Source: a virus. From it: a DNA stretch of 64,000 nt. This document shows, in pieces, positions 1 to 64,000 of the stretch. Under the pieces are notes generated by a model. The model was not told where the DNA came from, did not search any database, and saw only the letters and a program-made list of their open reading frames with translations. A program made the translations under genes and the position numbers. The stretch spans positions 62,001 to 126,000 of the IMG/VR virus record IMGVR_UViG_3300027708_000022. The stretch is one strand, 5' to 3'. Each line of letters begins with the position of its first letter. The stretch's first letter is position 1.

Positions 1-3
1 TTT

Positions 4-1686
4 TTGTTAATGAAAAGAGAAGTTAATAAACTTGCTAAATTGGAAAAAGTATCTCCTGCGACTAATGTGGACAGATCATTGGATGCGGAAACAGGAACAA
101 CAGATACTACACAACCATCTAAAATTGAAACTGAAAAAGGTGGATTTAATATTTTATTGTTAATTGCTGCTGTTGCCGCTGTTGCAACAGCTGTAACGGT
201 GGGATATGAAAATTTAAAAGAGTCATTTGATTCCACTATATCAGAATCTTTGAAACCACTTTTACATTTTGGTTCAGATTTATTTGAAGAATTTGAAAAT
301 ATATTTGATTGGACAGAATTAAGAATGTCTGATTTATCCGACCTTGCAGAAGATACAATGGATTTTTTCAAAGAAAATCTTTCTAAATTATTTAATATGG
401 ATGTTTTAGGTAAAATTAAAGATATTGCCAACAATGTTATCTCTAAATTTTTAGGAACGGATAGTGGTGGTGATAATGTAAAAACTCAAATTTATGATCC
501 TGAAGCTGAGAGAAATGCTGGAGAAGCAGAAGCTCAACATTATATGCGTGATAGGGAGTCAGCATTAGTAGCTGCTCAAAATGATCCAAATACCAAAACA
601 CGAAAGAAAAGATCAAGTAAAATTTTGGATATGGAGGGATTATTATCTGGTGAAAATGCTCTAGGTAATGTTATAGCTTCAGGTGAAAGTCGTGGAGCTG
701 GATACAATGCGTACAATAAAGGAACTATAGGAAATAAAATAATTGGTTCGGATAAAAAAATAGATTTTTCTAGTATGACACTTGATGAATATTTTAGAAG
801 ATCCGAATTGCCATCTAATGATCCTGATAAGTTATTTGCTGTTGGAAAATATCAAATAATTCCAGATACGATGAAAGGTATTGTTAAAGCTTTAGGGGTT
901 GATACAAAAACAACACAGTTAACACCTGATGTACAAGAATCTTTTTTTAAATATCTTGTTAGTAATAGAAGAAATTTGAACGCATATCTCAAAGGTAAAT
1001 CTGATGACTTAAATGGAGCTATTCTTGACCTTGCTAAAGAATGGGCAGCTGTCGGTGTTCCATATGATAATCCAGACGGGAAACAATTAAAAAGGGGACA
1101 ATCATATTATTCCGGAACAGGTGGTAATGCGGCTAGTCTTTCACCTGAAATCATTGGTCAAGCTTTAGTTAAACAGAGAAGTGATAATTTAACTTCACCG
1201 ACAACAGCATCAGCAAAAACACCATTACCAACTGCATCAGTAACACCAACAACAGTACCAACAACAACATTATCAAAAACACCATTACCAACTGCATCAG
1301 TAACACCAACAACAGTACCAACAACAACATCATCGAACATCACCAACAATACCAATACCAACAACATTACAGCACCAACAACAACGAACATCACCAACAA
1401 TACCAATACCAACAACATTACAGCACCAACAACAACGAACATCACCAACAATACCAATACCAACAACATTACAGCACAAGATATAACTTCGATAAAAACA
1501 GCATCTATATCTCCGAATGTTATTGGTAGTAAACCTAATAACCAAAAAACGGTGTATATTCCTGTTCCTATTTCCTCCGGATCTGGTGGAAACAATCAAG
1601 ATAATGTAACAAATTCAAGAAACAAATTAAAAGAGGATTATGTTGCACGATTAATGTGGAACAATCTTGTTAATAATCTCGGATAA
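4..1686 (+). CDS. Lysozyme/transglycosylase-like structural protein, possibly 5'-partial
   Basis: One of only two rightward genes. The frame is open to the left edge, so the start may lie outside the window; an in-frame ATG is at base 10. About residues 48-66 form a hydrophobic segment, followed by a helical region. Residues about 205-350 look like a lysozyme or soluble transglycosylase fold: a GES motif carrying a likely catalytic Glu, then AVGKYQIIPDTM and a helical tail. The C-terminal third is a Thr/Asn/Pro-rich repeat linker followed by a short basic end. Such proteins in T4-like phages are usually virion or tail components that open peptidoglycan. That role is inferred. It converges on gp32. 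Confidence 0.7.
   Translation: MLMKREVNKLAKLEKVSPATNVDRSLDAETGTTDTTQPSKIETEKGGFNILLLIAAVAAVATAVTVGYENLKESFDSTISESLKPLLHFGSDLFEEFENIFDWTELRMSDLSDLAEDTMDFFKENLSKLFNMDVLGKIKDIANNVISKFLGTDSGGDNVKTQIYDPEAERNAGEAEAQHYMRDRESALVAAQNDPNTKTRKKRSSKILDMEGLLSGENALGNVIASGESRGAGYNAYNKGTIGNKIIGSDKKIDFSSMTLDEYFRRSELPSNDPDKLFAVGKYQIIPDTMKGIVKALGVDTKTTQLTPDVQESFFKYLVSNRRNLNAYLKGKSDDLNGAILDLAKEWAAVGVPYDNPDGKQLKRGQSYYSGTGGNAASLSPEIIGQALVKQRSDNLTSPTTASAKTPLPTASVTPTTVPTTTLSKTPLPTASVTPTTVPTTTSSNITNNTNTNNITAPTTTNITNNTNTNNITAPTTTNITNNTNTNNITAQDITSIKTASISPNVIGSKPNNQKTVYIPVPISSGSGGNNQDNVTNSRNKLKEDYVARLMWNNLVNNLG
1215..1487 (+). repeat. In-frame tandem repeats (2 x 60 bp, then 3 x 51 bp)
   Basis: Two 60-bp units (20 residues, TPLPTASVTPTTVPTTT core) run from 1215 to 1334. 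Three 51-bp units (17 residues, NITNNTNTNNITAPTTT) run from 1335 to 1487. Copies are nearly identical, so the array is recent or prone to slippage. Both periods are multiples of three and keep the frame. Confidence 0.95.
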
Positions 1687-1691
1687 CAAAA

Positions 1692-1709
1692 AACCCGCCG
1701 AAGCGGGTT
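1692..1709 (-). terminator. Intrinsic terminator with UUCG tetraloop downstream of gp32
   Basis: Read leftward this is AACCCGC-TTCG-GCGGGTT followed directly by a T run, so a 7-bp stem with a UUCG loop and U tract. It lies 23 bp past the gp32 stop. The plus-strand direction has no T run, so it mainly ends the leftward transcript. C(UUCG)G loops are typical of T4-type terminators. Confidence 0.9.
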
Positions 1710-1731
1710 AAACTCTATTGTGGAGATAAGT

Positions 1732-2631
1732 TTATTTTGTGTCTGCTAGTGAATTAAAGTAATCCATTTCTTCATCGGCTTCAGCAACAACTTTCTTATC
1801 AAGTGCAGCTAAGTCCTCTTCTTTAAATGAATCTAACACAGCAGTTTCCGCCTTAGTTCTAGGATTTTCAACACCTGCGAAACCAAGAACCTTATCGAGG
1901 CGAGCTTTGAGTACATCATAAGATTTAAACTGTCCCTTCTCTGTGAATTCTTTTAGTGAGAATTCTTTCTTCCAGAGAGCTTCAAGTTTTTCATCGTCAC
2001 CATCAAACAATGCAGACATACCAGCAAATTCTGACTTGTCATAGTTGCGATAACCTTCAACATTACGAATCTTCAATTTGAAGTTAGCACCTTCCCACAT
2101 ATCAAATGGGTTAACTGGTGATTCATCAGCAAATTCTGGATTCATTGCTTCGGAAATCTTATCGAAAATCTTTTTACCAAACTTATAGAGTTTGATTTGA
2201 CCTTCGTTTTCTGGATTGCTTGGGTCAGAAAGAACCAAGATATTAGCCATGTAAGTCAACTTACGTTTCTGTTTACGGACAATCTCTTTGTTGGCTTCGA
2301 TGCCTGAATTCCAAAGAGTGCTGTTGTGTTCACAGACAGGACATTTATCGTTTAATGTTGTCAAGCAGTTGTCAATAAACCAACCGCCAGGTCCCTGAAA
2401 ACCATGACTGAAAGTACGAACCCAAGGAAGAGCATCATCACCGTCTACAGCAGGTGCAGGCAAGAAACGAATCTGTGCCATACCGTTACCTGATTTATCT
2501 ACTGATGGTTGCCAAAGGCGGGTGTCATCTTTTGAACCGGCTTCTGAAGAACCGGATTGAGTATCGTTGATTGCTTTGGTGAGTTTGTCCAAAGAACTAC
2601 GATCACGTTTTAAATTTGCGAAATTCGACAT
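1732..2631 (-). CDS. 32: Single-stranded DNA-binding protein, T4 gp32 family
   Basis: 299 residues, close to T4 gp32 (301). The OB-fold core contains SGNGMAQIRFLPAP, matching the T4 NAGNGQAVIRFLP region. A zinc site is visible as a His in RTFSHGF plus three Cys in DNC...CPVC. The C-terminus is acidic (EADEEMDYF), as needed in this family for recruiting replication partners. The N-terminus is basic. It coats ssDNA during replication, recombination and repair. The start has GAGGTAA as ribosome site. It is next to gp59, gp33 and dsbA as in T4. Confidence 0.97.
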   Translation of the reverse strand: MSNFANLKRDRSSLDKLTKAINDTQSGSSEAGSKDDTRLWQPSVDKSGNGMAQIRFLPAPAVDGDDALPWVRTFSHGFQGPGGWFIDNCLTTLNDKCPVCEHNSTLWNSGIEANKEIVRKQKRKLTYMANILVLSDPSNPENEGQIKLYKFGKKIFDKISEAMNPEFADESPVNPFDMWEGANFKLKIRNVEGYRNYDKSEFAGMSALFDGDDEKLEALWKKEFSLKEFTEKGQFKSYDVLKARLDKVLGFAGVENPRTKAETAVLDSFKEEDLAALDKKVVAEADEEMDYFNSLADTK

Positions 2632-2690
2632 TTTTTATTACCTCGTATTTAATGTATGTTAATGTATATTTTTTATCCACATGATGCATG

Positions 2691-2704
2691 ATATACTAGT
2701 ATAT
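2691..2704. promoter_or_regulatory. Palindromic -10-like element in the gp32 leader
   Basis: A perfect 14-bp palindrome ATATACTAGTATAT lies 60 bp upstream of gp32. On the minus strand it contains TATACT in the context GCATATATACTAG, which is shared word for word with the leader promoter near 23420. No good -35 is present, so this may be an activator-dependent middle promoter or a gp32 operator. Confidence 0.35.
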
Positions 2705-2733
2705 ATGCTTCTTCCAAGTGGGTGGATCACAAC

Positions 2734-3327
2734 TCATAATATAACCTTCTTCAAAATCAACTTGTATTTTACATCATCTAGCATAAGAAATGCGGCATAC
2801 TTGGTCAATTTCATTTCATATTCTGGCCATCGGATAGTATCCGTAATTCTTTTGTTCCACATGGGCAAGAAATTAAGGATTCTGTTTAGGATGATTAGTG
2901 TCTCTGGAGATATCTCTTTACGCAAAGCTTTAGTTAAGAGTACTGGATAGTCTCCATTCGTCACCAAAACATCGTTTGGATTCTTACAGACTGAGAACAA
3001 GTTTCTACATTCATTTTCAAAGGTATAAGACATTGATTGTATAACCTTCTGTCTTTGCCTATAGATAATTTCACACTCTTCACCTAGTAGAGTGCCAACC
3101 CAAACTTTGCTATCTTCCAAAAGATTAGCCACAAGAAAATTGATGTAATCATCTTTAATTGGATGTTTACGGGATAACTTGTAGAAGTGGAATTTATCCT
3201 TACGATTTTCAAACGTAATAACGCTGACGTTACTTTTCCCATTATATTTTAGATAGTCATAAGATTTTTGGGTAAAATGTAACTTGAGTCCGTTGTATAT
3301 AGAGAAGGCTTCATAACCTGTCATCAT
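2734..3327 (-). CDS. 59: Loader of DNA helicase, T4 gp59 family
   Basis: 197 residues (T4 gp59 is 217). DKFHFYKLSRKH followed by INFLVANLLEDSKVWVGTL aligns well with T4 gp59 DKYFFQKLSEKY and FISNLVANQDAWIGDI. A later region with FENECRNLF matches the T4 FEEDIRNIY segment. The family loads the gp41 replicative helicase onto gp32-coated forks. The position between gp33 and gp32 is the T4 order. It overlaps the gp33 end by four bases. Confidence 0.9.
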   Translation of the reverse strand: MMTGYEAFSIYNGLKLHFTQKSYDYLKYNGKSNVSVITFENRKDKFHFYKLSRKHPIKDDYINFLVANLLEDSKVWVGTLLGEECEIIYRQRQKVIQSMSYTFENECRNLFSVCKNPNDVLVTNGDYPVLLTKALRKEISPETLIILNRILNFLPMWNKRITDTIRWPEYEMKLTKYAAFLMLDDVKYKLILKKVIL

Positions 3328-3557
3328 ATTGGTAATCGTGGACTTTTATTCTTCAGTAAGTTAAATTCAATTGCATTACATTCAATTTTGCCTTTAAGGT
3401 TGGCGTTAATTAATGTTGATGCTACCTCGATTTCCAATCCAGTCTTTCTACAGTATTCAACGATAGCCTCAATGTAATTGTAGTCGGTACCAGAAACCAT
3501 TTTTTCAATCTCTACTGCAAACTTCATCATTTCATCCTTAGTTGGCATTATTTTCAC
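3324..3557 (-). CDS. 33: Late-promoter transcription coactivator, T4 gp33-like
   Basis: 77 residues. The core IEKMVSGTDYNYIEAIVEYC resembles T4 gp33 IEKMVEEFGMSYLEATTAFL, and the C-terminal KIECNAIEFNLL matches KIQSEAIDENLL. In T4, gp33 bridges RNA polymerase, the gp55 late sigma and the sliding clamp. The protein is shorter than T4 gp33 at its N-terminus. Synteny between dsbA and gp59 supports the call. TATAAATA late promoters elsewhere in the window fit its presence. Confidence 0.85.
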   Translation of the reverse strand: MKIMPTKDEMMKFAVEIEKMVSGTDYNYIEAIVEYCRKTGLEIEVASTLINANLKGKIECNAIEFNLLKNKSPRLPI

Positions 3558-3826
3558 TTAACAATTGTTTCATATAACGATTCAAATTGTTCATGAGTAG
3601 CAACTTCTTCATCAAAGTTTTGTCTATGATAAACCTTAACTAATTTGCTAACCAATCGTTTAGGTAATTGCAGGTCTTTTGCAATGGCGGCTACAGACTC
3701 TTTGATATAGTCCTTTTCACCTTCCATTCGTGTCATTGCACCAGAACATTCTTTGAGAACATCCAACAATTTCTTTTGATCTGCTGGATTAGAAATCTGA
3801 TTAACACTCAATTGTACTACAGCCAT
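3554..3826 (-). CDS. dsbA: Double-stranded DNA-binding protein DsbA-like
   Basis: 90 residues, versus 89 in T4 DsbA. The C-terminal half LVKVYHRQNFDEEVATHEQF matches T4 LLALYHKDNRDVFEAETEEV. DsbA binds dsDNA and enhances late transcription in T4. It is the first gene of the dsbA-33-59-32 set and overlaps gp33 by four bases. An upstream ribosome site GGAG is present. Confidence 0.85.
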   Translation of the reverse strand: MAVVQLSVNQISNPADQKKLLDVLKECSGAMTRMEGEKDYIKESVAAIAKDLQLPKRLVSKLVKVYHRQNFDEEVATHEQFESLYETIVK

Positions 3827-3861
3827 AATATAACTCCTGTTTAATTATAAAAAAAATATGA

Positions 3862-4512
3862 TTAGTCCCAAAGACCTTCGTAATACTTACCAAACAGGCG
3901 AAATCCGTTTTCTTTGCGCTTTTGCCAAGCCTTTAAACCAACCCAATCTACCTTGAGTTTACTTTGATAGTTACTATCATTATCCCAAGGAAATTTATCA
4001 TCACATTCAGAGTGGTCAAAAAATCTACCTTCGGCATCATCATCAACTTTCTGTTCAAATGCCCAAATCATTTCATCAAGAACCCATTCCCATCGAGCAT
4101 GAATATTTGGATAATCATCGTCATATGATTTATCTTCTTTATAAAAATCAAAGACGGATTGTTCTTCATACTCTTGTGTACCTGTTGTACGCAGGTGCTC
4201 AGGAACATCCTCAAGGTCAACAAAAGGTGAACCGTGTTTGGTTGCTTTAAGCTGCTTAAGCATTGGTAAAATGATTGGTGCTAGAGTGCTATCCATACTC
4301 CAAGTATCCCAATAATCAATCTTCGCATAGTCGATCTTTGGATGTACTACATCAAGGACTTTTCGGAGAGCTTCACAGATTGGATTTAGGCGGTCAGACC
4401 ACTTATCAATAAGCGGTTCTTTATAGTCAATCTCACGCCAGAAGAATACTTTCTCCAGTATGGTGTAAGGACTTAACCAATGGTTTCGGTATTTGTTGCT
4501 ATACACACGCAT
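3862..4512 (-). CDS. Conserved phage protein of unknown function
   Basis: 216 residues, rich in Trp, Asp and Tyr, with DTWSMDSTLAPIILPML and a C-terminal LKAWQKRKENGFRLFGKYY segment. It looks like a family widespread in large phages, but no catalytic motif is evident and I cannot give a function. The ribosome site AAGGAT precedes the ATG. Confidence 0.75.
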   Translation of the reverse strand: MRVYSNKYRNHWLSPYTILEKVFFWREIDYKEPLIDKWSDRLNPICEALRKVLDVVHPKIDYAKIDYWDTWSMDSTLAPIILPMLKQLKATKHGSPFVDLEDVPEHLRTTGTQEYEEQSVFDFYKEDKSYDDDYPNIHARWEWVLDEMIWAFEQKVDDDAEGRFFDHSECDDKFPWDNDSNYQSKLKVDWVGLKAWQKRKENGFRLFGKYYEGLWD

Positions 4513-4576
4513 TATTTTTTATCCTTACAAAAATTGAAATGACAGTTTTTCAACAGAACTGCCAAACTGAATTAAA

Positions 4577-5023
4577 TTAGAACTTGTACTTGATACCCGC
4601 AGTGATGACACTACCATTAAATCGAGTAACGCCAGATTCAGCATATTGATATGCATAGTCAAGTGTTCCTGCAACCGACTTTGTAAATGGTACAGTCAAA
4701 CCGAGACCAACAGTCCCTGCTGAACCACTTGTAGCGCTTTGATTGTTGAGGTATACATAACCAACTTTACCAGCAACTACCAAACTGTTCGTAGTATATA
4801 AATCATATGAGCCAGTAAGAGACCAACGATTCTGAGTAGAACCATTTAACCATGCTTGACCATATCCAGCTTCTAAACCTAGTTTGTCAAATTTCTGACC
4901 AGCGGTAACACCAGCTAAACCACCTGATGCACTACCAGTAACAGCACCACCATTAACACCAACTTCAAAAGCAGCTACGTTAAATGCTGCCAAAAGTGTT
5001 GCAATCAAAAGTACTTTTTTCAT
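4577..5023 (-). CDS. Exported outer-membrane beta-barrel protein
   Basis: 148 residues. A clear signal peptide (MKKVLLIATLLAAFNVAA) is followed by alternating amphipathic strands rich in Gly, Tyr, Ser and Thr, ending in KYKF with the C-terminal Phe that Gram-negative barrels use for BAM-dependent insertion. The size suits an 8-strand barrel such as OmpX or OmpW type. A phage-encoded outer-membrane barrel could block or alter receptor use (superinfection exclusion) or change permeability. That role is inferred from location only. It is monocistronic, with a hairpin (GTTAGGTT/AACCTAAC) in its leader around 5050-5081. Confidence 0.8.
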   Translation of the reverse strand: MKKVLLIATLLAAFNVAAFEVGVNGGAVTGSASGGLAGVTAGQKFDKLGLEAGYGQAWLNGSTQNRWSLTGSYDLYTTNSLVVAGKVGYVYLNNQSATSGSAGTVGLGLTVPFTKSVAGTLDYAYQYAESGVTRFNGSVITAGIKYKF

Positions 5024-5095
5024 TTATAAACTCCAAAGTTAATAAGAATGTTAGGTTATTATGATACAGGGTCAACCTAACAAAAACCCAACAAA

Positions 5096-5332
5096 TTATT
5101 TCGAATCAATAAATTTATAAAGTTTGTTTGCTTTTTCTAGAATCTTTTCTTCTGTTGGAAAATCAGGAAATCCAGGATGTGATGGTGGTGTAGTATTATT
5201 TTCCCGAGCGGTGGTAACCTGTGTATGAAAATTCTCATCAATTACCTGTCGTTTGCCATAATATTCATCATTAAGCATTCCTGCGGCCATCTTCAAAACT
5301 TCTAAACGCACTTCATATGGATTTAAACTCAT
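5096..5332 (-). CDS. Small conserved phage protein
   Basis: 78 residues, starting MSLNPYEVRLEVLKMAAGML and ending in a charged helix. Proteins with this N-terminus occur in T4-like marine and freshwater phages, with no known function. It lies directly downstream of the tmRNA, with ribosome site AAGGAG, so it may be cotranscribed with it. Confidence 0.7.
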   Translation of the reverse strand: MSLNPYEVRLEVLKMAAGMLNDEYYGKRQVIDENFHTQVTTARENNTTPPSHPGFPDFPTEEKILEKANKLYKFIDSK

Positions 5333-5374
5333 TTTACTTCTCCTTAGTGTGTGTAACTACTGTGTGTGTAAAGC

Positions 5375-5672
5375 GATAGTTGATTCTGTTTCCAAGTTCA
5401 ACTATCAAAACTCAGATGGTTATGCTTACGCAGCCATCAAAAAGCGATTATCGTTTGCTTTTATAGTTTTTTACTTTTAGCGACTATCTGTGTCGAGTTG
5501 TCCATTCCGTTACTTGTTGCCCAATCGAAACCTGGTCAGCCCATCAAAAGCATACTCGATCGTTTCCTGTCTTATCAATCTTATGACACCAAGTATGCTT
5601 TTGGTGGAGCTGGAGGGAATCGAACCCTCGTCTTGAACACTTTTCTCTTTACTTCATACAACTATACAACCA
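5375..5672 (-). ncRNA. ssrA: Permuted two-piece tmRNA (ssrA), tag ANDNRFLMAA
   Basis: Read leftward, the acceptor piece comes first. It has a T arm GAGGG-TTCGATT-CCCTC (5629-5613) and CCAGCTCCACCA ending at 5602. An intervening segment follows whose ends form a perfect 10-bp stem (5592-5601 with 5547-5556). Then comes the coding piece, starting GGGCTGACCAGGTTTCGATT (from 5542), which matches the canonical tmRNA 5' end and pairs with CAGCTCC. The tag frame GCA...TAA at 5458-5426 encodes ANDNRFLMAA. A 9-bp hairpin (5375-5383 with 5398-5406) closes the 3' side. The order acceptor-spacer-coding is the circular permutation of two-piece tmRNAs. With SmpB it would rescue stalled ribosomes. The ends are approximate. 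Confidence 0.93.
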
Positions 5673-5679
5673 TTATATA

Positions 5680-6360
5680 TCACTTCACGATTTTAGTCAA
5701 TGGTGAATTCGCTAAAAACGACAATAATTGGGTACGGTACATATACTTTTGCCTAACAAAGATTTGTGGTTGCCCGCCTTCTACTGCAATGGCAACAACT
5801 ATAGTATCAATTGTTTTGTTAGTTAATTCCTCAAACATTTCAGCATAAGCCGTACATTGTAGGAAATAATTTAGAATGTTTTCTTCCAACTTTTCTTTTG
5901 ATGAGGACTTATAATCTATGATTGATAACCTTTTATTCCATTCTGCAATAGTATCAACACGACCAGCAATTCTCAGCTTGTCAGAATAAAGTGGTTGTTC
6001 AATTGCATATATCTTACCGATATTTTTATCCAATTCAGGACGCAATTGAAAAAACAACTCTTTAATATTTGGCATCATATTGCGAATTTTTAAATCACTC
6101 ATTTCATTGAGCAAATATTTTTCACAAGCCAAATGCAATGCTTCACCTCGGCGTGAGGCACGACCTGATACTTTATTGGCTTCTTCTTCACCAACTCGGT
6201 TACGCCATGCATCAATAGCACCTTTGTTCATAGACCCAAGTACTGTTGTTACTGACGGGTATGCTTTGCCTGAAGGTGTATAATATAACCGACCAGATTC
6301 TGTTGTCTTTGCTTCCATCTCAAAATCTAATTCAGGTAACTTCTCATGTGTGAAAATCAT
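5680..6360 (-). CDS. PD-(D/E)XK exonuclease, RecB/MGME1-like
   Basis: 226 residues. Motifs in order: an RGEALHLACE helix, IAGRVDTIAEW (Asp), LSIIDYKSS (D-x-K catalytic pair) and a QCTAYAEMFEEL helix (Q-xxx-Y motif). This is the RecB/Cas4/MGME1-type nuclease core, used by T4-like phages in DNA processing or recombination. The N-terminal SGKAYPSVTTVLG is also typical. It lies just upstream of the tmRNA acceptor piece and its stop is eight bases before the proposed RNA. Confidence 0.88.
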   Translation of the reverse strand: MIFTHEKLPELDFEMEAKTTESGRLYYTPSGKAYPSVTTVLGSMNKGAIDAWRNRVGEEEANKVSGRASRRGEALHLACEKYLLNEMSDLKIRNMMPNIKELFFQLRPELDKNIGKIYAIEQPLYSDKLRIAGRVDTIAEWNKRLSIIDYKSSSKEKLEENILNYFLQCTAYAEMFEELTNKTIDTIVVAIAVEGGQPQIFVRQKYMYRTQLLSFLANSPLTKIVK

Positions 6361-6680
6361 CTATTTCTTGTTCTTTTAGTAATGCGGTCAACGTGCTTTT
6401 TAACTACTTGTGAGGTTCTAACTTCTTTGATAGATTTTTTATAATATCTTTCACCAACGGTACTGCTAGGGTGTGCCTCTGCAACCTTTGATAAAACTTC
6501 TTTCCATCCATCACCAGCCTTTTGGTCTGGAGTTCCACCTGAAGATGAAACGATAGCAGGTGCTGTCATCACAGTTTCAATATGTGGATTTTCAAGAAGA
6601 TACTTTTCTCTTTCTGATATCTTCATAAAAGATTCAAAAACTTCACTTGTCTTGGTATCAATAAATCTATAAGTTGGCAT
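6357..6680 (-). CDS. Conserved phage protein (MPTYRF family)
   Basis: 107 residues from the ATG at 6680, chosen because CCGGAG sits nine bases upstream; a longer upstream frame lacks such a site. It starts MPTYRFIDTKTSEVFESFMK and has a conserved WKEVLSKVAEAHP block, a family common in T4-like cyanophages and relatives. It resembles FmdB-type proteins at the N-terminus but lacks the zinc cysteines. Function unknown. It overlaps the previous gene by 14 bases. Confidence 0.8.
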   Translation of the reverse strand: MPTYRFIDTKTSEVFESFMKISEREKYLLENPHIETVMTAPAIVSSSGGTPDQKAGDGWKEVLSKVAEAHPSSTVGERYYKKSIKEVRTSQVVKKHVDRITKRTRNR

Positions 6681-7230
6681 TAAACCACTCCGGTACAGGA
6701 CGACTATTAACCTTGCCTTTCCATGATGCAAGGTGTTGCTTATTACTTATGTAATAATTCCTGTAGGATGCCAAAGAATTACCTGCAATTTTAACATCAT
6801 CAGGCATAGCAGTTGTAGGTTCTGTGAAACCAGTAAGTGCAATATTATCAGGTACCATATCATGTAACATCTGTACTAATCCATCACGCTCACATTTATG
6901 GACTTTACCATAGCGATAGGTATATTCTTTACATAATTCAACTAAAAGGTTTGATAACCAAAAATAGTTACCAACAGAATGTCTCACCCAAACAGCGGAA
7001 GGATGATTAATGTGAGTTGCACTATACATAACAGATTCACGAGCATCCGGTAAAATCCATCTTTTGACATTGCGACCAGTAAAAGATTTTTGTACAGATT
7101 CATCACCATCTAAAACTCGATGAGCAGTGGAAAGAAGCTGACAATATTCTAATATCATTTTAATGGTGTGTTTGTCATTGTGCATTTCGGCACAAAGCTT
7201 AGGATCATGGTGTAAGTAAAAAATGTTCAC
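6667..7230 (-). CDS. Conserved phage protein with His-rich N-terminal motif
   Basis: 187 residues from a GTG at 7230, whose GTGA overlaps the TGA of the preceding 41-residue gene and implies translational coupling. The N-terminus NIFYLHHDPKLCAEMHNDKH and the following KMILEYCQLLSTAHR are strongly conserved in many large phages. His, Asp and Glu clusters suggest a metal site, but no enzyme family is certain. It may be a nucleic-acid enzyme by context (next to a nuclease). Confidence 0.78.
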   Translation of the reverse strand: MNIFYLHHDPKLCAEMHNDKHTIKMILEYCQLLSTAHRVLDGDESVQKSFTGRNVKRWILPDARESVMYSATHINHPSAVWVRHSVGNYFWLSNLLVELCKEYTYRYGKVHKCERDGLVQMLHDMVPDNIALTGFTEPTTAMPDDVKIAGNSLASYRNYYISNKQHLASWKGKVNSRPVPEWFNANL

Positions 7231-7352
7231 TTCGCTTGAACCCACTTACGAACAACATCGGTCAAACCTTGATGGTCATAGATTGGGGTAACACTCGGTT
7301 GGAAAACATCAAACATTTTTTTCCATAGAATCTGATAATTAAAATGATACAT
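7227..7352 (-). CDS. Small conserved-type ORF, 41 residues
   Basis: The ORF fills the gap between its neighbours exactly, has AGGA ten bases before its ATG, and ends in a TGA that overlaps the next start. The peptide begins MYHFNYQILWKKMFDVFQ and is rich in aromatics. Function unknown. The tight coupling is the main evidence that it is translated. Confidence 0.6.
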   Translation of the reverse strand: MYHFNYQILWKKMFDVFQPSVTPIYDHQGLTDVVRKWVQAK

Positions 7353-7372
7353 TTGAAATCCTATTGCGTGGG

Positions 7373-7750
7373 TTAAACTGATTCTTCAATTTTAGTAACT
7401 GTAATTGTTTCAGGTTCTTCGGCCTTAGGCAATTCGGTTGCTTTCAACTCTTGCAAACTAGCAACAGGTTTTTCTGCTGTAGTATTGTGTATGCCAGCAC
7501 GGCGCATATATTGTTTCAATTCATCAACATTCACTAGCTGGTAGCCAGCAACTTTACGACCGTCTTTGATAACTTTAATTATACCACGCATTTTTGTTTT
7601 GATTGCCCACATATAGGTCGACAATTTATACATTTGAATTTGGTCACCCAAGAGGATCCCAATTTCTTCCGTTGTTACAACCTTACCAGAAATCATTACA
7701 GTTAATACTTTTTGGGTATGATTCAACCTAACTGTTTTTACTTTTGCCAT
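7373..7750 (-). CDS. Small basic protein, possible DNA-binding regulator
   Basis: 125 residues from the ATG at 7750; the upstream TTG start would include the ribosome site GGAG itself. The body is a basic alpha/beta domain (VKTVRLNHTQKVLTVMISG, then LLGDQIQMYKLSTYMWAIK), followed by a Pro/Glu-rich tail. The order of helices could be a winged helix, but this is only a guess. Confidence 0.6.
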   Translation of the reverse strand: MAKVKTVRLNHTQKVLTVMISGKVVTTEEIGILLGDQIQMYKLSTYMWAIKTKMRGIIKVIKDGRKVAGYQLVNVDELKQYMRRAGIHNTTAEKPVASLQELKATELPKAEEPETITVTKIEESV

Positions 7751-7794
7751 TATATAAAACTCCAATTTAATTATTAATAACTACCATGGTATCA

Positions 7795-7826
7795 CAATAC
7801 TGCCTGTAAGTCAAGCAGTCTTTCGG
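7795..7826 (-). promoter_or_regulatory. Sigma70-like promoter upstream of the 7750 gene
   Basis: The minus strand has TTGACT about 17 bp before GATACCATGG in the same spacing as the strong early promoters, but with a poor -10. A weaker member of the set. Confidence 0.35.
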
Positions 7827-7829
7827 CAA

Positions 7830-8057
7830 TCATCGGTAATATACCGAAAAACGATTGGCGAAATCTTTCAGGCAATCCTGCATACGTTGATGGCGTGGCC
7901 GAATATCAGAAAAGCAGGTTCGTGGCCCACGATACCGAATTCGGAACTTCTTGCCTTTTTTACGCAATAGCGTTTTCACTTCATCAAGGTATTCAATAGG
8001 AACATTTTTGTACCGTGCCATTTCACGATAATTCACGAAAGGGGATAAATTCATCAT
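7830..8057 (-). CDS. Hypothetical basic protein
   Basis: 75 residues, strongly basic (KTLLRKKGKKFRIRYRGP), with two Cys. Its ATG overlaps the stop of the GP88-family gene (ATGA), so it is cotranslated with it. No family recognised. Confidence 0.65.
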   Translation of the reverse strand: MMNLSPFVNYREMARYKNVPIEYLDEVKTLLRKKGKKFRIRYRGPRTCFSDIRPRHQRMQDCLKDFANRFSVYYR

Positions 8058-8857
8058 GCCGCCATTGTCATCATAATTGTTGGAAACTTAGGAATCGGCA
8101 TAAACTTGCTAAATGCCGATGGACCGTTAGGAACATATTTCACAAAACCGGATGTATCTTTTTTGGCTTTGCCTTTTGCATACAGACCAACAACAACATC
8201 TTTAGGATCCAAGAAACGGAGGTCGGATTCATCACCGTTAAACACAGGAGTGTCCATGTAAAATTCAGGCATCGGTACCGTTTTCTTGAGACCGAAAACT
8301 GTAGCTACATTATAACCTTCGAACATAGCACGGTTAACATCAACGTCATTACCGTCAGCTGCCGAAAACGTCAGATGGTAATTTTTAAAAGCTTTCACTT
8401 TACGACCAAGAACCTTGGTGTAATCGTAGAATTGTATTTCAGGAAATGCCATGAAAACATTGGTGTATGATTGTTCATTCACCAGAACCTCATACTTCTC
8501 CCATGAAAGGTCAGAAGTACCGTTCAAACGGAAAACAGGAATCAGACCTTTTTTTGCAGCCTGCTTAATTCCTAATTGAATGTCTTTTACCAACAAATTC
8601 ATAAATGTAATACGATCCTCGAAAAACATTTTTGTTTTACGGATTCTTGCTTTTTGAATCATGTTAGTGGTTTCGCCTTTTTTGAACATACCGCCACGAC
8701 CGGCAGTATTCAAGCAAGCAGAAGTGCATCCAACGGTTGCTTTTGGACAAGTGTTATGTCCCGATAAATCAGCAGGTGCTAAATGCAAGATAAAAGTCAA
8801 ATATCCAACTGATTGACCTTTGAGGGTCTTGGGATTGCCCGTAGATAATAATTTCAA
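8054..8857 (-). CDS. GP88-family phage protein with Cys cluster
   Basis: 267 residues. The N-terminal LSTGNPKTLKGQSVGYLTFI and the cluster CPKATVGCTSACLNTAGRGG are the hallmark of the phage gene product 88 family. The three Cys resemble a metal or iron-sulfur ligand set, but the activity is unknown. Downstream blocks LNGTSDLSWEKY and AFPEIQFYDYTKV are also conserved. A strong early promoter (8888-8915) is 30 bases upstream. Confidence 0.85.
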   Translation of the reverse strand: MKLLSTGNPKTLKGQSVGYLTFILHLAPADLSGHNTCPKATVGCTSACLNTAGRGGMFKKGETTNMIQKARIRKTKMFFEDRITFMNLLVKDIQLGIKQAAKKGLIPVFRLNGTSDLSWEKYEVLVNEQSYTNVFMAFPEIQFYDYTKVLGRKVKAFKNYHLTFSAADGNDVDVNRAMFEGYNVATVFGLKKTVPMPEFYMDTPVFNGDESDLRFLDPKDVVVGLYAKGKAKKDTSGFVKYVPNGPSAFSKFMPIPKFPTIMMTMAA

Positions 8858-8887
8858 AATACTTCCTTTTTCTAATCAACAGGTACC

Positions 8888-8915
8888 ATTATACACGAAC
8901 CAAGGCAGGTGTCAA
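8888..8915 (-). promoter_or_regulatory. Early sigma70-type promoter
   Basis: Minus strand TTGACA, 16-bp spacer ending TTCGTG, then TATAAT followed by GGTACCTGTTGA. This is the type sequence of the early promoter family in this window. It reads into the GP88-family gene. Confidence 0.92.
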
Positions 8916-8929
8916 GGATTATCTGGTAG

Positions 8930-8972
8930 TGTTGTAAAAAAACAACATACATAATGTTGTAAAAAAACAACA
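8930..8972. repeat. Two tandem copies of the TGTTGT-N-ACAACA dyad
   Basis: Dyads at 8930-8947 and 8955-8972, with A/T-rich loops. They sit between the stop of the upstream gene and the -35 of the early promoter. Outer AGTGTTGT and ACAACACT arms could also pair across both copies. Confidence 0.85.
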
Positions 8973-9326
8973 CTATCTCCGCATCGTTGCCTGGTCTCTT
9001 GCTTCTTCCTCTGTAAAGATAGGAACTGCATTGGACTTGTGTAGCGTGCCTATCCCCATCATTTTAGATCCTGTGTATACGACCCCCTTAACTTCTTTGG
9101 TCGCCGTTCCTACAGACGTTCCTACAGAGGGATAGACGGGGGTTTTGCGACTAGCTAAAACAACCCCAAGATTAGGTCGTTTAGTAGATACTAAAGACTT
9201 TTTAGACTTGGTAAAGTTAGTCTTAATACTATTGATTTCTTTAAGCCAATCATTATATTCTGCCATTTCTTTTTTGGTTTTATTTTTAATAAACTTTTTT
9301 GGCGATTTTGTACTAGTATAAATCAT
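8973..9326 (-). CDS. Conserved phage protein
   Basis: 117 residues. The C-terminal GVVYTGSKMMGIGTLHKSN followed by AVPIFTEEEARD is a conserved signature in T4-like cyanophages and pelagiphages. The N-terminal half is Lys-rich and probably helical. Function unknown. Its start overlaps the SWIM gene stop. Confidence 0.75.
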   Translation of the reverse strand: MIYTSTKSPKKFIKNKTKKEMAEYNDWLKEINSIKTNFTKSKKSLVSTKRPNLGVVLASRKTPVYPSVGTSVGTATKEVKGVVYTGSKMMGIGTLHKSNAVPIFTEEEARDQATMRR

Positions 9327-9712
9327 AATGAATCCTTCACAGCATCAACGTGTTTGCATTTACCGCGGTAACCAAAGCCAACGCAGCTGCATGAAAAATA
9401 ACGGTTATCCGTAACTTCTACGGTATAATTTTTATCGTTTGAATTTACATTAAATAATTGGACATTTTTAGGAATAATACGTTTAGTATTATCCTTCGTT
9501 TCATCTTTTATTAATTTTGATAATCCATCATGTTGGATTTTGATAAACTTCCGCCTAGATTTACTAAATTCTAGCGGTGTTTTTAATTGATTAATAATAG
9601 TATCTCCCTCTTTAATATAGGCGATTAATTTGCCTTTATTGTTGAGCAAGTAGGTATTATTAGGGACGTTATACTCGCAGTCCCAAACGGTGATTTCTTT
9701 TATAATTTCCAT
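9323..9712 (-). CDS. SWIM-type zinc-binding protein, predicted leaderless mRNA
   Basis: 129 residues from the ATG at 9712. The C-terminus has YFSCSCVGFGYRGKCKHVDA, a C-x-C-x(n)-C-x-H SWIM finger usually bound to nucleic acids or protein partners. The -10 TATAAT of the promoter ends at 9719, so the transcript should start at or next to the A of the ATG. The longer reading frame begins inside the -10 itself. No ribosome site fits between. Confidence 0.78.
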   Translation of the reverse strand: MEIIKEITVWDCEYNVPNNTYLLNNKGKLIAYIKEGDTIINQLKTPLEFSKSRRKFIKIQHDGLSKLIKDETKDNTKRIIPKNVQLFNVNSNDKNYTVEVTDNRYFSCSCVGFGYRGKCKHVDAVKDSL

Positions 9713-9718
9713 ACCACC

Positions 9719-9746
9719 ATTATACACTAATGATGGTAGGTGTCAA
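9719..9746 (-). promoter_or_regulatory. Early sigma70-type promoter with start codon at predicted +1
   Basis: Minus strand TTGACA-16 bp-TATAAT, then GGTGGT and ATG. The start codon lies seven bases after the -10, so the message would be leaderless. Confidence 0.9.
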
Positions 9747-9762
9747 GGTTTATTCCTAGTAA

Positions 9763-9780
9763 TGTTGTTTTTCTACAACA
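9763..9780. repeat. TGTTGT-N-ACAACA dyad abutting a stop codon
   Basis: TGTTGTTTTTCTACAACA directly follows the TAG (9781-9783) of the 54-residue gene and lies 16 bp before the promoter -35. Confidence 0.85.
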
Positions 9781-9945
9781 CTACCCTTGGAGTAGTTGCT
9801 TCTCTCCGGATTCTCTCAGGTCTTCCTCAAATGCGTATAATTTCAGGCGATTCAATTCACGGCGCATGGATTCCAAGTCACCAATGTTTTCAGCAATCAA
9901 TGCTTCTAGCTTAGCAATTTTCATTTCGATTTCTTTAACTAGCAT
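9781..9945 (-). CDS. Small coiled-coil protein, 54 residues
   Basis: ATG at 9945 with GAGG seven bases upstream; overlaps the previous small gene by 11 bases. MLVKEIEMKIAKLEALIAEN is a regular heptad helix, and the rest is also helical and charged. Function unknown. Confidence 0.65.
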   Translation of the reverse strand: MLVKEIEMKIAKLEALIAENIGDLESMRRELNRLKLYAFEEDLRESGEKQLLQG

Positions 9946-10084
9946 TTTTTTCCTCATCTTTAAGCATACGATACGTTGCTTTATCTTTGTGTTTCTTACG
10001 AAACTGTTTAAGGGTTTCTCTATCTATATTTTTTTTAAACTTAGATTTTTGAGTTTTTTCAATCTTAGAACCACCGACTATCAT
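9935..10084 (-). CDS. Small basic protein, 49 residues
   Basis: ATG at 10084, five bases after the ClpP stop. The peptide is very Lys-rich (QKSKFKKNIDRETLKQFRKK). Position within the ClpP transcript and overlap with the next gene support it. No family recognised. Confidence 0.6.
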   Translation of the reverse strand: MIVGGSKIEKTQKSKFKKNIDRETLKQFRKKHKDKATYRMLKDEEKNAS

Positions 10085-10088
10085 GTTA

Positions 10089-10667
10089 CTAACCTAAAAT
10101 ATGGTCTGCAATATTTAACTTAATCAATTCCTTGGCCGTTAGATATGCATCACTTGGTCCAAGGAGTTTTGATTTAATAGTACGAGATTCCAGACCGGAT
10201 GCACCTCGTAAAATTTCCATCATTCGTTCGTTACAATATTCGGCTTCTTTCATTGCTGCTTTGATATCATGGTATTTGCCTTCCATAACATCTGAAAATT
10301 GATGACACATGATACCGGTGTTCGGTGATATGTATCGTTTACCTTTTGTGCCACAAGCAAAAATTAGAAATGCTGCGGACATAATTGATCCTGTGCCAAT
10401 AGTAACAATAGGGTATTGGCTAGTACGCATAATATCAATCAAAGCAAATGCTTGATATAACTCACCACCCATTGAATTGATATACAACTTCAATTCTTTA
10501 CCCTTTACATAATCACACATATTTTCATACATAATCCATTGTATAACTTTCTTTATGTTATCTTCCGCAATATCACCGGAAAGATAGTGTGTACTATTTT
10601 CTAAAAACTTCAGCTGAATCTTATCTTCCGCTGGCAAAAACTCTTCTTGTACATAACTGTGCTTCAT
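10089..10667 (-). CDS. clpP: ATP-dependent Clp protease proteolytic subunit-like
   Basis: 192 residues, the usual ClpP size. LKLYINSMGGELYQAFALID is the oxyanion-side beta/alpha unit, TGSIMSAAFLIFACGTKGKR carries the candidate nucleophile Ser, and GIMCHQFSD carries the His. Compared with E. coli ClpP (ASMGAF), the Ser is one residue closer to the Phe, so activity needs testing. Phage ClpP may assist head maturation or reprogram host proteolysis. The ribosome site AGGA precedes the ATG. Confidence 0.88.
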   Translation of the reverse strand: MKHSYVQEEFLPAEDKIQLKFLENSTHYLSGDIAEDNIKKVIQWIMYENMCDYVKGKELKLYINSMGGELYQAFALIDIMRTSQYPIVTIGTGSIMSAAFLIFACGTKGKRYISPNTGIMCHQFSDVMEGKYHDIKAAMKEAEYCNERMMEILRGASGLESRTIKSKLLGPSDAYLTAKELIKLNIADHILG

Positions 10668-10710
10668 TCTTTTCCTATCACTTTTGATTATTTAGATTTT
10701 AAAGAAATCA

Positions 10711-11457
10711 TTAAGTTAAAATTGTAATTCCTGGACCGACACTCATTGGTGTTCTGTTTGATAACCATGGGAAACTTCCATTATACTTCTCACTATTAAT
10801 CCTGTTACCTTCTTCAAAAAACTCTTTGGTAACGGAGTTTGGATTTCCATCTAATCGGTAATTCATTGTGTATGCATTGGTACAAGCAAACTTTGGAAAA
10901 TGACTTTTCAGGTTGCTAAAGAATTGTCTATCAGCACCCCATTGTGCGTACCATGCATGACCAATTTTAACAGCAACATCACACTTAACTGCAAACGATG
11001 AGGTGTCGATATGATGTACTTGGTCATTAAAGTATACTGGCCACTTACCTAGTGATTCACAATTGTCATCACAGAGGTAATTGCCATCTTTGTCGTATAT
11101 CTTTCTTAGGGAATAAGCCCAATCATTACCTTCTTTAATTTTGTTAATTAGTTTTTCCACATGACATGGATCATACCAATTGTCCTCATCAAGGTAACAA
11201 ATGATATCAGCATTAACAAGGAAGGAACAGGCAGCGTATACACGATGCCCATACCAGCCCTTGCCAACATTTTCTTCTAGAATAATACTACGCACATTTT
11301 TAAGGCCGTTTAATTCCATTTGGACATCCAGGTGATGCTCTTTACCGTCCGTGAATACATAGTGAACCAAATTTTGGTATGTTTGGTTGTTGACACTCAA
11401 CAAACAATCTTTTAATTCTTTTTTACAAATTGTGGGAGTTACGACAGCTACTTTCAT
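10711..11457 (-). CDS. Family 2 glycosyltransferase
   Basis: 248 residues. MKVAVVTPTICKKELKDCLL starts the GT-A fold; VNADIICYLDEDNWYDPCHV contains the DxD metal and nucleotide-sugar site, and GADRQFF lies near the acceptor side. Phage GT2 enzymes modify DNA bases, phage capsids or host surface glycans. The target cannot be read from sequence. Isolated from the surface-sugar genes at the right end. Confidence 0.88.
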   Translation of the reverse strand: MKVAVVTPTICKKELKDCLLSVNNQTYQNLVHYVFTDGKEHHLDVQMELNGLKNVRSIILEENVGKGWYGHRVYAACSFLVNADIICYLDEDNWYDPCHVEKLINKIKEGNDWAYSLRKIYDKDGNYLCDDNCESLGKWPVYFNDQVHHIDTSSFAVKCDVAVKIGHAWYAQWGADRQFFSNLKSHFPKFACTNAYTMNYRLDGNPNSVTKEFFEEGNRINSEKYNGSFPWLSNRTPMSVGPGITILT

Positions 11458-11460
11458 AAT

Positions 11461-11892
11461 TTACACCGGAATGTCAATTTCAGGGAAGGCTTCTTTACAG
11501 ATTTTAGCCGTTAGGTATTTAATACCCAAATCTTTCTTCAATAAACGAACAAGCAAATCAGCCTCATCTTTATGTAATGCTTCAAGGATGACAATCATCA
11601 ATTGTTCTTGCTTCTTGGTTGTGATTGCTGTTTTCAATGGATGATTAGTAATGAATCTATACATCTTATTCATTTCACTATCAAGGTATGCAAAATTTAA
11701 ACCAGCTGGTTCAACCGCAGGCCGATATGGTGGTGCTTGAATATCGAACTTGACATGGGGGTTTAATCCCATAATCAAAAACTCTTTAAAACGTGGATCA
11801 GCGTGTTTGCGTAAAACTGCAACCCGAGTTTCACGGGTAGTTGCTTTATTAAACTCTTGGAATATTTCGGAATATAACAGATTAGAACTCAT
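11461..11892 (-). CDS. Conserved cyanophage-type protein (DUF6433-like)
   Basis: 143 residues from the ATG at 11892; a TTG four codons earlier is less likely. RFKEFLIMGLNPHVKFDI followed by YRPAVEPAGLNFAYLDSEM is the signature of a family next to rnh in T4-like cyanophages. Predicted all-helical. Function unknown; replication context suggests a role there. Overlaps the RNase H stop. Confidence 0.8.
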   Translation of the reverse strand: MSSNLLYSEIFQEFNKATTRETRVAVLRKHADPRFKEFLIMGLNPHVKFDIQAPPYRPAVEPAGLNFAYLDSEMNKMYRFITNHPLKTAITTKKQEQLMIVILEALHKDEADLLVRLLKKDLGIKYLTAKICKEAFPEIDIPV

Positions 11893-12730
11893 CAATGGAT
11901 CCAATTAAATTAGTTAGTCGGTTTGCTATCATATAATTCAAAAATTCTTGTTTAGTATGAACCTTCGTGGTTTCATAGGTATCTATGATACTTTGTTTTA
12001 GGGTCTCAGGTATTTGTGTTAAATCAATCAGCATTCGATTACGATTGAAATTACGCAACATCAACTCATTGCAAAATTCTTCAGGTGGTTGGTTCATCCA
12101 TTGACCAATCTTAACTTCTGTAATTGCTTTTTGACGAATGCCATCAACGATTACATTATCTGCACTTAGAATATTTGGAATACCATCACCTTTATCACCA
12201 CGAATAATCATCTGTTTCAATTGAGCCGTTGGGTCATTTTCTTTGATAAACTTCTTCATAATAGGCGAGTATTGGTCAACATTTGGATATTTCTGTAATT
12301 GAGCAAAGTCTTTATCAGAGGATAAAATCATCACTTTACTAGAACCAGAATATCGCCTCGTCAATACACCAATGATATCGTCAGCTTCTGCTGTGTCAAT
12401 ATCAAGCACTTTATATGGTGAATGATTCCTAAGCTCATCTTTGATTTTATGTAATACTTCAAAGATAGAAGTCCAATCATGTCCAGAAGCTTCACGGCTT
12501 TTCTTACGAAGTCCTTTGTAAAAAGGAAAGATATCACGGCGCCAATATTTTCTATTGTCGCAGGCAATGACAACTTCCGGGCCATGTGATTGTTTAAATT
12601 TCTTCACATAGGTACGGATAGTATTGAGGATCATGTGGCGAACCAAAACCTCATCAACAGGAGTTTTGGAAGAACCAATTTGTTCCATCAAGTTAGCAAT
12701 AGCTACCTGATTATAATCGAATATTATCAT
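11882..12730 (-). CDS. rnh: RNase H / 5'-3' exonuclease, T4 rnh family
   Basis: 282 residues. FEN-type acidic clusters are visible: MIIFDYN, VVIACDNRKYWRRDIFPFYKG, DIDTAEADDIIGVL and ILSSDKDFAQLQ, then GDKGDGIPNI. In T4 this enzyme removes RNA primers and adjacent DNA from lagging-strand fragments. Length is near T4 Rnh (305). It is upstream of the DUF6433-like gene in one transcript. Confidence 0.93.
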   Translation of the reverse strand: MIIFDYNQVAIANLMEQIGSSKTPVDEVLVRHMILNTIRTYVKKFKQSHGPEVVIACDNRKYWRRDIFPFYKGLRKKSREASGHDWTSIFEVLHKIKDELRNHSPYKVLDIDTAEADDIIGVLTRRYSGSSKVMILSSDKDFAQLQKYPNVDQYSPIMKKFIKENDPTAQLKQMIIRGDKGDGIPNILSADNVIVDGIRQKAITEVKIGQWMNQPPEEFCNELMLRNFNRNRMLIDLTQIPETLKQSIIDTYETTKVHTKQEFLNYMIANRLTNLIGSIDEF

Positions 12731-12743
12731 AATGATCCATAAT

Positions 12744-13826
12744 TTATTTTATAACTTTCAATAATATTGTATCACGATTCAGACGACCATTGAGGCAAGA
12801 TTCCTTTGCTTTTACCGATTCGATGACATTACGCAAGAATACCTTAGACCCCTTTACAACTTCAGGCAATATTGCCTCTGGTTTTCGTAAGGTCTTTTGC
12901 ACAGATTTCATTTCGCTAAAATTCAGCAAACTTGTTCCTTTGATACTAAAACCAGCAGCATCTAGAGCATGATAAACACCTAGTTTTCTAGTTTTAACAT
13001 TAAACACCCATAGCTGTGTTGCACCAATAATTGTTTTAGGCACCTCAGACTTCAATTTCAATTCATCATTAGATTCACAGAATTGGACTTTTGCAACTAA
13101 TTGGTCTGCCGATATAGCCTTACGCTTGCGAGGTTTTCTTGTTAATTTGGATGCTTCACTTAATTTCATTGCATCGGTGATAATTAAATCACAGAATGTC
13201 ACAAGCTTTTTTAATTCTGATTTACTGAAATTGGAATAACCTTCTTTCAATAACGAATCATCGGTGCTCAATACTTCATCAAATTCAGCTCTACGTTTAC
13301 GGAAGATTTCAATCAGGCGAGTAGCGTGCATTGCCTTAACTCTATCGTGCATAATGCCGAAAGGTGAAGTTTGCTTCGAGAATTCACTAGTGATATAATC
13401 ATCAATAGCACCTTCCAACTCTCCTGCAACTTCAGAGACTTTTTCCGCTAGTCGGTCTTGTATAGTGACTACTGGAACTTTTTTTGTATCCTCGGTTGTT
13501 TTGGACTCATCCAGAGACATTAACTCGGTAACAGTTTGTTTAAGATTACCAACGGTTGCTTCAGGTAGAATTGTGCCATTGGCAACAATACGACACAAGA
13601 AACCTATTGTAACATAGGTCTTGCTAGTATCCAATTTGCCTAAGATTTTATGTTTCTTGGCATAATCCGCAATGTACTTAGCCGCAGTTTTAGCATCCTT
13701 ACTAGAATGATACCAATTCAGAGCTGCTGAAATTTCACTTTGAGATTCTAACTTTTCATGTTTTGGTTCTGCTGTCTTACCTAAAATACGGTCAATCTCT
13801 TCCGAAGTTTTTATTTGCTTTGCCAT
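12744..13826 (-). CDS. Conserved phage protein, replication cluster
   Basis: 360 residues, Lys/Glu-rich and mostly helical, with LTRKPRKRKAISADQLVAKV in the middle and a beta-rich end (IIGATQLWVFNVKTRKLGVY). Similar proteins sit beside rnh in T4-like cyanophages. No enzyme motif. Ribosome site GAGG upstream. Confidence 0.75.
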   Translation of the reverse strand: MAKQIKTSEEIDRILGKTAEPKHEKLESQSEISAALNWYHSSKDAKTAAKYIADYAKKHKILGKLDTSKTYVTIGFLCRIVANGTILPEATVGNLKQTVTELMSLDESKTTEDTKKVPVVTIQDRLAEKVSEVAGELEGAIDDYITSEFSKQTSPFGIMHDRVKAMHATRLIEIFRKRRAEFDEVLSTDDSLLKEGYSNFSKSELKKLVTFCDLIITDAMKLSEASKLTRKPRKRKAISADQLVAKVQFCESNDELKLKSEVPKTIIGATQLWVFNVKTRKLGVYHALDAAGFSIKGTSLLNFSEMKSVQKTLRKPEAILPEVVKGSKVFLRNVIESVKAKESCLNGRLNRDTILLKVIK

Positions 13827-14106
13827 TTAATAATTCCTCATAAGTATATTTGCCATAGGAGTCTATGAACATAATACCATTTACCGTTTCTTGTACCGTG
13901 TTACTTATATACTTAGCTGCCTTTAAAACCGATTTTGCATCAGAAAATACGGCACACTTGCCAAACATCTCATTTAGTACAATCGGATTTAAATCATAAG
14001 CCATCGTATCATCATTAAAAGAATCGTAGAGGTAAATATACTTATCTTCTGAATAGGTAACTCGGTAACCGTCTTTTGTGATTAGAATATAAACGCCATC
14101 TTCCAT
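13792..14106 (-). CDS. Hypothetical protein
   Basis: 104 residues with a beta-rich N-terminus (VYILITKDGYRVTYSEDKYI) and a helical C-terminus. Overlaps the following gene by 35 bases. No family recognised. Confidence 0.65.
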   Translation of the reverse strand: MEDGVYILITKDGYRVTYSEDKYIYLYDSFNDDTMAYDLNPIVLNEMFGKCAVFSDAKSVLKAAKYISNTVQETVNGIMFIDSYGKYTYEELLNGKANKNFGRD

Positions 14107-14321
14107 TATCTTTCCAGAACCACATAGTCTCCGAAATACTTATCGAAAACAGCTACCAAATTCTCATAATCACCAGCCATCATTTCTTCACGGATTTGAG
14201 TTGCATCCAATTCTAATTGTTTAGCAAATCGTACGGCATATCCCATTAAGGCATATGCATTACCATCAGGACCGGTCAGGTCGATTACTCTTTCATATAC
14301 ATCTTTTTTATCACGAATCAT
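14106..14321 (-). CDS. Small conserved phage protein
   Basis: 71 residues. YERVIDLTGPDGNAYALMGY is a frequent signature of small proteins in large phages. All-helical after that. Function unknown. First gene of the transcript starting at the promoter near 14350. Confidence 0.75.
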   Translation of the reverse strand: MIRDKKDVYERVIDLTGPDGNAYALMGYAVRFAKQLELDATQIREEMMAGDYENLVAVFDKYFGDYVVLER

Positions 14322-14348
14322 AGTAAATCTCCGTTGGTTAACAGTACC

Positions 14349-14377
14349 ATTGTATCATAGTATAAGACTAATTGCAA
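14349..14377 (-). promoter_or_regulatory. Sigma70-like promoter
   Basis: Minus strand TTGCAA, 17-bp spacer, TACAAT followed by GGTACTGTT, a diverged member of the early promoter family. It follows a strong terminator and reads into the 14321 gene and the RNase H cluster. Confidence 0.65.
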
Positions 14378-14380
14378 GAC

Positions 14381-14416
14381 AAAAAAAAGATAGTGTTGTT
14401 TTTACGCAACACTATC
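14381..14416 (-). terminator. Intrinsic terminator built on the dyad motif
   Basis: Minus strand GATAGTGTTG-CGTAAAAA-CAACACTATC (perfect 10-bp stem) followed by eight T. It is an extended copy of the 18-bp dyad repeat, and shows that at least this copy can act as a terminator for the tRNA and ligase-like genes upstream. Confidence 0.85.
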
Positions 14417-14454
14417 AGGCAAATGGTACTTTCAAATAAATTCAGGATGCTTTG

Positions 14455-14530
14455 TGGGACCAACTGGATTTGAACCAGTGACCCATTTCTTATGAGGAAA
14501 TCGCTGCTAACCTGACTGAGCTATAGTCCC
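14455..14530 (-). tRNA. tRNA with CAT anticodon (Met or Ile2)
   Basis: 76 nt cloverleaf with loop CTCATAA. No CCA encoded. The acceptor stem is extended by a perfect 12-bp flanking inverted repeat (AGGATGCTTTGT outside). CAT could be elongator Met, initiator or lysidine-modified Ile. Confidence 0.92.
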
Positions 14531-14575
14531 ACAAAGCATCCTTTTAAAAAGAATACAAACATTATTTAATTGATC

Positions 14576-15562
14576 TTAATGTCCTAACGTCTTTTTAAAT
14601 TTATGTAAATCTTCATCTTTATCCAAATCAATATGACTCTTATTTAAACCTTTGACTCCATCAGGATGAAAAGCTACTGTTCTAGCACTCTTGTTACCTT
14701 TTTGTTTTTCACGAATTCTCCATTTTCCTTTACCTGAAATAGAAGGTAATCCATGTCCAGTTTCATCTTTATCACCAACCTTATAGGTTCCGTGGCCGCC
14801 AACTTGTAATACATGAACATGATGATCTTTTAAATAACCTTCGGCTGGATGTAAATTTGGATGTTTAATTTCAATTGATTTTGTTCGACCACTAGCGGTT
14901 GTTTCGGATTTTTCTGGATCAGGATCATGTTTATTCATATGTTCTAGAATACCAGATTTTTCAATATGTTTTGCATATTCTGGTCGTTTTGCTTTTTGTG
15001 CATCCTTAATATGCCAACCTTTTGGTTTACCAGTTTTAGTATCCTTCTCTTTACTATGATGAATCGTTAATTGTCCCATGGCTGCGGTTACACCATCTTT
15101 GGTTTCACCGTTAAGTAAGTGTCCTGAAACAACGCCAGCATGAAAATGCCCCTTTTTCTTATTCTCAACCGAGAAATCTGTGCCACTAGTTGAACCGGCA
15201 CCAGATAAATGTTTAGGCATAACACCATGTTTTTTCAATCTATCAACAAAATCAGATTCATATTTGTGGCCTTTGTTACTAGGCTCATCACCGGGTTTAT
15301 GTAACTTGGAAATAGGAATAACATGATGATTGCCAGTTTCATCTTCGGCATGGACATGAATCTTACCATTGATATGTTCAGATTTGTGAATTTTGATAGC
15401 TGAGCCTTTTGGAAGGTCATCATGCTCTTTAGCTAAAACGTGGGTTGGTTTATTTGAACCAACATGAGGGTCAATGTATCTTTTTTTATGGTCCTCACCA
15501 GTTGCACCAGATGCAGTTAAAATTCCACGTGCTTCAATAATAAATGTTTGGAATGAAATCAT
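14576..15562 (-). CDS. His/Lys-rich conserved phage protein, possible nuclease-like core
   Basis: 328 residues. The N-terminus SFQTFIIEARG resembles the N-terminal signal-like segment of several T4-like structural and late proteins. A central GTDFSVENKKKGHFHAG and GETKDGVTAAMGQL could be a PD-(D/E)XK-type core, but spacing is unusual, so this is only a suggestion. The rest is a His/Gly/Lys-rich repeat-like sequence. It is coupled by ATGA to the ligase-like gene before it and shares that late promoter. Confidence 0.65.
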   Translation of the reverse strand: MISFQTFIIEARGILTASGATGEDHKKRYIDPHVGSNKPTHVLAKEHDDLPKGSAIKIHKSEHINGKIHVHAEDETGNHHVIPISKLHKPGDEPSNKGHKYESDFVDRLKKHGVMPKHLSGAGSTSGTDFSVENKKKGHFHAGVVSGHLLNGETKDGVTAAMGQLTIHHSKEKDTKTGKPKGWHIKDAQKAKRPEYAKHIEKSGILEHMNKHDPDPEKSETTASGRTKSIEIKHPNLHPAEGYLKDHHVHVLQVGGHGTYKVGDKDETGHGLPSISGKGKWRIREKQKGNKSARTVAFHPDGVKGLNKSHIDLDKDEDLHKFKKTLGH

Positions 15563-16752
15563 TTTCTCACCTTTAACAAATTTTGTTTAGCAAACTCAGC
15601 ACGATTAACTAATTTATCTGGACCGTGTTTGCTATTAACAACAAAACCCTCTGGTTTAGATTTTTTACCTTCAATATGGTGGTCATAGTCACCCTCATGT
15701 GTTTCTAAAGATTTAACCAAGTGATTCTTTGCTTGAGCTAAATGATGGTGCATTGATAACAAATTAGCATAGTGTTGTTTGTTCTTTTCAACGTGAGCAA
15801 TTTGTTCTGCACCTTCAGCAGTTTTAGCGTTTTTCGATTTCTCAGTCTTAACCTTTGATGCTTCTTTTTCATGATGAGCAGCAAGATGTTCTTTGAATCC
15901 TTTTACATTTGGTACTTCATCATGGCGAACTGTCTTGTTAATATAAGTTGAGAGATGACCAACATCACCAGAATGTTTTGGATGAATAGCATTATACATT
16001 GCATGACCATGAGTATCATGAATTTCTTTTGCTGCATTCATGTGTCTTTGAAAACCTGATTCGTTTTCTTCTGAATGTCTAACCTTTGATGTATCATGTT
16101 CAGCACCATGTAAGTGTACATCAGGATGATGTTTGAATTGACTTATATCTACATGAGGAGATGATGATAAACTTGCAATATCTTTACCATGATACTGTTG
16201 ATGAACAACTACGCCAATCTTTGATCTTTTAATTGCTTTAGCGTTTTGACCCTTGGCTGTGTAAGTAATTGTATTAGGCGTGAAAGAAACATCACCCTTT
16301 GCTTCAAGAATGAAAGATTCATGAATCCTGTGATCTTCGCTTGTATGCATCAAATCACCGTGAAATACTCCAGTTTTTGGTGATACTTTCTTCAGATGGT
16401 CAAGTGCGGTATGTAATTTAGAAGCAAGACCTGGAGCATGACCATGATTTCGATCAATATCTTCATGAGTATGGTTGATTTTTGGATTCTTGTTACCGAT
16501 AGATTTAGTGGCAACGAAGAACTTACCATTCTCCGGGTGATGACCAAAAACAATTGCTGGAGAACCATCATACTTCATTGTCAAGTTGGAACTTTGGCGT
16601 CCAGCTTTCATATGAGCATGAGCATTCATTAAAGCAGCATGAGCTTGTTCAAATCCAGCGTGACCATGCATCAATGGACGATCTTCTGGATGAGTAATAT
16701 GCTGAAGTTTACCTTCGGTTTCTTCTTTTAGAAAAGATTTAAAATTTAACAT
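15559..16752 (-). CDS. Ligase-like covalent nucleotidyltransferase (His-rich)
   Basis: 397 residues. Motif I is NLTMKYDGSPAIVFG (KxDG with the adenylated Lys). Motif III-like KFFVATKSIGNK, then GVFHGDLMHT, and motif IV/V EGFVVNSKHGPDKLVNR follow in the right order for the DNA/RNA ligase superfamily. The protein has an unusual His content (over 40 His). Homologues in T4-like cyanophages are uncharacterised. The substrate (DNA nick, RNA or tRNA) is unknown; it lies next to the tRNA island. A late promoter is upstream. Confidence 0.75.
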   Translation of the reverse strand: MLNFKSFLKEETEGKLQHITHPEDRPLMHGHAGFEQAHAALMNAHAHMKAGRQSSNLTMKYDGSPAIVFGHHPENGKFFVATKSIGNKNPKINHTHEDIDRNHGHAPGLASKLHTALDHLKKVSPKTGVFHGDLMHTSEDHRIHESFILEAKGDVSFTPNTITYTAKGQNAKAIKRSKIGVVVHQQYHGKDIASLSSSPHVDISQFKHHPDVHLHGAEHDTSKVRHSEENESGFQRHMNAAKEIHDTHGHAMYNAIHPKHSGDVGHLSTYINKTVRHDEVPNVKGFKEHLAAHHEKEASKVKTEKSKNAKTAEGAEQIAHVEKNKQHYANLLSMHHHLAQAKNHLVKSLETHEGDYDHHIEGKKSKPEGFVVNSKHGPDKLVNRAEFAKQNLLKVRK

Positions 16753-16795
16753 GGTTTTTCTCGATTACTTTATAAAAGTATAAAAAGTTATCTTA

Positions 16796-16803
16796 TATTT
16801 ATA
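16796..16803 (-). promoter_or_regulatory. T4-type late promoter TATAAATA
   Basis: Minus strand TATAAATA 44 bases before the ligase-like start. Matches the gp55/gp33-dependent late consensus, so this pair is probably late. Confidence 0.8.
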
Positions 16804-16838
16804 TTAAAATAATTTACTACTTATACAAAAATATAAAT

Positions 16839-16915
16839 TGGTACGGATGACGGGACTCGAACCCGTAGAACCTTAATTTTAAGTCAAGTATGTAAACCAA
16901 TTCCATCACATCCGC
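16839..16915 (-). tRNA. tRNA-Leu (TAA)
   Basis: 77 nt including encoded CCA; anticodon loop CTTAAAA; T loop TTCGAGT. Six bases downstream of nothing but the next tRNA, so cotranscribed. Confidence 0.93.
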
Positions 16916-16920
16916 ATTAC

Positions 16921-16995
16921 TGGCACCCCCAGCAGGAATCGAACCTACGTTTACCCTTTAGAAGAGGGATGTATTTTCCACTATACTATGGGGGC
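16921..16995 (-). tRNA. tRNA-Arg (TCT)
   Basis: 75 nt with CCA; anticodon loop CTTCTAA in stem CCCT/AGGG. Reads AGA, a codon often rare in GC-rich hosts. Confidence 0.94.
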
Positions 16996-17000
16996 ATTAC

Positions 17001-17077
17001 TGGTGCCTCAGGCGGGACTCGAACCCGCAGAATTTCGCTTCTAAGGCGAACACGGCTACCAATTACGTCACCGAGGC
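17001..17077 (-). tRNA. tRNA-Leu (TAG)
   Basis: 77 nt with CCA; anticodon loop CTTAGAA in a perfect TTCGC/GCGAA stem. Confidence 0.94.
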
Positions 17078-17078
17078 A

Positions 17079-17306
17079 TTACCTACGCATCTTCCAAGTG
17101 TATTCTTCACCACTTGGGAGTTTTCCATCTTCTACTGAATCAACACCCATCTTACCAACTTGGTTTGGATTCTCACCAACCATAGTGACATAAGAAGCAC
17201 GACCAACATTACGCAAATGGTTAGTTAATGTTAACGCTTCAACCATATCAATGTAATCTTGACTACACGCTTGTCCATTAGGATTTGTCCAATACACTTT
17301 GTACAT
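17079..17306 (-). CDS. Small protein within the tRNA island
   Basis: 75 residues from the ATG at 17306 (AAGGTG upstream). MYKVYWTNPNGQACSQDYID then a conserved-looking ALTLTNHLRN and GENPNQVGKMG. Its stop is one base from the Leu tRNA 5' end. No function recognised. Confidence 0.65.
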   Translation of the reverse strand: MYKVYWTNPNGQACSQDYIDMVEALTLTNHLRNVGRASYVTMVGENPNQVGKMGVDSVEDGKLPSGEEYTWKMRR

Positions 17307-17325
17307 AATCACCTTATATAATACT

Positions 17326-17401
17326 TGGTGCTGCCCACAGGAATCGAACCTGTTTCAACGGTTCTTCAAACCGCCGCTATGACCACATCAGCTAGAGCAG
17401 C
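17326..17401 (-). tRNA. tRNA-Phe (GAA)
   Basis: 76 nt with CCA; anticodon loop TTGAAGA. Confidence 0.93.
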
Positions 17402-17407
17402 ATAACT

Positions 17408-17482
17408 TGGTACATCGTGACGGGATCGAACCGCCGACAATCTCGGTGTAAGCGAGGAGCTCTACCGCTGAGCTAACGATGC
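17408..17482 (-). tRNA. tRNA-Val (TAC)
   Basis: 75 nt with CCA; anticodon loop CTTACAC in CTCG/CGAG stem. Confidence 0.93.
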
Positions 17483-17494
17483 ATTAATTCACTT

Positions 17495-17568
17495 TGGGGT
17501 GACTACTGGGAGTTGAACCCAGACTAGCAGAATCACAAACTGCGTTGCTACCGTTACAACATAGTCAC
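17495..17568 (-). tRNA. tRNA-His (GTG)
   Basis: Anticodon loop TTGTGAT; discriminator C, as His tRNAs need, followed by CCA. Flanked by a long imperfect inverted repeat (TTAATTCATTTTGG outside), which extends the acceptor stem. The -1 base is T, not the usual G. Confidence 0.9.
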
Positions 17569-17593
17569 ACCAAAATGAATTAACATTTTGGAC

Positions 17594-17616
17594 TTGGTGT
17601 TGCGTACACCAAGTAA
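17594..17616. other. Hairpin between His tRNA and Ro-like gene
   Basis: ACTTGGTGT-TGCGT-ACACCAAGT, a 9-bp stem eight bases past the stop of the Ro-like gene. No U tract, so a processing or stability element rather than a clear terminator. Confidence 0.5.
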
Positions 17617-17623
17617 AACGATA

Positions 17624-19030
17624 TTAGACCTTGTATCGGTCAGACATAATGGCTTTCAACATGATAGCTTCTGGAGTAAACTCTGAAGTATCTGCTGCAA
17701 GAATTGCTTTAACGATTGAAGGACTGAACCCTGAAACCAAAGCAACACCTGATTCATCATGCTTAACAGGTACGTTATCTGATGAATTGATATTCCAAAA
17801 AACAACTTTAGGAACTTCATAGCCATTTGAGGCGAATTGACGAGCAATCATCTCCATGGCCGAATCATCATGTTCTACGCAAGCATTGAATTGCATATCA
17901 GACAGAATCAACAGCATTGATGGCATATCTTCCTGTGGTACTTTGCCTTTTACAGCAACATTTAAAATCTTCATCATGGCTTTCACCAAGTCAGTAGACA
18001 TACCCCATTCGGATCTAACCATTTGATCCATCTTCTGAATGACATTACCTTTTAGGTTAAGCAATTGCGGATCACTTGAGAATGTTAAAAAGGTGTCTTT
18101 GAAAACTCCTTTGTTCTTATCTGCAAGGTATAGACCAAGAGATACAGAAACATCCATACATGATACTGAACTGTTACGACCAGCAGGGCATGACATAGAA
18201 CCAGAAACGTCAACTAAAGGTAATACATTCGCATCACCAACAAAATTCTCTAAAGCATCCCATTGGGCTACAATGTGGTCTTTTTCGGTTTTGTTGTATG
18301 AACCGTATGCTACGCCTTTCAATACATCATAAGGGAATACTGCACCAGCATTCACCTTAACTTTTGGATCGGTACCTTTAACCAATTCAGCCACATACTC
18401 CGCAAACTTTTCAGTATTACGGTAGAATGCTTTCTTGTAACGGCTAGCCGCCAAAGAAGGCACATGACTGAAATTGATGTTATCCCAATCCTTAGCACAC
18501 ATTTGAGATTCTACCACTTTAGTCATTTCAACCAAAGACTTACGATAGAACTTAGGTGTCATGCCGAAGAACTCACGCAATTCACGAGCAACTTCACCTT
18601 TGCGGGGTGTCCATTTTGCCGCCAATCCGTTTTTAGCTCTCAGAGCATCACCAAGCAAAGTGTATGCTTGTGACTTCAATTCAGAAGTCTGGAAAACAAA
18701 TAGGTCATCCCAACGACCAACTTCAGGTACTTTCCCAAGTAGCTTCATTGCCAAATCAGGACGATTGGTTTCCAAATACTTCAGAATCTGGCGAAACAAC
18801 TCACGCTCGCCAGCGCCACCACGAACATCACGAGACCATAAGGCAACTCGCAATGCTAATTCTTCATCCTGCACCAAAGCAGAAACGAAGTCAGCTGTGA
18901 TATCTTTACCGCGGCTGGCACCGATTTTATAGAACAAATCAACTACAGCATTAGCAGTAGATTTGCGAGCTTTCATACCATTGTCGGTACGAGCTTCTTG
19001 ATTTTGAACTGCGTTTACAAATGAATTCAT
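17624..19030 (-). CDS. Ro60-like RNA-binding protein (TROVE/DUF2828-type repeats plus vWA)
   Basis: 468 residues. The N-terminal half has helical-repeat sequence with the conserved ALWSRDVRGGAGERELFRQI block of the TROVE/DUF2828 superfamily. The C-terminal half is a von Willebrand A domain: LPLVDVSGSMSC gives the MIDAS DxSxS, and SMLLILSDMQFN the later Asp. Bacterial Ro binds Y RNAs and misfolded RNAs and works with exonucleases. It lies inside the tRNA island, and two repeated hairpin elements (19053-19206) lie between the Gly tRNA and its start. Ribosome site GAGGAAG. DUF2828 and Ro proper cannot be separated without a profile search. Confidence 0.82.
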   Translation of the reverse strand: MNSFVNAVQNQEARTDNGMKARKSTANAVVDLFYKIGASRGKDITADFVSALVQDEELALRVALWSRDVRGGAGERELFRQILKYLETNRPDLAMKLLGKVPEVGRWDDLFVFQTSELKSQAYTLLGDALRAKNGLAAKWTPRKGEVARELREFFGMTPKFYRKSLVEMTKVVESQMCAKDWDNINFSHVPSLAASRYKKAFYRNTEKFAEYVAELVKGTDPKVKVNAGAVFPYDVLKGVAYGSYNKTEKDHIVAQWDALENFVGDANVLPLVDVSGSMSCPAGRNSSVSCMDVSVSLGLYLADKNKGVFKDTFLTFSSDPQLLNLKGNVIQKMDQMVRSEWGMSTDLVKAMMKILNVAVKGKVPQEDMPSMLLILSDMQFNACVEHDDSAMEMIARQFASNGYEVPKVVFWNINSSDNVPVKHDESGVALVSGFSPSIVKAILAADTSEFTPEAIMLKAIMSDRYKV

Positions 19031-19052
19031 AATATTACTTCCTCAATTTAAC

Positions 19053-19101
19053 AGGTTAACTTTTTCAAGTTGGCTTTGAATTTTATTGCTGAACTTAACC
19101 T
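19053..19101 (-). repeat. Family B inverted-repeat element B0
   Basis: Minus strand TTTAGGTTAA...TTAACCTGTTA with CAGCAA ten bases in. It shares the TTTAGG, CAGCAA and CCTGTTR landmarks with B1-B3 but has a different stem sequence (AGGTTAA/TTAACCT), i.e. compensatory change. It forms the leader of the Ro-like gene. Confidence 0.65.
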
Positions 19102-19110
19102 AAAAACAAC

Positions 19111-19206
19111 AGGATGGTTTCTACTTTTTGTTTTTCAAGTGAGAAAATCGAAACTCACTATCCGATGGCGATTTTACCCGCCGAGTATTTTTGCTGCACC
19201 CATCCT
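19111..19206 (-). repeat. Family B inverted-repeat element B1
   Basis: 96 nt bounded by AGGATGG/CCATCCT. Inside are CAGCAA, hairpin GGCG/CGCC and hairpin AGTGAG/CTCACT. Longest member, immediately downstream (transcriptionally) of tRNA-Gly(TCC). Confidence 0.75.
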
Positions 19207-19212
19207 AAACCT

Positions 19213-19286
19213 TGGAGCGAGATATCAGAATCGAACTGATAACAACAGATTGGAAATCTATAGTTTTACCATTAAACTAATCTCGC
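19213..19286 (-). tRNA. tRNA-Gly (TCC)
   Basis: 74 nt with CCA; anticodon loop TTTCCAA. Confidence 0.93.
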
Positions 19287-19295
19287 CTACTTAAA

Positions 19296-19772
19296 CTATG
19301 CTGCTTTATCTAATACGAATTTTAAACGATCCGCAGCGAAAGATGCGGCAAACGCTTGAGGTTTTACCAGAGGGATAACATTACACATACCTCTAATATA
19401 CCCAACTGCCTCATTGATAACGCATGAACTACCGTGCATTTCATCAGGATTAATATCCAAATGTACCTCAACATCACGGTCTTCCAAAACGTCTTTTAAC
19501 TTCAAATATAATTCGGCAATTTTATATACTTCCGTCATTAATCTCATTCTTGGTTTATCTTTTCTTTGATCCCAATCTCTTTCAGTTTGGACTTCACCAA
19601 AGATTTTACAACCATTCTTACCATTAATATGTACTACAATAGCTAAAGTGTAATCAGCATACCAATCTTTACCAATGAGGAAACGAGCCGAGTCCGCACC
19701 GATATAAATCTTAGTCTCAGGACTTTGTGCTTCAATAAACTCTTTCACTTCATTAACATCAATCTTACGCAT
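19296..19772 (-). CDS. RNase H-like protein, DUF458/YkuK family
   Basis: 158 residues. IYIGADSARFL (first Asp), RLMTEVYKIAELYL, VEVHLDINPDEMHGSS (second acidic site) and the KPQAFAASFAADR C-terminal signature define the DUF458 ribonuclease H-like family. It is placed between Gly tRNA genes, so tRNA or other RNA may be the substrate, but the family's activity is not established. Ribosome site AAGGAG. Confidence 0.85.
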   Translation of the reverse strand: MRKIDVNEVKEFIEAQSPETKIYIGADSARFLIGKDWYADYTLAIVVHINGKNGCKIFGEVQTERDWDQRKDKPRMRLMTEVYKIAELYLKLKDVLEDRDVEVHLDINPDEMHGSSCVINEAVGYIRGMCNVIPLVKPQAFAASFAADRLKFVLDKAA

Positions 19773-19795
19773 GATTACTACTCCTTTTAAAAACT

Positions 19796-19869
19796 TGGAG
19801 CGGGTAGAGAGAATCGAACTCTCAAATATTCCTTGGCAAGGAATTAGGTTACCTTTACATCATACCCGC
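19796..19869 (-). tRNA. tRNA-Gly (GCC)
   Basis: 74 nt with CCA; loop TTGCCAA in a perfect ATTCC/GGAAT stem. Confidence 0.94.
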
Positions 19870-19875
19870 ATAACT

Positions 19876-19950
19876 TGGCACCGCCCGAAGGATTCGAACC
19901 CTCACCAGCTGATTTGGAGTCAGTTGTGCTGCCGTTGACACTAGAGCGAT
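19876..19950 (-). tRNA. tRNA-Trp (CCA)
   Basis: 75 nt with CCA; loop CTCCAAA in CTGA/TCAG stem; discriminator G. Confidence 0.93.
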
Positions 19951-19960
19951 ATAATACAAC

Positions 19961-20020
19961 AGGATAGATTTTAACGGTTTTGATTAGAAGTCAAATGTTT
20001 TAATTTGCTGTTACTATCCT
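19961..20020 (-). repeat. Family B element B2, tRNA-like
   Basis: 60 nt bounded by AGGATAG/CTATCCT. Carries TAACAGCAAA and a perfect 5-bp stem with a 7-nt loop CTTCTAA, identical to the Arg(TCT) anticodon loop, but lacks normal D and T arms. Lies between Trp and Ile tRNAs. Confidence 0.75.
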
Positions 20021-20025
20021 AAAAC

Positions 20026-20102
20026 TGGTACAGAGTATTGGGCTTGAACCAATGACCTACGCCTTATCAAGACGTTGCTACTACCAACTGAGCTAACTCT
20101 GC
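20026..20102 (-). tRNA. tRNA-Ile (GAT)
   Basis: 77 nt with CCA; loop TTGATAA. Confidence 0.93.
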
Positions 20103-20111
20103 ATTAATACT

Positions 20112-20186
20112 TGGAAGGTCCTGAAGGAATCAAACCTTCACTTTTTCGTTCGTAGCGAAATGTAATATTCATTTTACTAAGGACCT
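20112..20186 (-). tRNA. tRNA-Arg (ACG)
   Basis: 75 nt with CCA; loop CTACGAA in TTTCG/CGAAA stem. Needs host TadA for inosine. Confidence 0.93.
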
Positions 20187-20192
20187 AAAACT

Positions 20193-20269
20193 TGGTGGTG
20201 AAAGTAGGATTCGAACCTACGACCGTTACCGTATGAAGGTACTGCTCTACCAAACTAAGCTACATCACC
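20193..20269 (-). tRNA. tRNA with CAT anticodon (probably elongator Met)
   Basis: 77 nt with CCA; loop TTCATAC; G1-C72 pair and GTAGCTTAG D arm fit elongator Met, but Ile2 is not excluded. Confidence 0.9.
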
Positions 20270-20282
20270 ATAATGTTCTTTG

Positions 20283-20357
20283 TCTGGATAGTAGGATTTG
20301 AACCTACAGCCTCCTCGTTCCAAACAAGGCCGTCTACCAGATTGACAATATACCCAG
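20283..20357 (-). tRNA. tRNA-Pro (TGG)
   Basis: 75 nt, loop TTTGGAA. No CCA encoded; the acceptor stem is extended by a perfect 10-bp flanking inverted repeat (20274-20283 with 20358-20367). Confidence 0.93.
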
Positions 20358-20379
20358 ACAAAGAACACTACCTAAAAAA

Positions 20380-20454
20380 TGGTGGACCGTGAGAGAATCG
20401 AACTCTCAATTTCTGGTTGCAAACCAGATGTGTTCCCATTAGCACTAACAGCCC
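20380..20454 (-). tRNA. tRNA-Ala (TGC)
   Basis: 75 nt with CCA; loop TTTGCAA in TCTGG/CCAGA stem. Confidence 0.93.
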
Positions 20455-20464
20455 TCTAAACAAC

Positions 20465-20518
20465 AGGATGGAATTTTCTTTTTATCAATAAAAGTTTTTT
20501 TGTTGCTGTTACCATCCT
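20465..20518 (-). repeat. Family B element B3
   Basis: 54 nt bounded by AGGATGG/CCATCCT with TAACAGCAA and an inner CTTTT/AAAAG hairpin. Lies between Ala and Tyr tRNAs; flanks GTTTT and GTTGT match B2. Confidence 0.75.
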
Positions 20519-20527
20519 AAAACTTGA

Positions 20528-20608
20528 TGCGTCAGGTAGGGATCGAACCTACTTGTCCTAAAACCACGGGGTTACAGCCCGCTGCCCTGCCATTAGAGCA
20601 TCCAACGC
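20528..20608 (-). tRNA. tRNA-Tyr (GTA)
   Basis: Class II tRNA with extended variable arm; loop CTGTAAC. The 3' end is followed by TCA instead of CCA. Confidence 0.9.
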
Positions 20609-20616
20609 ATTAAAAC

Positions 20617-20691
20617 TGGCTCCGTGATTAGGAATCGAACCTAACTATGACAAATTAACAGTTTGCTCCCACACCTTGCGGGTCTCACGGA
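20617..20691 (-). tRNA. tRNA-Asn (GTT)
   Basis: 75 nt with CCA; loop CTGTTAA. The 5' end overlaps the last codons of the HNH gene by about seven bases. Confidence 0.92.
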
Positions 20692-21230
20692 ATTATTTTT
20701 TTCAATCTCTTTCTTATCGCTGTATCCGAAATATTTAACTTTTCAGCCACATTAATTATAGTATCATTCTTTAATAATTCTGTTAAATCTATATTATCCC
20801 AATCTACTTTAAATTTTGATTTAGAAGAACAAGATAAAGAACAATATTTATTGAACAATGGTTTATCTTTTTCACAAACAGGACATGAATCCATTTCAGT
20901 TAGTTTTTCTTGTTTATAACTTGTAAAATTTTCATCAAATTTTGTATAATCTTCAGGCATTTTTACAATATCACTATGAACCTCACTATGACAATTATGA
21001 CATAATAAAATGCATTTTCTCAATTCTTCAACAATAGATAACCAATTTTTAGGATTTGCTCGTATTGCTCCAAAAGATAATTCTTTCATGTTTGGGTCTA
21101 TATGGTGTAGGGCTAAAGCACTATCACATTTATTATATCCACATATTTGACAACAATTTCCCATAGACTCTATTATTCGTTTTTTGGTATTTTGTCGCCA
21201 TCTTTTTACTGCTTCTGAATTTTTACTCAT
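20685..21230 (-). CDS. HNH homing endonuclease in the tRNA array
   Basis: 181 residues. CCQICGYNK, ALALHHIDPNMKELSF and CILLCHNCHSEVH form an HNH/treble-clef nuclease. A second Cys pair (CPVC...CSLSC) adds a zinc module, and the C-terminal NVAEKLNISDTAIRKRL is a helix-turn-helix for site recognition. It has its own TATAAATA promoter and a good ribosome site, and sits between tRNAs, so it is a mobile free-standing gene. Its A/T-rich codon use differs from neighbours. Confidence 0.9.
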   Translation of the reverse strand: MSKNSEAVKRWRQNTKKRIIESMGNCCQICGYNKCDSALALHHIDPNMKELSFGAIRANPKNWLSIVEELRKCILLCHNCHSEVHSDIVKMPEDYTKFDENFTSYKQEKLTEMDSCPVCEKDKPLFNKYCSLSCSSKSKFKVDWDNIDLTELLKNDTIINVAEKLNISDTAIRKRLKKIIP

Positions 21231-21263
21231 AAAACCTCTGTTTTAAAAATTAACTTAATTTGT

Positions 21264-21271
21264 TATTTATA
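21264..21271 (-). promoter_or_regulatory. Late promoter TATAAATA of the HNH gene
   Basis: Minus strand TATAAATA 34 bases before the HNH start, inside an otherwise early/stable-RNA cluster. The gene appears to have arrived with its own late promoter. Confidence 0.8.
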
Positions 21272-21293
21272 ATTTTAAGGTTTTATAAAAACT

Positions 21294-21370
21294 TGGTTGC
21301 GGAGTCCTGGATTCGAACCAGGGGTCTACAGCTTATGAGGCTGCCGGGATGACCTCTTCCCTAACCCGCA
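21294..21370 (-). tRNA. tRNA with CAT anticodon (possible initiator Met)
   Basis: 77 nt with CCA; loop CTCATAA in CAGC/GCTG stem; 3' end CCGCAACCA as in initiator tRNAs, but the first pair is U-A, not C-A. Identity is uncertain. Confidence 0.88.
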
Positions 21371-21379
21371 ATTAAAACT

Positions 21380-21497
21380 TGGTGTCGCACTCAGGATTCG
21401 AACCTGAACCACTTCCTTTTCGATGGAATTTTGGTATGCTGTTTATATTCTTGTCAGAATACGTTAATAAGTGTGCTACCGTTTACACCAATGCGAC
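21380..21497 (-). tRNA. Interrupted tRNA with 42-nt insertion
   Basis: 118 nt from GTCGCAT to GTGCGAC-ACCA with intact acceptor, D (GTGT/GCAC) and T arms. Removing 21429-21470 leaves 76 nt with a perfect CTTCC/GGAAG anticodon stem and an 8-nt loop ATCGAAAA. The insert contains hairpin GTATTC/GAATAT. The anticodon cannot be assigned. Either a disrupted tRNA or an unusual intron-like insertion. Confidence 0.7.
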
Positions 21498-21506
21498 ATT
21501 AAAACT

Positions 21507-21580
21507 TGGTGCCCTATGACAGAATCGAACTGCCGTGACCTGATTACAAAACAGGTGTAATACCATTATACTAATAGGGC
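21507..21580 (-). tRNA. tRNA-Thr (TGT)
   Basis: 74 nt with CCA; loop TTTGTAA. Confidence 0.92.
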
Positions 21581-21586
21581 GAAACT

Positions 21587-21661
21587 TGGCGACTCATGGG
21601 AGAATCGAACTCCCGTAACAGGATAGACAATCCCGTGTAATAACCATTATACTAATGAGCC
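21587..21661 (-). tRNA. tRNA-Asp (GTC)
   Basis: 75 nt with CCA; loop TTGTCTA. Its 5' end is the exact edge of family A element A1. Confidence 0.93.
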
Positions 21662-21737
21662 ATATTGAAATACACTATACGGGTCTACGTCCCGTGGCAC
21701 TTTAGACTTTCATTGCCTATAAATGTACTTCAATATG
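21661..21737 (-). repeat. Family A inverted-repeat element A1
   Basis: 77 nt bounded by CATATTGAARTAC/GTAYTTCAATATG (12 of 13 paired). Inside are hairpins GGCA/TGCC and ACGGG/CCCGT, giving a three-way junction. Spacer between Lys and Asp tRNAs. Confidence 0.85.
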
Positions 21738-21742
21738 ACAAC

Positions 21743-21816
21743 TGGTGGGGGCACAGAGAATCGAACTCTGATAGACCGGTTAAAAGCCGGATATTCTACC
21801 TTTGAATTATACCCCC
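21743..21816 (-). tRNA. tRNA-Lys (TTT)
   Basis: 74 nt with CCA; loop CTTTTAA in CCGG/CCGG stem. Confidence 0.93.
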
Positions 21817-21873
21817 AAAAGTTTGTCACTCTTGTCACTATCCATGACAATACTCCTATAAAAACAAACAATA

Positions 21874-21948
21874 TGGTACACCGTATGGGTTACGATCCCA
21901 TCTAGCCACCTTGAAAGGGTGGTGACCTCACCAGAAGTCTAACGGTGC
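21874..21948 (-). tRNA. tRNA-Glu (TTC)
   Basis: 75 nt with CCA; loop CTTTCAA. The T loop is ATCGTAA instead of TTCRANY, so T54 is missing, which is unusual. Confidence 0.9.
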
Positions 21949-21966
21949 ATTAAAATTTACTACTCT

Positions 21967-21981
21967 AATTTTTAAAGAACA
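21967..21981 (-). promoter_or_regulatory. boxA antitermination element 1
   Basis: Minus strand TGTTCTTTAAAAATT, matching the bacterial rRNA boxA (TGYTCTTTAAMAATT), about 20 nt after the predicted start of the tRNA transcript. Confidence 0.85.
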
Positions 21982-22006
21982 TCACTGCATTTCTTACTAT
22001 GTGTCC

Positions 22007-22034
22007 ATTATACATGAACCACTTGGTAAGTCAA
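22007..22034 (-). promoter_or_regulatory. Stable-RNA sigma70 promoter 1
   Basis: TTGACT-16 bp-TATAAT (minus), then boxA. Drives Glu tRNA and downstream tRNAs. The stretch of about 80 bp is nearly repeated at 23103-23185. Confidence 0.9.
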
Positions 22035-22047
22035 CAACTAATTTTAT

Positions 22048-22063
22048 TGTTGCCTAAACAACA
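22048..22063. repeat. TGTTG-N-CAACA dyad upstream of stable-RNA promoter
   Basis: TGTTGCCTAAACAACA, 14 bp upstream of the -35. A short copy of the dyad motif found at the early promoters. Confidence 0.7.
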
Positions 22064-22078
22064 CTAAAGCTACCTTAC

Positions 22079-22156
22079 TGGAAGTGCGAGTCAGATTTGA
22101 ACTGACGATTTTACGGGTTTGCAATCCGTTGCTTTTGACCACTCAGCCATCGCACT
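22079..22156 (-). tRNA. tRNA-Cys (GCA)
   Basis: 78 nt with CCA; loop TTGCAAA. Confidence 0.9.
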
Positions 22157-22164
22157 ATTAAAAA

Positions 22165-22251
22165 TGGCGGGTAGTATAGGATTCGAACCTATGCACCTTT
22201 ACGGTGGACGGCTTAGCAAGCCGCTGCCTTCGACCACTCAGCCAACTACCC
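22165..22251 (-). tRNA. tRNA-Ser (GCT)
   Basis: 87 nt class II tRNA with long variable arm and CCA; loop TTGCTAA. Its first six bases contain the stop codon of the phosphoesterase gene. Confidence 0.94.
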
Positions 22252-22842
22252 ATTTCCGTTACTAAAACCTACCTTACCGCCTTGTGCTTCAATTCTCTTA
22301 ATTACATCTTCAAAAAGAATCGGTGCAAAATCTGTTTGTTCAACGCATACACAATGATAACGAGGATCAATTTCCGTTTCGCTGTAGATAATTTCTCCAG
22401 TCGGATAATTAATACCTTTCGCCTTCATAACACGATTCGTATGGAGGTGTCCATGAATGTTTACACCAAATCTTCCAAGATTTTCTGGATGAAGTGGAAT
22501 ATGGCTAAGAATCATTCCGTTCATTACATGATAAGCACGAAGCTCTCTGAAATGTTCACGATATTCATCATCTTTAAAAATATCATGGTTACCACGAATA
22601 AGAACTTTGTCACCATTAAGTCTACGCATAATACCAAGGCTTTTGCGTTTCATCACTACGTCACCAAGGTGATATACTTTATCGTTCTTTCCTACTCTTT
22701 CGTTCCAGAGTTTGACCATCGCTTCATCCATTTCATCAGGATCAGTCCATGGTCTAATCTTAACTCCGGTATCTTGGTGTGTAAAACGACATACACCAGC
22801 GTGTCCAAAATGTGTGTCGCTAACAAGAAATACTGCTGGCAT
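22246..22842 (-). CDS. Calcineurin-like metallophosphoesterase
   Basis: 198 residues. All metal motifs are present: SDTHFGH, HLGDVVM, IRGNHD, LSHIPLH and HGHLHTN. Such phage enzymes may act on RNA ends, cyclic phosphates or nucleotides; its position inside the tRNA island hints at an RNA substrate, which is inference. The stop codon lies inside the Ser(GCT) tRNA. Ribosome site AGGAG. Confidence 0.92.
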   Translation of the reverse strand: MPAVFLVSDTHFGHAGVCRFTHQDTGVKIRPWTDPDEMDEAMVKLWNERVGKNDKVYHLGDVVMKRKSLGIMRRLNGDKVLIRGNHDIFKDDEYREHFRELRAYHVMNGMILSHIPLHPENLGRFGVNIHGHLHTNRVMKAKGINYPTGEIIYSETEIDPRYHCVCVEQTDFAPILFEDVIKRIEAQGGKVGFSNGNG

Positions 22843-22861
22843 ATTAGTCTCCTATAAAATA

Positions 22862-22954
22862 TGGCGGGCGGCAGAGGAGTCGAACCCCATCCCCATTACA
22901 GAGAACCTGGTTTTCAAGGCCAGTCGCAGGACCATCCCCGCTGCATTACCACCC
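22862..22954 (-). tRNA. tRNA-Ser (TGA)
   Basis: 93 nt class II tRNA with CCA; loop CTTGAAA. Its 5' end coincides with the edge of element A2. Confidence 0.94.
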
Positions 22955-23029
22955 ATATTGAAGTACACTCCTGATTCTGTTCGATAAAACAGAATGTTGG
23001 CTAGCCTACCTGAAATGTACTTCAATATG
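22954..23029 (-). repeat. Family A inverted-repeat element A2
   Basis: 76 nt bounded by a perfect CATATTGAAGTACA-type inverted repeat. Starts within the CCA of tRNA-Gln and ends at the first G of tRNA-Ser, so it is the whole spacer. Inner hairpin ATTCTGTT/AACAGAAT. Confidence 0.88.
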
Positions 23030-23101
23030 GCAGCGGTACTTGGGATCGAACCAAGGATAACGGATTCAAAATCCATCGTGATACCATTTCACTATACCGC
23101 A
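23028..23101 (-). tRNA. tRNA-Gln (TTG)
   Basis: 74 nt with CCA; loop TTTTGAA. First tRNA of the upstream transcript. Confidence 0.92.
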
Positions 23102-23117
23102 ACATATTTACTACTCT

Positions 23118-23132
23118 AATTTTTAAAGAACA
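23118..23132 (-). promoter_or_regulatory. boxA antitermination element 2
   Basis: Same TGTTCTTTAAAAATT as at 21967, followed by the same AGAGTAGTAAAT. About 20 nt into the tRNA-Gln transcript. Confidence 0.85.
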
Positions 23133-23153
23133 TTTATTTCTTACTATAGGTCC

Positions 23154-23181
23154 ATTATACACGAACCACTTAATAAGTCAA
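23154..23181 (-). promoter_or_regulatory. Stable-RNA sigma70 promoter 2
   Basis: TTGACT-16 bp-TATAAT (minus) with TTCGTG before the -10 as in the early family. Reads into boxA 2 and tRNA-Gln. Confidence 0.92.
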
Positions 23182-23220
23182 CAACTATTTACAGTCTGTC
23201 GTTTTTACACAACATCAAAA

Positions 23221-23410
23221 CAAAAACCCTAGAAACTTTCGTTTACTAGGGTTTGTGATGAATTAGATTTTATCTAATATACTACGTTACACAAACCCCA
23301 TTTGATCCAATAAAGCCGCTATTCTCATTTTTTGATGAGCGATAATCGGCCGGCCATGTCGCTAACGACTGGCATCTTGGTGTTGAGAGTGTATGTATAG
23401 TTTTCATCAT
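23221..23410 (-). ncRNA. Structured leader/attenuator or small RNA (candidate)
   Basis: About 190 nt between a sigma70 promoter and an intrinsic terminator, with no convincing gene; a 42-codon frame from about 23411 is weak. Hairpins: AGCGA/TCGCT, CTCAT/ATGAG, then GGGTTTGTG/CACAAACCC (23290-23298 with 23249-23257) enclosing ATTAGAT/ATCTAAT. The last stem shares AAACCC with the terminator stem, so the two are mutually exclusive. Readthrough would enter the tRNA island. This fills the gene-free stretch 23105-23476. Confidence 0.6.
23222..23254 (-). terminator. Intrinsic terminator of the leader RNA
   Basis: Minus strand AAACCCTAG/CTAGGGTTT (9-bp stem, inner AAACGAAAGTTT) followed by TTTTTG. 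Confidence 0.85.
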
Positions 23411-23416
23411 AGTCCT

Positions 23417-23445
23417 AGTATATATGCTTTTTGTTCTGCGGTCAA
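23417..23445 (-). promoter_or_regulatory. Sigma70-type promoter of the leader RNA
   Basis: TTGACC-17 bp-TATACT (minus). The -10 context AGCATATATACTAG also occurs in the gp32 leader. Confidence 0.75.
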
Positions 23446-23476
23446 GCACTTTTTTCACTGTTACCTAAAAATATTT

Positions 23477-23764
23477 TCACTTTACCAATACATCTTTATT
23501 TTTAACAACTTCACCATTCGGATGATTATAAGCAACGAAGCCATCTTCATCTTTGAATGCTACTCCTTCCCAAAAATACTCTTTTTTCTTAAAATGAGTA
23601 ATCTGTTCTTCGGTAAATTCAGATACATCCATTCGCATTTCACCTAAGTGTTCTTGCCAATTATCATCAGCTACATTAGCGATACGGAATGCTTCATCTT
23701 TATTTTCGGCCTCGACCACATGAACCATACGGAAGACACCGATACTTTCAACAATATATTTCAT
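23477..23764 (-). CDS. Hypothetical protein
   Basis: 95 residues, alpha/beta, acidic middle (MDVSEFTEEQITHFKKK), Val-rich N-terminus with EAENKDEAFRIA. Last gene of the early region read toward the leader promoter. No family recognised. Confidence 0.65.
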   Translation of the reverse strand: MKYIVESIGVFRMVHVVEAENKDEAFRIANVADDNWQEHLGEMRMDVSEFTEEQITHFKKKEYFWEGVAFKDEDGFVAYNHPNGEVVKNKDVLVK

Positions 23765-23766
23765 AA

Positions 23767-23982
23767 TTATCCTTTAACAGAAATTTTAACTCGCAGAAAC
23801 CATGCTAAAACAATAACTGCACACCAAGTACTAAAAGTATAAGGAATCTCCAGAATTGGGAATAACGTATTTAATGCCCAAACGACAAAAATCGGGCCTA
23901 AAGTAAAAATTGCAACAACCAGCAAGATAGCGGTCAGTCCGCCAAGTGCCATAATAATATTTTCTTTAAGTTTATCCGACAT
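23767..23982 (-). CDS. Small two-helix membrane protein
   Basis: 71 residues from the ATG at 23982 (GGAGATAAAA upstream). Two hydrophobic segments: IIMALGGLTAILLVVAIF and a longer FVVWALNTLFPIL...CAVIVLAWFL. The motif WALNTLFPILEIPYTFSTW is common in small phage membrane proteins. Function unknown. Confidence 0.75.
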   Translation of the reverse strand: MSDKLKENIIMALGGLTAILLVVAIFTLGPIFVVWALNTLFPILEIPYTFSTWCAVIVLAWFLRVKISVKG

Positions 23983-24271
23983 TTTTATCTCCAATCGAAA
24001 ATTCTAGCTTGGAAAGTGAGTCCCAGCGAAAACTTCGCCAACCTTTTGCTTCAACATCATACACAGGTTGTGCTTCATCTGAATATTTTCGTGTTCCAGC
24101 ACTTTCCGACGACTTTTCCGACTTAGGAATTCGTGATTCTGACAAAGTAGAGACCATTTTACGCTCAGTACCGTCTTTTTTCGTAAAAGTCAGCGTTACA
24201 ACTTCACTTTTCAGTAAACCCTTCAACCAATTTCTTGCTTCAACATCACTAAAATCAAATTTTTCACTCAT
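23972..24271 (-). CDS. SH3-like beta-barrel phage protein (DUF2693 type)
   Basis: 99 residues. VVTLTFTKKDGTERKMVSTL and VYDVEAKGWRSFRWDSLSKL are the two signatures of a small phage family with an SH3-like barrel fold. The role is unknown, possibly RNA or protein binding. Overlaps the next start. Confidence 0.82.
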   Translation of the reverse strand: MSEKFDFSDVEARNWLKGLLKSEVVTLTFTKKDGTERKMVSTLSESRIPKSEKSSESAGTRKYSDEAQPVYDVEAKGWRSFRWDSLSKLEFSIGDKNVG

Positions 24272-24274
24272 TTT

Positions 24275-24661
24275 TCAATTCTCCGCAATTTCTTTAGCAT
24301 AATTTTTCAGTTTTAATAGTGTAACACGACTCAAAGTACTTTTGAGGTAATCATCGACCCATTTATAACTATTTTCCGTCTTTCTAACAAAGCATCCATA
24401 CACATTTGCACGAATCAAGCCGTAAACATATGCCTCTGGATCACTAAAAATGGCTTCAAAGTGGTCATCAAATTCTGGATCGCCATTTTCACTTCGTTTA
24501 AAAAATATAACATGGTACATATCACCGAATTTAGTGCCATCAACTTTTTTACCTTTATCAAAACTATCCAAAAAATCAAAATAGGACAATTTCAGGGAAC
24601 CTTCATCGTTTCCCGGCATAAGGTAAAACCCATCAAATTGGGTCGCATTAGGTTCCGACAT
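24275..24661 (-). CDS. Hypothetical protein
   Basis: 128 residues from the ATG at 24661 (AGGA eight bases upstream); a longer frame runs antisense-free but overlaps the 46-residue gene. Aromatic-rich with acidic patches (KRSENGDPEFDDHFEAIFSD). No family recognised. Confidence 0.6.
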   Translation of the reverse strand: MSEPNATQFDGFYLMPGNDEGSLKLSYFDFLDSFDKGKKVDGTKFGDMYHVIFFKRSENGDPEFDDHFEAIFSDPEAYVYGLIRANVYGCFVRKTENSYKWVDDYLKSTLSRVTLLKLKNYAKEIAEN

Positions 24662-24788
24662 AAACATCCTTTTGTACGGTACGCTTGGTGCGGTTACGGT
24701 CATAGACCTTTTTTGAAACCGCAACTCGCATACGGTACTTGGGTGTTCTCAAATCCTTTGCGATAAGGTTACGCTTGGTCAAACTCAT
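24648..24788 (-). CDS. Small basic protein, 46 residues
   Basis: ATG at 24788 with AAGGAT upstream, overlapping the upstream stop (ATGA) and the downstream start by 14 bases. Lys/Arg-rich throughout (MSLTKRNLIAKDLRTPKYRM). Possibly nucleic-acid binding. Confidence 0.65.
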   Translation of the reverse strand: MSLTKRNLIAKDLRTPKYRMRVAVSKKVYDRNRTKRTVQKDVYVGT

Positions 24789-24943
24789 TCAAAATCCTTT
24801 AACGAGCCCGCTTTACGGGCACCACAAAACATTAGTAGAAGGCCGACAGCCGAAATTCCATAAAAAATTAAATCAGAACCACCCTCAATACCAGAGGCGA
24901 CAAACACGATTAAAAATCCCAAAAGAAAAGTAGCTATGCCCAT
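24785..24943 (-). CDS. Small membrane protein, 52 residues
   Basis: Starts in a TGATG overlap with the upstream stop and ends in an ATGA overlap with the next gene. Two hydrophobic stretches (IATFLLGFLIVFVA and ISAVGLLLMFCGA). No family recognised. Confidence 0.65.
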   Translation of the reverse strand: MGIATFLLGFLIVFVASGIEGGSDLIFYGISAVGLLLMFCGARKAGSLKDFE

Positions 24944-25098
24944 CAGTAATTATCATCCGAAACAGCATCAGAATAATCCAAAACGTCAAATACCCACTCA
25001 ACAGGTATGCCTAACTTCCGAGCTATCATCAGAGGAGTATTGTCGGAATCTTCCAACAAAATCTGAATATCGGTAAAAACATCTTTCATTACAGCCAT
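24943..25098 (-). CDS. Small helical protein, possible HTH
   Basis: 51 residues from the ATG at 25098 (AAGGATTTAAA upstream). The segment PLMIARKLGIPVEWVFDVLD looks like a helix-turn-helix. Acidic C-terminus. Function unknown. Confidence 0.6.
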   Translation of the reverse strand: MAVMKDVFTDIQILLEDSDNTPLMIARKLGIPVEWVFDVLDYSDAVSDDNY

Positions 25099-25099
25099 T

Positions 25100-25366
25100 T
25101 TAAATCCTTGACAAATTAATAACACGACCTGGATAATCATTGTGAAATACCGCAACAGGGCAATACACGATTTTACCAACTCGACCCTTATCTTCAGCAT
25201 CCGACCATGAGTCCTTGGTCACAATGATTTTATAGGCATTGTAGCCTTGCTCATTGGTGATTTCTAAAATTTCACCTTCAACGAAACAATCTTCACGACC
25301 AACCATTGGTTTAAAATCGTAAGAGCGAATAACATCACGGACTTCAAATTTTTCGGCTTTCAACAT
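25100..25366 (-). CDS. Conserved small phage protein
   Basis: 88 residues from the ATG at 25366 (AAGGAAAT upstream). FEVRDVIRSYDFKPMVGRED and VEGEILEI suggest a small beta-barrel seen in several phages. First gene after promoter 25396-25423. Confidence 0.7.
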   Translation of the reverse strand: MLKAEKFEVRDVIRSYDFKPMVGREDCFVEGEILEITNEQGYNAYKIIVTKDSWSDAEDKGRVGKIVYCPVAVFHNDYPGRVINLSRI

Positions 25367-25395
25367 TTTATTTCCTTTCTCATTCAACAGGAACC

Positions 25396-25423
25396 ATTAT
25401 ACACTAACCGGCAAGGGAGTCAA
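25396..25423 (-). promoter_or_regulatory. Early sigma70-type promoter
   Basis: TTGACT-16 bp-TATAAT, then GGTTCCTGTTGAATG. Family member. Confidence 0.9.
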
Positions 25424-25438
25424 GGACTTTTTGGATAA

Positions 25439-25456
25439 TGTTGTAAAAAAACAACA
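25439..25456. repeat. TGTTGT-N-ACAACA dyad
   Basis: TGTTGTAAAAAAACAACA, directly after the stop of the 35-residue membrane gene and 15 bp before the promoter. Confidence 0.85.
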
Positions 25457-25564
25457 CTAGAAATTTAAATATTTACTTGCAATAAGAGCAAATACCAAAG
25501 CAATTCCTGCCAATATAATCGGCGCAATAATAATACAACCTATTGCAAGTAAAATACTAATCAT
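25457..25564 (-). CDS. Small membrane peptide, 35 residues
   Basis: ATGA overlap with the preceding peptide. Almost wholly hydrophobic (LLAIGCIIIAPIILAGIALV). Possibly envelope-acting, function unknown. Confidence 0.55.
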   Translation of the reverse strand: MISILLAIGCIIIAPIILAGIALVFALIASKYLNF

Positions 25565-25659
25565 AATATAAAAAATACATATACTAAAAAACAATTAATA
25601 ACTACATAAACAGCACCAATTAATAAAATGGTTGCTATGTCATAAATGAATCTTGGCAT
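25561..25659 (-). CDS. Small membrane peptide, 32 residues
   Basis: TGATG overlap with the upstream gene and AAGGAAGAT ribosome site. One membrane span (ATILLIGAVYVVINCFLVYV). Confidence 0.55.
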   Translation of the reverse strand: MPRFIYDIATILLIGAVYVVINCFLVYVFFIL

Positions 25660-26027
25660 CAATCTTCCTTAGGTGGGTTTGACCGCTCATCCCAAATTTT
25701 CTCACACTCTTGCTTGGTGTAATCACCGTAACGCTGGCAATCAATTAAGAACAATGGTTTATTTCTATCTATTTCTTTTTTAATCCTAGCTTCTTCAACT
25801 TCAATCGGATCTCTCAGAGCTACTGCCGCATTAGCATCAGCTATTGCTTCATTTTTCACTCCCATAACCGGCATAGCTAAGACATAAACACAAAAAATGA
25901 TACCTGCGCCAATCACGACATACTTCCAAATAAACCCTAGTATAAAGACGCAAATAACGGCGAACACAGCATACTGGAGAATGCTTGTTGTAATTCCAAC
26001 AGAGGCTAGATTATCAAAAAGATTCAT
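25659..26027 (-). CDS. Membrane protein, unknown function
   Basis: 122 residues from the ATG at 26027, one base after the lipoprotein stop. Two adjacent membrane spans near residues 18-55, then a charged helix with two Cys (LFLIDCQRYGDYTKQECEKI). It follows a lipoprotein gene, which suggests an envelope function. Confidence 0.7.
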   Translation of the reverse strand: MNLFDNLASVGITTSILQYAVFAVICVFILGFIWKYVVIGAGIIFCVYVLAMPVMGVKNEAIADANAAVALRDPIEVEEARIKKEIDRNKPLFLIDCQRYGDYTKQECEKIWDERSNPPKED

Positions 26028-26028
26028 T

Positions 26029-26277
26029 TTAGTATGGTTCACAATGCACATTAACTGGAACTAAAACACGGCCACCTGAGTCCACCTTTTGTGCGGTGTA
26101 TTCAACATTAGGCCGCAAGCGAGCACGGATACATTCACGAGCAGCCTGTACGACCTCATTACGGTGCATTGCTTCCGGGCCAGTATACCCACTTAGTTTA
26201 TACACAGGAGCTTTTGGTGCTGAAGAACAACCGGAAAGAACCACGATACCAACAACCAATAATAATTTAAATTTCAT
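26029..26277 (-). CDS. Predicted lipoprotein
   Basis: 82 residues from the ATG at 26277 (GGAG upstream). Signal sequence MKFKLLLVVGIVVLSGC with lipobox LSGC, then a short mature region with two more Cys. In an early cluster this could be a superinfection-exclusion or envelope-modifying protein rather than a spanin. Inference only. Confidence 0.75.
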   Translation of the reverse strand: MKFKLLLVVGIVVLSGCSSAPKAPVYKLSGYTGPEAMHRNEVVQAARECIRARLRPNVEYTAQKVDSGGRVLVPVNVHCEPY

Positions 26278-26279
26278 TT

Positions 26280-26564
26280 TCAACTCCATGTACGGTGACG
26301 TTCCGCCACCCATTCGTTACCATCGTATTCTTCAATATACCAATCGACCTCATCTGGAACTTCCACGATTTTCAAATCAGCACAAGCACCGTTTGCCATT
26401 CCACCCATTTCATGGACTAGTTGAACCAAAGCCTCATCATTACGAAGGATCTCACGGTCATAAAAGTGATCCGTGAATTCCATACCTTTCAATTCTAGGT
26501 AACGAGCAATTCCCGCATCTGACAAACTAAAACCACCATAACAATTATTAATTACAACTTTCAT
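26280..26564 (-). CDS. Conserved phage protein (KVVINNCYGGF family)
   Basis: 94 residues from the ATG at 26564 (AGGTG upstream). The N-terminus MKVVINNCYGGFSLSDAGIA is a signature common in many tailed phages. The remainder is acidic. Function unknown. Confidence 0.8.
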   Translation of the reverse strand: MKVVINNCYGGFSLSDAGIARYLELKGMEFTDHFYDREILRNDEALVQLVHEMGGMANGACADLKIVEVPDEVDWYIEEYDGNEWVAERHRTWS

Positions 26565-26573
26565 AATATTCAC

Positions 26574-26885
26574 CTAAAAAGTATTAAGAGTAGGTTCCAA
26601 TTCCGCAATCAACTCACGTTCCCGTTGATGAGCAGGTTTTCGACCACGAACAATTTCCAAAACTTCATACCGATAATCAGCCTCGATATTGTCACGGAGA
26701 AAACAACAGAAAGACCAATCCTTGTTTTCTTTCATAGCACGGCTGACGTGCTTCTGCCAGCGAACCTTAACTGACCGAACAAACGCTTGACCCTGTGCAA
26801 CGGTTAGACCGATATACGAATCACCGGTATCCTCGCAGATAACACGATATAAAACATGGTTACGGTCAGACCGTTTTTTTCTCAT
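26574..26885 (-). CDS. GIY-YIG-like nuclease domain protein
   Basis: 103 residues. VLYRVICEDTGDSYIGLTVA is a GIY-YIG-type beta hairpin (LYR and YIG), followed by RWQKHVSRA and a late Glu. Small stand-alone GIY-YIG proteins in phages can be homing or DNA-repair nucleases. First gene behind two tandem promoters. Confidence 0.75.
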   Translation of the reverse strand: MRKKRSDRNHVLYRVICEDTGDSYIGLTVAQGQAFVRSVKVRWQKHVSRAMKENKDWSFCCFLRDNIEADYRYEVLEIVRGRKPAHQRERELIAELEPTLNTF

Positions 26886-26913
26886 AAAATTCTTTTCTCA
26901 TTCAACAGGTACC

Positions 26914-26941
26914 ATTATACACTAATCACGGTATAAGTCAA
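26914..26941 (-). promoter_or_regulatory. Early sigma70-type promoter
   Basis: TTGACT-16 bp-TATAAT with GGTACCTGTTGA after it. Proximal of a tandem pair. Confidence 0.9.
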
Positions 26942-26968
26942 GGACTGTGCTAAAATACAACACTTTAA

Positions 26969-26986
26969 TGTTGCATAAAAACAACA
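26969..26986. repeat. TGTTGC-N-ACAACA dyad
   Basis: TGTTGCATAAAAACAACA between the two tandem promoters; a partial copy in the opposite sense lies at 26947-26963. Confidence 0.8.
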
Positions 26987-27012
26987 CTATTCCCTCTCAC
27001 TCAACAGGTACC

Positions 27013-27040
27013 ATTATACACGAACCGTGACCAAAGTCAA
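27013..27040 (-). promoter_or_regulatory. Early sigma70-type promoter
   Basis: TTGACT-16 bp-TATAAT, TTCGTG spacer end. Distal promoter of the tandem pair; no gene lies between the two. Confidence 0.9.
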
Positions 27041-27042
27041 GG

Positions 27043-27264
27043 TCATTGTTGTATAGGGACAACACTATCAGACCATCTGATCCTAAAGAGGGTCATCATA
27101 AAAGAGTCCTCAAAATCCATCCATGGGTAATAGGCATCACGGTCTTTGATTATTGTGCCTTGTTCTTTCATCCATGCATTGAATTCTTCAATATCATGGT
27201 TTTTGTTTTCCAGCCACCAAATGGCTGCATTAAAATAATAAGGGTCAACAGGAAGTTTGTACAT
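27043..27264 (-). CDS. Hypothetical protein, C-terminus encoded by the dyad repeat
   Basis: 73 residues, Trp-rich (FNAAIWWLENKNHDIEEFNA, DAYYPWMDFEDSF). The last residues SVVPIQQ are read through the 18-bp dyad, and the stop overlaps the next promoter region. No family recognised. Confidence 0.65.
   Translation of the reverse strand: MYKLPVDPYYFNAAIWWLENKNHDIEEFNAWMKEQGTIIKDRDAYYPWMDFEDSFMMTLFRIRWSDSVVPIQQ
27047..27064. repeat. TGTTGT-N-ACAACA dyad inside coding sequence
   Basis: TGTTGTATAGGGACAACA, six bases upstream of the -35; overlaps the end of the 27264 gene. Confidence 0.85.
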
Positions 27265-27267
27265 ATA

Positions 27268-27720
27268 TCACCATGAGGAACTGTAGTAGAAATTGATATT
27301 GTGTTCCTTGACCTGAGTTAAATCAAGGAGAACATCCAGACGTTCCACAGTATACTTTAATTGCTCTAAGTACCATTCATCAACCTCTGTAGAACCAAAA
27401 AAGAATCCAGATTGTGGAGGAAGCAGCTCATCTGCTCTGGATGGATCAGCTAAAACCTTATTGCAGATATCTCGCAATTCCACCAAATCTTCGGTACTAA
27501 CATGATACTCAGCACAGTTATCCACACCATCTTGGATTTTACTTACGAACCAACGGTGGATAGCATTCGCCTTGCGCCAATACATAGCTTCAAAGCTAAT
27601 CTGTTCAACTTCACCAGAGAAACCAAAATCAATGGCTGAAACTAATTCACGCAGCTTAGCATCCTCAGGATTATACTTTGAGAGGTACCGCTTGGCTGTC
27701 AAATACATATCTAAACCCAT
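27268..27720 (-). CDS. Conserved phage protein (GLDMYL family)
   Basis: 150 residues from the ATG at 27720 (AGGAG upstream, TGATG overlap). MGLDMYLTAKRYL, FEAMYWRKANAIHRWFV and PQSGFFFGSTEVDEWYLEQL are conserved in many phage homologues. Function unknown. Confidence 0.78.
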   Translation of the reverse strand: MGLDMYLTAKRYLSKYNPEDAKLRELVSAIDFGFSGEVEQISFEAMYWRKANAIHRWFVSKIQDGVDNCAEYHVSTEDLVELRDICNKVLADPSRADELLPPQSGFFFGSTEVDEWYLEQLKYTVERLDVLLDLTQVKEHNINFYYSSSW

Positions 27721-28040
27721 CACTTACTCCTAATATCAATAACTTCAATAGTTGCAACTCCTTCAAGGTCTTTCTTAAAGGACTCAAGAACACCACTTGC
27801 ATAACCACTTAGACCAAACGAATTCTTACCACACTTGTAGACACTACCAGAATGGTTAATAAAGTCATAATGATCCTCATGCTCAATCGTTTCAGTAATC
27901 CCGGAACTTAACTTCCAAGAATCACTTCCAAGATAACCACCGTACCATGAAGCCATCACCTTGCGGTTAACTTCTCCATCATTAGTTCTAAACTCCACAA
28001 CAATCCATCCATCTGGAGTATATGTTCTTTCACCCATCAT
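27720..28040 (-). CDS. Hypothetical protein
   Basis: 106 residues, beta-rich, with YTPDGWIVVEF and SWYGGYLGSDSWKL. Two adjacent ATG starts are possible. Cotranscribed with neighbours by overlapping ends. No family recognised. Confidence 0.65.
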   Translation of the reverse strand: MMGERTYTPDGWIVVEFRTNDGEVNRKVMASWYGGYLGSDSWKLSSGITETIEHEDHYDFINHSGSVYKCGKNSFGLSGYASGVLESFKKDLEGVATIEVIDIRSK

Positions 28041-28041
28041 T

Positions 28042-28350
28042 TCACCTATCTAATTGACTCAACGCTTCACAGATACAAGAATCTGCACAGGACATTTGAT
28101 CCTCAATCTCCGTCAGACCAGCTTCACAGGCCTCATGGTATACATCAGAAAGTAAACCCTGAGCATGGTTAAGTTTTGTAATCATACCGTCACGGTCGTA
28201 GGAGGATTCCAAAGGTTTCCCCAAGCACAACTCAAGCATACGAGCTCTCAAATCTAGAATCGTTTTCTCTTGTTCCTCCATAACCATACCATACCGTTTA
28301 ACGATATTTTTAAGGGACTCATTTTCTTTCAATAATTGTTTTTCACTCAC
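28042..28350 (-). CDS. Coiled-coil protein
   Basis: 102 residues if the GTG at 28350 is used (GGGA upstream); ATG at 28362 is the alternative. Strong coiled coil (KQLLKENESLKNIVKRYG), then an acidic Cys-containing C-terminus. Function unknown. Confidence 0.6.
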   Translation of the reverse strand: MSEKQLLKENESLKNIVKRYGMVMEEQEKTILDLRARMLELCLGKPLESSYDRDGMITKLNHAQGLLSDVYHEACEAGLTEIEDQMSCADSCICEALSQLDR

Positions 28351-28351
28351 T

Positions 28352-28576
28352 TTAAATCCCATAATCACGTTTAATCAAGTAGCGTATATAATCAATGTCA
28401 CCAGAACCATCATTAATGGTTTGCAGGATATCTTGGACAACCAGCTCACCGAATAACGCAAGGTCACCATCAGTACCTGGTTCTTTTGTATGAACCAAAG
28501 TAACATTATCTCCAGTTCTCTCAAACTTAATAAAGTAACCAGCTTGTTCCGCAAGTACTGCTAATCTACCGTTCAT
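28352..28576 (-). CDS. Hypothetical protein
   Basis: 74 residues starting MNGRLAVLAEQAGYFIKFER, similar in its first helix to the MNERxxxLAxxAG start of the EREACA-type paralogues in this window, but lacking that motif. Begins in an ATGA overlap. Confidence 0.65.
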   Translation of the reverse strand: MNGRLAVLAEQAGYFIKFERTGDNVTLVHTKEPGTDGDLALFGELVVQDILQTINDGSGDIDYIRYLIKRDYGI

Positions 28577-28770
28577 TCGTGTCCCTCTTTAATCAAACCG
28601 TTTACAAGGTTAAGGTCAAACTGTAAATTACCAATAATGTCTTTGAGTACCTGATACTCATGGCTATGCACATCACGGTCATTGATAACAATATCAAGGT
28701 ACATTTTGGCAGCCTTAGATTGTGCTTTCGCCAATTCAGCCTCTAACAAAACTCGTCTATCTTTTAACAT
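28573..28770 (-). CDS. Small helical protein
   Basis: 65 residues, almost all helical and charged (VLLEAELAKAQSKAAKMYLD). Starts within the end of the upstream gene. No family recognised. Confidence 0.62.
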   Translation of the reverse strand: MLKDRRVLLEAELAKAQSKAAKMYLDIVINDRDVHSHEYQVLKDIIGNLQFDLNLVNGLIKEGHE

Positions 28771-28934
28771 TCTTCATCCTCATAATGTTCATCTTCAGGG
28801 TGACCCTGATCCGGGCCAGTATAATGAGGGTTGCGTTCCCATGTATCATAATCGGAAAGAACCCATTGCTGGTCTGCTCTATCTTGACCAACATTCCACA
28901 CCCACTCACGAACGGCTTCTCGCATAAAACTCAT
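28764..28934 (-). CDS. Small acidic conserved phage protein, 56 residues
   Basis: ATG at 28934. The sequence has REAVREWVWNVGQDRADQQW and SDYDTWERNPHYTGPDQGHP, a pattern seen in small phage proteins, ending in an acidic tail. Overlaps both neighbours, as expected for this dense cluster. Confidence 0.68.
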   Translation of the reverse strand: MSFMREAVREWVWNVGQDRADQQWVLSDYDTWERNPHYTGPDQGHPEDEHYEDEEC

Positions 28935-29203
28935 TTTAACATCCTTTTAAACACGGGAACCAAACGGCGCCGTAGACGCTCTTGACGAGCTTCCGAATCA
29001 TTACGCCAATCTAAAGTATTGCGCCAACTATAACAATCGTAGTATTCATTATTAGAATGCTCTGCATAAAACTTAGCAGCCTGGTGTGCTGATTTAAATC
29101 GTTTGGTATACAGATATTCTTTGTTGAGGTAATAATCTTTCAATTGCCAATTAATTACAATTTGTTTAACACTCTCAACTTTAACAGGAAGTCTTTCACT
29201 CAT
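28931..29203 (-). CDS. Hypothetical basic protein
   Basis: 90 residues, Tyr- and Arg-rich, with YSWRNTLDWRNDSEARQERL near the end. ATGA overlap upstream. No family recognised. Confidence 0.65.
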   Translation of the reverse strand: MSERLPVKVESVKQIVINWQLKDYYLNKEYLYTKRFKSAHQAAKFYAEHSNNEYYDCYSWRNTLDWRNDSEARQERLRRRLVPVFKRMLK

Positions 29204-29427
29204 TTCTGTTCCTCCATAGACCTAACGAATGCTGCGAATTGCTCAAGGTTCAGATTATCCTTCAACTCTCTGGCAGCTGCTAATGCCTTCACAGCAATAC
29301 AATCATCCAAATGGTCAAACTCAATATCAGCACCACAGCAGGCCATATAGTCAACACCATACTGGTCAGTATCTCTGCATTCCGTATACTCTTTAAGAGC
29401 TGCTACGATTAGATCCAATTGCTTCAT
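29200..29427 (-). CDS. Small protein, LDLIxAALE paralogue family
   Basis: 75 residues: MKQLDLIVAALKEYTECRDT then ALAAARELKDN. The same pattern (I-x-x-I-I-x-A-L-E ... AL-AARELKEL) occurs at 30052-30306 and 36815-37057, so it is one of three paralogues. Common in betaproteobacterial phages. Function unknown. Confidence 0.72.
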   Translation of the reverse strand: MKQLDLIVAALKEYTECRDTDQYGVDYMACCGADIEFDHLDDCIAVKALAAARELKDNLNLEQFAAFVRSMEEQK

Positions 29428-29717
29428 AATTCAATCCTTGCTGATGGTTTATATACTTCAAAATCTGCTGAAAATTCTTCATTGTATTTCTTGATACTTG
29501 TCCAGTACCCATTATCCCAATCGGAACTGTTTATGTAAAATATCACAGAAAAATTATCCGTTAGCTTTAATACTACTTGATTATCTTCTAATGTAAACCC
29601 TTGCTCAATCCTATCACCAAGATAGAACACATGATAACCTTTCTTGAGGTACCGATTAATCTTAGCAGCCTTCTTTAAGGCATTCAAGTAGCGGCGCTTG
29701 TGAATGGTTAAAATCAT
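29424..29717 (-). CDS. Hypothetical protein
   Basis: 97 residues, basic N-terminus (RRYLNALKKAAKINRYLKKG), beta-rich middle, SSDWDNGYW. Overlaps both neighbours. No family recognised. Confidence 0.62.
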   Translation of the reverse strand: MILTIHKRRYLNALKKAAKINRYLKKGYHVFYLGDRIEQGFTLEDNQVVLKLTDNFSVIFYINSSDWDNGYWTSIKKYNEEFSADFEVYKPSARIEL

Positions 29718-30055
29718 TCCGTCACCTCCATATTTTTGCCAATCTCTGCCGCTGCTCGCACGATCGCTCGTCTTGTGGCTGCGTAGGGATCATCGTTAGT
29801 TACTGGCTCAATTGATTCAATATCAAAAAGCCACACACAAGCTTCTTCTCCGTTAAACACAACTCCAAGAGTCAATTTCACCGCCAGTCGCAGAGCATCA
29901 CCATCATCGGTTAATGGATTCCAAAACTTCTTTTCTTTTGTGTGTTTTTCTCCAATGATTAGGCCAATCCAAAGGTCGTCTGCGTTTACTGATTGCGCCT
30001 TTACGTTTAAGCCAGCAGACTTAGCTGCAAGTTCTAGCAGTTCTTGGTCTGTCAT
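29714..30055 (-). CDS. Conserved phage protein (WNPLTDDGDALRLA family)
   Basis: 113 residues. KFWNPLTDDGDALRLAVKL and YAATRRAIVRAAAEIGK are signatures of a family frequent in phages and prophages of Burkholderiales and pseudomonads. Function unknown. Supports the host inference. Confidence 0.78.
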   Translation of the reverse strand: MTDQELLELAAKSAGLNVKAQSVNADDLWIGLIIGEKHTKEKKFWNPLTDDGDALRLAVKLTLGVVFNGEEACVWLFDIESIEPVTNDDPYAATRRAIVRAAAEIGKNMEVTE

Positions 30056-30306
30056 TTCGTCACCTCGTCTAGTGCGTAGAGTGGTCGGTATCTTAAATAA
30101 CTAGGCAAATCATTTGGTTCTAAGTATGAAAGCGCTTGTCCACTTGCAAACTTCAAAGCAAATGTTTCCCACGCCACAGGCTTCAACTCCCGCAACTCAC
30201 GGGCTGCGGCAAGGGCTTTTTCTACAATGTGATACTGAAAGTTTGCTTTATCAGAATTGTCTGACGCAAACTCTAAAGCTGCGATAATTGTTTCAATCTT
30301 GTTCAT
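30052..30306 (-). CDS. Small protein, LDLIxAALE paralogue family
   Basis: 84 residues from the ATG at 30306, which overlaps the upstream TGA. MNKIETIIAALEFASDNSDK and KALAAARELRELKPVAW match its paralogues at 29200 and 36815. Confidence 0.7.
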   Translation of the reverse strand: MNKIETIIAALEFASDNSDKANFQYHIVEKALAAARELRELKPVAWETFALKFASGQALSYLEPNDLPSYLRYRPLYALDEVTK

Positions 30307-30536
30307 GTGTTTTTTCCCATCAATCCTTTGCCAAGTCGGGCTTTTTCCATTCCACGCCTGTCCTGTTTGATGCGCCGTTCGGTAGCCCAATGTTCTTTCA
30401 TTGTGATACCACTGCGATACATTTCCCCGTAACCATTCAAGGTGTCTTTACGTTTGTTCACTTCGCCACCTTTGTTAATGACTCTAGCAGTACCAACGTG
30501 CCTGTCATCACCTCGTAAATATTTTCCAACATTCAT
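30303..30536 (-). CDS. Small basic protein
   Basis: 77 residues, rich in Arg, Lys and Gly (GDDRHVGTARVINKGGEVNK, ERRIKQDRRGMEKARLGKG). Possibly nucleic-acid binding. Overlapping starts and stops on both sides. Confidence 0.65.
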   Translation of the reverse strand: MNVGKYLRGDDRHVGTARVINKGGEVNKRKDTLNGYGEMYRSGITMKEHWATERRIKQDRRGMEKARLGKGLMGKNT

Positions 30537-30808
30537 TTAGAACCTCTTGCTCTGATTAAATCAGCCAGTCTATAGCATTGTTTATGTAAAATTTCGTTTT
30601 CAGTAACTGGCGCTACCCGGCCTGCATCATCGCATAATTGAGCACAGGCCTCCCGTTCTCTTGCCACAGCCTCAGCTGTTACTAGTTCGGCAAAGCGATC
30701 CAGTTGATCCAGAAGCATTGCATTTTCATGTGCATAGTCCCGTTCATTGTGAAATACAAACCATGCTTTTTCAGCCATACGTTTCAATTGCTCGTATCGT
30801 TCGTTCAT
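30533..30808 (-). CDS. Small protein with EREACA motif
   Basis: 91 residues: MNERYEQLKRMAEKAWF, then FAELVTAEAVAREREACAQLC, then a Cys-containing helix and IRARG end. The EREACA-x-x-C motif marks a large family of small proteins in betaproteobacterial phages. A paralogue is at 37199-37477. Function unknown. Confidence 0.75.
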   Translation of the reverse strand: MNERYEQLKRMAEKAWFVFHNERDYAHENAMLLDQLDRFAELVTAEAVAREREACAQLCDDAGRVAPVTENEILHKQCYRLADLIRARGSK

Positions 30809-30809
30809 T

Positions 30810-30926
30810 TTAATCCTTTGAGATTAGTGAAGCTAACCAATAGATAATTAAAGTTGTACCAGTACCGGTAACCGTACCGATACAGAGACCAAGAAAAACA
30901 GCTGTTGAAATTTCAGACACATCCAT
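30810..30926 (-). CDS. Small membrane peptide, 38 residues
   Basis: ATG at 30926 with AGAGGT eight bases upstream. One membrane span TAVFLGLCIGTVTGTGTTLI. The longer frame is out of place inside the zinc-finger gene. Confidence 0.6.
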   Translation of the reverse strand: MDVSEISTAVFLGLCIGTVTGTGTTLIIYWLASLISKD

Positions 30927-30927
30927 C

Positions 30928-31122
30928 TCATTTACCTCTAATAGTTTTAATTTTTTCCATGCGCTCATATTCATCACGACAGTCCGCGGAACAGAATGCA
31001 CCTTGCGTAGGTTCTTCACACTCTAAGCACTTACCAGTCTTTTCTGGTACAGCTAAGCGATTCTGCCTAAGCTCATTAATATAAGCCTCGACCTCAACGC
31101 TACTATCTCTAAAGGTTGACAT
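30928..31122 (-). CDS. Small zinc-finger protein (DksA-like)
   Basis: 64 residues. CLECEEPTQGAFCSADCRDEYERM is a four-Cys zinc ribbon like that at the C-terminus of DksA/TraR-type proteins, preceded by a short helix. It may modulate RNA polymerase; this is inferred from the fold only. Confidence 0.7.
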   Translation of the reverse strand: MSTFRDSSVEVEAYINELRQNRLAVPEKTGKCLECEEPTQGAFCSADCRDEYERMEKIKTIRGK

Positions 31123-31125
31123 ATC

Positions 31126-31245
31126 TTAACCCTCAAAGTAATCAGAATAGAGTTCCACCAAGCGCTCGCTAGGGAGACCAGAGAGCATATCGGTAGTGAA
31201 ACCGGGAACAAAGCTAAGAACCTCAATCAATTCAGGGCGAGTCAT
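31126..31245 (-). CDS. Small acidic protein, 39 residues
   Basis: ATG at 31245 with GGAG upstream; stop adjoins the next ribosome site. MTRPELIEVLSFVPGFTTDM then LPSERLVELYSDYF. No family recognised. Confidence 0.6.
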   Translation of the reverse strand: MTRPELIEVLSFVPGFTTDMLSGLPSERLVELYSDYFEG

Positions 31246-31247
31246 AT

Positions 31248-31538
31248 TTAATCTCCAGAATAACCGTAATCTTCATCGGTACCATAACCGGCAGAAGCCA
31301 TACCAGAATCAAAGTCACCATCCATCGAATCATCAAAGTCCGATTCATCTTCTAAGAGCTCATCGGTATCAATATCACAGGAATCCATGTAATCACTAAA
31401 ATTAACATCATAAGCAATTGGATCCATCTCTTTCAGAATAGCAGAGGGAGAGAATTCAATACCTGCAATAATGACAGGGCCAGATTCATCTAGCATATCA
31501 TCGAAGCTCTCATAGGCTTCTTCCATAGTCTTAATCAT
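31248..31538 (-). CDS. Very acidic small protein
   Basis: 96 residues from the ATG at 31538 (overlap with the upstream TGA). The C-terminal half is Asp/Glu/Gly-rich (DTDELLEDESDFDDSMDGD), so it might mimic DNA or bind basic partners. Function unknown. Confidence 0.65.
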   Translation of the reverse strand: MIKTMEEAYESFDDMLDESGPVIIAGIEFSPSAILKEMDPIAYDVNFSDYMDSCDIDTDELLEDESDFDDSMDGDFDSGMASAGYGTDEDYGYSGD

Positions 31539-31627
31539 ACAATGCTCGCTAAAAAGAGGTAAGAGACAAAAAAGGCCACAGTACAGAGTACCAGGCAAAT
31601 AACATCTTCCACAAAACTGTATTTCAT
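31535..31627 (-). CDS. Small membrane peptide, 30 residues
   Basis: ATG at 31627 with AAAGGAAAG upstream. One membrane span VICLVLCTVAFFVSYLFLA. Confidence 0.58.
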   Translation of the reverse strand: MKYSFVEDVICLVLCTVAFFVSYLFLASIV

Positions 31628-31657
31628 AATCTTTCCTTTAGTGATTCAACAGGATCC

Positions 31658-31685
31658 ATTATACACGAACCAAGGCAGGTGTCAA
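31658..31685 (-). promoter_or_regulatory. Early sigma70-type promoter
   Basis: TTGACA-16 bp-TATAAT followed by GGATCCTGTTGAATC. The -35 overlaps the stop codon of the upstream gene. Confidence 0.92.
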
Positions 31686-31927
31686 GCTAGACTGTTGTTT
31701 TTAGGCAACACAGATAACTCACGATTATCGGACACATAATCCACATAATGGTTTTCAAGACTAACCCGCTCACGAACTGCACCGTAAACCACGATTGGGT
31801 GATCTAGAACCACACCGTGTTCGACTTCTCCACCGTATTTGACACGGCTGTATTCTACACGACCGGTAATGGGAAACTCTCCCATGTAATGACCTGAAAC
31901 GAACATACCTTCAAGATTCCAATTCAT
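31682..31927 (-). CDS. Hypothetical beta-rich protein
   Basis: 81 residues from the ATG at 31927 (AAAGGAAAG upstream). GRVEYSRVKYGGEVEHGVVL and VVYGAVRERV recur in several phage small proteins. Its end is encoded by the dyad repeat and its stop overlaps the next -35. Confidence 0.68.
   Translation of the reverse strand: MNWNLEGMFVSGHYMGEFPITGRVEYSRVKYGGEVEHGVVLDHPIVVYGAVRERVSLENHYVDYVSDNRELSVLPKNNSLA
31693..31710. repeat. TGTTGT-N-GCAACA dyad inside coding sequence
   Basis: TGTTGTTTTTAGGCAACA, seven bases upstream of the -35 TTGACA. Confidence 0.85.
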
Positions 31928-31937
31928 AATCTTTCCT

Positions 31938-32132
31938 TTAGTTACTGCACAAGTAGCAATCACCGTTTTCGGCATCAACATCAACGACCTGGTACCAGAC
32001 ATATTTAAAACCATAGTGTGATGCCTTGATGAAGTCACAACGATCCTCTGCCTGTGCTTCGGTTGGGTACACACCCAAGATGACACCATCTCCGTTCTCA
32101 AATTCACCACGGACAATGTGTATTAAATTCAT
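31938..32132 (-). CDS. Hypothetical protein
   Basis: 64 residues: GDGVILGVYPTEAQAEDRCD and a C-terminal Cys pair. First gene behind a promoter, ribosome site AAGGAAG. No family recognised. Confidence 0.65.
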   Translation of the reverse strand: MNLIHIVRGEFENGDGVILGVYPTEAQAEDRCDFIKASHYGFKYVWYQVVDVDAENGDCYLCSN

Positions 32133-32162
32133 TTAACTTCCTTTCTTAACTCAACAGGATCC

Positions 32163-32190
32163 ATTATACACGAACCAGTGGTGGTGTCAA
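32163..32190 (-). promoter_or_regulatory. Early sigma70-type promoter
   Basis: TTGACA-16 bp-TATAAT with GGATCCTGTTGA. Proximal of a tandem pair. Confidence 0.92.
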
Positions 32191-32208
32191 GGACTATCTT
32201 AGCACTAA

Positions 32209-32226
32209 TGTTGTATTTAAGCAACA
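32209..32226. repeat. Consensus dyad TGTTGTATTTAAGCAACA
   Basis: Exact consensus copy, 18 bp upstream of the -35, between two tandem promoters. Confidence 0.88.
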
Positions 32227-32257
32227 ATGTAATAATCTCAAAGGAACGACACCGTCC

Positions 32258-32285
32258 ATTATACAGTACCCTTTAAAGGTGTCAA
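32258..32285 (-). promoter_or_regulatory. Early sigma70-type promoter
   Basis: TTGACA-16 bp-TATAAT but followed by GGACGGTGTC instead of the usual box. Distal of a tandem pair. Confidence 0.88.
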
Positions 32286-32305
32286 GCCCTATATTAGGTA
32301 ATCTT

Positions 32306-32323
32306 TGTTGTATTTAAGCAACA
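32306..32323. repeat. Consensus dyad TGTTGTATTTAAGCAACA
   Basis: Exact consensus copy two bases after a gene stop (32326-32328) and about 20 bp from the -35. Confidence 0.88.
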
Positions 32324-32325
32324 GT

Positions 32326-32526
32326 CTACCGCCAGTCAAAGGCATATTCATGCCCCACCAAAGATACATCGACCTTGCCATTGTAGTCCTTAAACAACTT
32401 GGAGAACACCTGGCGAGCTTGAGGTTCACTTGCAAGGACAAACAGAGTACCATTCACAAAGTAAGCCTGACGTTCCTGTTTAAGAACCTTTGCTACTTTG
32501 TCCAAAACGATTTTCTCGAAACCCAT
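32326..32526 (-). CDS. Hypothetical protein
   Basis: 66 residues, alternating Lys and Val (GFEKIVLDKVAKVLKQERQ), alpha/beta. Ribosome site AAGGAAT. No family recognised. Confidence 0.65.
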   Translation of the reverse strand: MGFEKIVLDKVAKVLKQERQAYFVNGTLFVLASEPQARQVFSKLFKDYNGKVDVSLVGHEYAFDWR

Positions 32527-32535
32527 TTTTATTCC

Positions 32536-32703
32536 TTATTCTGACATACTAAAGTAAGCCTGTGCCACCGACTGAAGCATACTGTCAGAGAGACCCAGCT
32601 TATGCTTGATGACTTCAGGTGGTAAACGGAGGTGTAGCAGATTAGCAAACTGCCAAACCAAGTCCTCTGAAACGGTATTGCCTAGTTCTGTATAAGTTTT
32701 CAT
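32536..32703 (-). CDS. Small helical protein, possible HTH
   Basis: 55 residues from the ATG at 32703 (AAGGAAT upstream); the longer frame starts in the promoter -10. PPEVIKHKLGLSDSMLQSVA could be a helix-turn-helix. Confidence 0.6.
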   Translation of the reverse strand: MKTYTELGNTVSEDLVWQFANLLHLRLPPEVIKHKLGLSDSMLQSVAQAYFSMSE

Positions 32704-32743
32704 TCTGTAATTCCTTATTAACTTTATCAACTCAACAGGATCC

Positions 32744-32771
32744 ATTATACACTAACCGAGGCAGGAGTCAA
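32744..32771 (-). promoter_or_regulatory. Early sigma70-type promoter
   Basis: TTGACT-16 bp-TATAAT with GGATCCTGTTGA. Confidence 0.9.
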
Positions 32772-32797
32772 GGACTTTCGGCAAAGCGCTAGCGCCT

Positions 32798-32815
32798 TGT
32801 TGTATTTTTGCAACA
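32798..32815. repeat. TGTTGTATTTTTGCAACA dyad
   Basis: Near-consensus dyad in the gene-free spacer between two promoters; a GCGCTAGCGC palindrome is adjacent. Confidence 0.85.
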
Positions 32816-32867
32816 TAAAAGAGGTTGAGTATCCGCCACGTCCATCCCCTTTCGTTCGACAGGTACC

Positions 32868-32895
32868 ATTATACTCGGTACCTGTCTGGTGTCAA
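32868..32895 (-). promoter_or_regulatory. Early sigma70-type promoter
   Basis: TTGACA-16 bp-TATAAT; the spacer ends GAG instead of GTG. Tandem with the 32744 promoter with no good gene between. Confidence 0.88.
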
Positions 32896-32898
32896 GGG

Positions 32899-33123
32899 TT
32901 ATGTGGAGACTTGTTGCTTGGAAACAACAGGCATAACAGGGTGAGACCGAACAAAGTACAGAGTACAGTCCTCAGAGTTATCCTGTTCCATCTGCTTAGC
33001 GACCAACTCAGCATTACCAAGGTCTGCAAAGGCAAATCGAACCTGCTCTGCATACTCGCCCCCATCATCTAGAGGTGAATTGTCCATGGTATAACGCAGC
33101 ATCACAAGGTGGACTTCATTCAT
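32899..33123 (-). CDS. Hypothetical protein
   Basis: 74 residues: MNEVHLVMLRYTMDNSPLDD, then an acidic helix and VRSHPVMPVVSKQQVST. The last residues are read through a dyad repeat. Ribosome site AAGGAAT. Confidence 0.65.
   Translation of the reverse strand: MNEVHLVMLRYTMDNSPLDDGGEYAEQVRFAFADLGNAELVAKQMEQDNSEDCTLYFVRSHPVMPVVSKQQVST
32912..32929. repeat. TGTTGC-N-CAACA dyad inside coding sequence
   Basis: TGTTGCTTGGAAACAACA at the 3' end of the 33123 gene, 16 bp before the -35. Confidence 0.82.
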
Positions 33124-33125
33124 CT

Positions 33126-33239
33126 TTATTCCTTATTCATACGCATAAGTTTAGCCATGAGCATGGCTGTTTCCAGTTTAGCTTTCAACTCAGCACGAAC
33201 CCTTGCCAGGTCAGCACTCATTTTCTCGGTTTCTTTCAT
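33126..33239 (-). CDS. Small coiled-coil peptide, 37 residues
   Basis: ATG at 33239 with AAAGGAG upstream. Regular helix: MSADLARVRAELKAKLETAM. Directly downstream of element A3. Confidence 0.62.
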   Translation of the reverse strand: MKETEKMSADLARVRAELKAKLETAMLMAKLMRMNKE

Positions 33240-33257
33240 AACAACTCCTTTGTTTAC

Positions 33258-33371
33258 CATATTGAAGTACACTACAACTCTGGCAAGGATGATTTACGCC
33301 TCTAAATTTGGCAACATCATCGGGCTTTCCTAGGAACCCTTTCCAGTCATAAGGTAGTGTACTTCAATATG
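33258..33371 (-). repeat. Family A inverted-repeat element A3
   Basis: 114 nt with a perfect 18-bp terminal inverted repeat (CATATTGAAGTACACTAC). Inside, stems CTGG/CCAG, GGG/CCC and GATGAT/ATCATC form a branched structure. Unlike A1 and A2 it lies between two protein genes, where it makes up most of the 167-bp gene-free gap. Confidence 0.88.
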
Positions 33372-33406
33372 AGGTCTGGTATCCGCCAGACCTTGCGGTC
33401 AACAAC

Positions 33407-33727
33407 TTATGCTGCGAGCAAGTCAGGCATAACCATCTTAGTCACAACGACCTTAGAAGGCTTCTTAACTGCTTTGCGAACAGCTTTGAGCCCGACAGGT
33501 TTTGCCATCAGCGCATCGAGGCGTGCCTGTGCCTTAGCGATAGCGTTAGCACGTTTCACTTGCACGAGGTCAGCCTTGACCTGTTTAGTGAGTGACTTCT
33601 CAGCACGAGCCTGTTTAACTAAAGCGCTGACAATCAGTTTAGCTTCAGCGGTTTTCTGACGAGCTGCAACAAGAGCGGCACGAGCGGCGACCAATTCGGT
33701 CTGCGAGGGGGTGAGAACTTTTGACAT
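33407..33727 (-). CDS. Ala/Lys-rich histone H1-like protein
   Basis: 106 residues from the ATG at 33727 (AAGGAAG upstream). More than half Ala, Lys, Val and Arg, with a helical N-terminal half (ARAALVAARQKTAEAKLI) and a KAVRKAVKKPSK tail. Looks like a small nucleoid-type DNA-binding protein. No homology search was possible. Confidence 0.65.
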   Translation of the reverse strand: MSKVLTPSQTELVAARAALVAARQKTAEAKLIVSALVKQARAEKSLTKQVKADLVQVKRANAIAKAQARLDALMAKPVGLKAVRKAVKKPSKVVVTKMVMPDLLAA

Positions 33728-33783
33728 TTTTACTTCCTTAAAAAAGAGAATCAATTAACAGCGTTAGCACTACTACAGGAACC

Positions 33784-33811
33784 ATTATACACGAACCACT
33801 ACCAAAATCAA
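33784..33811 (-). promoter_or_regulatory. Early sigma70-type promoter (duplicate 1)
   Basis: TTGATT-16 bp-TATAAT. Part of a roughly 90-bp sequence repeated almost exactly at 34029-34121. Confidence 0.88.
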
Positions 33812-33825
33812 GCATTATCTGGTAT

Positions 33826-33868
33826 TGTTGTTTTTTAGCAACAGCAGATATGTTGTATTTAAGCAACA
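33826..33868. repeat. Two dyads, 33826-33843 and 33851-33868
   Basis: TGTTGTTTTTTAGCAACA and consensus TGTTGTATTTAAGCAACA; the second abuts the stop codon of the 45-residue gene. Confidence 0.88.
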
Positions 33869-34006
33869 CTAAACAGGACTCATTTCCGTTAACATTTCGG
33901 AAATATTCATCAAGAGGTCAGCATAGGCGTCCTCATCCAACGCAAGAGCATCAGCATAGGACTCGATCAATTCAGTAATGAGGGACTTCAATTTCGATTC
34001 AGACAT
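33869..34006 (-). CDS. Small acidic protein, 45 residues
   Basis: ATG at 34006 with AAGGAAG upstream. Helical and acidic (KSLITELIESYADALALDED). It is bracketed by the duplicated promoter segments. Confidence 0.62.
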   Translation of the reverse strand: MSESKLKSLITELIESYADALALDEDAYADLLMNISEMLTEMSPV

Positions 34007-34036
34007 TTTTACTTCCTTATCAACTCAACAGGAACC

Positions 34037-34064
34037 ATTATACACGAACCACTACCAAAATCAA
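34037..34064 (-). promoter_or_regulatory. Early sigma70-type promoter (duplicate 2)
   Basis: TTGATT-16 bp-TATAAT, same surrounding sequence as 33784-33811. Confidence 0.88.
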
Positions 34065-34078
34065 GCATTATCTGGTAT

Positions 34079-34121
34079 TGTTGTTTTTTAGCAACAGCAG
34101 ATATGTTGTATTTAAGCAACA
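34079..34121. repeat. Two dyads, 34079-34096 and 34104-34121
   Basis: Same pair as at 33826-33868. The stop codon of the 62-residue gene lies in the loop of the second dyad. Confidence 0.88.
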
Positions 34122-34300
34122 TCAAAAGGTACTGGAAACTTCTTTGCATGGAACTCGATCAAGTCAGCATCGGTCATGCAAGCAACCACAATTGAGTGCA
34201 ACCCAACCGAGGTATCAATTAAATCAAACGCCAGCTTACGGCGCATTTCAGCACTCAGAGGAGCTGTCCTCTGGGTCACCAAGAAATCATCTAAATTCAT
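34112..34300 (-). CDS. Hypothetical protein
   Basis: 62 residues, helical: NLDDFLVTQRTAPLSAEMRR. Ribosome site AAGGAAG. No family recognised. Confidence 0.62.
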   Translation of the reverse strand: MNLDDFLVTQRTAPLSAEMRRKLAFDLIDTSVGLHSIVVACMTDADLIEFHAKKFPVPFDVA

Positions 34301-34330
34301 TTTTACTTCCTTTCTTATTCAACAGGATCC

Positions 34331-34358
34331 ATTATACACGAACCATTGCCGGTGTCAA
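34331..34358 (-). promoter_or_regulatory. Early sigma70-type promoter
   Basis: TTGACA-16 bp-TATAAT with GGATCCTGTTGA. Confidence 0.92.
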
Positions 34359-34377
34359 GGACTTTCGAGCATTTGGC

Positions 34378-34395
34378 TGTTGTATTAAAGCAACA
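34378..34395. repeat. TGTTGTATTAAAGCAACA dyad
   Basis: Contains the stop codon of the sigma-like gene in its loop. Confidence 0.87.
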
Positions 34396-34648
34396 TATTG
34401 GCACGGATGGTATCACGAGCCATCCGCATGGTTTTGGCATGAATTGCCTGTACCCTTTGGGTGCATATACCATGCTCTTTTGCCAACTCAGCAAAGGTCA
34501 TGCCGTGAACCTCATGGCCAACTATGATATCAAGCGCACGAGCAGCGAGCTCTTTAGTGAATTGGTGGTCATGCGGGCCACGATGGTAGACTATACGTTG
34601 ATATACCAATCCAAGAGCTTTCTTTTGGTCTATGATATCGTCAAGCAT
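34385..34648 (-). CDS. Small sigma-region-4-like HTH protein
   Basis: 87 residues from the ATG at 34648. The C-terminal MTFAELAKEHGICTQRVQAI followed by HAKTMRMARD resembles sigma70 region 4.2, the -35-binding helix-turn-helix. Upstream helices resemble region 4.1. It could act as a transcription regulator of the early promoters or as an anti-host factor. That role is inference. Confidence 0.68.
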   Translation of the reverse strand: MLDDIIDQKKALGLVYQRIVYHRGPHDHQFTKELAARALDIIVGHEVHGMTFAELAKEHGICTQRVQAIHAKTMRMARDTIRANMLL

Positions 34649-34649
34649 A

Positions 34650-34964
34650 TTACACACCAACCCAGCGGACAGTCTTGAAATTAAACTTAGGGTCAAGGAT
34701 GTTACCACGAGCGAAGTTGGTGGCAGGTGCCTTGTAGGACTTGGCCATCAAGATATCACCGACCTTAAACTTAGGTGTCTCCCGAGCAACGATAAACGAG
34801 TGGACAGAACCTTTGATAACCACTTTGAGGTACTTACTGCCAGCCATCACGACCACACCCTCATTGAACCGCTTCACCATCTCTTGGTGTGCTGATAGAG
34901 GTGCGCTAATGTCAGCATAACTTGCCTTGATGGCCTCTAGGTACTTCTGAATCTGTTCTTTCAT
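34650..34964 (-). CDS. Hypothetical protein
   Basis: 104 residues from the ATG at 34964 (AAGGAT upstream). Helical N-terminus then a beta barrel-like part (VKVGDILMAKSY type). No family recognised. Confidence 0.65.
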   Translation of the reverse strand: MKEQIQKYLEAIKASYADISAPLSAHQEMVKRFNEGVVVMAGSKYLKVVIKGSVHSFIVARETPKFKVGDILMAKSYKAPATNFARGNILDPKFNFKTVRWVGV

Positions 34965-34994
34965 CTTTATATCCTTAATCATTCAACAGGTACC

Positions 34995-35022
34995 ATTATA
35001 CACGAACCCTGGTAGGTGTCAA
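34995..35022 (-). promoter_or_regulatory. Early sigma70-type promoter
   Basis: TTGACA-16 bp-TATAAT with GGTACCTGTTGA. First promoter (rightmost) of the early array. Confidence 0.92.
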
Positions 35023-35037
35023 GGTGGTAAAGATGGA

Positions 35038-35104
35038 TGTGCTTAAATACAACAGTTTTTATGTTGTATTTAAGCGACAGATACAGTGTTGTATTTAAGC
35101 AACA
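35038..35104. repeat. Three dyad-related copies, one inverted
   Basis: An inverted copy at 35038-35054, a one-mismatch copy at 35062-35079 and an exact consensus copy at 35087-35104. Confidence 0.85.
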
Positions 35105-35130
35105 AACAGCAGCTTTTTTGGATTTATCGC

Positions 35131-35158
35131 TTGACTTTGGGGCTGGTTAGCGTATAAT
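35131..35158 (+). promoter_or_regulatory. Rightward sigma70-type promoter
   Basis: TTGACT-16 bp-TATAATGG on the plus strand, the only early-type promoter facing right. It reads into the antisense of the 35482 gene, with no rightward gene evident. Confidence 0.75.
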
Positions 35159-35206
35159 GGTAGGTGTCGAAGGAAACGGGGTGGACACGGAGAGTGGGCG
35201 ATAGTT

Positions 35207-35482
35207 TTATAATCTATAACCATCGTCATCATCGTCCAAATTCGGTATATCCACCCAATAATCGTCAGCCAATAATGTCCGAAGTGGAGTATTAATTACC
35301 GATTGTCTCGCAATAGCCTCAGGTGTCTGATTATATTCGGTGGCAACTTCACGCATGGCCTCCCGCATTCTCTCTGTGGGTTCTCGGTCGGTACTCGCAC
35401 AGGATTGTGAGCAATATGGCCCACGTTTCCTGTGTTTTTTCTCGCAAAATTTACAGTTCTTTTCTTTGTATATTCCGGGCAT
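35207..35482 (-). CDS. Zinc-finger protein
   Basis: 91 residues. NCKFCEKKHRKRGPYCSQSC is a four-Cys finger, followed by REPTERMREAMREVATEYNQ and an acidic end. Similar fingers occur in small phage proteins. No strong ribosome site. Confidence 0.68.
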   Translation of the reverse strand: MPGIYKEKNCKFCEKKHRKRGPYCSQSCASTDREPTERMREAMREVATEYNQTPEAIARQSVINTPLRTLLADDYWVDIPNLDDDDDGYRL

Positions 35483-35532
35483 TTTACTACAGGCTGGTTG
35501 TTACCTGTTTCCGCAGTATATTATTCTGTTTA

Positions 35533-35781
35533 TTATATATATTGCAGCATATTATTCTGTGTTGAAAATGATATAGCATCTTGCTCACTAGCAAATGAGA
35601 ATGTAAATGTAGTCCACATATGGTGCCCATCCTCAAAGAAACAATGCCAAACTTTATTAGTATCAAGCCCTTGCCGCATCTCACCATGTTGTTCTCGGCA
35701 CCAATCCACCATTCGTTCGATATCATTCAGGGATCTATTATGATCCAATACTATGATAACTTTATGCATTAGTTCTATCAT
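35533..35781 (-). CDS. Hypothetical protein
   Basis: 82 residues (ATG at 35769 is an alternative start). MHKVIIVLDHNRSLNDIERM and SFASEQDAISFSTQNNM. A TATAAT occurs about 15 bases upstream without a clear -35. Confidence 0.6.
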   Translation of the reverse strand: MIELMHKVIIVLDHNRSLNDIERMVDWCREQHGEMRQGLDTNKVWHCFFEDGHHMWTTFTFSFASEQDAISFSTQNNMLQYI

Positions 35782-35831
35782 TCTGTTACCATCATATTAT
35801 ACAATACAACATAAACTGGTTTCATTCTGAT

Positions 35832-36029
35832 TTAATCTTTATAGAATTTTTTTAAATCGCTTATCTTCTTATCCATCATCTCTGGAGTGACAGGAATAGT
35901 ACATTCTCGTTCCTTTCTTTTCTTGATGATATATGAATTGTATGGTGAGGTAATAGCCGCCCATAAAACGAATAATATCCATTGAGTGTAGCCAATAATA
36001 TAATCAAGGTACTCTTTAATTGTTTTCAT
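35832..36029 (-). CDS. Small membrane protein
   Basis: 65 residues with one span (QWILFVLWAAITSPYNSYII) and a Lys/Glu-rich tail. Ribosome site AGGAT. Confidence 0.65.
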   Translation of the reverse strand: MKTIKEYLDYIIGYTQWILFVLWAAITSPYNSYIIKKRKERECTIPVTPEMMDKKISDLKKFYKD

Positions 36030-36039
36030 TCTTTATCCT

Positions 36040-36300
36040 CTATGCACGGAAGAAATAGGCTAACACTAGCATACCAACAATGACTAGCACAACCTTACCA
36101 ATAACTAACCATTTCTCAATTGGATCAGGAGTATGGTGACTTTCTATAACTTTATATTCATCTGACATATTACTTCCCTTTAATTGTTTTAATACCTGAT
36201 GGTCAATATACTTGGCTATCTCTTTTGATTTCTCAGTTAATACTCTCTCCGGTCTCATAGGCGGACAGGTATGTACTTTATTACACCGTGGGCATATCAT
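36040..36300 (-). CDS. Zinc-motif plus membrane protein, possible internal start
   Basis: 86 residues. ICPRCNKVHTCPP at the N-terminus is a short zinc knuckle; the C-terminus is one span (LVIGKVVLVIVGMLVLAYFF). An in-frame ATG at 36168 has a strong AAAGGGAAG site, so a 42-residue membrane peptide may also be made. Confidence 0.62.
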   Translation of the reverse strand: MICPRCNKVHTCPPMRPERVLTEKSKEIAKYIDHQVLKQLKGSNMSDEYKVIESHHTPDPIEKWLVIGKVVLVIVGMLVLAYFFRA

Positions 36301-36490
36301 TTATTCCCTCTATCCATGCTCGGATAATCTTACCATCATGTCTAATTACTCTATTCTCTACCCACTCCATATACCCAACTTTAGGGTCATTTGAATTGCT
36401 AGGACGATATTCATGGCATTCTTTACGCTCAACTTTCAATAACTTAGGTCGGCGTAGGGTTTTCTTAATTACTCTGATTGGTCTCATCAT
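36281..36490 (-). CDS. Small basic protein
   Basis: 69 residues, Arg/Lys-rich start (RPIRVIKKTLRRPKLLKVER), GYMEWVENRVIRHDGKIIRA end. Overlaps both neighbours. Confidence 0.62.
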   Translation of the reverse strand: MMRPIRVIKKTLRRPKLLKVERKECHEYRPSNSNDPKVGYMEWVENRVIRHDGKIIRAWIEGINDMPTV

Positions 36491-36806
36491 TTATATTCCT
36501 AATCATTTCTGCATATTCTTTTTTAAGTATACTGGCATAGGCATTGTCTAGCTCATACTTACCATACTTTTGTTCTGATAATACTCTAATAAGTAAATCT
36601 TGCTCTCTTACTCTGGATTCCAATTCTTTCAGTCGGTTCTGAGCGGCCTCAGCCTTTTTGTGTGATTCATAATCTCTTTTAATATATGGGTGTAGTGATA
36701 GCATACTATTGCACAAGGTATTCTGTTCTTTGAAATGGTCACGCTGCTTCTGTAGCTTTAATATCTTTTTCTTCAGTCGGCCTATGGTTACAGATTCTTC
36801 AGTCAT
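36465..36806 (-). CDS. Coiled-coil protein
   Basis: 113 residues, nearly all heptad-patterned helix (IGRLKKKILKLQKQRDHFKE and KELESRVREQDLLIRVLSEQ). Function unknown. Confidence 0.68.
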   Translation of the reverse strand: MTEESVTIGRLKKKILKLQKQRDHFKEQNTLCNSMLSLHPYIKRDYESHKKAEAAQNRLKELESRVREQDLLIRVLSEQKYGKYELDNAYASILKKEYAEMIRNINDETNQSN

Positions 36807-36814
36807 TTCGTCAC

Positions 36815-37057
36815 CTAATCAAGAATGTAAACAGGTATTGCGCCATACTCATCGGAGTCGCACGTTAAAAATCCGTCTAGCACATCACCCTCGCTAGTTG
36901 TGCGCCGACCAATCCACGCAACAGGATTCAACTCTTTCAACTCACGGGCTGCGTCGAGTGCTACAGTGTGGCGTAATTTTGTTAAACCCATAATGCTTGT
37001 GTCGTTTGTATGATGAGCAGACTCAAGAGCATCAATAATCAGATCAAGTTTGTTCAT
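36815..37057 (-). CDS. Small protein, LDLIxAALE paralogue family
   Basis: 80 residues: MNKLDLIIDALESAHHTNDT, ALDAARELKELNPVAWIG. Third paralogue of the family at 29200 and 30052. Ribosome site GGAG. Confidence 0.72.
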   Translation of the reverse strand: MNKLDLIIDALESAHHTNDTSIMGLTKLRHTVALDAARELKELNPVAWIGRRTTSEGDVLDGFLTCDSDEYGAIPVYILD

Positions 37058-37151
37058 TTACTATCTCCACCGGTGGTAATTGTTCTCTCTGACTCTTGAT
37101 ATTGTCCATTATACCTTTCACCTCACCTCTGATTGGGTTATCATGTGGCAT
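37044..37151 (-). CDS. Possible small protein, 35 residues
   Basis: ATG at 37151 without a strong ribosome site. MPHDNPIRGEVKGIMDNIKS, then LPPVEIVNEQ. It would overlap the next gene start. Weakly supported. Confidence 0.35.
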   Translation of the reverse strand: MPHDNPIRGEVKGIMDNIKSQREQLPPVEIVNEQT

Positions 37152-37198
37152 ATAGCAATATATTCTATTCAATAGTCTTAATAGGTTGTTCGGATCCA

Positions 37199-37477
37199 TC
37201 AGTCATTGTCACATATATCTTTTGAATTTTTTGTTCTATTAGCGGCTCTTGCTCTGATTGCATTTGCACAATACCAAGCACCATCTGCGCCGCTAACATC
37301 ATCACCCACAAGCCCTTCTGCCTCGTCCTCGCAAACTCTAGCACAAGCCTCACGCTCATCCTGTCTGATTAACTCAGTAAATCGTGTTAGGTTTAATGTC
37401 CCCGACATGAAACACCCCCAGTCTTCCGACCAAACGCCACCCGCTTGCACCGCTAACTCTTTTAATCGTTCGTTCAT
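37199..37477 (-). CDS. Small protein with EREACA motif
   Basis: 92 residues: MNERLKELAVQAGGVWSED, then FTELIRQDEREACARVCEDE and CANAIRARA. Paralogue of the 30533 gene and a typical betaproteobacterial phage protein. Confidence 0.75.
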   Translation of the reverse strand: MNERLKELAVQAGGVWSEDWGCFMSGTLNLTRFTELIRQDEREACARVCEDEAEGLVGDDVSGADGAWYCANAIRARAANRTKNSKDICDND

Positions 37478-37683
37478 TTTTTATCTCTCAATTTACCAAT
37501 AAACCCTAGATTCTTACCGCATTGACGGCATATCGCATCACAGGCCTGTGTCTCATTATACCCACCGTCATGCTTACACCTTGATTCTTTGTACCATTGT
37601 ATAACACTAATGATTGTAATTGTGGCAATAGCTAATACTATTGCCAACACAGTCAATATATCACCAATTGTATAGATAAACAT
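37474..37683 (-). CDS. Membrane-anchored zinc-motif protein
   Basis: 69 residues: one span (ILTVLAIVLAIATITIISVI) then CKHDGGYNETQACDAICRQC and GKNLGFIG, a recurrent small phage protein. Function unknown. Confidence 0.75.
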   Translation of the reverse strand: MFIYTIGDILTVLAIVLAIATITIISVIQWYKESRCKHDGGYNETQACDAICRQCGKNLGFIGKLRDKK

Positions 37684-37859
37684 TAGTATATACTCCCCTC
37701 TTGATTAGGTTCATTACTATTGGTACACTCAAGCTTATGGTCGGTGGCCTTTGGGCATCGTTTGTTCCCGCAGGTCGGACAGAGGCGCATACGCATAGTG
37801 AATGGTTTAAATGCAGTTAATGGTGTGCAAGTATGGCACCAACATTCAAGTTGTTTCAT
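37683..37859 (-). CDS. Small zinc protein (CPTCGNKRCPKATDH family), 58 residues
   Basis: ATG at 37859 with GGAG upstream. The sequence MRLCPTCGNKRCPKATDHKL followed by ECTNSNEPNQEGSIY is a signature of small proteins in Burkholderia and related phages. Four to six Cys likely bind zinc. Useful host clue. Confidence 0.8.
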   Translation of the reverse strand: MKQLECWCHTCTPLTAFKPFTMRMRLCPTCGNKRCPKATDHKLECTNSNEPNQEGSIY

Positions 37860-38119
37860 AATAAATCTCCAACGATGTTACTATATTTTTTAAGTTTCTC
37901 TAGTTTACGGGACATGGCCAGTTCTATGCCTGTCTCAGATATAAACCCTTGTTGCTCCAATAATACCACAATGCATAGCATATCACCAATCTCCTGTTCA
38001 AGGTCTAATCGGTTATTACCATTATCACCAAACCTACGGTATTTGGATACTGCCTGAATTACCTCGGCACATTCTTCCTGCAATATACCGAGGGTCTCCA
38101 TTAATTTGTTATCACTCAT
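37856..38119 (-). CDS. MazG-like nucleotide pyrophosphohydrolase
   Basis: 87 residues. EECAEVIQAVSKYRRFG and LEQEIGDMLCIVVLLEQQGF carry the EExxE...ExxD helices of the MazG/all-alpha NTP-PPase fold. It may hydrolyse (p)ppGpp-related or noncanonical nucleotides. Confidence 0.82.
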   Translation of the reverse strand: MSDNKLMETLGILQEECAEVIQAVSKYRRFGDNGNNRLDLEQEIGDMLCIVVLLEQQGFISETGIELAMSRKLEKLKKYSNIVGDLL

Positions 38120-38277
38120 TTAATATTACACACAGCCCGAATCTCTGATGCATCAAAACCTGCCATCATACCGGCAACGGTGCATTTATATTGAGTTTGA
38201 GTATGATACGCCGCAACACCAATCATCATAGCAATAAATAATAGGCCTGTGATACAGGCTAAAATTCCTTCTTTCAT
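38116..38277 (-). CDS. Small membrane protein, 53 residues
   Basis: ATG at 38277 with GGAG upstream, ATGA overlap with the next gene. One span ILACITGLLFIAMMIGVAAY then a periplasmic or cytosolic tail with two Cys. Confidence 0.65.
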   Translation of the reverse strand: MKEGILACITGLLFIAMMIGVAAYHTQTQYKCTVAGMMAGFDASEIRAVCNIK

Positions 38278-38666
38278 TTTACTTCTCCATTGTTAATATC
38301 ATTTTTTAAATCGTAAATCTGCCATGCACCAGCATTTTTAAGCATTATACTAGTTGGTGCAACACCCATGCCGGCATTTGGATCCATGCCATTACTATTA
38401 AAGGGTGTGGTCGGCATATGAGGCGGTAATGTCTGTGAAGCTGACGCTTTGTGTACCTTACTTTTGTGTTTGATTATCTGTATCAATTCATTGATTTGGT
38501 TGAGGTCAGGTCTATCTTTATATGACCCGAGATAGAACCCTTCAATATTTTCCACCCCACGCAATTGTATGGGATCACTCACATAAACATATTCATTCGG
38601 GTTGTATCCCATCTTATCAATATGGTGGTTATATTCATGCCGATTACCAGCAACAACGAATTTCAT
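38274..38666 (-). CDS. Conserved phage protein
   Basis: 130 residues. MKFVVAGNRHEYNHHIDKMG and ENIEGFYLGSYKDRPDLNQI form a Rossmann-like half shared by several phage proteins. Pro/Met-rich linker after. Function unknown. Confidence 0.72.
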   Translation of the reverse strand: MKFVVAGNRHEYNHHIDKMGYNPNEYVYVSDPIQLRGVENIEGFYLGSYKDRPDLNQINELIQIIKHKSKVHKASASQTLPPHMPTTPFNSNGMDPNAGMGVAPTSIMLKNAGAWQIYDLKNDINNGEVK

Positions 38667-38929
38667 TCTTTATCCTCTATGCATTTCATATATTCCCGCT
38701 GCTCAAATTTCTGCTCTTGCATGGTCTTTTCACCCCAAGCCTTGCGAGGGTTCATGCAAGCAATACAATTTTTATTACCACAACCAAACATAGAACGCTT
38801 TGCATACTTGTGTGGATTGTCTACCACATTATCATAACCATAGGCCTTGGCTATCTTTACCTTTCTTACCACTTTCTTGGACTTTTGCTGTAAACGCTCT
38901 GAATGCTTGAGTTTATCATCTGTACTCAT
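38663..38929 (-). CDS. Hypothetical basic Cys-containing protein
   Basis: 88 residues, Lys-rich, with FGCGNKNCIACMNPRKAWGE as possible zinc site. No family recognised, though similar small proteins occur in phages. Confidence 0.68.
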   Translation of the reverse strand: MSTDDKLKHSERLQQKSKKVVRKVKIAKAYGYDNVVDNPHKYAKRSMFGCGNKNCIACMNPRKAWGEKTMQEQKFEQREYMKCIEDKE

Positions 38930-39108
38930 TTCTTAATCAATCTCTCTATCATTCTTTGTGTTTTACTAACCAATTGGCCACCATGTAATTGGTAGGCTAA
39001 TATTTCAATTAAATCAACTGAATTAATTTCACCATCATAATCATCATCAAACCATTTTTGAATCTTGTATAAACCATTTTCTTGTGTAATTTTGTATCTA
39101 ACATTCAT
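38926..39108 (-). CDS. Small hypothetical protein
   Basis: 60 residues, YKIQKWFDDDYDGEINSVDL then a basic end. Possible EF-hand-like acidic loop. No family recognised. Confidence 0.6.
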   Translation of the reverse strand: MNVRYKITQENGLYKIQKWFDDDYDGEINSVDLIEILAYQLHGGQLVSKTQRMIERLIKK

Positions 39109-39722
39109 GATTTTAGCTCCGTAAGTTCACCTGTGTTACCAATATCACCACGAATAAAGGTATTGAAGGCAAGGCTAGTTCTAAGGTTTTTGCCTTCTTT
39201 TTGTTCAACCATATGCTGCAGCTCAGATGGAAACATAACAAGGGCACCTGTACCGACAGGGAACCACCATGATTCTGAATTGTATAGATTCCATGTGGCT
39301 ATATCAGGTTTGATTCTTTTGTATGCATCGGAACTATAGAACATGATCTTGTCTTTGTCCTTATTAGAATCAAGGTACAATACACCTGAGACCAGACTAT
39401 TTGGGTGTGCATGGCGATGGTGGTATTCACCAGGTTTTGTGTAATTGATCCATGATTGTGTGATATATGGTTTAACCTTATCTTTCACACACATAATATT
39501 GGTATAATATTCGGTAACATATTCATCCAATACCTTTTTGATATTAGCCATCACAGGTTGATTCAAAATGTAAGTATCAACTGTGTTAACATTACCATTA
39601 TTCTTTACAGTCTTGGATTGTTGTTGTTTAAAGAACGCCAGTTCTTCTTTAGTGTATGCTCGACCCATTTCACCAAACATAACAGGTGTCGGGAATAGGC
39701 CATGTACGATTGGTGTAATCAT
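39105..39722 (-). CDS. Putative 2OG-Fe(II) oxygenase
   Basis: 205 residues. HHRHAHPNSLVSGVLYLD gives the first metal His region and the strand after it, MFPSELQHMVEQKEGKNLRT gives the distal His and the Arg that would bind 2-oxoglutarate. This pattern is found in phage oxygenases of unknown substrate. A second oxygenase is at 59361-60140. Confidence 0.8.
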   Translation of the reverse strand: MITPIVHGLFPTPVMFGEMGRAYTKEELAFFKQQQSKTVKNNGNVNTVDTYILNQPVMANIKKVLDEYVTEYYTNIMCVKDKVKPYITQSWINYTKPGEYHHRHAHPNSLVSGVLYLDSNKDKDKIMFYSSDAYKRIKPDIATWNLYNSESWWFPVGTGALVMFPSELQHMVEQKEGKNLRTSLAFNTFIRGDIGNTGELTELKS

Positions 39723-40003
39723 ATAAGTTTCTCTAATCTAAGTGTTTTGACTTGATTATCGGGTAGAACAAAGGCTCTTGCTCTGAATGATGCTGTACCT
39801 GAAAGTATATCTTCAGATTTAGTAAACTCAACGAGTTTGAGCTCAATCATAGCTTCAGCTATTTTATGTGCAAGTCTTTGTTTGATTTCATTTTCGGTCA
39901 TGGTTCGACCAATTGTATCATAGTCACGAAGTTCCCATTGGCAAACTAAGGCCTTGCCGATGAGGTCAAACGATTTGATTTCTATTTGAGGGAGGTTGTT
40001 CAT
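39719..40003 (-). CDS. Hypothetical protein
   Basis: 94 residues: a beta strand start (IEIKSFDLIGKALVCQWEL) then amphipathic helices. Overlaps the oxygenase gene. No family recognised. Confidence 0.65.
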   Translation of the reverse strand: MNNLPQIEIKSFDLIGKALVCQWELRDYDTIGRTMTENEIKQRLAHKIAEAMIELKLVEFTKSEDILSGTASFRARAFVLPDNQVKTLRLEKLI

Positions 40004-40036
40004 AATATAGTCCTAATGTCACCAGTATATCATAGT

Positions 40037-40651
40037 CTATAAAAACTTGCGGCAAGGATGAAAGAACATTGCCACAAATTTCTTACCGTCTTTAGATGCA
40101 GCATCTAATTTGTACCCAATGTTGATTACTACCGCACGATCAATTGTATAGAACCATTTCATCTTGTACCACCAACCAATCTGGCCTTTTGAATTGGTTA
40201 CTTTCCAAAAACTAGAGTGACTAGTCTTAGTACCCCATAATTCATTGTTATCTCTTGCAACCAAATATACCATGTCGTTTGAATCATAACCAAGGCTCTG
40301 ACCGAACCCATATGCAGGGTTGCGACACAACCATAATATACGATAGGCATAACGCACCAACCAATTTGTATCATAATCATACCTGCGTAGGAATTTTATT
40401 ACACCACTCTGAAGTTCATAGTCGGCATAGTACATTTCATCAGCAGGTGCATCCGGTGTACTGAACCCTTTGAATATAGGCAATAGAAAGTCTCTCTTGA
40501 GGCCTGGATGTAATGATGGGAAACCTGTAACTTCTGATTCTTCTGCCTTGTATGTAAACAAAGCGATGATAGGTGAAAATACAATTGTCACCAGATCCAA
40601 TAATAATAGTGCAGGCACCTTCAGTACCCATAATAGGATAGATAATAACAT
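40037..40651 (-). CDS. Membrane-anchored phage protein (DUF7338-like)
   Basis: 204 residues. A hydrophobic N-terminus with two spans, then an aromatic-rich soluble domain (YDTNWLVRYAYRILWLCRNP). Homologues occur in phages of Burkholderiales and relatives. Function unknown. Confidence 0.72.
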   Translation of the reverse strand: MLLSILLWVLKVPALLLLDLVTIVFSPIIALFTYKAEESEVTGFPSLHPGLKRDFLLPIFKGFSTPDAPADEMYYADYELQSGVIKFLRRYDYDTNWLVRYAYRILWLCRNPAYGFGQSLGYDSNDMVYLVARDNNELWGTKTSHSSFWKVTNSKGQIGWWYKMKWFYTIDRAVVINIGYKLDAASKDGKKFVAMFFHPCRKFL

Positions 40652-40710
40652 TTTTTATTCCTTTTCTTGGATTATACTATTGTTCCATTACTTATAGTGG
40701 TAATGGTACA

Positions 40711-40733
40711 AACCCACCAGAAAGGTGGGTTTA
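40711..40733. terminator. Bidirectional hairpin terminator
   Basis: AAACCCACC-AGAAA-GGTGGGTTT, 9-bp stem with short T runs in both directions. Confidence 0.65.
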
Positions 40734-40747
40734 TTTGAGACAATTGC

Positions 40748-40966
40748 CTATACTGACAATTCTTCTTGTGGATCTTTTGAGGTCACAAAATTGACATACT
40801 CTACTGCATCATCTTCCTCTGTAAAATACCGAACGATGGTCTGTCCGGTATATAATGAGGTGAACAACAATAAAATATTACAATTTCGATATACGGAAAA
40901 CTTAATAGCCCACCCGTTGCGGGATACAGGGCTAAAACTTTTTGATTTAGCCTTTATTTCCAACAT
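40748..40966 (-). CDS. Hypothetical protein
   Basis: 72 residues from the ATG at 40966, overlapping the phasin-like gene end. MLEIKAKSKSFSPVSRNGWA, then aromatic strands and an acidic end. No family recognised. Confidence 0.55.
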   Translation of the reverse strand: MLEIKAKSKSFSPVSRNGWAIKFSVYRNCNILLLFTSLYTGQTIVRYFTEEDDAVEYVNFVTSKDPQEELSV

Positions 40967-41204
40967 AAGCAAATGACTTGAGTTTTCCGGTTTTGACGAT
41001 TTCTTTTGCATTTTCGCTACATTCTTTAACAATATCTATTACCTTACTGGTGTATGTAGTAAATGTAGAATTTGTAAGTTGGTCAAATGATTTGATGTTG
41101 GACACCTGAAATGCTTCAATAGTATTTAATACTGATTCAGCATATGATTTAATTTTGGCGTCAAATTGACTGACCATTGATTGTGGGTTAAACATATTAA
41201 ACAT
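40947..41204 (-). CDS. Phasin-like helical protein
   Basis: 85 residues: FNPQSMVSQFDAKIKSYAES, then FDQLTNSTFTTYTSKVIDIV. Amphipathic helices resemble phasin-type granule proteins common in polyhydroxyalkanoate-making bacteria. Ribosome site AGGA. Similarity judged by eye. Confidence 0.6.
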   Translation of the reverse strand: MFNMFNPQSMVSQFDAKIKSYAESVLNTIEAFQVSNIKSFDQLTNSTFTTYTSKVIDIVKECSENAKEIVKTGKLKSFAYVGNKG

Positions 41205-41205
41205 A

Positions 41206-41301
41206 TTATTTTCCTGTTTTAGTGTAGTATTCGATTCGTTGCAATCTGGCTTCTACGATTGCTGTAAATAGAACGGTGAAATATTTTGAAATTGTTTGCA
41301 T
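41206..41301 (-). CDS. Small peptide, 31 residues
   Basis: ATG at 41301 with TAGGAAT upstream. MQTISKYFTVLFTAIVEARL then QRIEYYTKTGK. Similar short peptides precede phasin-like genes in Burkholderiales elements, judged from memory. Confidence 0.5.
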   Translation of the reverse strand: MQTISKYFTVLFTAIVEARLQRIEYYTKTGK

Positions 41302-41309
41302 GGCTATTC

Positions 41310-41441
41310 CTAATTAAATTTGGTTTGCGTATAGATTCTCATTAAATTCTCAACTTCTGAAATAGTCTGAGGATTATTCTTTAGAATAAATGCCTCAAAC
41401 TGACACTTTGGTTTTAAATAAGATAAAAGTTTCTTAATCAT
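41310..41441 (-). CDS. Small peptide, 43 residues
   Basis: ATG at 41441 with AAGGACA upstream. YLKPKCQFEAFILKNNPQTI then LMRIYTQTK, resembling DUF3563-type small proteins of betaproteobacteria. Tentative. Confidence 0.55.
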   Translation of the reverse strand: MIKKLLSYLKPKCQFEAFILKNNPQTISEVENLMRIYTQTKFN

Positions 41442-41554
41442 AAATTGTCCTTACTAAGTATTTTAATAGGTATCGTTTGTACTAATACTTTTATTTAGAC
41501 AATATTATACTGCAAACGCACATTTTTTTAGGTATATTTGAAATTAACAACTGT

Positions 41555-41562
41555 TATAAATA
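41555..41562 (+). promoter_or_regulatory. Late promoter TATAAATA, rightward
   Basis: Plus-strand TATAAATA 59 bases before the homing endonuclease start; the only late promoter facing right. Confidence 0.8.
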
Positions 41563-41620
41563 GGTGTAGGTCACCGAGCTGTAACTCGTACCTACTCTAA
41601 CATTGTAAAGGAATGCCAGC

Positions 41621-42247
41621 ATGAATATTTATAAATCGCCAACACAGCGACAAATTGACAATTTCAAACCAACATTTTTATACTTAAAACGCCATAAGGA
41701 TACTAAACTTTATTATTTTGGAAAAACTGCTACATCCGATCCTGTAAAATACAACGGTTCTGGTAAATATTGGAAAAACCATTTGAAAAAATATGGCAAA
41801 AATATTGAAACTGTTTGGTACCAGAAATTTTACGACATACAGAAGTTAATTGGTTTTGCTTCAGCGTTTTCAGAAATTTTTGATATATCAAATTCAGAAT
41901 TGTTTGCAAATTTATGTGAAGAAAATGGTTTAGATGGTGGAGATCCAGGTAAAGCCGCATCAAAAAAAACTAGTCTTGCTCTGAAAGGCAGAAAACAGCC
42001 TCAATCTAGTATAGATAAACGAAAGAAAACCCTTTCAGAGAATCCTATCATTTTTACAGAAAGTCGTAAACAAAAAATATCAAAATCTTTAACTGGTAAA
42101 AAATTATCACAAAAACACATTGAAGCTATGAAACTTGGTTCAAAAACTGAAAAAAGCGTAGAATCTAGGAAACTTAATTTTGACAGAACCGGTAAAATAC
42201 CTTGGAATAAAGGTATTAAAACCGGTAATAAAAACTTAATCTCCTAA
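41621..42247 (+). CDS. Homing endonuclease-like protein with NUMOD motifs
   Basis: 208 residues, facing right against all neighbours. The N-terminus TFLYLKRHKDTKLYYFGKTA then YNGSGKYWKNHLKKYGK is a GIY-YIG-like variant seen in phage homing enzymes. The C-terminus has NUMOD3-type DNA-binding repeats (ISKSLTGKKLSQKHIEAMKL, WNKGIKTGNKN). Its end overlaps the phoH end by 12 bases, and it has its own late promoter. A mobile intruder beside phoH. Confidence 0.82.
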   Translation: MNIYKSPTQRQIDNFKPTFLYLKRHKDTKLYYFGKTATSDPVKYNGSGKYWKNHLKKYGKNIETVWYQKFYDIQKLIGFASAFSEIFDISNSELFANLCEENGLDGGDPGKAASKKTSLALKGRKQPQSSIDKRKKTLSENPIIFTESRKQKISKSLTGKKLSQKHIEAMKLGSKTEKSVESRKLNFDRTGKIPWNKGIKTGNKNLIS

Positions 42248-42979
42248 TTTTTCGCAAGCTATAATCCAAGATTTAACCAATGAAGATCGGCAGATATCTT
42301 CAGGAGTAAAATGAATCCTACTGAATTCAGGCATGGTTTCAGCAACCCTAAGAAAATCACCTAATCCGGAAATATCGTGTTTATTCTTAATTAGATCATT
42401 TTGTTTTGTGTCACCACAGAAAATTATCTTGGATCTGTAACCAACTCTAGTCACAATAGAAGATAACTCGTGGAATGTCATTGATTGACATTCATCAACT
42501 ACTACAATAGCATCATCAAAAGTACAACCTCTAAGAAAACTTGTACTTACAAATTGAATAAAATCCTGTTCACAAAGTCTCTGGTAAGCATCTTTGCGAC
42601 CAAATAGAGTTTCGCAAATTTGGTGATAAGGTTGTTCATATAAACTCATCTTATCTTCGACCGATCCTGGAGTAAATCCCATGTCTCGGCCTTGAACAGC
42701 TGACCGCACAATGATAACCTTTTTGAAAGGATTGGACTTATCCAATACTTCTTCTAAAGCTTTGTATAAAGCAATAAAAGATTTACCCACACCAGCTGAT
42801 CCTGACAACATCATAAAGTAGTCTTGTCTCTTGTATGCATCAAAAAATAGTTTCTGATTCTCAGTCAATGGGTCAAATGTCTTTAGGTCATCTATCCTGA
42901 TCTTCAGTTGTGTACCAGGTCGTGGTGTTGTAGGTTTAGGTTCTACAAAGGTGTCGGTTGTTTGCTGCTTTCTGGCCAT
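42236..42979 (-). CDS. phoH: PhoH-like P-loop ATPase
   Basis: 247 residues from the ATG at 42979 (AGGA upstream). Walker A is LSGSAGVGKSFIALYKALEE and Walker B IVVVDECQSM, then RVGYRSKIIFCGDTKQND, the PhoH core. PhoH proteins are common in marine and T4-like phages; biochemical role (RNA helicase or nuclease-linked ATPase) is unsettled. Confidence 0.93.
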   Translation of the reverse strand: MARKQQTTDTFVEPKPTTPRPGTQLKIRIDDLKTFDPLTENQKLFFDAYKRQDYFMMLSGSAGVGKSFIALYKALEEVLDKSNPFKKVIIVRSAVQGRDMGFTPGSVEDKMSLYEQPYHQICETLFGRKDAYQRLCEQDFIQFVSTSFLRGCTFDDAIVVVDECQSMTFHELSSIVTRVGYRSKIIFCGDTKQNDLIKNKHDISGLGDFLRVAETMPEFSRIHFTPEDICRSSLVKSWIIACEKLGD

Positions 42980-43389
42980 TTTAGTTTTCCTAATACATGG
43001 GTTTTGTGAATCTTGCAAGTTACCCAAGAGTTATAATACTGGTCACTCAATAGGGCGTGCCTGTTAAAAATCTCAAATGTTTCTAAATAATTACATTCGG
43101 ATCTAGTCTTACAAAGGTGTAGTATCTCTCTAGTAAATTTGTCCTCTCCTTCATGTTTAACTTCTGCTTGCAATTCTGTATTGCTTCCCCAATACTCTAG
43201 CCAATCACTGGCCTTCCGTACCTTTTTCTTTTTACCCTTGATTTGACGATAACCAGCCTTAGTGAACAATTTCTTGCCCACATACCGTTTACCTGTTTGA
43301 ATATTGGTGATAAGATACACATAGCCAATGTTATCGGCTATGTGTTCTTCTTTGAATTCTTCTGCTGTATTATGATAAAACCAAGTCAA
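42943..43389 (-). CDS. GIY-YIG domain phage protein, TTG start
   Basis: 148 residues, starting TTG with GAGGA eight bases upstream. GYVYLITNIQTGKRYVGKKL is the GIY-YIG core, then RKASDWLEYWGSN and LETFEIFNRHALLSDQYYNS with the late Glu. Conserved in T4-like cyanophages as a non-mobile protein. Overlaps phoH by 37 bases. Confidence 0.82.
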   Translation of the reverse strand: MTWFYHNTAEEFKEEHIADNIGYVYLITNIQTGKRYVGKKLFTKAGYRQIKGKKKKVRKASDWLEYWGSNTELQAEVKHEGEDKFTREILHLCKTRSECNYLETFEIFNRHALLSDQYYNSWVTCKIHKTHVLGKLKWPESSKQPTPL

Positions 43390-43391
43390 TA

Positions 43392-43538
43392 TTATTCCTC
43401 GTCTTGTTCCAACTCATTCTCTAGTATATATTCTGCACAGAAGGGACAAAACTTTGGATCATCTTCACATAACAACTCATCATAATCAATTGTAAATTTA
43501 GAATCACAATTTGAACAATGGTGCTTTAAACTTTTCAT
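43392..43538 (-). CDS. Small zinc-ribbon protein, 48 residues
   Basis: ATG at 43538 (TAAATG overlap with upstream stop). HHCSNCDSKFTIDYDE and KFCPFCAEYI form two CxxC pairs. Similar small proteins are found next to PhoH in T4-like phages. Confidence 0.75.
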   Translation of the reverse strand: MKSLKHHCSNCDSKFTIDYDELLCEDDPKFCPFCAEYILENELEQDEE

Positions 43539-43652
43539 TTATTTACCAAAATATGATTTAATTTTTGCCTGTGCGGCTACAGCCCAAAATGGTTGCGGAA
43601 AATTCCACCCAACAAAAACACCAACTGCGGACCAAAATAGAATTTCTAGCAT
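43539..43652 (-). CDS. Small membrane protein, 37 residues
   Basis: ATG at 43652 with AAGGAG upstream. MLEILFWSAVGVFVGWNFPQ then a short helix; a recurrent small T4-like phage membrane peptide. Confidence 0.65.
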   Translation of the reverse strand: MLEILFWSAVGVFVGWNFPQPFWAVAAQAKIKSYFGK

Positions 43653-43668
43653 TTAAATCTCCTTGTTA

Positions 43669-44472
43669 TCATTTACATTTACTATGTTTTTCTTTGAGTG
43701 CTGCATCAAAATTGACAGGCCATAGTGGCAATTTTGAGTTCTTATTTGCATTGGACGGCACAGGTATTACCATACCGGCATACTTCTCAATCTCCGCAAC
43801 CGTTGTTTGTACAGATGATATATTAGAACCTAATCCATTCTTATGTGGAAATAGAAAAGCGAAAGTCTCTCCTGTTTGAGTATCTATAACAACTTTGAAA
43901 AACGCTTTAGGAACAACAACTTTATTCACACCTATGGATGGGTCTCCGTATGCATATATTGGTCCAGTCGTAATTTGTAATGTGTGATTGCGCTGCCAAG
44001 CCCATACACGAACATCAGTTTCTAATACCTTCCAAATACCACGATTAAGGTTTGGTAATTGTGGAGACATATTGGTCATTAAAAATGATTCTAACTGAAT
44101 ATATTGGTCATATGATAAATCACCATCAGGAACATTATGTCCCTTATCATATCCTGTATCTGCATAGTCATCTGGTGTAGACCTTTTGTCTTTAGGTAAG
44201 GACACATCAGTAGCAAATGAATTAGTGCGTGGCCAACAACCCAACGCATTCTCAGGTTTTAGTGTGTATACTACATAAACAGGAATCTTTGCAATATTAT
44301 CATATACAGTATAGTAACCGTGCCGACAAATGGATGTTGTGTCTTTCTTTTGTATCACTGGTGCACCATAAGGTACAAACTGAGCACATGATTGGACAGG
44401 CAATGGTGCCTGTTGATCCCAACCAAACGCTGAAGGTACCACAAATAGTAATGTTAATAATAGATGTTTCAT
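43669..44472 (-). CDS. Exported DNA/RNA non-specific endonuclease
   Basis: 267 residues from the ATG at 44472. A signal peptide (MKHLLLTLLFVVPSAFG) precedes a NUC1/EndA-type domain: YDKGHNVPDGDLSY holds the catalytic His (DRGH-like), and TNMSPQLPNLNRGIWKVLE the metal-binding Asn. Export to the periplasm is expected, where it could destroy DNA of competing phages or salvage nucleotides. Several Cys suggest disulfides. Stop is followed by the small membrane gene; downstream of nrdB. Confidence 0.88.
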   Translation of the reverse strand: MKHLLLTLLFVVPSAFGWDQQAPLPVQSCAQFVPYGAPVIQKKDTTSICRHGYYTVYDNIAKIPVYVVYTLKPENALGCWPRTNSFATDVSLPKDKRSTPDDYADTGYDKGHNVPDGDLSYDQYIQLESFLMTNMSPQLPNLNRGIWKVLETDVRVWAWQRNHTLQITTGPIYAYGDPSIGVNKVVVPKAFFKVVIDTQTGETFAFLFPHKNGLGSNISSVQTTVAEIEKYAGMVIPVPSNANKNSKLPLWPVNFDAALKEKHSKCK

Positions 44473-44473
44473 T

Positions 44474-45472
44474 TTAATCCTTATTAGCACTACCCCACAC
44501 ATCATTCCATGTACCACTCAATGCACCCTTCGCATAGTCGGTAGCACGATTCTCAAAGAAATTGGTGTGAGTCGGTGCGTTAATCATTACTTCCACCCAC
44601 GGTAATGGGTTGCGTTTGACTTTGAAAATGCCTTTCATGCCTAGGCCAATCAATCGTCTATCTGCTATATATCTAATATATTTCTTTACATCTTCTTTAG
44701 TGAGGTTTTCACCTTCTACAATACCAAAGGCTAGGTCAATAAACCTATCTTCTAGTTCAACCATTTTCTCTGCAATGGCGTATATACTTGATTTCAGTTC
44801 ATCATTCCAAATCTCTGGGTTCTCGTTAATATAGGTCTTAAACAACTTCATCATGTTCTCAGCGTGCATTGTTTCATCAACAATAGACCAAGTAATGATT
44901 TGACCCATGCCCTTCATCTTACCGTGACGAGGAAAGTTTAGTAACATAATAAAGGAACTAAACAACTGCATACCCTCTGTGAATGCTGAGAACACCGCAA
45001 TGTGACGAGCTGTGTTCTCTTTTGTGCCATTCTTGTCTGAAATATCTAGAACATAATCATGTTTGTCTTTCATCTCCTGATACTGTAGAAATTCATTGTA
45101 TGTGGTATCAGGCAAACCAAGTGTTTCAATCAGGTGTGAGTATGCAGCAATATGTAATGCCTCACGAGCCGCAAAGCCCATCAACATCATACGAACCTCT
45201 GGTTGTGGGAAATATGGTAAATAGTTCTTTACATAACCACCTGCTACATCAATATCACCTTGAGTAAAGAATCGGAAGATATGTGTTAGAAATTGTTTCT
45301 CACCTTCTGTTAGTTTCTTTTTCCAATCTTTAACATCTTCAAGCATTGGTACTTCTGAGTGAATCCAATGCGACTGCTCATGTTTTAACCATGCATCATA
45401 TGCCCAAGGATAGTTAAATGGCTTAAAACTATCTCTTGCATCTGTAATTTTACTTTCTATTTTCTTAATCAT
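44474..45472 (-). CDS. nrdB: Ribonucleotide reductase class I beta subunit
   Basis: 332 residues from the ATG at 45472. Diiron ligands appear in AAREALHIAAYSHL (Glu, His, and the radical Tyr four residues on), AFTEGMQLF and SIVDETMHAENMM. The C-terminal tail GTWNDVWGSANKD would dock NrdA. It reduces nucleotides to deoxynucleotides for phage replication. Separated from nrdA by one conserved gene. Confidence 0.95.
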   Translation of the reverse strand: MIKKIESKITDARDSFKPFNYPWAYDAWLKHEQSHWIHSEVPMLEDVKDWKKKLTEGEKQFLTHIFRFFTQGDIDVAGGYVKNYLPYFPQPEVRMMLMGFAAREALHIAAYSHLIETLGLPDTTYNEFLQYQEMKDKHDYVLDISDKNGTKENTARHIAVFSAFTEGMQLFSSFIMLLNFPRHGKMKGMGQIITWSIVDETMHAENMMKLFKTYINENPEIWNDELKSSIYAIAEKMVELEDRFIDLAFGIVEGENLTKEDVKKYIRYIADRRLIGLGMKGIFKVKRNPLPWVEVMINAPTHTNFFENRATDYAKGALSGTWNDVWGSANKD

Positions 45473-46100
45473 CTTTTTTCTCATACATTGTGGTGTTTGT
45501 ATCTCCTAGTGCCCATTTAGCATCAGTCTCTACAGACCATCGCTTCGTTGCTACTCTGAAATCAGGGAGTTTTAATTCTTTGGGATTGCTACTTGGTTCC
45601 AAGATTATCATTCTATTGTTTGGTTGTGCTGCGTATTGACCATTATCACATTTAATAAAGTTATATGACTTATGATCTTCAACATCTTCACTAAAACCAG
45701 TATCAATTATATTAAAATCAGGGTGAGCCGAATCAACTGTAAACATATACTCACCATATCTCCAATCACCGACTTTCGTTTTAAACTTACACTTCATAGA
45801 TTGCAATTGTGCCTTTTTAATTACTGTAATATCATATGACAAACAATCCCACAATTGTAAATAATCTAAAGGCATTTCATTTTCAACTTTTTTCCAACAA
45901 AATGCATGAAGTGGTAACTTATCATACAATGCACCATATTCATTAAGATAGGCTTCAATACGGAAGGCCTGACCTCTTAATGATTTGATTGATACCCACC
46001 AACAAGGAACTAATTCACCAAATCCTTTTTGAAAATCATAAAGAAACTCTTTACGAACAAAACATTTTACTGGTGGTAGATTTGCAATAATATGTGCCAT
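45465..46100 (-). CDS. Conserved protein between nrdA and nrdB
   Basis: 211 residues from the ATG at 46100 (AAGG upstream). PPVKCFVRKEFLYDFQKGFG, CWWVSIKSLRGQAFRIEAYL and PLHAFCWKKVENEMPLDYLQ are conserved in T4-like cyanophages at the same place. Function unknown; constant linkage to nrd genes suggests a metabolic or regulatory link. Confidence 0.82.
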   Translation of the reverse strand: MAHIIANLPPVKCFVRKEFLYDFQKGFGELVPCWWVSIKSLRGQAFRIEAYLNEYGALYDKLPLHAFCWKKVENEMPLDYLQLWDCLSYDITVIKKAQLQSMKCKFKTKVGDWRYGEYMFTVDSAHPDFNIIDTGFSEDVEDHKSYNFIKCDNGQYAAQPNNRMIILEPSSNPKELKLPDFRVATKRWSVETDAKWALGDTNTTMYEKKDD

Positions 46101-46104
46101 GTTG

Positions 46105-47895
46105 CTAGCCTTCGCAAGCAATGCAAATTTCACCGGCAGCAATTGCTGACATATCCAATTCTTTAATAATTTCTCTTTCTATTCTTTTTGATACCTTATC
46201 AGCTTTAGCTAATTTCTCTGAGCGAGCATAGTAAAGCGTTTTTACTTTTCTTTTCCAGGCCATAAAATGAACAGCATGGAGATACTTCACATTAACATCT
46301 GGCCTAAAGAATAGATTTAACGATTGAGCTTGGTCAATATGTTGTTGGCGATCAGCAGCGTGTTCAATTACCCAAAATTGGTCAATTTCCATTGCTGTCT
46401 TGAATACAAACTTTTCATTTTCATCAAGCATCGTTAGGTGTTGTACTGAACCATCATTAGCAATGATACTAGACCATGTATCGGCCATCTGGTCATCAGT
46501 TAAATTTTTACTGCGAAGCAATGCATCAAGAAATTTATTCTTATTCAGGTGAGAACCTGACAAAGTATCTTGACGGTAAGCATTAGCCCGATAAGGTTCA
46601 ATACTAGGGCTAGTATTACCCATGATAATGGAACTGGATGCATTTGGTGCTATCGCCATAACATGACTAAAACGAAAACCAGTGCCCACAGCGTCAGGAG
46701 CTTCACCCCGTTCTTGGCCAAGTTGAATATTAGCATCATTTAATCCTTTTCTAATATGACTAAACATTTGATTGTTTGCGATTTTAGCCATCACACCTTC
46801 AAATGCCAAGTTTTTCTTCTGTAGGTAGGCATGGAAACCTAATGCACCAACACCAATCGACCTCTCACGCATTGCAGAGAATTTAGCACGAGCAATACCA
46901 TCATGTGCATGGTCAATGAAATACTGTAATACATTATCTAGCATCTCAGCTATGTCTTTTAGAAACAATGGATTATCTTTCCATTCATCATAGTATTCTA
47001 GGTTGACTGATGATAAACAACACACCGCGGTGCGGTCTTTGTCAGTAGGTAGAATAATCTCGGAACAGAGGTTTGATTGCTTAATTGATAGACCAAGTTT
47101 CTTTTGAAACTCAGGCATGGCACGGTTGCTTGTGTCGATGTAATGAATATATGGTTCACCTGTTAACATACGAGTTTCAAGTATGCGTTGCCATAATTCA
47201 CGAGCAGGAATGGTATCACGCACTTCACCAGAAGCGGGGTCTTTTAGTTCCCATGTATCGTCCACATTGGCATCCAACATAGAGGCCTCAACCAATTGCA
47301 TGAAGTCATCGGTGATATTAACACCGTGATGCAGGTTAAGTGTACGCATATTCTGGTCACCCGTTGGTTTACGCATCTCTAAAAACATTAGAATGTCTGG
47401 ATGATTGATATCAAGGTATGCAGCATAACTACCACGGCGTGTGCGGCCTTGACGATATGCCAATGACGATGCATCATAGGTTCTAAGGTGAGGCATAACA
47501 CCGGTTGATTTATCACCTGCACTACGAATGCCTACACCAATACCAATGCCACCACCCAACATTGATAACCAGTTTACTTCCGAGAGACAATCGACCAAAC
47601 CTTCTGCGCTATCATGAAGATAAGGTAAGAAGCATGATATAGGAAGGCCACGAGCACTACGCCCAAAAGAAAGAATGGGAGTAGAATAACTGAGCCAATG
47701 GTTACTGCTGTAGTCATATAATCTCTGCGAATGTTCCAAGTTTGACCCGAACGCTTTCGATACATATGCAAACCTCTCCTGTGGTGATTTTTCTTCTTCT
47801 TTCATGTACGATTCTTTCAATCGTAAAATACCTAATTCATCAAACAAACCATCACGAGAATAGTCTACCATAATACCGTTAACGATATCTTGCAT
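46105..47895 (-). CDS. nrdA: Ribonucleotide reductase class I alpha subunit (no ATP cone)
   Basis: 596 residues, shorter than E. coli NrdA (761) because the N-terminal allosteric ATP cone is missing. Active-site parts: GLPISCFLPYL (Cys), QSNLCSEIILP (radical Cys and Glu), TAVCCLSSVNL (second redox Cys) and the C-terminal CIACEG Cys pair. Lack of the cone would remove dATP feedback inhibition, as expected for a phage that needs high dNTP flux. Ribosome site GGAG. Confidence 0.95.
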   Translation of the reverse strand: MQDIVNGIMVDYSRDGLFDELGILRLKESYMKEEEKSPQERFAYVSKAFGSNLEHSQRLYDYSSNHWLSYSTPILSFGRSARGLPISCFLPYLHDSAEGLVDCLSEVNWLSMLGGGIGIGVGIRSAGDKSTGVMPHLRTYDASSLAYRQGRTRRGSYAAYLDINHPDILMFLEMRKPTGDQNMRTLNLHHGVNITDDFMQLVEASMLDANVDDTWELKDPASGEVRDTIPARELWQRILETRMLTGEPYIHYIDTSNRAMPEFQKKLGLSIKQSNLCSEIILPTDKDRTAVCCLSSVNLEYYDEWKDNPLFLKDIAEMLDNVLQYFIDHAHDGIARAKFSAMRERSIGVGALGFHAYLQKKNLAFEGVMAKIANNQMFSHIRKGLNDANIQLGQERGEAPDAVGTGFRFSHVMAIAPNASSSIIMGNTSPSIEPYRANAYRQDTLSGSHLNKNKFLDALLRSKNLTDDQMADTWSSIIANDGSVQHLTMLDENEKFVFKTAMEIDQFWVIEHAADRQQHIDQAQSLNLFFRPDVNVKYLHAVHFMAWKRKVKTLYYARSEKLAKADKVSKRIEREIIKELDMSAIAAGEICIACEG

Positions 47896-47912
47896 TAAAA
47901 ACTCCGTTATTA

Positions 47913-48593
47913 TTATTTTGTTACAAACTCTGACGCCATCGGGAATACTTTGGCAATTACTTCAGCACAGGCTCTTGCGACCTGCATATGTTCTTTTTGC
48001 GTACCGTTACCTGAACGCACTTGAATAAAGTGTAGCCAACTTCTGAGAGTGCCATTAACATATAAACGACTTACTGTTAGACCTTCTGGTAATACAACAC
48101 GAGCTTGTTCTTTTGCAATACCATGTGTTACTGCCCACTCATAAGCTTTCTTTGAAGAATTGATTACGTCTTGTTGTAACCATTTCCATTGTTCTTTAAG
48201 ATTTTCACCAAATAAAGTATCTTCAATCTCTACACTATTCTGACGATTCTTTGTGTCTTGCAACCTTGCTTCTCTCAATACGAAATCCAAATCTTTGGTT
48301 GGGTCAGCATATCGTTGACTAAATTCCTGGAAGGAAAAACTTCGGTGTCTTAGTATTTGTCTAGCAATATCCCTGGTGGTGGTAACCTCTAGACACACAC
48401 TCACAGTTTCCAATGGACTCCAATGAGCATTCTTTACCAAATAATTGATAAGTTTTTCTGAGGTTTCTGTATTGAGTTGGTTACTAGGGTTTGATACACG
48501 AGCGCAGAATGCAACCAAGTCTTGCATATTTTCTAAGCCTTCATTACGCATTTCTTCTGTTGGCTGACTATAGCTTATAATTTTCACGTTCAT
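47913..48593 (-). CDS. thyX: Flavin-dependent thymidylate synthase
   Basis: 226 residues from the ATG at 48593, overlapping the primase stop (ATGA). The ThyX signature RHRSFSFQEFSQRY is present (RHRxxSxxExSxRY). Makes dTMP with FADH2. C-terminal LPEGLTVSRLYVNGTLRSWL carries substrate residues. Part of a nucleotide-synthesis block with nrdA/nrdB. Confidence 0.95.
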   Translation of the reverse strand: MNVKIISYSQPTEEMRNEGLENMQDLVAFCARVSNPSNQLNTETSEKLINYLVKNAHWSPLETVSVCLEVTTTRDIARQILRHRSFSFQEFSQRYADPTKDLDFVLREARLQDTKNRQNSVEIEDTLFGENLKEQWKWLQQDVINSSKKAYEWAVTHGIAKEQARVVLPEGLTVSRLYVNGTLRSWLHFIQVRSGNGTQKEHMQVARACAEVIAKVFPMASEFVTK

Positions 48594-49618
48594 ACTTTTT
48601 TCCATTGATTAAATTTTATTTGAGCTTGCAACCCTCTGAAGGTGTTACTACTTATAATACTTTCTATTTCATCCGGTGAAATACCAGACATTATCACCTC
48701 ATTTATATCTTTACCTTGCAACGTATCAGGCCAAATCACAATGTTATGTCCTAATGTAATTGCAGATTGCATCATTCTCACAATATCCTTGTTTCGGTTT
48801 TCATTGTCATAAATTAAAACCTTATTAACGGCAGAAATTTTATCTGCTACTTGTATAAGGTTTGCATCAGCAGCTGCAAGACAGTTATTTATGAATAAAC
48901 TATCTATAGGACCCTCTACAATCTTTACCGTATCATGTATATTTAATCTATCCATACCGAATATAAGTTTATTATCACTAGTATCTGTCCGCACAGTAAC
49001 ATATCTCAGAGTCTTGTCCGAAGTCTCCAATGCACGGCCAGACACAGCTACAAGACTGTTGTACTCATCATAGAACGGTATAACTAGTCGTGCATCATCA
49101 AACAATACTTTGCCGTGATCTGGTACCAAGGCATCAATAAACTTCTTATAGTGTTGGGTGAACAATAATTTGCCATGTACACTATTGGGTATCTTTCTCT
49201 TAGTTAGGTATGTTAGGCAGAAATGACCAGTAGGCAACTTGTCACACCATTCGGCGTGTTCAAATGTTTTTTCTTTATCAACCTTATCAAATCTAGGTGA
49301 TGGTACATTAAAGGTTGGTTGTTTGGCATTAGTATGACCACTATTGCCAGACCTATATCGTTCAAGGATATATTCCTTGTATAGTGTACTATCAACGTGC
49401 TCAAGTAACTTACCTAGACTAGTGCCTAGGCCACAGTTTTTACATGAGTAGAAGAGGTTATTGCCTTTTTTGTAGACGTAACCGCGAGCCTTGGTAAGGT
49501 TCTTGGTTGAGTCGCCACAAACAGGACAGGAAAAGTTCCAAAGGTAATCATTTTTACGTTTGAAATTACGGAGACGGTGGGACAAGAGTCCCACAAATTT
49601 TGTTTCAATATGTATCAT
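48590..49618 (-). CDS. 61: DNA primase, T4 gp61-like, predicted leaderless mRNA
   Basis: 342 residues. NFSCPVCGDSTKNLTKARGY and FYSCKNCGLGTSLGKLLE form the zinc finger; IVEGPIDSLFINN and VLIYDNENRN form the Toprim site. It makes RNA primers for the lagging strand with the gp41 helicase. A promoter TTGCAT-17-TATACT ends seven bases before the ATG and no ribosome site is seen, so the message is probably leaderless. Confidence 0.92.
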   Translation of the reverse strand: MIHIETKFVGLLSHRLRNFKRKNDYLWNFSCPVCGDSTKNLTKARGYVYKKGNNLFYSCKNCGLGTSLGKLLEHVDSTLYKEYILERYRSGNSGHTNAKQPTFNVPSPRFDKVDKEKTFEHAEWCDKLPTGHFCLTYLTKRKIPNSVHGKLLFTQHYKKFIDALVPDHGKVLFDDARLVIPFYDEYNSLVAVSGRALETSDKTLRYVTVRTDTSDNKLIFGMDRLNIHDTVKIVEGPIDSLFINNCLAAADANLIQVADKISAVNKVLIYDNENRNKDIVRMMQSAITLGHNIVIWPDTLQGKDINEVIMSGISPDEIESIISSNTFRGLQAQIKFNQWKKV

Positions 49619-49624
49619 AATATA

Positions 49625-49653
49625 AGTATAACATAAAAACTAAGGCAATGCAA
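49625..49653 (-). promoter_or_regulatory. Sigma70-like promoter of the primase-thyX-nrd block
   Basis: TTGCAT-17 bp-TATACT (minus), start codon at predicted +1. Confidence 0.75.
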
Positions 49654-49655
49654 AC

Positions 49656-50153
49656 TTATTTTAACAATTTCTCTACAATATCTAGATGCCCAAACAACCA
49701 TCCACCAATACCGATGGCACCAACAATCATCCATTTCCACTTTTCTATTTCAGCAACCCTGTCACCAATTTTGCCTTTGTCCACATCTTTCTCGACAACC
49801 TTGTTTTGATTTTCATCTTGAGGTTTATGGTTAATCAAATCAGATCGTAATGCATCAATCCTTTCGGTAATGCGATGCTCAACTTGGTCTATCCTATCAT
49901 GAATTTCACGGTTGATTGTTGTAATTCTAGAATGAAGCTCTTTATAATCTTGCTTCAAATCATATTCTGCTCTCTCATGTTGCTCATGTTTATTATCATG
50001 CAAAGCGATCATCCTTATAAGGTTCATATTCATTTCTTGAATCTTTTCGATAGATTCGGATAGCTTGTCACATAACAAGCTGGTGTGCTGAATGTCTTTG
50101 TTCAACAAACCGACTTGTAATTTGACTTCATTGAATTCTTGTTCGATAGCCAT
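49656..50153 (-). CDS. Coiled-coil membrane protein
   Basis: 165 residues: long coiled coil (heptads with His and Arg, IDQVEHRITERIDALRSDLI) then a C-terminal span (WMIVGAIGIGGWLFGHLDI). Late promoter upstream. Possibly a lysis or virion accessory protein; similar proteins occur in T4-like cyanophages. Confidence 0.72.
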   Translation of the reverse strand: MAIEQEFNEVKLQVGLLNKDIQHTSLLCDKLSESIEKIQEMNMNLIRMIALHDNKHEQHERAEYDLKQDYKELHSRITTINREIHDRIDQVEHRITERIDALRSDLINHKPQDENQNKVVEKDVDKGKIGDRVAEIEKWKWMIVGAIGIGGWLFGHLDIVEKLLK

Positions 50154-50225
50154 TGTTTGATTCCATGTTTCTATATACCTTTATGATTGTTATTGCCCTA
50201 TAAAGGCCTTTGGTATAAGTATTCT

Positions 50226-50233
50226 TATTTATA
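50226..50233 (-). promoter_or_regulatory. Late promoter TATAAATA
   Basis: Minus strand TATAAATA 73 bases before the coiled-coil gene. The rest of the 186-bp gap (50154-50339) shows nothing else. Confidence 0.75.
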
Positions 50234-50339
50234 TTGATCTTACCATGGTAATCTATAGACTATCAAAAGCATACACCACCAATTATAACATCGTCAAGAG
50301 GGTTAAAGTGGTAATGTTATCAATTTATTTTAAGAATAC

Positions 50340-50594
50340 CTACAATGGTGGTTGGTGTGCAGGTGGTTGTGTGAAATTAGAAGTTATTTGAGTATTGTTG
50401 TTTTCACTAGAACTTATATCATCCATCGTTGCAAAACCCATATACGAACCAACCACAGCAGATACAAAGAGATAAAACGGCATTGCAATTGTACCAAGTG
50501 TGGGTGATTCAGATACTAAAATAAGTAACGGAAACACCAATCCAGCAAGCATTGATAGCCATGCCATTCTGCGCCTGTTTTTCCAACGATCCAT
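50340..50594 (-). CDS. Holin-like membrane protein
   Basis: 84 residues with two spans (MAWLSMLAGLVFPLLILV and IAMPFYLFVSAVVGSYMGFA), short charged N-terminus (DRWKNRRR) and a polar tail. Located right after the endolysin, so holin is the natural reading. Confidence 0.75.
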   Translation of the reverse strand: MDRWKNRRRMAWLSMLAGLVFPLLILVSESPTLGTIAMPFYLFVSAVVGSYMGFATMDDISSSENNNTQITSNFTQPPAHQPPL

Positions 50595-51220
50595 TACACA
50601 CCTAATATTCGTAATGCGTTTTCATAATATTTCTTTCTTTCTTCAAGACCATTATAACCACCATTGATGGCTCTTGTCAATCCTACTATATCACCGATAT
50701 CAGCAAATCTATTTAGATTATTAATTTTCCAGAACCAGCAGGCAGATTGTACAGCTAAATTTGGTTGTGAAACCAACTCAGGTTTAAGTAACGCTTCGTT
50801 ATCTTCAGACATGGAAAAGGATGCATAGTTATCTTTACCTGTTAACTGAATTAAACCACGACCACGATATTTGTAGCCATCACCAGAAGCTTCATCACCG
50901 TTACCTAAATCAGCACGGTTACCATATGCTCTGTTTGCAATAGCCTCTTGTTTGTTAGGCATTGCAACATAACGTGCAGCCACATCAGGAGGAAATCGAG
51001 TTGGCCATAGTCTTGTCAATGTTTCAGCACGATAATTCAAATTCTCTTCTAGTACCGTAAACTGACCAGACTCATGTGAACATTGTGCAATAAAGGCAGC
51101 AATGCGTAATGGTGTGGTTATATCGTAATTTGGCAATACCGACAACAGAGCTTCATGCCATTGAGCAACATAGTGGTTATTTGGAATCATTTGTTGCAAT
51201 TGTTCCCGTGATAAATCCAT
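50594..51220 (-). CDS. Endolysin, glycoside hydrolase family 19
   Basis: 208 residues from the ATG at 51220. FIAQCSHESGQFTVLEENLN contains the catalytic HES, and YKYRGRGLIQLTGKDNY the GH19 substrate loop; YGNRADLGNGDEASGDG holds the second acidic residue region. No signal peptide, so it needs the holin. Cleaves peptidoglycan at lysis. Confidence 0.94.
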   Translation of the reverse strand: MDLSREQLQQMIPNNHYVAQWHEALLSVLPNYDITTPLRIAAFIAQCSHESGQFTVLEENLNYRAETLTRLWPTRFPPDVAARYVAMPNKQEAIANRAYGNRADLGNGDEASGDGYKYRGRGLIQLTGKDNYASFSMSEDNEALLKPELVSQPNLAVQSACWFWKINNLNRFADIGDIVGLTRAINGGYNGLEERKKYYENALRILGV

Positions 51221-51221
51221 G

Positions 51222-51488
51222 TTATTTAACCAGTTCAAATATTTGTTTTTGTTTATTATACCAATTAATCCATGACTCTGATTTTATCAAACACTCTTGA
51301 TATAAACCATAATTTACAGAAACAACCCTAACAACATCGCTGAATTTTTTTGTGTTAGGATCAATTTCCATTAGATCTGGACATTTTACTTTTAAGTAAC
51401 TAGGTACTTCAGGGAATTTACGCTCGACGGGTGTTGCTACACACCCAGTTAAAACCATAATAGATAAGACCATAAGTATTTTTTTCAT
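51222..51488 (-). CDS. Outer-membrane spanin lipoprotein (o-spanin)
   Basis: 88 residues. Signal MKKILMVLSIMVLTGC with lipobox LTGC, followed by a soluble part PSYLKVKCPDLMEIDPNTKK typical of phage Rz1-type lipoproteins. It starts within the end of the i-spanin gene (ATGA overlap). Confidence 0.82.
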   Translation of the reverse strand: MKKILMVLSIMVLTGCVATPVERKFPEVPSYLKVKCPDLMEIDPNTKKFSDVVRVVSVNYGLYQECLIKSESWINWYNKQKQIFELVK

Positions 51489-51928
51489 TTCTTGTTTCTC
51501 GCAGCATCATTTAAAATTGAAATAGCTTCAGGTGGTACAACACAAACAGAATCAAGTTTTACAATCTCTTTAAGTATTCTATCTTGTATTGCAATTTGCA
51601 CATCTTTTATTTTTTGATTATTATCGTCTAACAATTTTTGTAATTCTTTATTAGCATTGTCAGATTGTAGTTGACTAACTTTAACTTTTTCTTCTAAGAC
51701 CAAAACTCTTTCTTTCCAAACCTTCTCATTATATAATGTGCCCTCAAAAAACACACCCACAACAAAAAATATCGCACAACCTATACGCAATGGTAAATTA
51801 TATTGTGTGATAAATGGAATATTTTTGATGAAATAAGTGGCAACACATCCAGCCATGCCAATTAAAACCATTAAGTGGATTAAAGATGCCCATATAGAAT
51901 GAAATAAATCTGTTATGAAAAACATCAT
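51485..51928 (-). CDS. Inner-membrane spanin-like protein (i-spanin)
   Basis: 147 residues. Membrane spans near the N-terminus (SLIHLMVLIGMAGCVATYFI and GCAIFFVVGVFFEG), then a periplasmic coiled coil (KVWKERVLVLEEKVKVSQLQ). Size is larger than Rz but the arrangement with the o-spanin fits. Ribosome site AGGAGG. Confidence 0.78.
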   Translation of the reverse strand: MMFFITDLFHSIWASLIHLMVLIGMAGCVATYFIKNIPFITQYNLPLRIGCAIFFVVGVFFEGTLYNEKVWKERVLVLEEKVKVSQLQSDNANKELQKLLDDNNQKIKDVQIAIQDRILKEIVKLDSVCVVPPEAISILNDAARNKK

Positions 51929-52104
51929 GCAACCTCCTGTGGGATTTTCCTACGAAAAAATGATTTAAAAGGTATAGGTTTCTTGCGCTTACCAACACCA
52001 GGTTCGCCTTTCGGGCCAACACCGAGGCCTGCAATTTCACCATCACCAGTATTGTTTACAGGTATACCACCTACCATTACAACACCATCTTCTTTTAATT
52101 TCAT
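51925..52104 (-). CDS. Small basic protein, 59 residues
   Basis: ATG at 52104; its stop overlaps the i-spanin start (ATGATG). Gly- and Lys-rich (IAGLGVGPKGEPGVGKRKKP). Close to similar small proteins upstream of lysis genes in T4-like phages. Function unknown. Confidence 0.62.
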   Translation of the reverse strand: MKLKEDGVVMVGGIPVNNTGDGEIAGLGVGPKGEPGVGKRKKPIPFKSFFRRKIPQEVA

Positions 52105-52493
52105 TTGATAGTCCTTAATGCATTTGCAATACTTGTATCAACCGGTATTTCCGATGATAGTATATCTTTACCTTTAATACTCCTCACGGTATCTGGCATA
52201 CAACTTAGGAATACCAAATAGGTTTTTAATGATGAATAATCTTCTTTTGCCATCTTATAGAACAATAACCTAGTAGCAGGTTCTGGACCAAATACATTAC
52301 AGAGTACAACAAGGTGATTCAATATCAGACGCTCTCTTATTTCACCAGTCTTACGGTGTCTAAAGAATAATCGTTTAAGATAATTGAATCGTTTCATGTC
52401 CTCTTTAAATTCACTCATTATACAATTAGGTTTGTCGTAAACTTTCATTGCGTAAATCAAGATATTTTCACTACTCAAGTCATCAAAGGACAT
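52101..52493 (-). CDS. Conserved phage protein
   Basis: 130 residues. RLFFRHRKTGEIRERLILNH followed by CNVFGPEPATRLLFYKMAKE is conserved in T4-like cyanophages. All-helical. Function unknown, late region. Confidence 0.78.
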   Translation of the reverse strand: MSFDDLSSENILIYAMKVYDKPNCIMSEFKEDMKRFNYLKRLFFRHRKTGEIRERLILNHLVVLCNVFGPEPATRLLFYKMAKEDYSSLKTYLVFLSCMPDTVRSIKGKDILSSEIPVDTSIANALRTIK

Positions 52494-52858
52494 TAATCTT
52501 CTTCTTCTAAACCCTCATCCTTAGATAGCATTTCTTCTACACCAGCTTCATCTGTCAATTTAGCATAGAAATCATAATTACCATCATCGGTGAGATAATA
52601 TAAAACATACAATAAAGAACCATCATGCAAATCAAAAACCGACTCATCTCCTTCTTCTTCGATATCATAAAGCACTGGCAAGTCAAAACCATACCTATGC
52701 AACACTTTACGCATCTTATAGAAACCAATTTCAGGAGACAATATGATATCATCAAGTTCCATTTCCAAATCGTGATTGACAGCGCCAGCAACAACCAAAT
52801 CTAAATCTGGTACTGTTACTGGCATAGCCAATTCTTTAAGAAACTCGGTGAATTTCAT
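52493..52858 (-). CDS. Conserved phage protein
   Basis: 121 residues from the ATG at 52858, one base after the structural gene's stop. Acidic alpha/beta; MRKVLHRYGFDLPVLYDIEE. Late region, unknown role. Confidence 0.68.
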   Translation of the reverse strand: MKFTEFLKELAMPVTVPDLDLVVAGAVNHDLEMELDDIILSPEIGFYKMRKVLHRYGFDLPVLYDIEEEGDESVFDLHDGSLLYVLYYLTDDGNYDFYAKLTDEAGVEEMLSKDEGLEEED

Positions 52859-52859
52859 A

Positions 52860-53420
52860 TTAGAATACTGGATCGCCATCGCCAGTCATTGAACCCATAG
52901 AAACTATAGTTTCAGTTGTTACACGATTAGCACGGCCACCCATTGTTACTGTGAACACAGCATTACCTGTATTTGGTGTAGCGATTGGTGTATTTGCATA
53001 TGAACCACCGCTAACAACAGTAATTGATGTAATATATCCAGCGGTATTAACGGCTACGTTTGCAACAGCAGCTGTGTTACCTGTACCACCGGCACCATTA
53101 CCTTGAGTGATAGTAATAAAACTATTAACTGCAACGGCACCTGAGTTAGCTGTGATAGATACAATCGGACCAGTTCCAACTTTACGAACAACCCAACCTG
53201 CGTGCTGCGGTTTGCCAGATAATCCAGTTGCATTGGTTTGTTCTGTTGTATCTACACCAAAAATACCTAGTGCAGAGTTGGCCATGAAAGCGTTAATTCT
53301 TGTGTTCGCAAAATAGACTTGGCCATTTTGCGATACTTGTGGTGTATTGCCGCCGTAGCCAACCATTTCTGATTGCTTTGGTACATTGTTAGCAGCATCT
53401 AGGTTCCCCCATAAACTCAT
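52860..53420 (-). CDS. Structural protein (MSLWGNLDAANN family)
   Basis: 186 residues. The N-terminus MSLWGNLDAANNVPKQSEMV and the HAGWVVRKVGTGPIVSI segment are shared with virion proteins of T4-like cyanophages and pelagiphages. Beta-rich, Gly/Thr/Asn-rich middle (a Big-like or beta-prism segment). Late promoter 30 bases upstream. Confidence 0.85.
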   Translation of the reverse strand: MSLWGNLDAANNVPKQSEMVGYGGNTPQVSQNGQVYFANTRINAFMANSALGIFGVDTTEQTNATGLSGKPQHAGWVVRKVGTGPIVSITANSGAVAVNSFITITQGNGAGGTGNTAAVANVAVNTAGYITSITVVSGGSYANTPIATPNTGNAVFTVTMGGRANRVTTETIVSMGSMTGDGDPVF

Positions 53421-53449
53421 TTTATTTCTCCTAAAATTCTGTTATATTC

Positions 53450-53457
53450 TATTTATG
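53450..53457 (-). promoter_or_regulatory. Late promoter variant CATAAATA
   Basis: Minus strand CATAAATA overlapping the stop of the 649-residue gene, 30 bases before the structural gene's ATG. Confidence 0.6.
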
Positions 53458-55402
53458 TGTTTTTTGTTATACTGGAAGTTAACTCAGGCTCTGATTGAAA
53501 CTTATCATCTCCACCTGGAGTAACCTTTTGTTCTTTTTTTTTAATTGCATCTTTTTTCTTTGCATCAGCCATGGCTTCACGAACAATCTGTAATTGACGA
53601 GATTCATATACGAGAGTTTCTAGTTTCTTTGGTGTTGCCTTCAACGACAATTGTGCAGGTGTTCCAATGTCAGCAGGCATATTAGCCGTAGTTTTAGAAA
53701 CTTCTTCTTTAGCTAATTTTCTAGTTGCTTTGATAATACCATTATATCTTTTTTCAAAATGGTCACCGTATTCTTTTGTTACTCCAGGTTTACCAGATTT
53801 AGCCTCAATACCAGCATTAATACCCTTTTTACTTAAATCTCTGGCTGCAGCAGGAATATAACTTTTTAAAGTATTCTTGCTCAATTCTTCGATTGGTTCT
53901 ACTTCTTCTTTCATCTCGGAGTACATATAGTCAGCTGCGGTTTGAATGTAATCAGTAGCAAGAGTAATCTTAGACTGCACCCACTCTGGCATATCTGTAT
54001 CAGGCTTCAATAATTCTTTAATCATATCAGCACAACGAGTTAGCGTTGCTAATTGATTCAAAGCCATATCGCCTTCATAGCCATACTCTTGCTCATCTTT
54101 GGATTCTTTGATGTGACCATACTTCTTTTTATACCATTCAGGCATTCCATTCTTTTGACGGAAATATCTAACGGTTGCAGAATCATTGGCTTGGTCACGA
54201 TATTTGTTTTCTGCGGTTGTGTTATGACTCTTCATTGCTTCAGCAGCTGCATGAGCATCTTTAGCAATATGAATCAAGGCCTCATTAGATTTTTTATGAT
54301 ACTCATGGCCTTCAAGTGGGTGTCTTTGTGAAGGACGGCCTTCTTGAACGAATTCTTCTTTAACTGAAGATTTTTGTGGTGTGACTGAGTGGATGTTAAT
54401 GTTCTTTTTACCACGCTTCTTCAAATCACTTTCTGCATAACGTCTTGCTGAATCTTTATCCGGTGCGTGTAGTGATAAATTACCAGAAGCAATACCATTT
54501 CCACTTGAGGAATCGTGACTATATCGAACACGATGTAAAGTTCCTTTAGCAGCTTCATCAACAAGTTCTGATTCTTCCGATACAGATTTCCAACCACCAC
54601 CCATTTCTTTATATTTTTTTGATGCCCAACCATTAGCATAGGCAGATGGATATACATCAAATTTAGATTTTGCTTGAGCAATTGCTCTTGACCATAACTC
54701 AGGGTTAGTTGGTTTATTTTTTTCGTCTAATTGTTTCATATTTTCATTTACCTTACTTTTAACATTGATTGGTGCGCCTTGTCTTTCGGCATTTGGATCT
54801 TGTTGCCTTTTTCTTCTCACAGCAGATGCTCTTTCTTTTTTACTTAAAGATGCTCTTTGTGCTTGTGACATACACTTAGGTTTAGGTTCACCAGGTTCTC
54901 TTGCACAAGGACCAATTGCTTCACCCTTACTATTAATTCTTTTCCAATCGCCTTTTGGATCGGTCTTACTAAACCATTTTCGTAAATCTTCTTTGAGTTC
55001 TGCTCTTCTCTCAGCATTAGATTTACGATTTGGGCTATCTGGATTCTTATAAGGAGTTTTTCTCATTCCTTCTTTGTCGTAATCACCTGATTTCTGTTTT
55101 GCGATTGCAGTAGCAGCAGCAATTGCAGCCGCAGCAGATTCATTCACAGCACCGTGAATTTTACACATACCACAATCTGGACAAGTCATTTCCATAACCT
55201 CATGACTCTCGTTGTGTTTATTTTTGCCAGCACAATGAGCTTTTTGACTGAATCCTTTAGGATGTGAACAGTTAATTGAACTCTTATATTTCTGACTCCA
55301 ACTTTCTTTCATGCAAGAGCCAGGAGAGAATGCTTTTTTGCCTGGCTTTGGTTTATAACCAGGCCAGCATCTTCCCTCTAAGAACTCAGACCACTTTTTC
55401 AT
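53453..55402 (-). CDS. Large mosaic late protein with DUF5872/6321-like modules
   Basis: 649 residues of linked short modules: RCWPGYKPKPGKKAFSPGSC and INCSHPKGFSQKAHCAGK at the N-terminus, KWFSKTDPKGDWKRI with ARREPG-like Cys motif next, then NPELWSRAIAQAKSKFDVYP and YANGWASKKYKEMGGGWK, and a KPNTLKSY-type helical unit near the end. Such modules are shuffled among late proteins of T4-like cyanophages and other aquatic viruses. Probably virion-internal or packaging-related; not proven. Confidence 0.7.
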   Translation of the reverse strand: MKKWSEFLEGRCWPGYKPKPGKKAFSPGSCMKESWSQKYKSSINCSHPKGFSQKAHCAGKNKHNESHEVMEMTCPDCGMCKIHGAVNESAAAAIAAATAIAKQKSGDYDKEGMRKTPYKNPDSPNRKSNAERRAELKEDLRKWFSKTDPKGDWKRINSKGEAIGPCAREPGEPKPKCMSQAQRASLSKKERASAVRRKRQQDPNAERQGAPINVKSKVNENMKQLDEKNKPTNPELWSRAIAQAKSKFDVYPSAYANGWASKKYKEMGGGWKSVSEESELVDEAAKGTLHRVRYSHDSSSGNGIASGNLSLHAPDKDSARRYAESDLKKRGKKNINIHSVTPQKSSVKEEFVQEGRPSQRHPLEGHEYHKKSNEALIHIAKDAHAAAEAMKSHNTTAENKYRDQANDSATVRYFRQKNGMPEWYKKKYGHIKESKDEQEYGYEGDMALNQLATLTRCADMIKELLKPDTDMPEWVQSKITLATDYIQTAADYMYSEMKEEVEPIEELSKNTLKSYIPAAARDLSKKGINAGIEAKSGKPGVTKEYGDHFEKRYNGIIKATRKLAKEEVSKTTANMPADIGTPAQLSLKATPKKLETLVYESRQLQIVREAMADAKKKDAIKKKEQKVTPGGDDKFQSEPELTSSITKNT

Positions 55403-56856
55403 TACTCGCCTTTAGCCTGTTTGGTTGCTGTTGCATACATCACAGACTTAGCATCTTTACCGTAACGATCTTTGAAACCAGATAATCCTTTTTTCATTGA
55501 TTTAACAATTTCTTCTTTCTTATCCGTTTCTGCATCAGTCAACTTACGTTCTGTTAAATCAATCTCAGCATACTTAACACCATTCACATCATTGTAGTCA
55601 ATGAATTCTACGGTTGTGTGAGTTTGTTCTTCAACTTGTTCAACACCTTCTTTAGCTAATCTATCAACTGCTTTTTTAACTCCAGCATCTCTATTTTTGA
55701 GAGTTACTGATGCCTTTTGGTATGCTTTTTTACCTTCAGCACCATCTGGTATGTCATTTGCTTTACGTGCTATCGAATCATACGACTTAAATGCTTTTTT
55801 GGCATATGATCCTAGTGTTTTCTTTGACAATTCATCCAACTGCTCATACTCTTCAGTCTGCATAAATTCTTCAAGTTCTTCTGGTGTGAAATCTTCCAAA
55901 GTTAACTCAATTTCTTCATTCTGAACAGCCTGAACAGCAGCCTTTGCAACTTCTGGTTGCTTCTTTGTACCAGCAGCACGTTGCTTTGCATCATCCAATT
56001 GAGCATCAAACTCAGCACTTGTTGGTTCTTCTGCTAATACTCTAAAAAGACCCTTAACACCACCTTCTGTGTAAGATTCAATCATCTCTGAGAATTTACG
56101 GCGGTGTACAACACCCTTACCTGTTTTCTCCATTTCACCTTGAGTAGTTTTCTTCTTCTCGCCTTTCTTCATATCTTGTGGTGCCTTACCATATTTCTTT
56201 TCGTATTCTGGAGTACCTGGAAACATTTCTTCAATTTCTTCTACTTCTTCTTTTCTCATTGAAGCCATAGCTCTTTGCGCTAATGATTTAGCACGATCCA
56301 TTTCTTTACCTTTTTGTACAGGCTTCTTGAAATTGCTTGGGTCATAATGTGATTTAGGTTTACCATATTCTTTATGGAAATCATTATGACTTAAATCTTT
56401 TAAGTCAGCATCTAATTGTGCCATTTTACTTTCATCTAAATCAACTTCTTCTGGTAATTTACCTTTTGGGCCATGTGTACCTAAAGCCGCTTTGATAGCT
56501 GGCTTAAGTTGCTTTGCTCTATCTTCACGGCGTTTTTTGGCATAAGCATCAGTTTCTTTACTATTACCTGGAGTATTCATTGCTGGAATATTTTCTAGAT
56601 TGGTTTGACCCGACCGAGGAAACTTATGAGGCAAGTTCATACCTGTGCGGGCAAGCAAGGTATCAGCTTCTTCAACACTTTCAACTTCTTCTTTCTTCAT
56701 TGAGCGAAGCTTCTTAAAGTCCTGAGCAGTCAATTCATCTTTTTCTGGTTCATGTACATCTAGTTTTTGTTGATTTGCGGTTAATGCTTTCTCACCCATC
56801 ATAATGCGAGCAGCAGCTTCAGCAACACTTCTCAGTTTTTTATTTTCGAATTCCAT
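55402..56856 (-). CDS. Mosaic late protein sharing modules with its neighbour
   Basis: 484 residues, acidic and helical. YDELSKKTLGSY-type units (LDELSKKTLGSYAKKAFKSY) resemble IEELSKNTLKSYIPAAARD in the 649-residue gene, and the end FKDRYGKDAKSVMYATATKQ is a recurrent cyanophage module. No enzymatic motif. Overlaps both neighbours by a few bases, so expressed together. Confidence 0.7.
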   Translation of the reverse strand: MEFENKKLRSVAEAAARIMMGEKALTANQQKLDVHEPEKDELTAQDFKKLRSMKKEEVESVEEADTLLARTGMNLPHKFPRSGQTNLENIPAMNTPGNSKETDAYAKKRREDRAKQLKPAIKAALGTHGPKGKLPEEVDLDESKMAQLDADLKDLSHNDFHKEYGKPKSHYDPSNFKKPVQKGKEMDRAKSLAQRAMASMRKEEVEEIEEMFPGTPEYEKKYGKAPQDMKKGEKKKTTQGEMEKTGKGVVHRRKFSEMIESYTEGGVKGLFRVLAEEPTSAEFDAQLDDAKQRAAGTKKQPEVAKAAVQAVQNEEIELTLEDFTPEELEEFMQTEEYEQLDELSKKTLGSYAKKAFKSYDSIARKANDIPDGAEGKKAYQKASVTLKNRDAGVKKAVDRLAKEGVEQVEEQTHTTVEFIDYNDVNGVKYAEIDLTERKLTDAETDKKEEIVKSMKKGLSGFKDRYGKDAKSVMYATATKQAKGE

Positions 56857-56872
56857 GTTTTTTCCTTTTGAA

Positions 56873-57178
56873 TTAACAATTCCATTTTCTTAGTGCTTTA
56901 TTAATACGGCTATCAGGATCTCTGGCGGTTTCAGCAGATGTGAGTTTTGATTTCATGCCACCCATTCTGGCACAAAATGATTTGCGGCGATTTGCTGATT
57001 TAGAACCTGGTTTCAACTTAGAAGGTTTAGTAGTAACTGCCATTGAAAGTTTTGAACCTGGATTATCACGGCGATATGATTCAATACCTTTACGATTCAA
57101 ACCACCTGCCTCTGATTTACCTTCTTTGCGAGTCCATGCAGGAGAGGCCTCAGCAATAAAATCTCTTAGTCTTTTCAT
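56873..57178 (-). CDS. DUF6321-like small basic protein
   Basis: 101 residues. AWTRKEGKSEAGGLNRKGIE, KPSKLKPGSKSANRRKSFC and ALRKWNC are the signature of this family, seen in T4-like phages and giant viruses. Basic; perhaps DNA-packing. Confidence 0.85.
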   Translation of the reverse strand: MKRLRDFIAEASPAWTRKEGKSEAGGLNRKGIESYRRDNPGSKLSMAVTTKPSKLKPGSKSANRRKSFCARMGGMKSKLTSAETARDPDSRINKALRKWNC

Positions 57179-59313
57179 GCTGCGTAATTCCTTTTACGGA
57201 AAGAAGTTAGGTTGATACCAACTTTCTTTAGTTCATCTTCTTTTTGGTCACCAATAGATGCCGTAGTTTCATCACCTTGTATTTCTTTAAATGGTTTCAG
57301 TTTGCCATTCTTGTCATAATTATCACCACCACCACGACCAAGACTTTCTCCAGATTGTGCCATCGAAAGTCCTGGTTCAATACTCATATCTATAGCTTCG
57401 GTAATGGCTTTTTCTTTTTTGGCCCGGATTTGTGCGAGGGTGATTTTGGTTTTGGACTTGGAGATTTCTTCGGTGATGGTTTCGCTTGAACCACTGGCTC
57501 TTCCACCGGTACTATTGGTATGACGTATACTGGCGCCGACACTTCCAAAACGGTCGGTGATTGAACTTCTTTCTTCTTGAATAGACTCATTAGTTTCTTT
57601 AGCATTTGGATTTCCTTTGATTTTGATAACATAAACTTTACCCATTGGATAAACAACACCATCATGTGTATGGGCTTCTTTAGCAGCAGAACGGCGTAAA
57701 ATGAATGTTCTTACTTTACCGGTTTTATCTTTCAATAGCTGACTATAATTTGAGTTAGAATATTCATTTATTTCTTCAAATGATTCATTAAAGAAACTTT
57801 CAAATTCTTCGTTAACTTTCTTAGTCACAGGTGCTTGCACTGGTTGTAGTTTATCATGTACTGAACGGTGTGTAACTTTATTGTCTTTACCGTAGCGACC
57901 AAAACCATAATAGTCCAAACCTAGTTTACGAGCTTCTTCTGCGGCCTTTGAATCTGGATGTGGTGAGGTCTTTGCGTCTTTCTTTGATACGGTAAGACTG
58001 TCTTTCTTTTGCAATTCAGCAGAAACCCACTCTCTAGCCTGTTTGCTTTTTGGTGGTGTACTTACAAACTTTTGTATTTGTTTGTAAAGGTCCAGCATTT
58101 CTTTCTTTTTAGCCTTAACAATATCAGGGTGTGCTGAGCGCAAATCTTCTGAATTATCAAACTCAGTATAATTTTCACCAAATATTTTTGCTAAATCTGG
58201 TCTTGCATTTTGCACAGACTGCCATTTCTCTCTTCTAAGGTTCTCTGGTACTGTACGACCACCACGTTGTCCACGTTCAACATTACGCATGGATGATACA
58301 TCATCTTTAGTATTAATTAAAACCATTGAAGTATCATAACCTAATTCTTCTAGGCGACCTTTGATTTTCTTAATTTTCTCTGGATCATCACCAGTACCAT
58401 TGATGATAACACCATTACGACCATGCAAAGCAAGACGCTCTCTCAATTCGGTTATACTCTTTGCTCTACCACGAGTAATATCACGTTCAGTTTTTTCAGA
58501 ATCAGGCATGGTTTTATTCAGACCCTGCTTGTCCATAAGATATTCAAGTGCTTTATCTGAATTGATTTCTGTTAGACCATGACCTGAAAGTGTGTTATCA
58601 AGAATATAATCTTTACCTGAACCTGGACCACCCGCTAAGAATACAGCCTTAAAGATGGCCTTATCATGTACACCTTCAACCAACAATTCTTCAAATGATG
58701 CATCAACATCTTCTTTAACACCCATGTGGTGACGTACATCATTGTACAATTCTTTTGCATGGTGTTCTGGTACATGACTAGGAACACCCTTCTTGAATTC
58801 ATTGAAGTTACCACTAGAAGCGTGTGCTCGCATTTTCGAAGCAGACATACCTTCTGCACCTTCGGCATCAGGGTCTCTCTCACCTGCGGAGTGTACTTTT
58901 ATGTGTTTAAAATTAAACAATGCACCTTCGTGGGTGCCATTGTATTTGTGTAACAACTTGTGATATTCTCCAGTGCGGTCTGAACCAGCAACCATGTGTA
59001 GGTGTGTCACACCTTGTTTGTGGAGTTTTGCAGCTTGTGTTAGGAAGTTTGGATGTTCTTTGTTCGATACTGTAATATTAGTTTTCGGAAAGAATCTTTT
59101 GGCGTGTTTGAATTTTGTTTCTGATGATAGAGGATTCTTCGTCTTATCCTGCGAATGCGATAAGACTACATGATGTGAAGCATTATGCTCTTTGGCAATT
59201 TCTTTTACTTTATCAACCAGTTTACCGTGACCGATTGTTGGAGGATTCATACGACCAAAGGCCAATACAGCGTGATTGTCCTTTGATTCTCTAATAAATT
59301 CTTTAAACTTCAT
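57175..59313 (-). CDS. Nucleotidyltransferase-kinase fusion protein
   Basis: 712 residues. Residues 1-190 are a cytidylyltransferase-like fold: LAFGRMNPPTIGHGKLVDKV holds the HxGH-type site (TIGH) and GVTHLHMVAGSDRTGEYHKL the second motif. Residues about 215-400 are a P-loop kinase: AVFLAGGPGSGKDYILDNTL, then INGTGDDPEKIKKIKGRLEE, as in zeta-toxin/AAA_33 kinases. The rest is Lys-rich with late-type modules. It may modify or salvage nucleotides or NAD precursors. Late promoter upstream. Confidence 0.82.
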   Translation of the reverse strand: MKFKEFIRESKDNHAVLAFGRMNPPTIGHGKLVDKVKEIAKEHNASHHVVLSHSQDKTKNPLSSETKFKHAKRFFPKTNITVSNKEHPNFLTQAAKLHKQGVTHLHMVAGSDRTGEYHKLLHKYNGTHEGALFNFKHIKVHSAGERDPDAEGAEGMSASKMRAHASSGNFNEFKKGVPSHVPEHHAKELYNDVRHHMGVKEDVDASFEELLVEGVHDKAIFKAVFLAGGPGSGKDYILDNTLSGHGLTEINSDKALEYLMDKQGLNKTMPDSEKTERDITRGRAKSITELRERLALHGRNGVIINGTGDDPEKIKKIKGRLEELGYDTSMVLINTKDDVSSMRNVERGQRGGRTVPENLRREKWQSVQNARPDLAKIFGENYTEFDNSEDLRSAHPDIVKAKKKEMLDLYKQIQKFVSTPPKSKQAREWVSAELQKKDSLTVSKKDAKTSPHPDSKAAEEARKLGLDYYGFGRYGKDNKVTHRSVHDKLQPVQAPVTKKVNEEFESFFNESFEEINEYSNSNYSQLLKDKTGKVRTFILRRSAAKEAHTHDGVVYPMGKVYVIKIKGNPNAKETNESIQEERSSITDRFGSVGASIRHTNSTGGRASGSSETITEEISKSKTKITLAQIRAKKEKAITEAIDMSIEPGLSMAQSGESLGRGGGDNYDKNGKLKPFKEIQGDETTASIGDQKEDELKKVGINLTSFRKRNYAA

Positions 59314-59347
59314 TTTATCCGCCTCTATAGCGTTATTGTTTATGATC

Positions 59348-59355
59348 TATTTATA
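59348..59355 (-). promoter_or_regulatory. Late promoter TATAAATA
   Basis: Minus strand TATAAATA 35 bases before the 712-residue gene; it lies immediately before the oxygenase gene stop. Confidence 0.8.
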
Positions 59356-59360
59356 CAATT

Positions 59361-60140
59361 TTAAATTCTATAAACCTCAGCAGAAGTCTTAGAATTAGAC
59401 CTTTTTTTAATCAAATCCAAAACAACCGGGTCATTCATTTGGTCACCATAAGGTGCAAAGAATGCTCTATCGTGCTGTTCTGAATTGACTCTAGGCTCAC
59501 ATAGGTAGTATATCGCCAGACTCTTACGATACACATTTTTTGGACAATCAATAGCCTCTGGCAATCCATGCCATGAGTTTTGTGTGGTATCAAACAACAC
59601 AGCACGATTGAATTTATTATGGACTTTGGTTACACATTCTTTTGGCAAATTGGTATCAGGGTCATGTGACCAAAATTCAAGTCCACCACCCCATTCTTCT
59701 TTCCAATTCGGTGTCAAGTAAATAATAACATTGATTCTTCTTTCCATTCCTAATTTAGGATGTATAGAATAATCCTTGTGCATATTCAATTTACCACCAC
59801 GTTGATGCATATGCCAACCACCACCATGCATACCATAATCAGCCACCAGATCATTAATACCCGTAAGTAACCTAATCTTGTGTACATATTCTGGTGTGTT
59901 CATTAAAGAAAATGCCTGATATGTGGTCTTTGGAAACAAATCCCAATTTGGTGTCAGTTTCTTATCTTCAATAGCATTCTTATACACAGACCAAATTTTT
60001 GGGTCATTGTAATCTGGAAATTCATCAGATAACTTTAGTGCTGTTTCTTCATCAAAGAAATTGTCAATTATCACATAATTAAATGGTTTAGCAGTTTTAA
60101 ATTCATTGTGAAATTTTAAGTAATCAAAGTAATTAATCAT
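59361..60140 (-). CDS. 2OG-Fe(II) oxygenase (prolyl-hydroxylase type)
   Basis: 259 residues. GKLNMHKDYSIHPKLGMERR gives the HxD motif, FDTTQNSWHGLPEA the distal His and YRKSLAIYYLCEP the 2-oxoglutarate Arg. The family hydroxylates proteins or small molecules. With the sugar genes downstream it may act on surface glycans or a virion protein. Confidence 0.88.
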   Translation of the reverse strand: MINYFDYLKFHNEFKTAKPFNYVIIDNFFDEETALKLSDEFPDYNDPKIWSVYKNAIEDKKLTPNWDLFPKTTYQAFSLMNTPEYVHKIRLLTGINDLVADYGMHGGGWHMHQRGGKLNMHKDYSIHPKLGMERRINVIIYLTPNWKEEWGGGLEFWSHDPDTNLPKECVTKVHNKFNRAVLFDTTQNSWHGLPEAIDCPKNVYRKSLAIYYLCEPRVNSEQHDRAFFAPYGDQMNDPVVLDLIKKRSNSKTSAEVYRI

Positions 60141-60787
60141 AAAGGGTATTTTTTGACAGTTATATTTTTATGTAATATGTTATGTAAGGAGAATAACCTT
60201 TCTACCACAAATGGAAAGTTTGGCACAAAATGGCCATTATATTCTTTACCTTTCACATATATGTATTCGTTCAGAACCGGATCTTCTGCACATATCTTTA
60301 AACATTTATCAATAAAATTCATATAATTTGTCCAAAATTTAGAATTACCTACAAAATAATTACAAGTTGCAAACTCTTCGGCTGTGTACCTGTATTCTCC
60401 TACTCTAGTTTCAATACCAAGTTTTGGAAATAATCTGTTACAGAAATCTATCATTCCAGGACACCACACATCTCCTTGTGTCCAAATATTTGCATATTGA
60501 TGTGGTAACTCTGGAAATGGGTCAATGTGATATACATCAAATCCAGGATTCTCTAGCATCCAATTCTTAAACACCTGTGCAGGTACTCTTGTTTTGTCAA
60601 ACCATAACCAAGACATAAGACCCCAATAAGCATCAGAGTCTTTGTGTTTCTCCAATAGTTTTTGCCACATTGGATATTCTCTCAAATGTGGCTGTGCGTT
60701 GATTGTATTGTCGTATGTTATGAATGCAGGATCTAAATGTGGTATTTGTTCCTGTCTATAGTATGCCTGATATATCTCTAGTTTCAT
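60137..60787 (-). CDS. Surface-sugar cluster protein, unknown
   Basis: 216 residues. MKLEIYQAYYRQEQIPHLDP and SWLWFDKTRVPAQVFKNWML suggest a glycosyltransferase-like fold seen in capsule or LPS clusters, but no DxD is certain. Translationally coupled on both sides. Confidence 0.65.
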   Translation of the reverse strand: MKLEIYQAYYRQEQIPHLDPAFITYDNTINAQPHLREYPMWQKLLEKHKDSDAYWGLMSWLWFDKTRVPAQVFKNWMLENPGFDVYHIDPFPELPHQYANIWTQGDVWCPGMIDFCNRLFPKLGIETRVGEYRYTAEEFATCNYFVGNSKFWTNYMNFIDKCLKICAEDPVLNEYIYVKGKEYNGHFVPNFPFVVERLFSLHNILHKNITVKKYPL

Positions 60788-61605
60788 TTTACCATATCTT
60801 CAACTATTTGTCTGATATCATACTTAGGAATGTAACCTAATGACTTTAACTTATCGTTTTTCATCCACATTGACTTGACCTGCACCTTCTGATGGAACAT
60901 AGGGATTTCGATTGGAACTAACTTCCCATCACCACCGATCAGGTCTTTTGCATACCCAATAATATCTTTGAAAAAGATTCTCTTGCCGTTGCCTATATTG
61001 TAGATAGTATCAGTCTCACCCATTTCAATTACCAAATTGATAGCAGCTGCAACATCTTCCACATGGATGTAATCACGATAAAGGTTACCGCCATCATATA
61101 CATTCACATCACGACCAGCTTTCAATTCATTAATCATATGTTGTAGGGCATTCTTCTGTGGTGATGCCTTCTTGTCTCCTTGACCCGCTACATTAGCTAA
61201 TCTAAGAATTCTATATTTAATATTGAATGTTTCACAATAAGAAATTAATAATTGTTCAGCACACCGTTTGGTGATAGAATAGAAACCTGTTGGGTTACAG
61301 TATGATGTTTCTTTTGCAGGCATCTCAGTATCACCATAGACAAACCATGAGCTGATGAAGTTGAAGATAATACCTGTATCTTTACATTGCTCAAGTACCC
61401 TTATCATAGTAGTTAGATTTGTATCAATATCAACATAAGGGTCAACCTTAACATTATAATTGGTTACAGTTGAAATGAAATACACAATTTCAGTTGCATC
61501 TAAGGACACTCTGTAATCGTTTCGGCCATTTACAATCATATCATGTTTTGTTTTAACATACTCAGACCCAACAAACCCTTTACCACCAAATACTTGTATT
61601 GTCAT
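60784..61605 (-). CDS. NAD-dependent epimerase/dehydratase (extended SDR)
   Basis: 273 residues. Rossmann motif QVFGGKGFVGSEY, then NFISSWFVYGD and the catalytic TGFYSITKRCAEQLL (Tyr and Lys). Works on nucleotide sugars; partner of the RfbH-like gene. Confidence 0.88.
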   Translation of the reverse strand: MTIQVFGGKGFVGSEYVKTKHDMIVNGRNDYRVSLDATEIVYFISTVTNYNVKVDPYVDIDTNLTTMIRVLEQCKDTGIIFNFISSWFVYGDTEMPAKETSYCNPTGFYSITKRCAEQLLISYCETFNIKYRILRLANVAGQGDKKASPQKNALQHMINELKAGRDVNVYDGGNLYRDYIHVEDVAAAINLVIEMGETDTIYNIGNGKRIFFKDIIGYAKDLIGGDGKLVPIEIPMFHQKVQVKSMWMKNDKLKSLGYIPKYDIRQIVEDMVK

Positions 61606-61787
61606 AATGCAGCTTTTAATTTTTCAATTTCTGAACTTGACATATAAATTTTATTAGTATAAGTTTGAACCTTATCGTCCTTTTTCACCTCACGGCGAAA
61701 TACCAATTCATATGTATCTGGTATATTAGTTAATTTGTTTTTTTCCAAAATTAACTTATAATCATTTCTTTCTATAATTACGGACAT
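61602..61787 (-). CDS. Small hypothetical protein
   Basis: 61 residues, beta-rich with Lys/Glu (VIIERNDYKLILEKNKLTNI). Between the two sugar genes, overlapping both. No family recognised. Confidence 0.6.
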   Translation of the reverse strand: MSVIIERNDYKLILEKNKLTNIPDTYELVFRREVKKDDKVQTYTNKIYMSSSEIEKLKAAL

Positions 61788-63058
61788 TTTTTTAATACCT
61801 CTTCGATATATTCAAAAACTTTATCATTCCAAAATGGTGGGCATCCTAAGATAAACACATGAGACAATGCTTTGTTTGCTAGTGGATACTTATTGTAATC
61901 ATCTAAATGTTTAAAACCTGGATGTAACAGAATATTACCAGCAAAATAATTGCGTGTTTGGATCTTATTAGCTTCTAAGTATGCAACTAATTTCTCTTTT
62001 TCTTGTTGTGTCTCACAAATGATTGGCACACCAAACCAAGACGGATCAGATTGAGGTAAAGTATCTGCAATTCGAACATTCAAATATTTTTCTAACAATA
62101 GGGACAATCGAGCTTTATGTTCACGGCGTTTTGTATCAATAAAGTCCACTTTCTCCAACTGAGCAATACCAATTGCTCCTTGCATATCGAGTGGCTTTAG
62201 ATTGTATCCTGCATGGGAGAAAATATACTTGTGGTCAATGATACCATCATATGTATCTAACCAACGGTCAAATCTATTACCACAAGTACCGCATGGCAAT
62301 TGGTTATTTGAACCAACACAATAGCAATCTCTACCCCACCAGCTTAGTGAGCGCACAATGTCAATAAATTCTGGTGTATTGGATGAAACCATGCCACCCT
62401 CACCAGTTGAAATGTGGTGTGCAGGATAGAATGATGTTGACCAACAGAAGTACATATCGGTAAGAAGTTTACCATTCCATTTTGTACCCAATGAGTCACA
62501 GTTATCACCAACTAGAATCAAATTATGTCGTTCACATAATTCTCTAATAAAATCCATGTCAGGTGGATTAGCAAGAACAGGTGATACAACAATAGCCTTT
62601 GTTCTAGGTGTAATCTTTGCTTCAATTAGATTAACATCAAAGTTTAGTGTATCAAACTCAATATCAACGAATACAGGTTTAAGATTGTTCTGCATCAATG
62701 GTGCAATCGTTGTTGGGAAACCAACTGGTGATACAATCACCTCATCATTATCTTGCCATTTGAAATGCTTCTTCAATGCACCAATCATCACCAAGTTGGC
62801 TGAACTACCTGAGTTGACCATGTGTGATTGTTTTACATTATATTTCTTTGAGAATCTAATTTGAAATTTCTCAACATTCTCGCCAGCAGAAATCCATTTG
62901 CCAGTTAGGAACGCCTTGAGAGATAACTCCATCTCCCTTTCGTCCCACAATTGACCTGAGTACATGACATAATCTTCACCGGGTTTGAAGTTGTCATAGT
63001 TCTGTAGGTACTTTGGTTTAGCCAGTTTTGCTAATTCTTTAATTTTCTCGTCAATCAT
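61778..63058 (-). CDS. RfbH-like 3-dehydrase (DegT/DnrJ/EryC1 fold)
   Basis: 426 residues. WSTSFYPAHHISTGEGGMVS has His where aminotransferases of this fold carry the PLP Lys, exactly as in CDP-4-keto-6-deoxyglucose 3-dehydrase (RfbH/E1). SWWGRDCYCVGSNNQLPCGT supplies the Cys set for the [2Fe-2S] cluster of that enzyme. The product would be a 3,6-dideoxyhexose for O-antigen-like sugar. The order with SDR, oxygenase and glycosyltransferase-like genes supports a sugar pathway. Confidence 0.85.
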   Translation of the reverse strand: MIDEKIKELAKLAKPKYLQNYDNFKPGEDYVMYSGQLWDEREMELSLKAFLTGKWISAGENVEKFQIRFSKKYNVKQSHMVNSGSSANLVMIGALKKHFKWQDNDEVIVSPVGFPTTIAPLMQNNLKPVFVDIEFDTLNFDVNLIEAKITPRTKAIVVSPVLANPPDMDFIRELCERHNLILVGDNCDSLGTKWNGKLLTDMYFCWSTSFYPAHHISTGEGGMVSSNTPEFIDIVRSLSWWGRDCYCVGSNNQLPCGTCGNRFDRWLDTYDGIIDHKYIFSHAGYNLKPLDMQGAIGIAQLEKVDFIDTKRREHKARLSLLLEKYLNVRIADTLPQSDPSWFGVPIICETQQEKEKLVAYLEANKIQTRNYFAGNILLHPGFKHLDDYNKYPLANKALSHVFILGCPPFWNDKVFEYIEEVLKKCP

Positions 63059-63780
63059 TAATATCTCTCAATTTGGCCATTGCCTGCCAAAACCCCCTCA
63101 CAATATAAATTATCAAATTGTACCAAGTATTCTTTCTTAATGTTACCAAAATGTGCGTGTTCAGTATCCACACCAAACTTATTGATAGTATTATATATCT
63201 GTGGTAATGTGTGTAAGTAATCATCCATTAACGATACACAGAACGAATACATTCTTGTAATCAATAAGTGGTCACAAGAAGATTCAATTTGTTTATTTGG
63301 TGGCAACCAAGACGGAATAGATTTTTTAAATACATACTTACCATACAAGTCATCATATGCCTTTGGATCATATCCTTCAAGTATATTTGTTCTACCTGAC
63401 AATTTGAATACTCTACGAACACCAGCCATCATTTGCTGTAATTCAGGATGAAATTTCAAAGAATTTAAAGTTTTAAACAATAACACAATTTCGGCTTGGG
63501 ATTTAAGACCTGCATTTGCAAGAGACATTGAATCTTCATTACCAAAAAGATTGATAAATTTATCAGAATATTGGCAAACACTAGCCATTGTGGCTTCGTC
63601 AACCATTCTTGATGAGGCATCTACTAATAAAATTATAGCAGAAGGTACACGTTTGCGTAAAGATTTTAATCCTAAAATTGTTTGATTCAATCTTGCTTCA
63701 TCATCAATAACACCAATGCTAGTTTTTAGGGCGGAGGTTACGATGAACAAGTCTCTATTAGGTATAATCATTTGTGCCAT
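63058..63780 (-). CDS. Surface-sugar cluster protein, unknown
   Basis: 240 residues (ATG at 63771, in an ATGA overlap, is an alternative start). FIVTSALKTSIGVIDDEARL and AIILLVDASSRMVDEATMAS suggest an alpha/beta glycosyltransferase-like fold. Function unknown. Confidence 0.65.
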   Translation of the reverse strand: MAQMIIPNRDLFIVTSALKTSIGVIDDEARLNQTILGLKSLRKRVPSAIILLVDASSRMVDEATMASVCQYSDKFINLFGNEDSMSLANAGLKSQAEIVLLFKTLNSLKFHPELQQMMAGVRRVFKLSGRTNILEGYDPKAYDDLYGKYVFKKSIPSWLPPNKQIESSCDHLLITRMYSFCVSLMDDYLHTLPQIYNTINKFGVDTEHAHFGNIKKEYLVQFDNLYCEGVLAGNGQIERY

Positions 63781-64000
63781 TCCGTATCAGGAAACATCTT
63801 AATCGTTTTATATTCAATGTTGAATTTACTATTATACACGAAGTCAATCAATTTTACAAGTTCTATTGGTGAAATTGCCTTACTTACATCACCACATGGG
63901 TAAGGTATATCTCTATTCCATAATGGTGTATCAATACCGCCTGGATGAATACTTGTTACTTTGATTCCTCTTGGTCGCAATTCTTGGCCAAGAACACCAG
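63768..64000 (-). CDS. Short-chain dehydrogenase, C-terminal part (cut by window)
   Basis: The frame stays open to the window edge, so only the last 77 codons are seen. LRPRGIKVTSIHPGGIDTPL is the SDR segment after the active-site Lys. Probably another sugar-pathway enzyme. Confidence 0.8.
   Translation of the reverse strand, partial: GVLGQELRPRGIKVTSIHPGGIDTPLWNRDIPYPCGDVSKAISPIELVKLIDFVYNSKFNIEYKTIKMFPDTEWHK

What the first reader, a model, noticed from the sequence alone, without database searches (positions are those of the whole stretch)
5375..5672. Phage-encoded circularly permuted two-piece tmRNA
The minus strand shows acceptor piece, then a spacer closed by a perfect 10-bp stem, then the canonical tmRNA 5' end and a tag frame (ANDNRFLMAA). 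Seen directly: T arm, CCA, GGGCTGACCAGGTTTCGA start, tag with TAA. Known: one-piece tmRNAs occur in some phages, while permuted two-piece forms are known from alphaproteobacteria, some betaproteobacteria and cyanobacteria. A phage carrying the permuted form is unusual and gives a strong host clue.
Basis: partly seen in the sequence, partly recalled or inferred. Interest (0 to 1): 0.93.

Follow-up and report, generated by a model that had tools for sequence, protein, structure and literature searches.

The report
Phage permuted tmRNA with mosaic parts
A T4-like phage from environmental sequence carries a rearranged two-piece version of the bacterial RNA that frees stuck ribosomes. Such phage genes are already known, but in this phage's relatives the RNA's throw-away linker often holds a tiny protein gene, which I have not found described.

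Summary
Minus strand 5663-5426 matches Rfam tmRNA_permuted (118.9 bits, cut-off 47), and 5714-5369 matches beta_tmRNA (92.4, cut-off 84). It has its own sigma70-type promoter and the open tag ANDNRFLMAA. A phage carrying the permuted form is not new: a 2022 survey (PMC9004378) already lists 53 two-piece phage tmRNAs. The gene's type is a poor host clue.

One G is absent from the acceptor 5' strand (UGGGCUG against CAGCUCC), leaving a U1·C72 mismatch. It is the only imperfect stem among 57 tmRNAs not selected by acceptor sequence. It may be real or an assembly error.

Of 79 IMG/VR records with the neighbouring exonuclease, 59 carry a permuted tmRNA. Helices covary strongly, and even 97%-similar phages swap acceptor pieces, linkers and tags.

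The new point lies in relatives. In 41 of 51 distinct linkers of at least 130 nt, the excised segment holds a protein gene (0.6 expected). Its Shine-Dalgarno often sits in the processing stem, its stop often at the RNase P site, and homologues evolve under purifying selection. The window's 58-nt linker is empty.

The parts
5672..5700 (-). sigma70-type promoter TTGACT-17-TATAAT, overlapping the end of the exonuclease gene
   Evidence: 11 of 12 consensus bases, the best site of the region. Promoter-like sites with at most 2 mismatches: 59 of 192 upstream regions of relatives against 8 of 192 shuffled, with a peak 59-61 nt upstream of the acceptor 3' strand.
5602..5663 (-). acceptor (3') piece: pairing segment, P2 strand TGTTCAA, T arm, acceptor 3' strand CAGCTCC (5612-5606), A73, CCA (5604-5602)
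   Evidence: RF04321 alignment starts at 5663; sequence read directly; P2 and T-stem pairing
5544..5601 (-). intervening (excised) linker, 58 nt, closed by a 10-bp stem; holds no ATG and no ORF ('empty slot')
   Evidence: stem 14 pairs, 0/200 shuffles; linker length 58
5426..5543 (-). coding (5') piece up to the tag stop: acceptor 5' strand U1 GGGCUG (5543-5537), D-loop analogue ACCAGGTTTCGA, P2 strand TTGGGCA, tag frame
   Evidence: RF04321 1-213 complete; U1.C72 mismatch
5426..5458 (-). tag reading frame ANDNRFLMAA + TAA
   Evidence: read directly; the same tag in L017-L019, and called by ARAGORN in L018
5375..5413 (-). 3' hairpin GATAGTTGA/TCAACTATC with loop ACTTGGAAACAGAA; probable pseudoknot GAGTT:AACTT replacing the GGGG:CCTT of relatives
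   Evidence: sequence; minimum-energy fold of 5365-5675 shows the 9-bp stem, z = -2.89; pseudoknot inferred by eye
5680..6360 (-). flanking exonuclease gene (PHROG 298), used as the synteny anchor
   Evidence: E = 1.3e-65
5096..5332 (-). downstream 78-aa gene, no family
   Evidence: homologues in 76 tmRNA-bearing loci; no PHROG

Best explanation
The locus is a circularly permuted (two-piece) beta-type tmRNA gene of a T4-like phage. Shown by sequence: promoter; acceptor piece; linker closed by a stem; coding piece with an ANDNRFLMAA tag; 3' hairpin; covarying helices; an Ala-type G3.U70. Inferred: the phage promoter makes one precursor; host tRNA-processing enzymes (RNase P, tRNase Z) release the two pieces, which pair into a tRNA-like domain; host AlaRS charges it; host SmpB (none was found in the phage record) brings it to stalled ribosomes; and the tag sends the nascent chain to host proteases, so ribosomes stay available during infection. 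In this copy a one-base deletion leaves U1.C72 next to an intact G2-C71/G3.U70 core, so it is probably still chargeable but may be weakened. At family level the gene is a fast-recombining mosaic, and its discarded linker is a slot that in many relatives carries a separate mini-gene whose ribosome-binding site lies inside the processing stem.
For: RF04321 118.9 bits and RF01850 92.4 bits. Virus record of 162,042 bp, with T4-like helicase loader and ssDNA-binding protein nearby. In 42 non-redundant phage tmRNAs, paired cells: acceptor 293/294 (shuffle maximum 255), T stem 210/210 (maximum 181), P2 287/294 (maximum 240). G3.U70 in all 57 tmRNAs not selected by acceptor sequence, over 12 different stems; PMC3985003 calls this pair completely conserved in tmRNA. 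Tags in all 73 parsed phage tmRNAs begin AN and end AA or VA. Linker stem. Promoter. ARAGORN calls the permuted form in 25 of 26 relatives. SmpB absent from the record. Close relatives L017-L019 keep the same tag with another acceptor piece.
Against: The acceptor stem of this copy is imperfect and ARAGORN rejects it. RF01850 is only 8 bits over its cut-off. No transcript, processing or tagging data exist. CheckV completeness was not given for the record, so smpB could lie in a missing part.
Confidence: 0.8

Rival explanations
1. This particular copy is a recently broken or non-functional tmRNA: the missing G abolishes charging or RNase P cleavage, and the gene is decaying.
For: Only 1 of 57 tmRNAs not selected by acceptor sequence has a mismatched acceptor stem, and it is the window. 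ARAGORN does not call it while it of 26 relatives.
Against: All other helices, the promoter, the tag frame and the 3' hairpin are intact. G3.U70 and A73 are kept. Other tRNAs tolerate 1:72 mismatches (general knowledge, initiator tRNA).
Confidence: 0.2
2. The missing G is an assembly error and the real phage has a perfect GGGGCUG stem.
For: A G run is a plausible error site. All relatives parsed have seven pairs.
Against: No frame-breaking indel in the window's ORFs against L018 over 2243-7848, so the local assembly looks accurate.
Confidence: 0.2
3. The phage tmRNA acts as a decoy or inhibitor of host trans-translation rather than as a working tmRNA, as reported for the tag-less phage DS6A RNA.
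For: A precedent of an inhibitory phage tmRNA-like RNA is reported (PMC11915505).
Against: DS6A lacks a tag frame. Here every parsed phage tmRNA of the first set has an open tag ending AA or VA, and G3.U70 is strictly kept, which a decoy would not need.
Confidence: 0.08
4. Chance resemblance or a tRNA fragment, not a tmRNA.
For: Only that ARAGORN is silent on the window.
Against: Two full-length covariance-model hits, conserved synteny and covariation.
Confidence: 0.01

Closest known systems
Betaproteobacterial two-piece tmRNA (Rfam RF01850 beta_tmRNA; RF04321 tmRNA_permuted)
   Same: Gene order, tRNA domain, linker with terminal stem (also in bacterial copies), AND-type tag, G3.U70, 3' hairpin.
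   Different: Phage-borne with its own promoter; 58-nt linker, where most sampled beta-type bacterial linkers are 18-42 nt (part of that sample was chosen by linker length); LMAA tag end; one-base defect in the acceptor stem.
Two-piece tmRNA of phage Melnitz and pelagimyophages (PMC9004378)
   Same: Phage-borne permuted tmRNA with an early-type promoter in a T4-like genome; in Melnitz it lies just upstream of the late-transcription coactivator; here a transcription-regulator gene (phrog_639), a helicase loader and a ssDNA-binding gene lie shortly downstream.
   Different: Melnitz type is alphaproteobacterial and associated with a glutamine riboswitch; no riboswitch was found here.
tmRNA genes with coding inserts: homing endonuclease genes in group I introns, and one tRNA-Ala inside a permuted intervening sequence (PMC11915505)
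   Same: A removed segment of pre-tmRNA carries another gene.
   Different: The linkers of this phage family carry tiny protein genes, with start and stop set at the processing stem and the RNase P site; the passages read of that survey report no protein gene in a permuted linker.

Membership tests
Permuted (two-piece) tmRNA, RF04321 | Full-length match over the curated cut-off | tested here: met
   118.9 bits against 47, positions 1-213
Permuted (two-piece) tmRNA, RF04321 | Acceptor piece upstream of coding piece with an intervening segment | tested here: met
   CCA at 5602, linker 5601-5544, coding piece from 5543
Permuted (two-piece) tmRNA, RF04321 | Acceptor stem of 7 positions with at most one mismatch | tested here: met
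   6 of 7 pairs, U1.C72 mismatch. The 2025 curators corrected or rejected only stems with two or more mismatches. A perfect 7-bp stem, as in every relative parsed, is not met
Permuted (two-piece) tmRNA, RF04321 | G3.U70 alanine identity pair, A73, CCA | tested here: met
   UGGGCUG/CAGCUCC ACCA: G3.U70 kept
Permuted (two-piece) tmRNA, RF04321 | T arm and P2 helix | tested here: met
   GAGGG/CCCTC; TGTTCAA/TTGGGCA, both complementary and covarying across relatives
Permuted (two-piece) tmRNA, RF04321 | Open tag frame with resume codon and stop | tested here: met
   ANDNRFLMAA, TAA at 5428-5426
Permuted (two-piece) tmRNA, RF04321 | Transcript cut into two pieces | not testable with these tools
   Needs RNA ends from infected cells
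Permuted (two-piece) tmRNA, RF04321 | SmpB-dependent tagging of stalled chains | not testable with these tools
   No smpB in the phage record; host factors would be needed
Betaproteobacterial subtype, RF01850 | Match over the curated cut-off, better than alpha and cyano models | tested here: met
   92.4 bits against 84, full length; best of its clan
Nested linker gene (seen in relatives) | ORF spanning the intervening segment | tested here: not met
   The window linker has no ATG; relatives L022/L023 and L188/L197 do have such ORFs

The most novel reading that the evidence does not exclude
In this phage family the discarded linker of the permuted pre-tmRNA is a gene slot. It carries interchangeable tiny protein genes (about 23-65 residues) whose Shine-Dalgarno is paired inside the processing stem and whose stop is often the TGA of the conserved TGAT just before the RNase P site, so one precursor yields two tmRNA pieces and a mini-mRNA, and ribosome entry and tmRNA maturation may control each other. 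The probability given is for the linker ORFs being real, translated genes; that translation and maturation control each other I put at about 0.4.
Probability: 0.85. Interest if true: 0.8.

Novelty: new variant of a known kind. Interest (0 to 1): 0.6.

Why it matters
Phage tmRNAs are easily taken for captured host copies. This family shows one under its own selection in phages: acceptor stem, linker and tag are swapped between near-identical genomes while the alanine identity pair and the helices are kept, so the RNA must work. If the linker genes are translated, a structured RNA precursor doubles as a messenger, with its processing helix as a possible translation switch. That is directly testable by mapping RNA ends and ribosome footprints, and it offers a set of natural acceptor-stem variants for asking what trans-translation does for a phage.

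Tried and rejected
(1) ARAGORN on the window gave no tmRNA, but this is no evidence against, since two covariance models hit. (2) No close isolate phage: megablast of 17.7 kb found nothing. (3) My first IMG/VR pattern scan found nothing because its gap was too short for the 59-nt linker. (5) A tree of phage and bacterial permuted tmRNAs is poorly resolved (36 of 81 inner branches drawn open) and needs 5 phage/bacteria changes; with a mosaic gene I draw no direction of transfer from it. (6) Acceptor-stem diversity as a phage-specific arms race: rejected as the default, because bacterial genera also differ (Cupriavidus GGGCCTG, Advenella GGGGACG, Gallionellaceae GGGGATG). (7) Very long split linkers (up to 3 kb) in the loci my parser had missed: none found. 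(8) Linker mini-proteins: Pfam gave no match over a cut-off; of 10 tested against PHROGs, one clearly matched a family, phrog_1679, of unknown function; none of three tested occurs in isolate phages. (9) Scans fixed acceptor bases including U70, so their G3.U70 counts are not independent; only the protein- or similarity-anchored loci (57 with the window) are used for that claim. (10) Papers: no held paper joins permuted tmRNA, intervening and open reading frame; the library lacks most subscription journals.

Full report
CHECK OF THE OBSERVATION. On the minus strand the sequence reads in order: a sigma70-type promoter TTGACT-17-TATAAT (5700-5672; 11 of 12 consensus bases); an acceptor piece ending ...GAC GAGGG TTCGATT CCCTC CAGCTCC ACCA at 5602; a 58-nt linker closed by AAAGCATACT/AGTATGCTTT; a coding piece starting TGGGCTGACCAGGTTTCGA (5543 on); a tag frame GCA AAC GAT AAT CGC TTT TTG ATG GCT GCG TAA (5458-5426, ANDNRFLMAA); and a 3' hairpin (5406-5375). 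Rfam's tmRNA_permuted matches over its full length with 118.9 bits (cut-off 47) and beta_tmRNA with 92.4 (cut-off 84). The record is a 162,042-base IMG/VR virus sequence in which the window is 62001-126000. No smpB was found in it.

The acceptor stem is imperfect: UGGGCUG faces CAGCUCC, so U1 meets C72, while G2-C71, G3.U70 and pairs 4-7 are intact. Relative to kin (TTTTGAT GGGGCTG), one G of the run is missing. Among the 57 parsed tmRNAs that were not selected by acceptor sequence (the window, 54 exonuclease-linked IMG/VR loci, two isolate phages), the window is the only one without seven pairs (the parser itself asked for at least six). ARAGORN calls the permuted gene in 25 of 26 relatives, with the same tag ANDNRFLMAA in L018, but not in the window. 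Against L018 the window shows no frame-breaking indel in its ORFs over 2243-7848, so the deletion may be real; reads would decide.

HOW COMMON AND WHERE. The gene sits directly after an exonuclease gene (PHROG 298). Of 79 IMG/VR records carrying a relative of that exonuclease, 59 hold a full permuted tmRNA over the cut-off, as do isolate phages ON615601 (listed host Synechococcus) and OK149171 (host Alcaligenes). Shortly downstream lie genes with PHROG matches to a transcription regulator (3554-3826), a helicase loader (2734-3327) and a ssDNA-binding protein (1732-2631). That resembles the setting in Melnitz, whose tmRNA lies just upstream of the transcription coactivator.

SELECTION ON THE RNA. 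In 42 non-redundant phage tmRNAs, pairing is 293/294 in the acceptor stem (best of 1000 partner shuffles 255), 210/210 in the T stem (181) and 287/294 in P2 (240), with up to five or six pair types at single positions. A few of these rows came from a scan that fixed acceptor bases, and the parser asked for most pairs of the acceptor and T stems, which makes those two counts generous; P2 was not used by the parser in this set. G3.U70 is present in all 57 unselected members over 12 different stems. Tags always open AN and close AA or VA; LMAA, RMAA and RIAA ends recur in several phages, so the window's LMAA is not a lone error.

MOSAICISM. L017-L019 (exonuclease 97% identical) share the window's tag half (86% over the 3' part) but carry a different acceptor piece (62%), T loop (TGCAAAT), stem (GGGGGTG/CACCTCC) and linker. 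L020 shares the acceptor piece (97%) but has another stem (GGGGAAG/CTTCTCC), linker and tag half (58%). Whole blocks are exchanged while pairing is restored each time. Bacterial genera likewise differ in stem, so exchange with bacterial or other phage copies could supply the variants; the tree cannot decide direction.

THE LINKER AS A GENE SLOT (relatives, not the window). Scans for longer linkers, with loci fetched just before, gave 173 more parsed permuted tmRNAs. Clustering all phage linkers at 80% gives 143 clusters. Of the 51 clusters with linkers of at least 130 nt, 41 carry an ORF that starts with ATG 3-24 nt after the CCA and stays open to the last bases or beyond; dinucleotide shuffles give 0.6 on average, and reverse-complemented linkers none. 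Start offsets peak at 10-13 nt. The commonest stop is the TGA of the conserved TGAT that directly precedes the coding piece; others stop 11-13 nt earlier or run into the coding piece. A Shine-Dalgarno core lies in the first 14 nt of 36 of 60 ORF linkers but only 2 of 64 other linkers of at least 80 nt and 0 of 19 short ones; its distance to ATG is mostly 4-7 nt. It is paired in the processing stem with probability about 0.9. Of 58 homologous linker-ORF pairs, 57 have more synonymous than non-synonymous change per site, for example L022/L038 pS 0.88, pN 0.18; many of these pairs share members, so they are not independent. L204 shows the design at a glance: CCA-TAAGGAGATTAGT-ATG ... CTC TTA TGA-T-GGGCGAG. 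One family (MKYKIVVK...) is nested in 15 of 18 loci and free-standing in two. Another, in L051's linker, is a common free-standing phage gene (none of the 80 best hits is nested; one lies just upstream of the tmRNA in L030/L435). So small genes seem to move in and out of the slot. The window's relatives use it: L022/L023 (exonuclease 92% identical) hold a 32-residue hydrophobic ORF, and L188/L197, with the same 52-base motif of the coding piece, an ORF of 43 residues within the linker (62 in all). The window's own linker has no ATG.

MECHANISM. Shown: the anatomy, covariation, alanine identity pair, promoter-like site and conserved tag. Inferred from the tmRNA literature (PMC3985003): RNase P and tRNase Z cutting, alanine charging, EF-Tu and SmpB delivery, template switch to the tag. 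Likely benefit: rescue of ribosomes stalled on broken messages during infection. For the linker genes, the simplest model is that the precursor, or the released linker, is also a messenger; because the ribosome-binding site is in the processing stem and the stop lies at the RNase P site, translation and maturation could compete. This last step is untested.

PRIOR KNOWLEDGE. Phage two-piece tmRNAs are known (PMC9004378: 53 among 133 phage tmRNA structures). The 97,179-sequence survey PMC11915505 lists 79 phage sequences, notes a tRNA gene inside one permuted intervening sequence and homing genes in group I introns, and reports no protein genes in permuted linkers in the passages read. I therefore rate the window's gene a new, slightly defective member of a known kind, and the family's linker genes a new variant.

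Noticed in passing
L118, L119, L123, L124, L153 (Herbaspirillum): Permuted tmRNAs with tags ending AYGT instead of LAA (ANEPQFVAYGT, ANDSQFLAYGT). Of these genomes only that of L118 was checked for others, and it also carries a standard one-piece tmRNA.
   Followed up: partly
L115, L130, L151 (Stenotrophomonas): Accessory permuted tmRNAs with odd long tags (e.g. ANADYYDQDEEVILRVA) in genomes that also carry a standard one-piece tmRNA.
   Followed up: partly
L102, L131, L137, L147 (Cupriavidus pinatubonensis HN-2): Four permuted tmRNA loci in one strain, two of them on plasmid p2: the beta-type permuted gene looks mobile.
   Followed up: no
order search: Only 14 of 300 genomes of the order searched gave a strong permuted hit, although the search scored few candidates per genome; the permuted form looks patchy in this order.
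   Followed up: no
window 17624-19030 (-): 468-aa protein with DUF2828 and DUF7788 (PHROG 850 'RNA-binding protein') inside the phage's tRNA array (25 tRNAs in the window).
   Followed up: partly
L017-L019, L027-L029 tmRNA: The acceptor piece ends ACCT, not ACCA, and has a TGCAAAT T loop, so CCA would have to be completed after transcription.
   Followed up: no
L464:1400-1500: A copy of the MKYKIVVK mini-gene preceded by what looks like a degraded tmRNA acceptor piece (CTTCCTCACCAAAAGCAAATT): the slot may outlive the tmRNA.
   Followed up: no
window 57175-59313 (-): 712-aa protein with cytidyltransferase-like PHROGs at the N-terminus and a zeta-toxin/AAA_33 kinase-like domain after it.
   Followed up: no

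What the first reader, a model, noticed from the sequence alone, without database searches (positions are those of the whole stretch)
19053..20518. Family B: four tRNA-spacer elements with compensatory terminal stems
B0 (19053-19101), B1 (19111-19206), B2 (19961-20020) and B3 (20465-20518) share TTTAGG at one end, CAGCAA about ten bases in, and CCTGTTR at the other end, while the terminal stems vary in a paired way (AGGTTAA/TTAACCT, AGGATGG/CCATCCT, AGGATAG/CTATCCT). That is covariation of a structured RNA. Inner parts differ widely in length (49-96 nt).
Basis: seen in the sequence. Interest (0 to 1): 0.8.

Follow-up and report, generated by a model that had tools for sequence, protein, structure and literature searches.

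The report
Phage RNAs that mimic tRNA arms
The four odd spacers in this phage's tRNA cluster belong to a very widespread, apparently undescribed family of small phage RNAs that hold imitation tRNA parts on a common stem and travel with a Ro60-like RNA-binding protein, so a phage counterpart of Y RNAs becomes testable.

Summary
B0-B3 are four copies of a structured-RNA family: 7-bp terminal stem, three bases, CAGCAA, a variable payload, the other stem strand, CUGUU. Payloads imitate tRNA: a bare anticodon stem-loop (B2), a D-anticodon-T body, or a circularly permuted tRNA with the acceptor closed into a hairpin. None ends in CCA.

The family travels with the gene just downstream of B0 (17624-19030, DUF2828/DUF7788), which literature and my profile comparison place near Ro60/TROVE. 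CAGCAA elements with entirely different stems lie near this gene in Felix O1, Listeria, Staphylococcus, Enterococcus, Campylobacter, Bacillus, Mycobacterium and Vibrio phages. Rfam names none of the handles at its cut-offs; the nearest models are YrlA and, more strongly, Dictyostelium Class I RNA.

Best reading: Y-RNA-type RNAs of a phage Ro60-like particle whose tRNA mimicry serves as decoy for tRNA-cutting defences or as tether for tRNA enzymes. The family and its link to the gene are shown; expression, protein binding and function are inferred.

The parts
19053..19101 (-). B0: element of 49 nt, 22 nt before the ATG of the DUF2828 gene; stem AGGTTAA/TTAACCT, CAGCAA at 19086-19091; inner 5-bp, 7-base hairpin without U33
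19111..19206 (-). B1: element of 96 nt of the 'GTGAGTTTCGAT..CTCAC / AAAAAGTAG' payload class; stem AGGATGG/CCATCCT, CAGCAA at 19191-19196
19961..20020 (-). B2: element of 60 nt with a bare anticodon stem-loop payload; stem AGGATAG/CTATCCT, CAGCAA at 20005-20010
   Evidence: 85.7 bits
19979..19995 (-). anticodon-arm mimic inside B2: UUUGA-CUUCUAA-UCAAA (anticodon UCU, Arg)
20465..20518 (-). B3: element of 54 nt; stem AGGATGG/CCATCCT, CAGCAA at 20503-20508; inner 5-bp, 7-base hairpin with U33 but not purine 37; matches Rfam RF01414 over its full length (20.6 bits, below cut-off)
17624..19030 (-). 468-aa Ro-like RNA-binding protein gene (phrog_850; DUF2828 + DUF7788 vWA with DVSGSM), proposed partner
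16839..23101 (-). tRNA gene array (24 ARAGORN tRNAs) in which B0-B3 sit, same strand

Best explanation
B0-B3 are members of a large phage family of small RNAs made of a common handle (terminal helix, an unpaired CAGCAA on its inner 5' side, 3' end CUGU) and a variable payload that imitates tRNA. The handle is most likely the binding site of the phage's own Ro60-like protein (DUF2828/DUF7788), so these are Y-RNA-type RNAs of a phage Ro-like particle. The payload copies an anticodon arm or a whole tRNA body without a chargeable CCA end and engages proteins that recognise tRNA. Its most likely use is as a decoy for tRNA-cutting enzymes of host defence (anticodon nucleases); almost as likely it tethers tRNA repair, modification or decay enzymes to the Ro ring, as YrlA tethers PNPase. 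The element just before the protein's ATG may also let the protein bind its own leader. Shown here: the RNA family, its covariation, the tRNA-like payloads, the link to the gene. Inferred: transcription as separate RNAs, protein binding, both functions.
For: Covariation in two helices and 208/221 stems paired without being asked for. Anticodon stem-loops: U33 in 96/117 against 47/165 in shuffles. Permuted tRNAs: ARAGORN finds a tRNA in 39 of 75 long payloads once doubled, 0 of 150 shuffles. Element within 220 nt upstream of the gene in 61 of 74 loci fetched by protein alone, 56/740 random windows. Nine of ten records of 100 kb or more found by RNA alone encode the protein, present in 675 of 50,697 named phage records. 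Same scaffold with unrelated stems near the gene in most of 15 named phages sampled. Protein: hhalign against TROVE 88%, E 2.9e-6; HHpred of the Listeria homologue hits Rsr (PMC12282133); annotated 'Ro-like RNA binding protein' in mycobacteriophages. YrlA is a tRNA-like Y RNA (PMC8394870) and was suggested as competitive inhibitor of an anticodon nuclease (PMC7790460). RNA ligase or RtcB genes nearby in three named phages.
Against: No RNA or binding data. Pfam TROVE does not match the protein; the profile match covers only the vWA half, a domain found in many proteins. Two sampled phages with the gene show no element (phiAS5, fENko-Kae01). Only B2 in this window has a canonical anticodon arm. 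The payload anticodon arms are not copies of this phage's own tRNA arms. Decoy against tether is not resolved by sequence.
Confidence: 0.7

Rival explanations
1. Same Ro-like particle, but the payload is a tether, not a decoy: it brings a tRNA-binding enzyme (PNPase, RNA ligase, RtcB, modification enzyme) or broken tRNAs to the ring for repair or decay.
For: Known role of YrlA/Y RNA in RYPER (PMC8394870); RNA ligase or RtcB near the gene in Aeromonas 4_4572, fENko-Kae01 and Listeria phages; jumbo-phage review links TROVE proteins to RNA repair (PMC7824862).
Against: A single tether would need one payload; many different anticodon arms in one family fit a decoy repertoire better.
Confidence: 0.35
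2. Cis-acting leader element: the copies regulate the DUF2828 gene or mark processing sites in the tRNA transcript and have no life as free RNAs.
For: An element lies about 20 nt before the ATG in many relatives; all copies within 300 nt of a tRNA gene are on its strand.
Against: tRNA-shaped, even permuted, payloads serve no purpose in a processing signal. Copies also lie downstream of the gene in Felix O1 and Faith1.
Confidence: 0.12
3. Decayed or rearranged tRNA genes, or a mobile palindromic repeat multiplying in tRNA arrays.
For: tRNA arms inside; location in tRNA arrays; several copies per genome.
Against: Constant handle with CAGCAA and compensating stems across unrelated phages shows selection on an RNA structure; payloads keep T and D arms in permuted order; link to one protein family.
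Confidence: 0.03

Closest known systems
Bacterial Y RNA / YrlA (Rfam RF02553) with Rsr (Ro60)
   Same: Terminal helix of joined 5' and 3' ends plus a tRNA-like module (T arm, closed acceptor, D arm); gene near a Ro-like protein gene; Faith1 element aligns to the whole YrlA model.
   Different: Far below YrlA's cut-off (21.7 against 69 bits); handle motif is CAGCAA; anticodon arms present; many copies per genome inside tRNA arrays; protein is DUF2828, not TROVE.
Dictyostelid Class I RNA (Rfam RF01414)
   Same: About 60 nt, short compensating terminal stem, CAGCAA motif beside the 5' strand, 3' CUGU, variable interior, many genes (PMC7919456); its model picks out the phage elements.
   Different: Below gathering (best 34.5 against 41.5 bits); amoeba nuclear genes with their own promoter; binds Rnp1A; no tRNA arms are reported in the parts of that paper I read.
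Ro60/TROVE proteins (PF05731)
   Same: Profile similarity over the vWA half and closing VSGF; HHpred link published for the Listeria homologue.
   Different: No Pfam TROVE match; N-terminal ring not shown.
Phage-encoded tRNAs that counter tRNA-cutting defences
   Same: Located in the same arrays; could protect translation against tRNA cleavage (general knowledge).
   Different: Those are chargeable tRNAs; these lack CCA and would act by occupying the enzyme.

Membership tests
Y RNA / YrlA (RF02553) | 5' and 3' ends paired in a terminal stem | tested here: met
Y RNA / YrlA (RF02553) | tRNA-like module with T, acceptor and D arms | tested here: met
   met by long copies in other phages, not by B0, B2, B3; B1 unresolved
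Y RNA / YrlA (RF02553) | score above Rfam cut-off | tested here: not met
   no match at gathering in the window or 12 loci; best seen 21.7 against 69 bits
Y RNA / YrlA (RF02553) | binding to a Ro60/Rsr protein | not testable with these tools
   only gene association
Dictyostelid Class I RNA (RF01414) | short compensating terminal stem with CAGCAA beside its 5' strand and 3' CUGU | tested here: met
Dictyostelid Class I RNA (RF01414) | score above Rfam cut-off | tested here: not met
   best 34.5 against 41.5 bits
Dictyostelid Class I RNA (RF01414) | same protein partner | not tested
   no eukaryote proteome at hand; presence of DUF2828 in dictyostelids not checked
Ro60 / TROVE protein | Pfam TROVE (PF05731) match | tested here: not met
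Ro60 / TROVE protein | C-terminal vWA with MIDAS, profile similarity to TROVE | tested here: met
   DVSGSM conserved; hhalign 88%, E 2.9e-6
Ro60 / TROVE protein | HEAT-repeat ring | not testable with these tools
   fold prediction interrupted, then switched off
tRNA | four-arm fold with free acceptor end and CCA | tested here: not met
   no tRNA called on B0-B3; 3' end reads GTT, not CCA

The most novel reading that the evidence does not exclude
These phage RNAs and the orphan Class I RNAs of social amoebae are one family: a Y-RNA-like handle (stem + CAGCAA + CUGU) recognised by DUF2828-type Ro-like proteins, which phages use to display a set of unchargeable tRNA and anticodon-arm mimics against tRNA-targeting immunity.
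Probability: 0.3. Interest if true: 0.95.

Novelty: new variant of a known kind. Interest (0 to 1): 0.85.

Why it matters
DUF2828 proteins occur in several hundred named phages, including classical ones such as Felix O1 and the Listeria phages, without an identified RNA partner as far as I could find. This names candidate partners, gives a candidate binding site, and shows that phages carry sets of unchargeable tRNA mimics. It makes the questions of how phages survive tRNA-cutting defences and what Ro60/Y RNA particles do testable in phages of laboratory strains. If the tie to Dictyostelid Class I RNAs holds, it gives that orphan class a protein family to test.

Tried and rejected
Rfam at gathering finds only tRNAs and a tmRNA in the window. 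Chance or simple repeat: rejected. A pseudoknot of AGCA with the 3' TGTT was considered; both sides hardly vary, so it cannot be tested by covariation. The idea that the very abundant ncRNAs of Listeria phage CKA15 are these elements was checked and is wrong: the elements lie about 1 kb away, directly before the gene. T4 RNA C and D were read and show no CAGCAA handle. A specific pattern gave no hit in 84,980 prokaryote genomes, so this form looks confined to phages; four plasmid records carry the protein. PDB sequence search gave only an insignificant TROVE hit, E 0.12. Fold prediction was interrupted, then switched off. RF01414 also gives background hits (T4 E 0.0024, RaK2 0.027, 4 of 14 control genomes at E 0.1), so single weak hits mean little.

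Full report
1. The observation. Each is AGG-N4-N3-CAGCAA-payload-N4'-CCT followed by GTT. B3 lies between tRNA-Tyr and tRNA-Ala, B2 between tRNA-Ile and tRNA-Trp, B1 after tRNA-Gly(UCC), and B0 after B1, 22 nt before the ATG of a 468-aa gene. The window is part of a 162,042-base virus record, which holds exactly these four copies. Folding energies of single copies are unremarkable, so the window alone could not settle the matter.

2. The family is real and large. In 208 of 221 matches the free bases pair as a terminal stem of 6 bp or more, although the pattern did not ask for it. In 47 aligned short copies both the terminal stem and an inner helix covary: 123 double-change cells against 31 in shuffles, 98.6% of cells paired against 79.0%; sliding the partner by one column drops pairing to 39-40%. 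A covariance model built from them gives 193 matches at E 1 or better in 46 loci. Of 264 copies 227 lie within 300 nt of a tRNA gene, every one on the tRNA's strand; random positions reach 55%, because these loci are tRNA arrays.

3. The payload imitates tRNA. In short copies the strongest hairpin of 5 bp or more with a 7-base loop has U at the place of U33 in 96 of 117 cases, against 47 of 165 in shuffles, and A at place 37 in 91 of 117. Of 169 distinct short copies 88 carry a canonical anticodon stem-loop; Lys UUU (20), Thr UGU (20), Ser GGA (8) and Arg UCU (7) are commonest. B2 carries UCU. B0 and B3 carry hairpins that miss the canonical form. Long copies hold D, anticodon and T arms in normal order, or in a circularly permuted order in which the acceptor is closed into a hairpin loop. 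ARAGORN finds a tRNA in 2 of 75 long payloads as written, in 39 of 75 after the payload is doubled end to end, and in none of 150 shuffles treated alike. The handle ends in CUGU rather than CCA, so these RNAs should not be chargeable by the usual route (inference). B1 belongs to a further payload class, with GTGAGTTTCGAT..CTCAC and AAAAAGTAG, usually near the protein gene; what it imitates is unresolved.

4. The partner gene. The gene after B0 is phrog_850 'RNA-binding protein', DUF2828 plus DUF7788. Its relatives were fetched without reference to the RNA: an element lies within 220 nt upstream in 61 of 74, against 56 of 740 random windows from the same loci, some of which hold true elements; the gap to the ATG is often 20-23 nt. 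Conversely, of ten records of 100 kb or more found through the RNA alone, nine encode the protein, which is present in only 675 of 50,697 named phage records.

5. The same scaffold across unrelated phages. In loci around the homologous gene of named phages, CAGCAA stands 9-10 bases inside a 7-bp stem far more often than same-composition control words: 53 hits on 178 occurrences (two offsets pooled, so one element can count twice) against a control mean of 2.7%; the highest control, ACAGCA, overlaps the same motif. The stems differ by lineage: AGACC..GGTCT in Felix O1, TGGAC..GTCCA in mycobacteriophage Faith1, AAGACAC..GTGTCTT in Bacillus FADO and a Staphylococcus phage, AGGAATC..GATTCCT in Listeria, AGAAT..ATTCT in an Aeromonas phage, AAGCG..CGCTT in Sinorhizobium phiN3; others come from Enterococcus, Campylobacter, Vibrio, Synechococcus and Acinetobacter phages. 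Permuted-tRNA payloads occur in Felix O1, Faith1, FADO, phiN3 and the Enterococcus phage. phiAS5 and fENko-Kae01 have the gene but no element was seen.

6. Is the protein Ro60-like? Pfam's TROVE model does not match it. A profile of 24 diverse relatives matches a profile of 18 phage TROVE proteins, reached through mycobacteriophage Alice, with 88% probability and E 2.9e-6 over the vWA half and the closing VSGF. The best PDB sequence hits are TROVE proteins at an insignificant E of 0.12. The literature supports the link: HHpred of the Listeria homologue CKA15_055 hits D. radiodurans Rsr best (PMC12282133), and mycobacteriophage annotators call the homologue 'Ro-like RNA binding protein'.

7. 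What it most likely does. Bacterial Y RNAs are modular: a stem binds Rsr, and a tRNA-like part (YrlA) binds PNPase (PMC8394870). It has been suggested that YrlA's tRNA-like part competitively inhibits an anticodon nuclease (PMC7790460). The phage RNAs show the same division, with the anticodon arm added. I therefore read them as Y-RNA-type partners of a phage Ro-like protein and favour a decoy role against anticodon nucleases (about 0.4 given that reading) over a tether for repair or decay enzymes (about 0.35). RNA ligase or RtcB genes near the protein gene in three named phages fit either. Shown here: sequence family, covariation, tRNA mimicry, gene association. Inferred: transcription, binding, function.

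8. Comparison with known families. Rfam names none of the handles at its own cut-offs; one normal-order payload, in L115, scores as a tRNA. The Faith1 element matches YrlA over the whole model at 21.7 bits (cut-off 69). Unexpectedly, the covariance model of Dictyostelid Class I RNA picks out the phage elements: 31 matches at E 0.1 or better in 13 of 19 records, most of them at independently defined elements (8 of 8 in the Aeromonas phage), best 34.5 bits against a cut-off of 41.5, E 1.5e-5 in a search of all Rfam families on a 96-base stretch. Class I RNAs have a variable compensating stem, an 11-nt motif (CCUUACAGCAA in the Rfam consensus) beside its 5' strand and a 3' CUGU, and were reported in no other organism (PMC7919456). 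The phage handle has these features. Controls also ring now and then (T4 at E 0.0024; 4 of 14 control genomes at E 0.1), so the weight rests on the clusters, not on single hits. Homology, horizontal transfer and convergence are all open.

9. Limits. There are no RNA data. The paper library holds open-access papers only; the main Y RNA papers (Chen 2014; Sim and Wolin 2018) could not be read, and Y RNAs in mycobacteriophages are cited from them, so part of this may be anticipated there. IMG/VR counts are lower bounds. Many loci come from related phages, so counts are not independent.

Noticed in passing
window 5369-5714 (-): A tmRNA-like gene: Rfam tmRNA_permuted 118.9 bits (5426-5663) and beta_tmRNA 92.4 bits (5369-5714). 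A permuted tmRNA gene in a phage.
   Followed up: no
window 22867-22953 (-): A tRNA missed by ARAGORN; scores as tRNA-Sec-like at 32.6 bits, below cut-off, perhaps a tRNA-Ser with a long variable arm.
   Followed up: no
window 20685-21230 (-): A 181-aa ORF interrupts the tRNA array; no Pfam match; by eye it has Cys and His pairs as in HNH homing endonucleases.
   Followed up: no
L234 4389-4699 (OR088597.1 26388-26698, -): Listeria phage CKA15 ncRNAs that make up most phage transcripts late in infection (PMC12282133) are not members of this family; the family's three elements lie about 1 kb away at 25289-25553.
   Followed up: partly
L244 1432-3090 (+), mycobacteriophage Alice: Bixzunavirus Alice encodes a true TROVE (Ro60) protein but no DUF2828 and no RF01414-like element: Ro-like proteins of two kinds are spread over different phages.
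   Followed up: partly
short payloads of all loci: Of 88 canonical anticodon arms 81 have U or A at position 36 with A37, the contexts of the t6A and i6A37 modifications; AT-richness explains part of it (counts).
   Followed up: no
window 19111-19206 and L012, L017, L018, L027, L105, L144, L153, L161 and others: The B1-type payload (G-GAG-TTTCGAT-CTC and AAAAAGTAG, with a long variable hairpin) is usually near the DUF2828 gene; what it mimics is unknown.
   Followed up: partly
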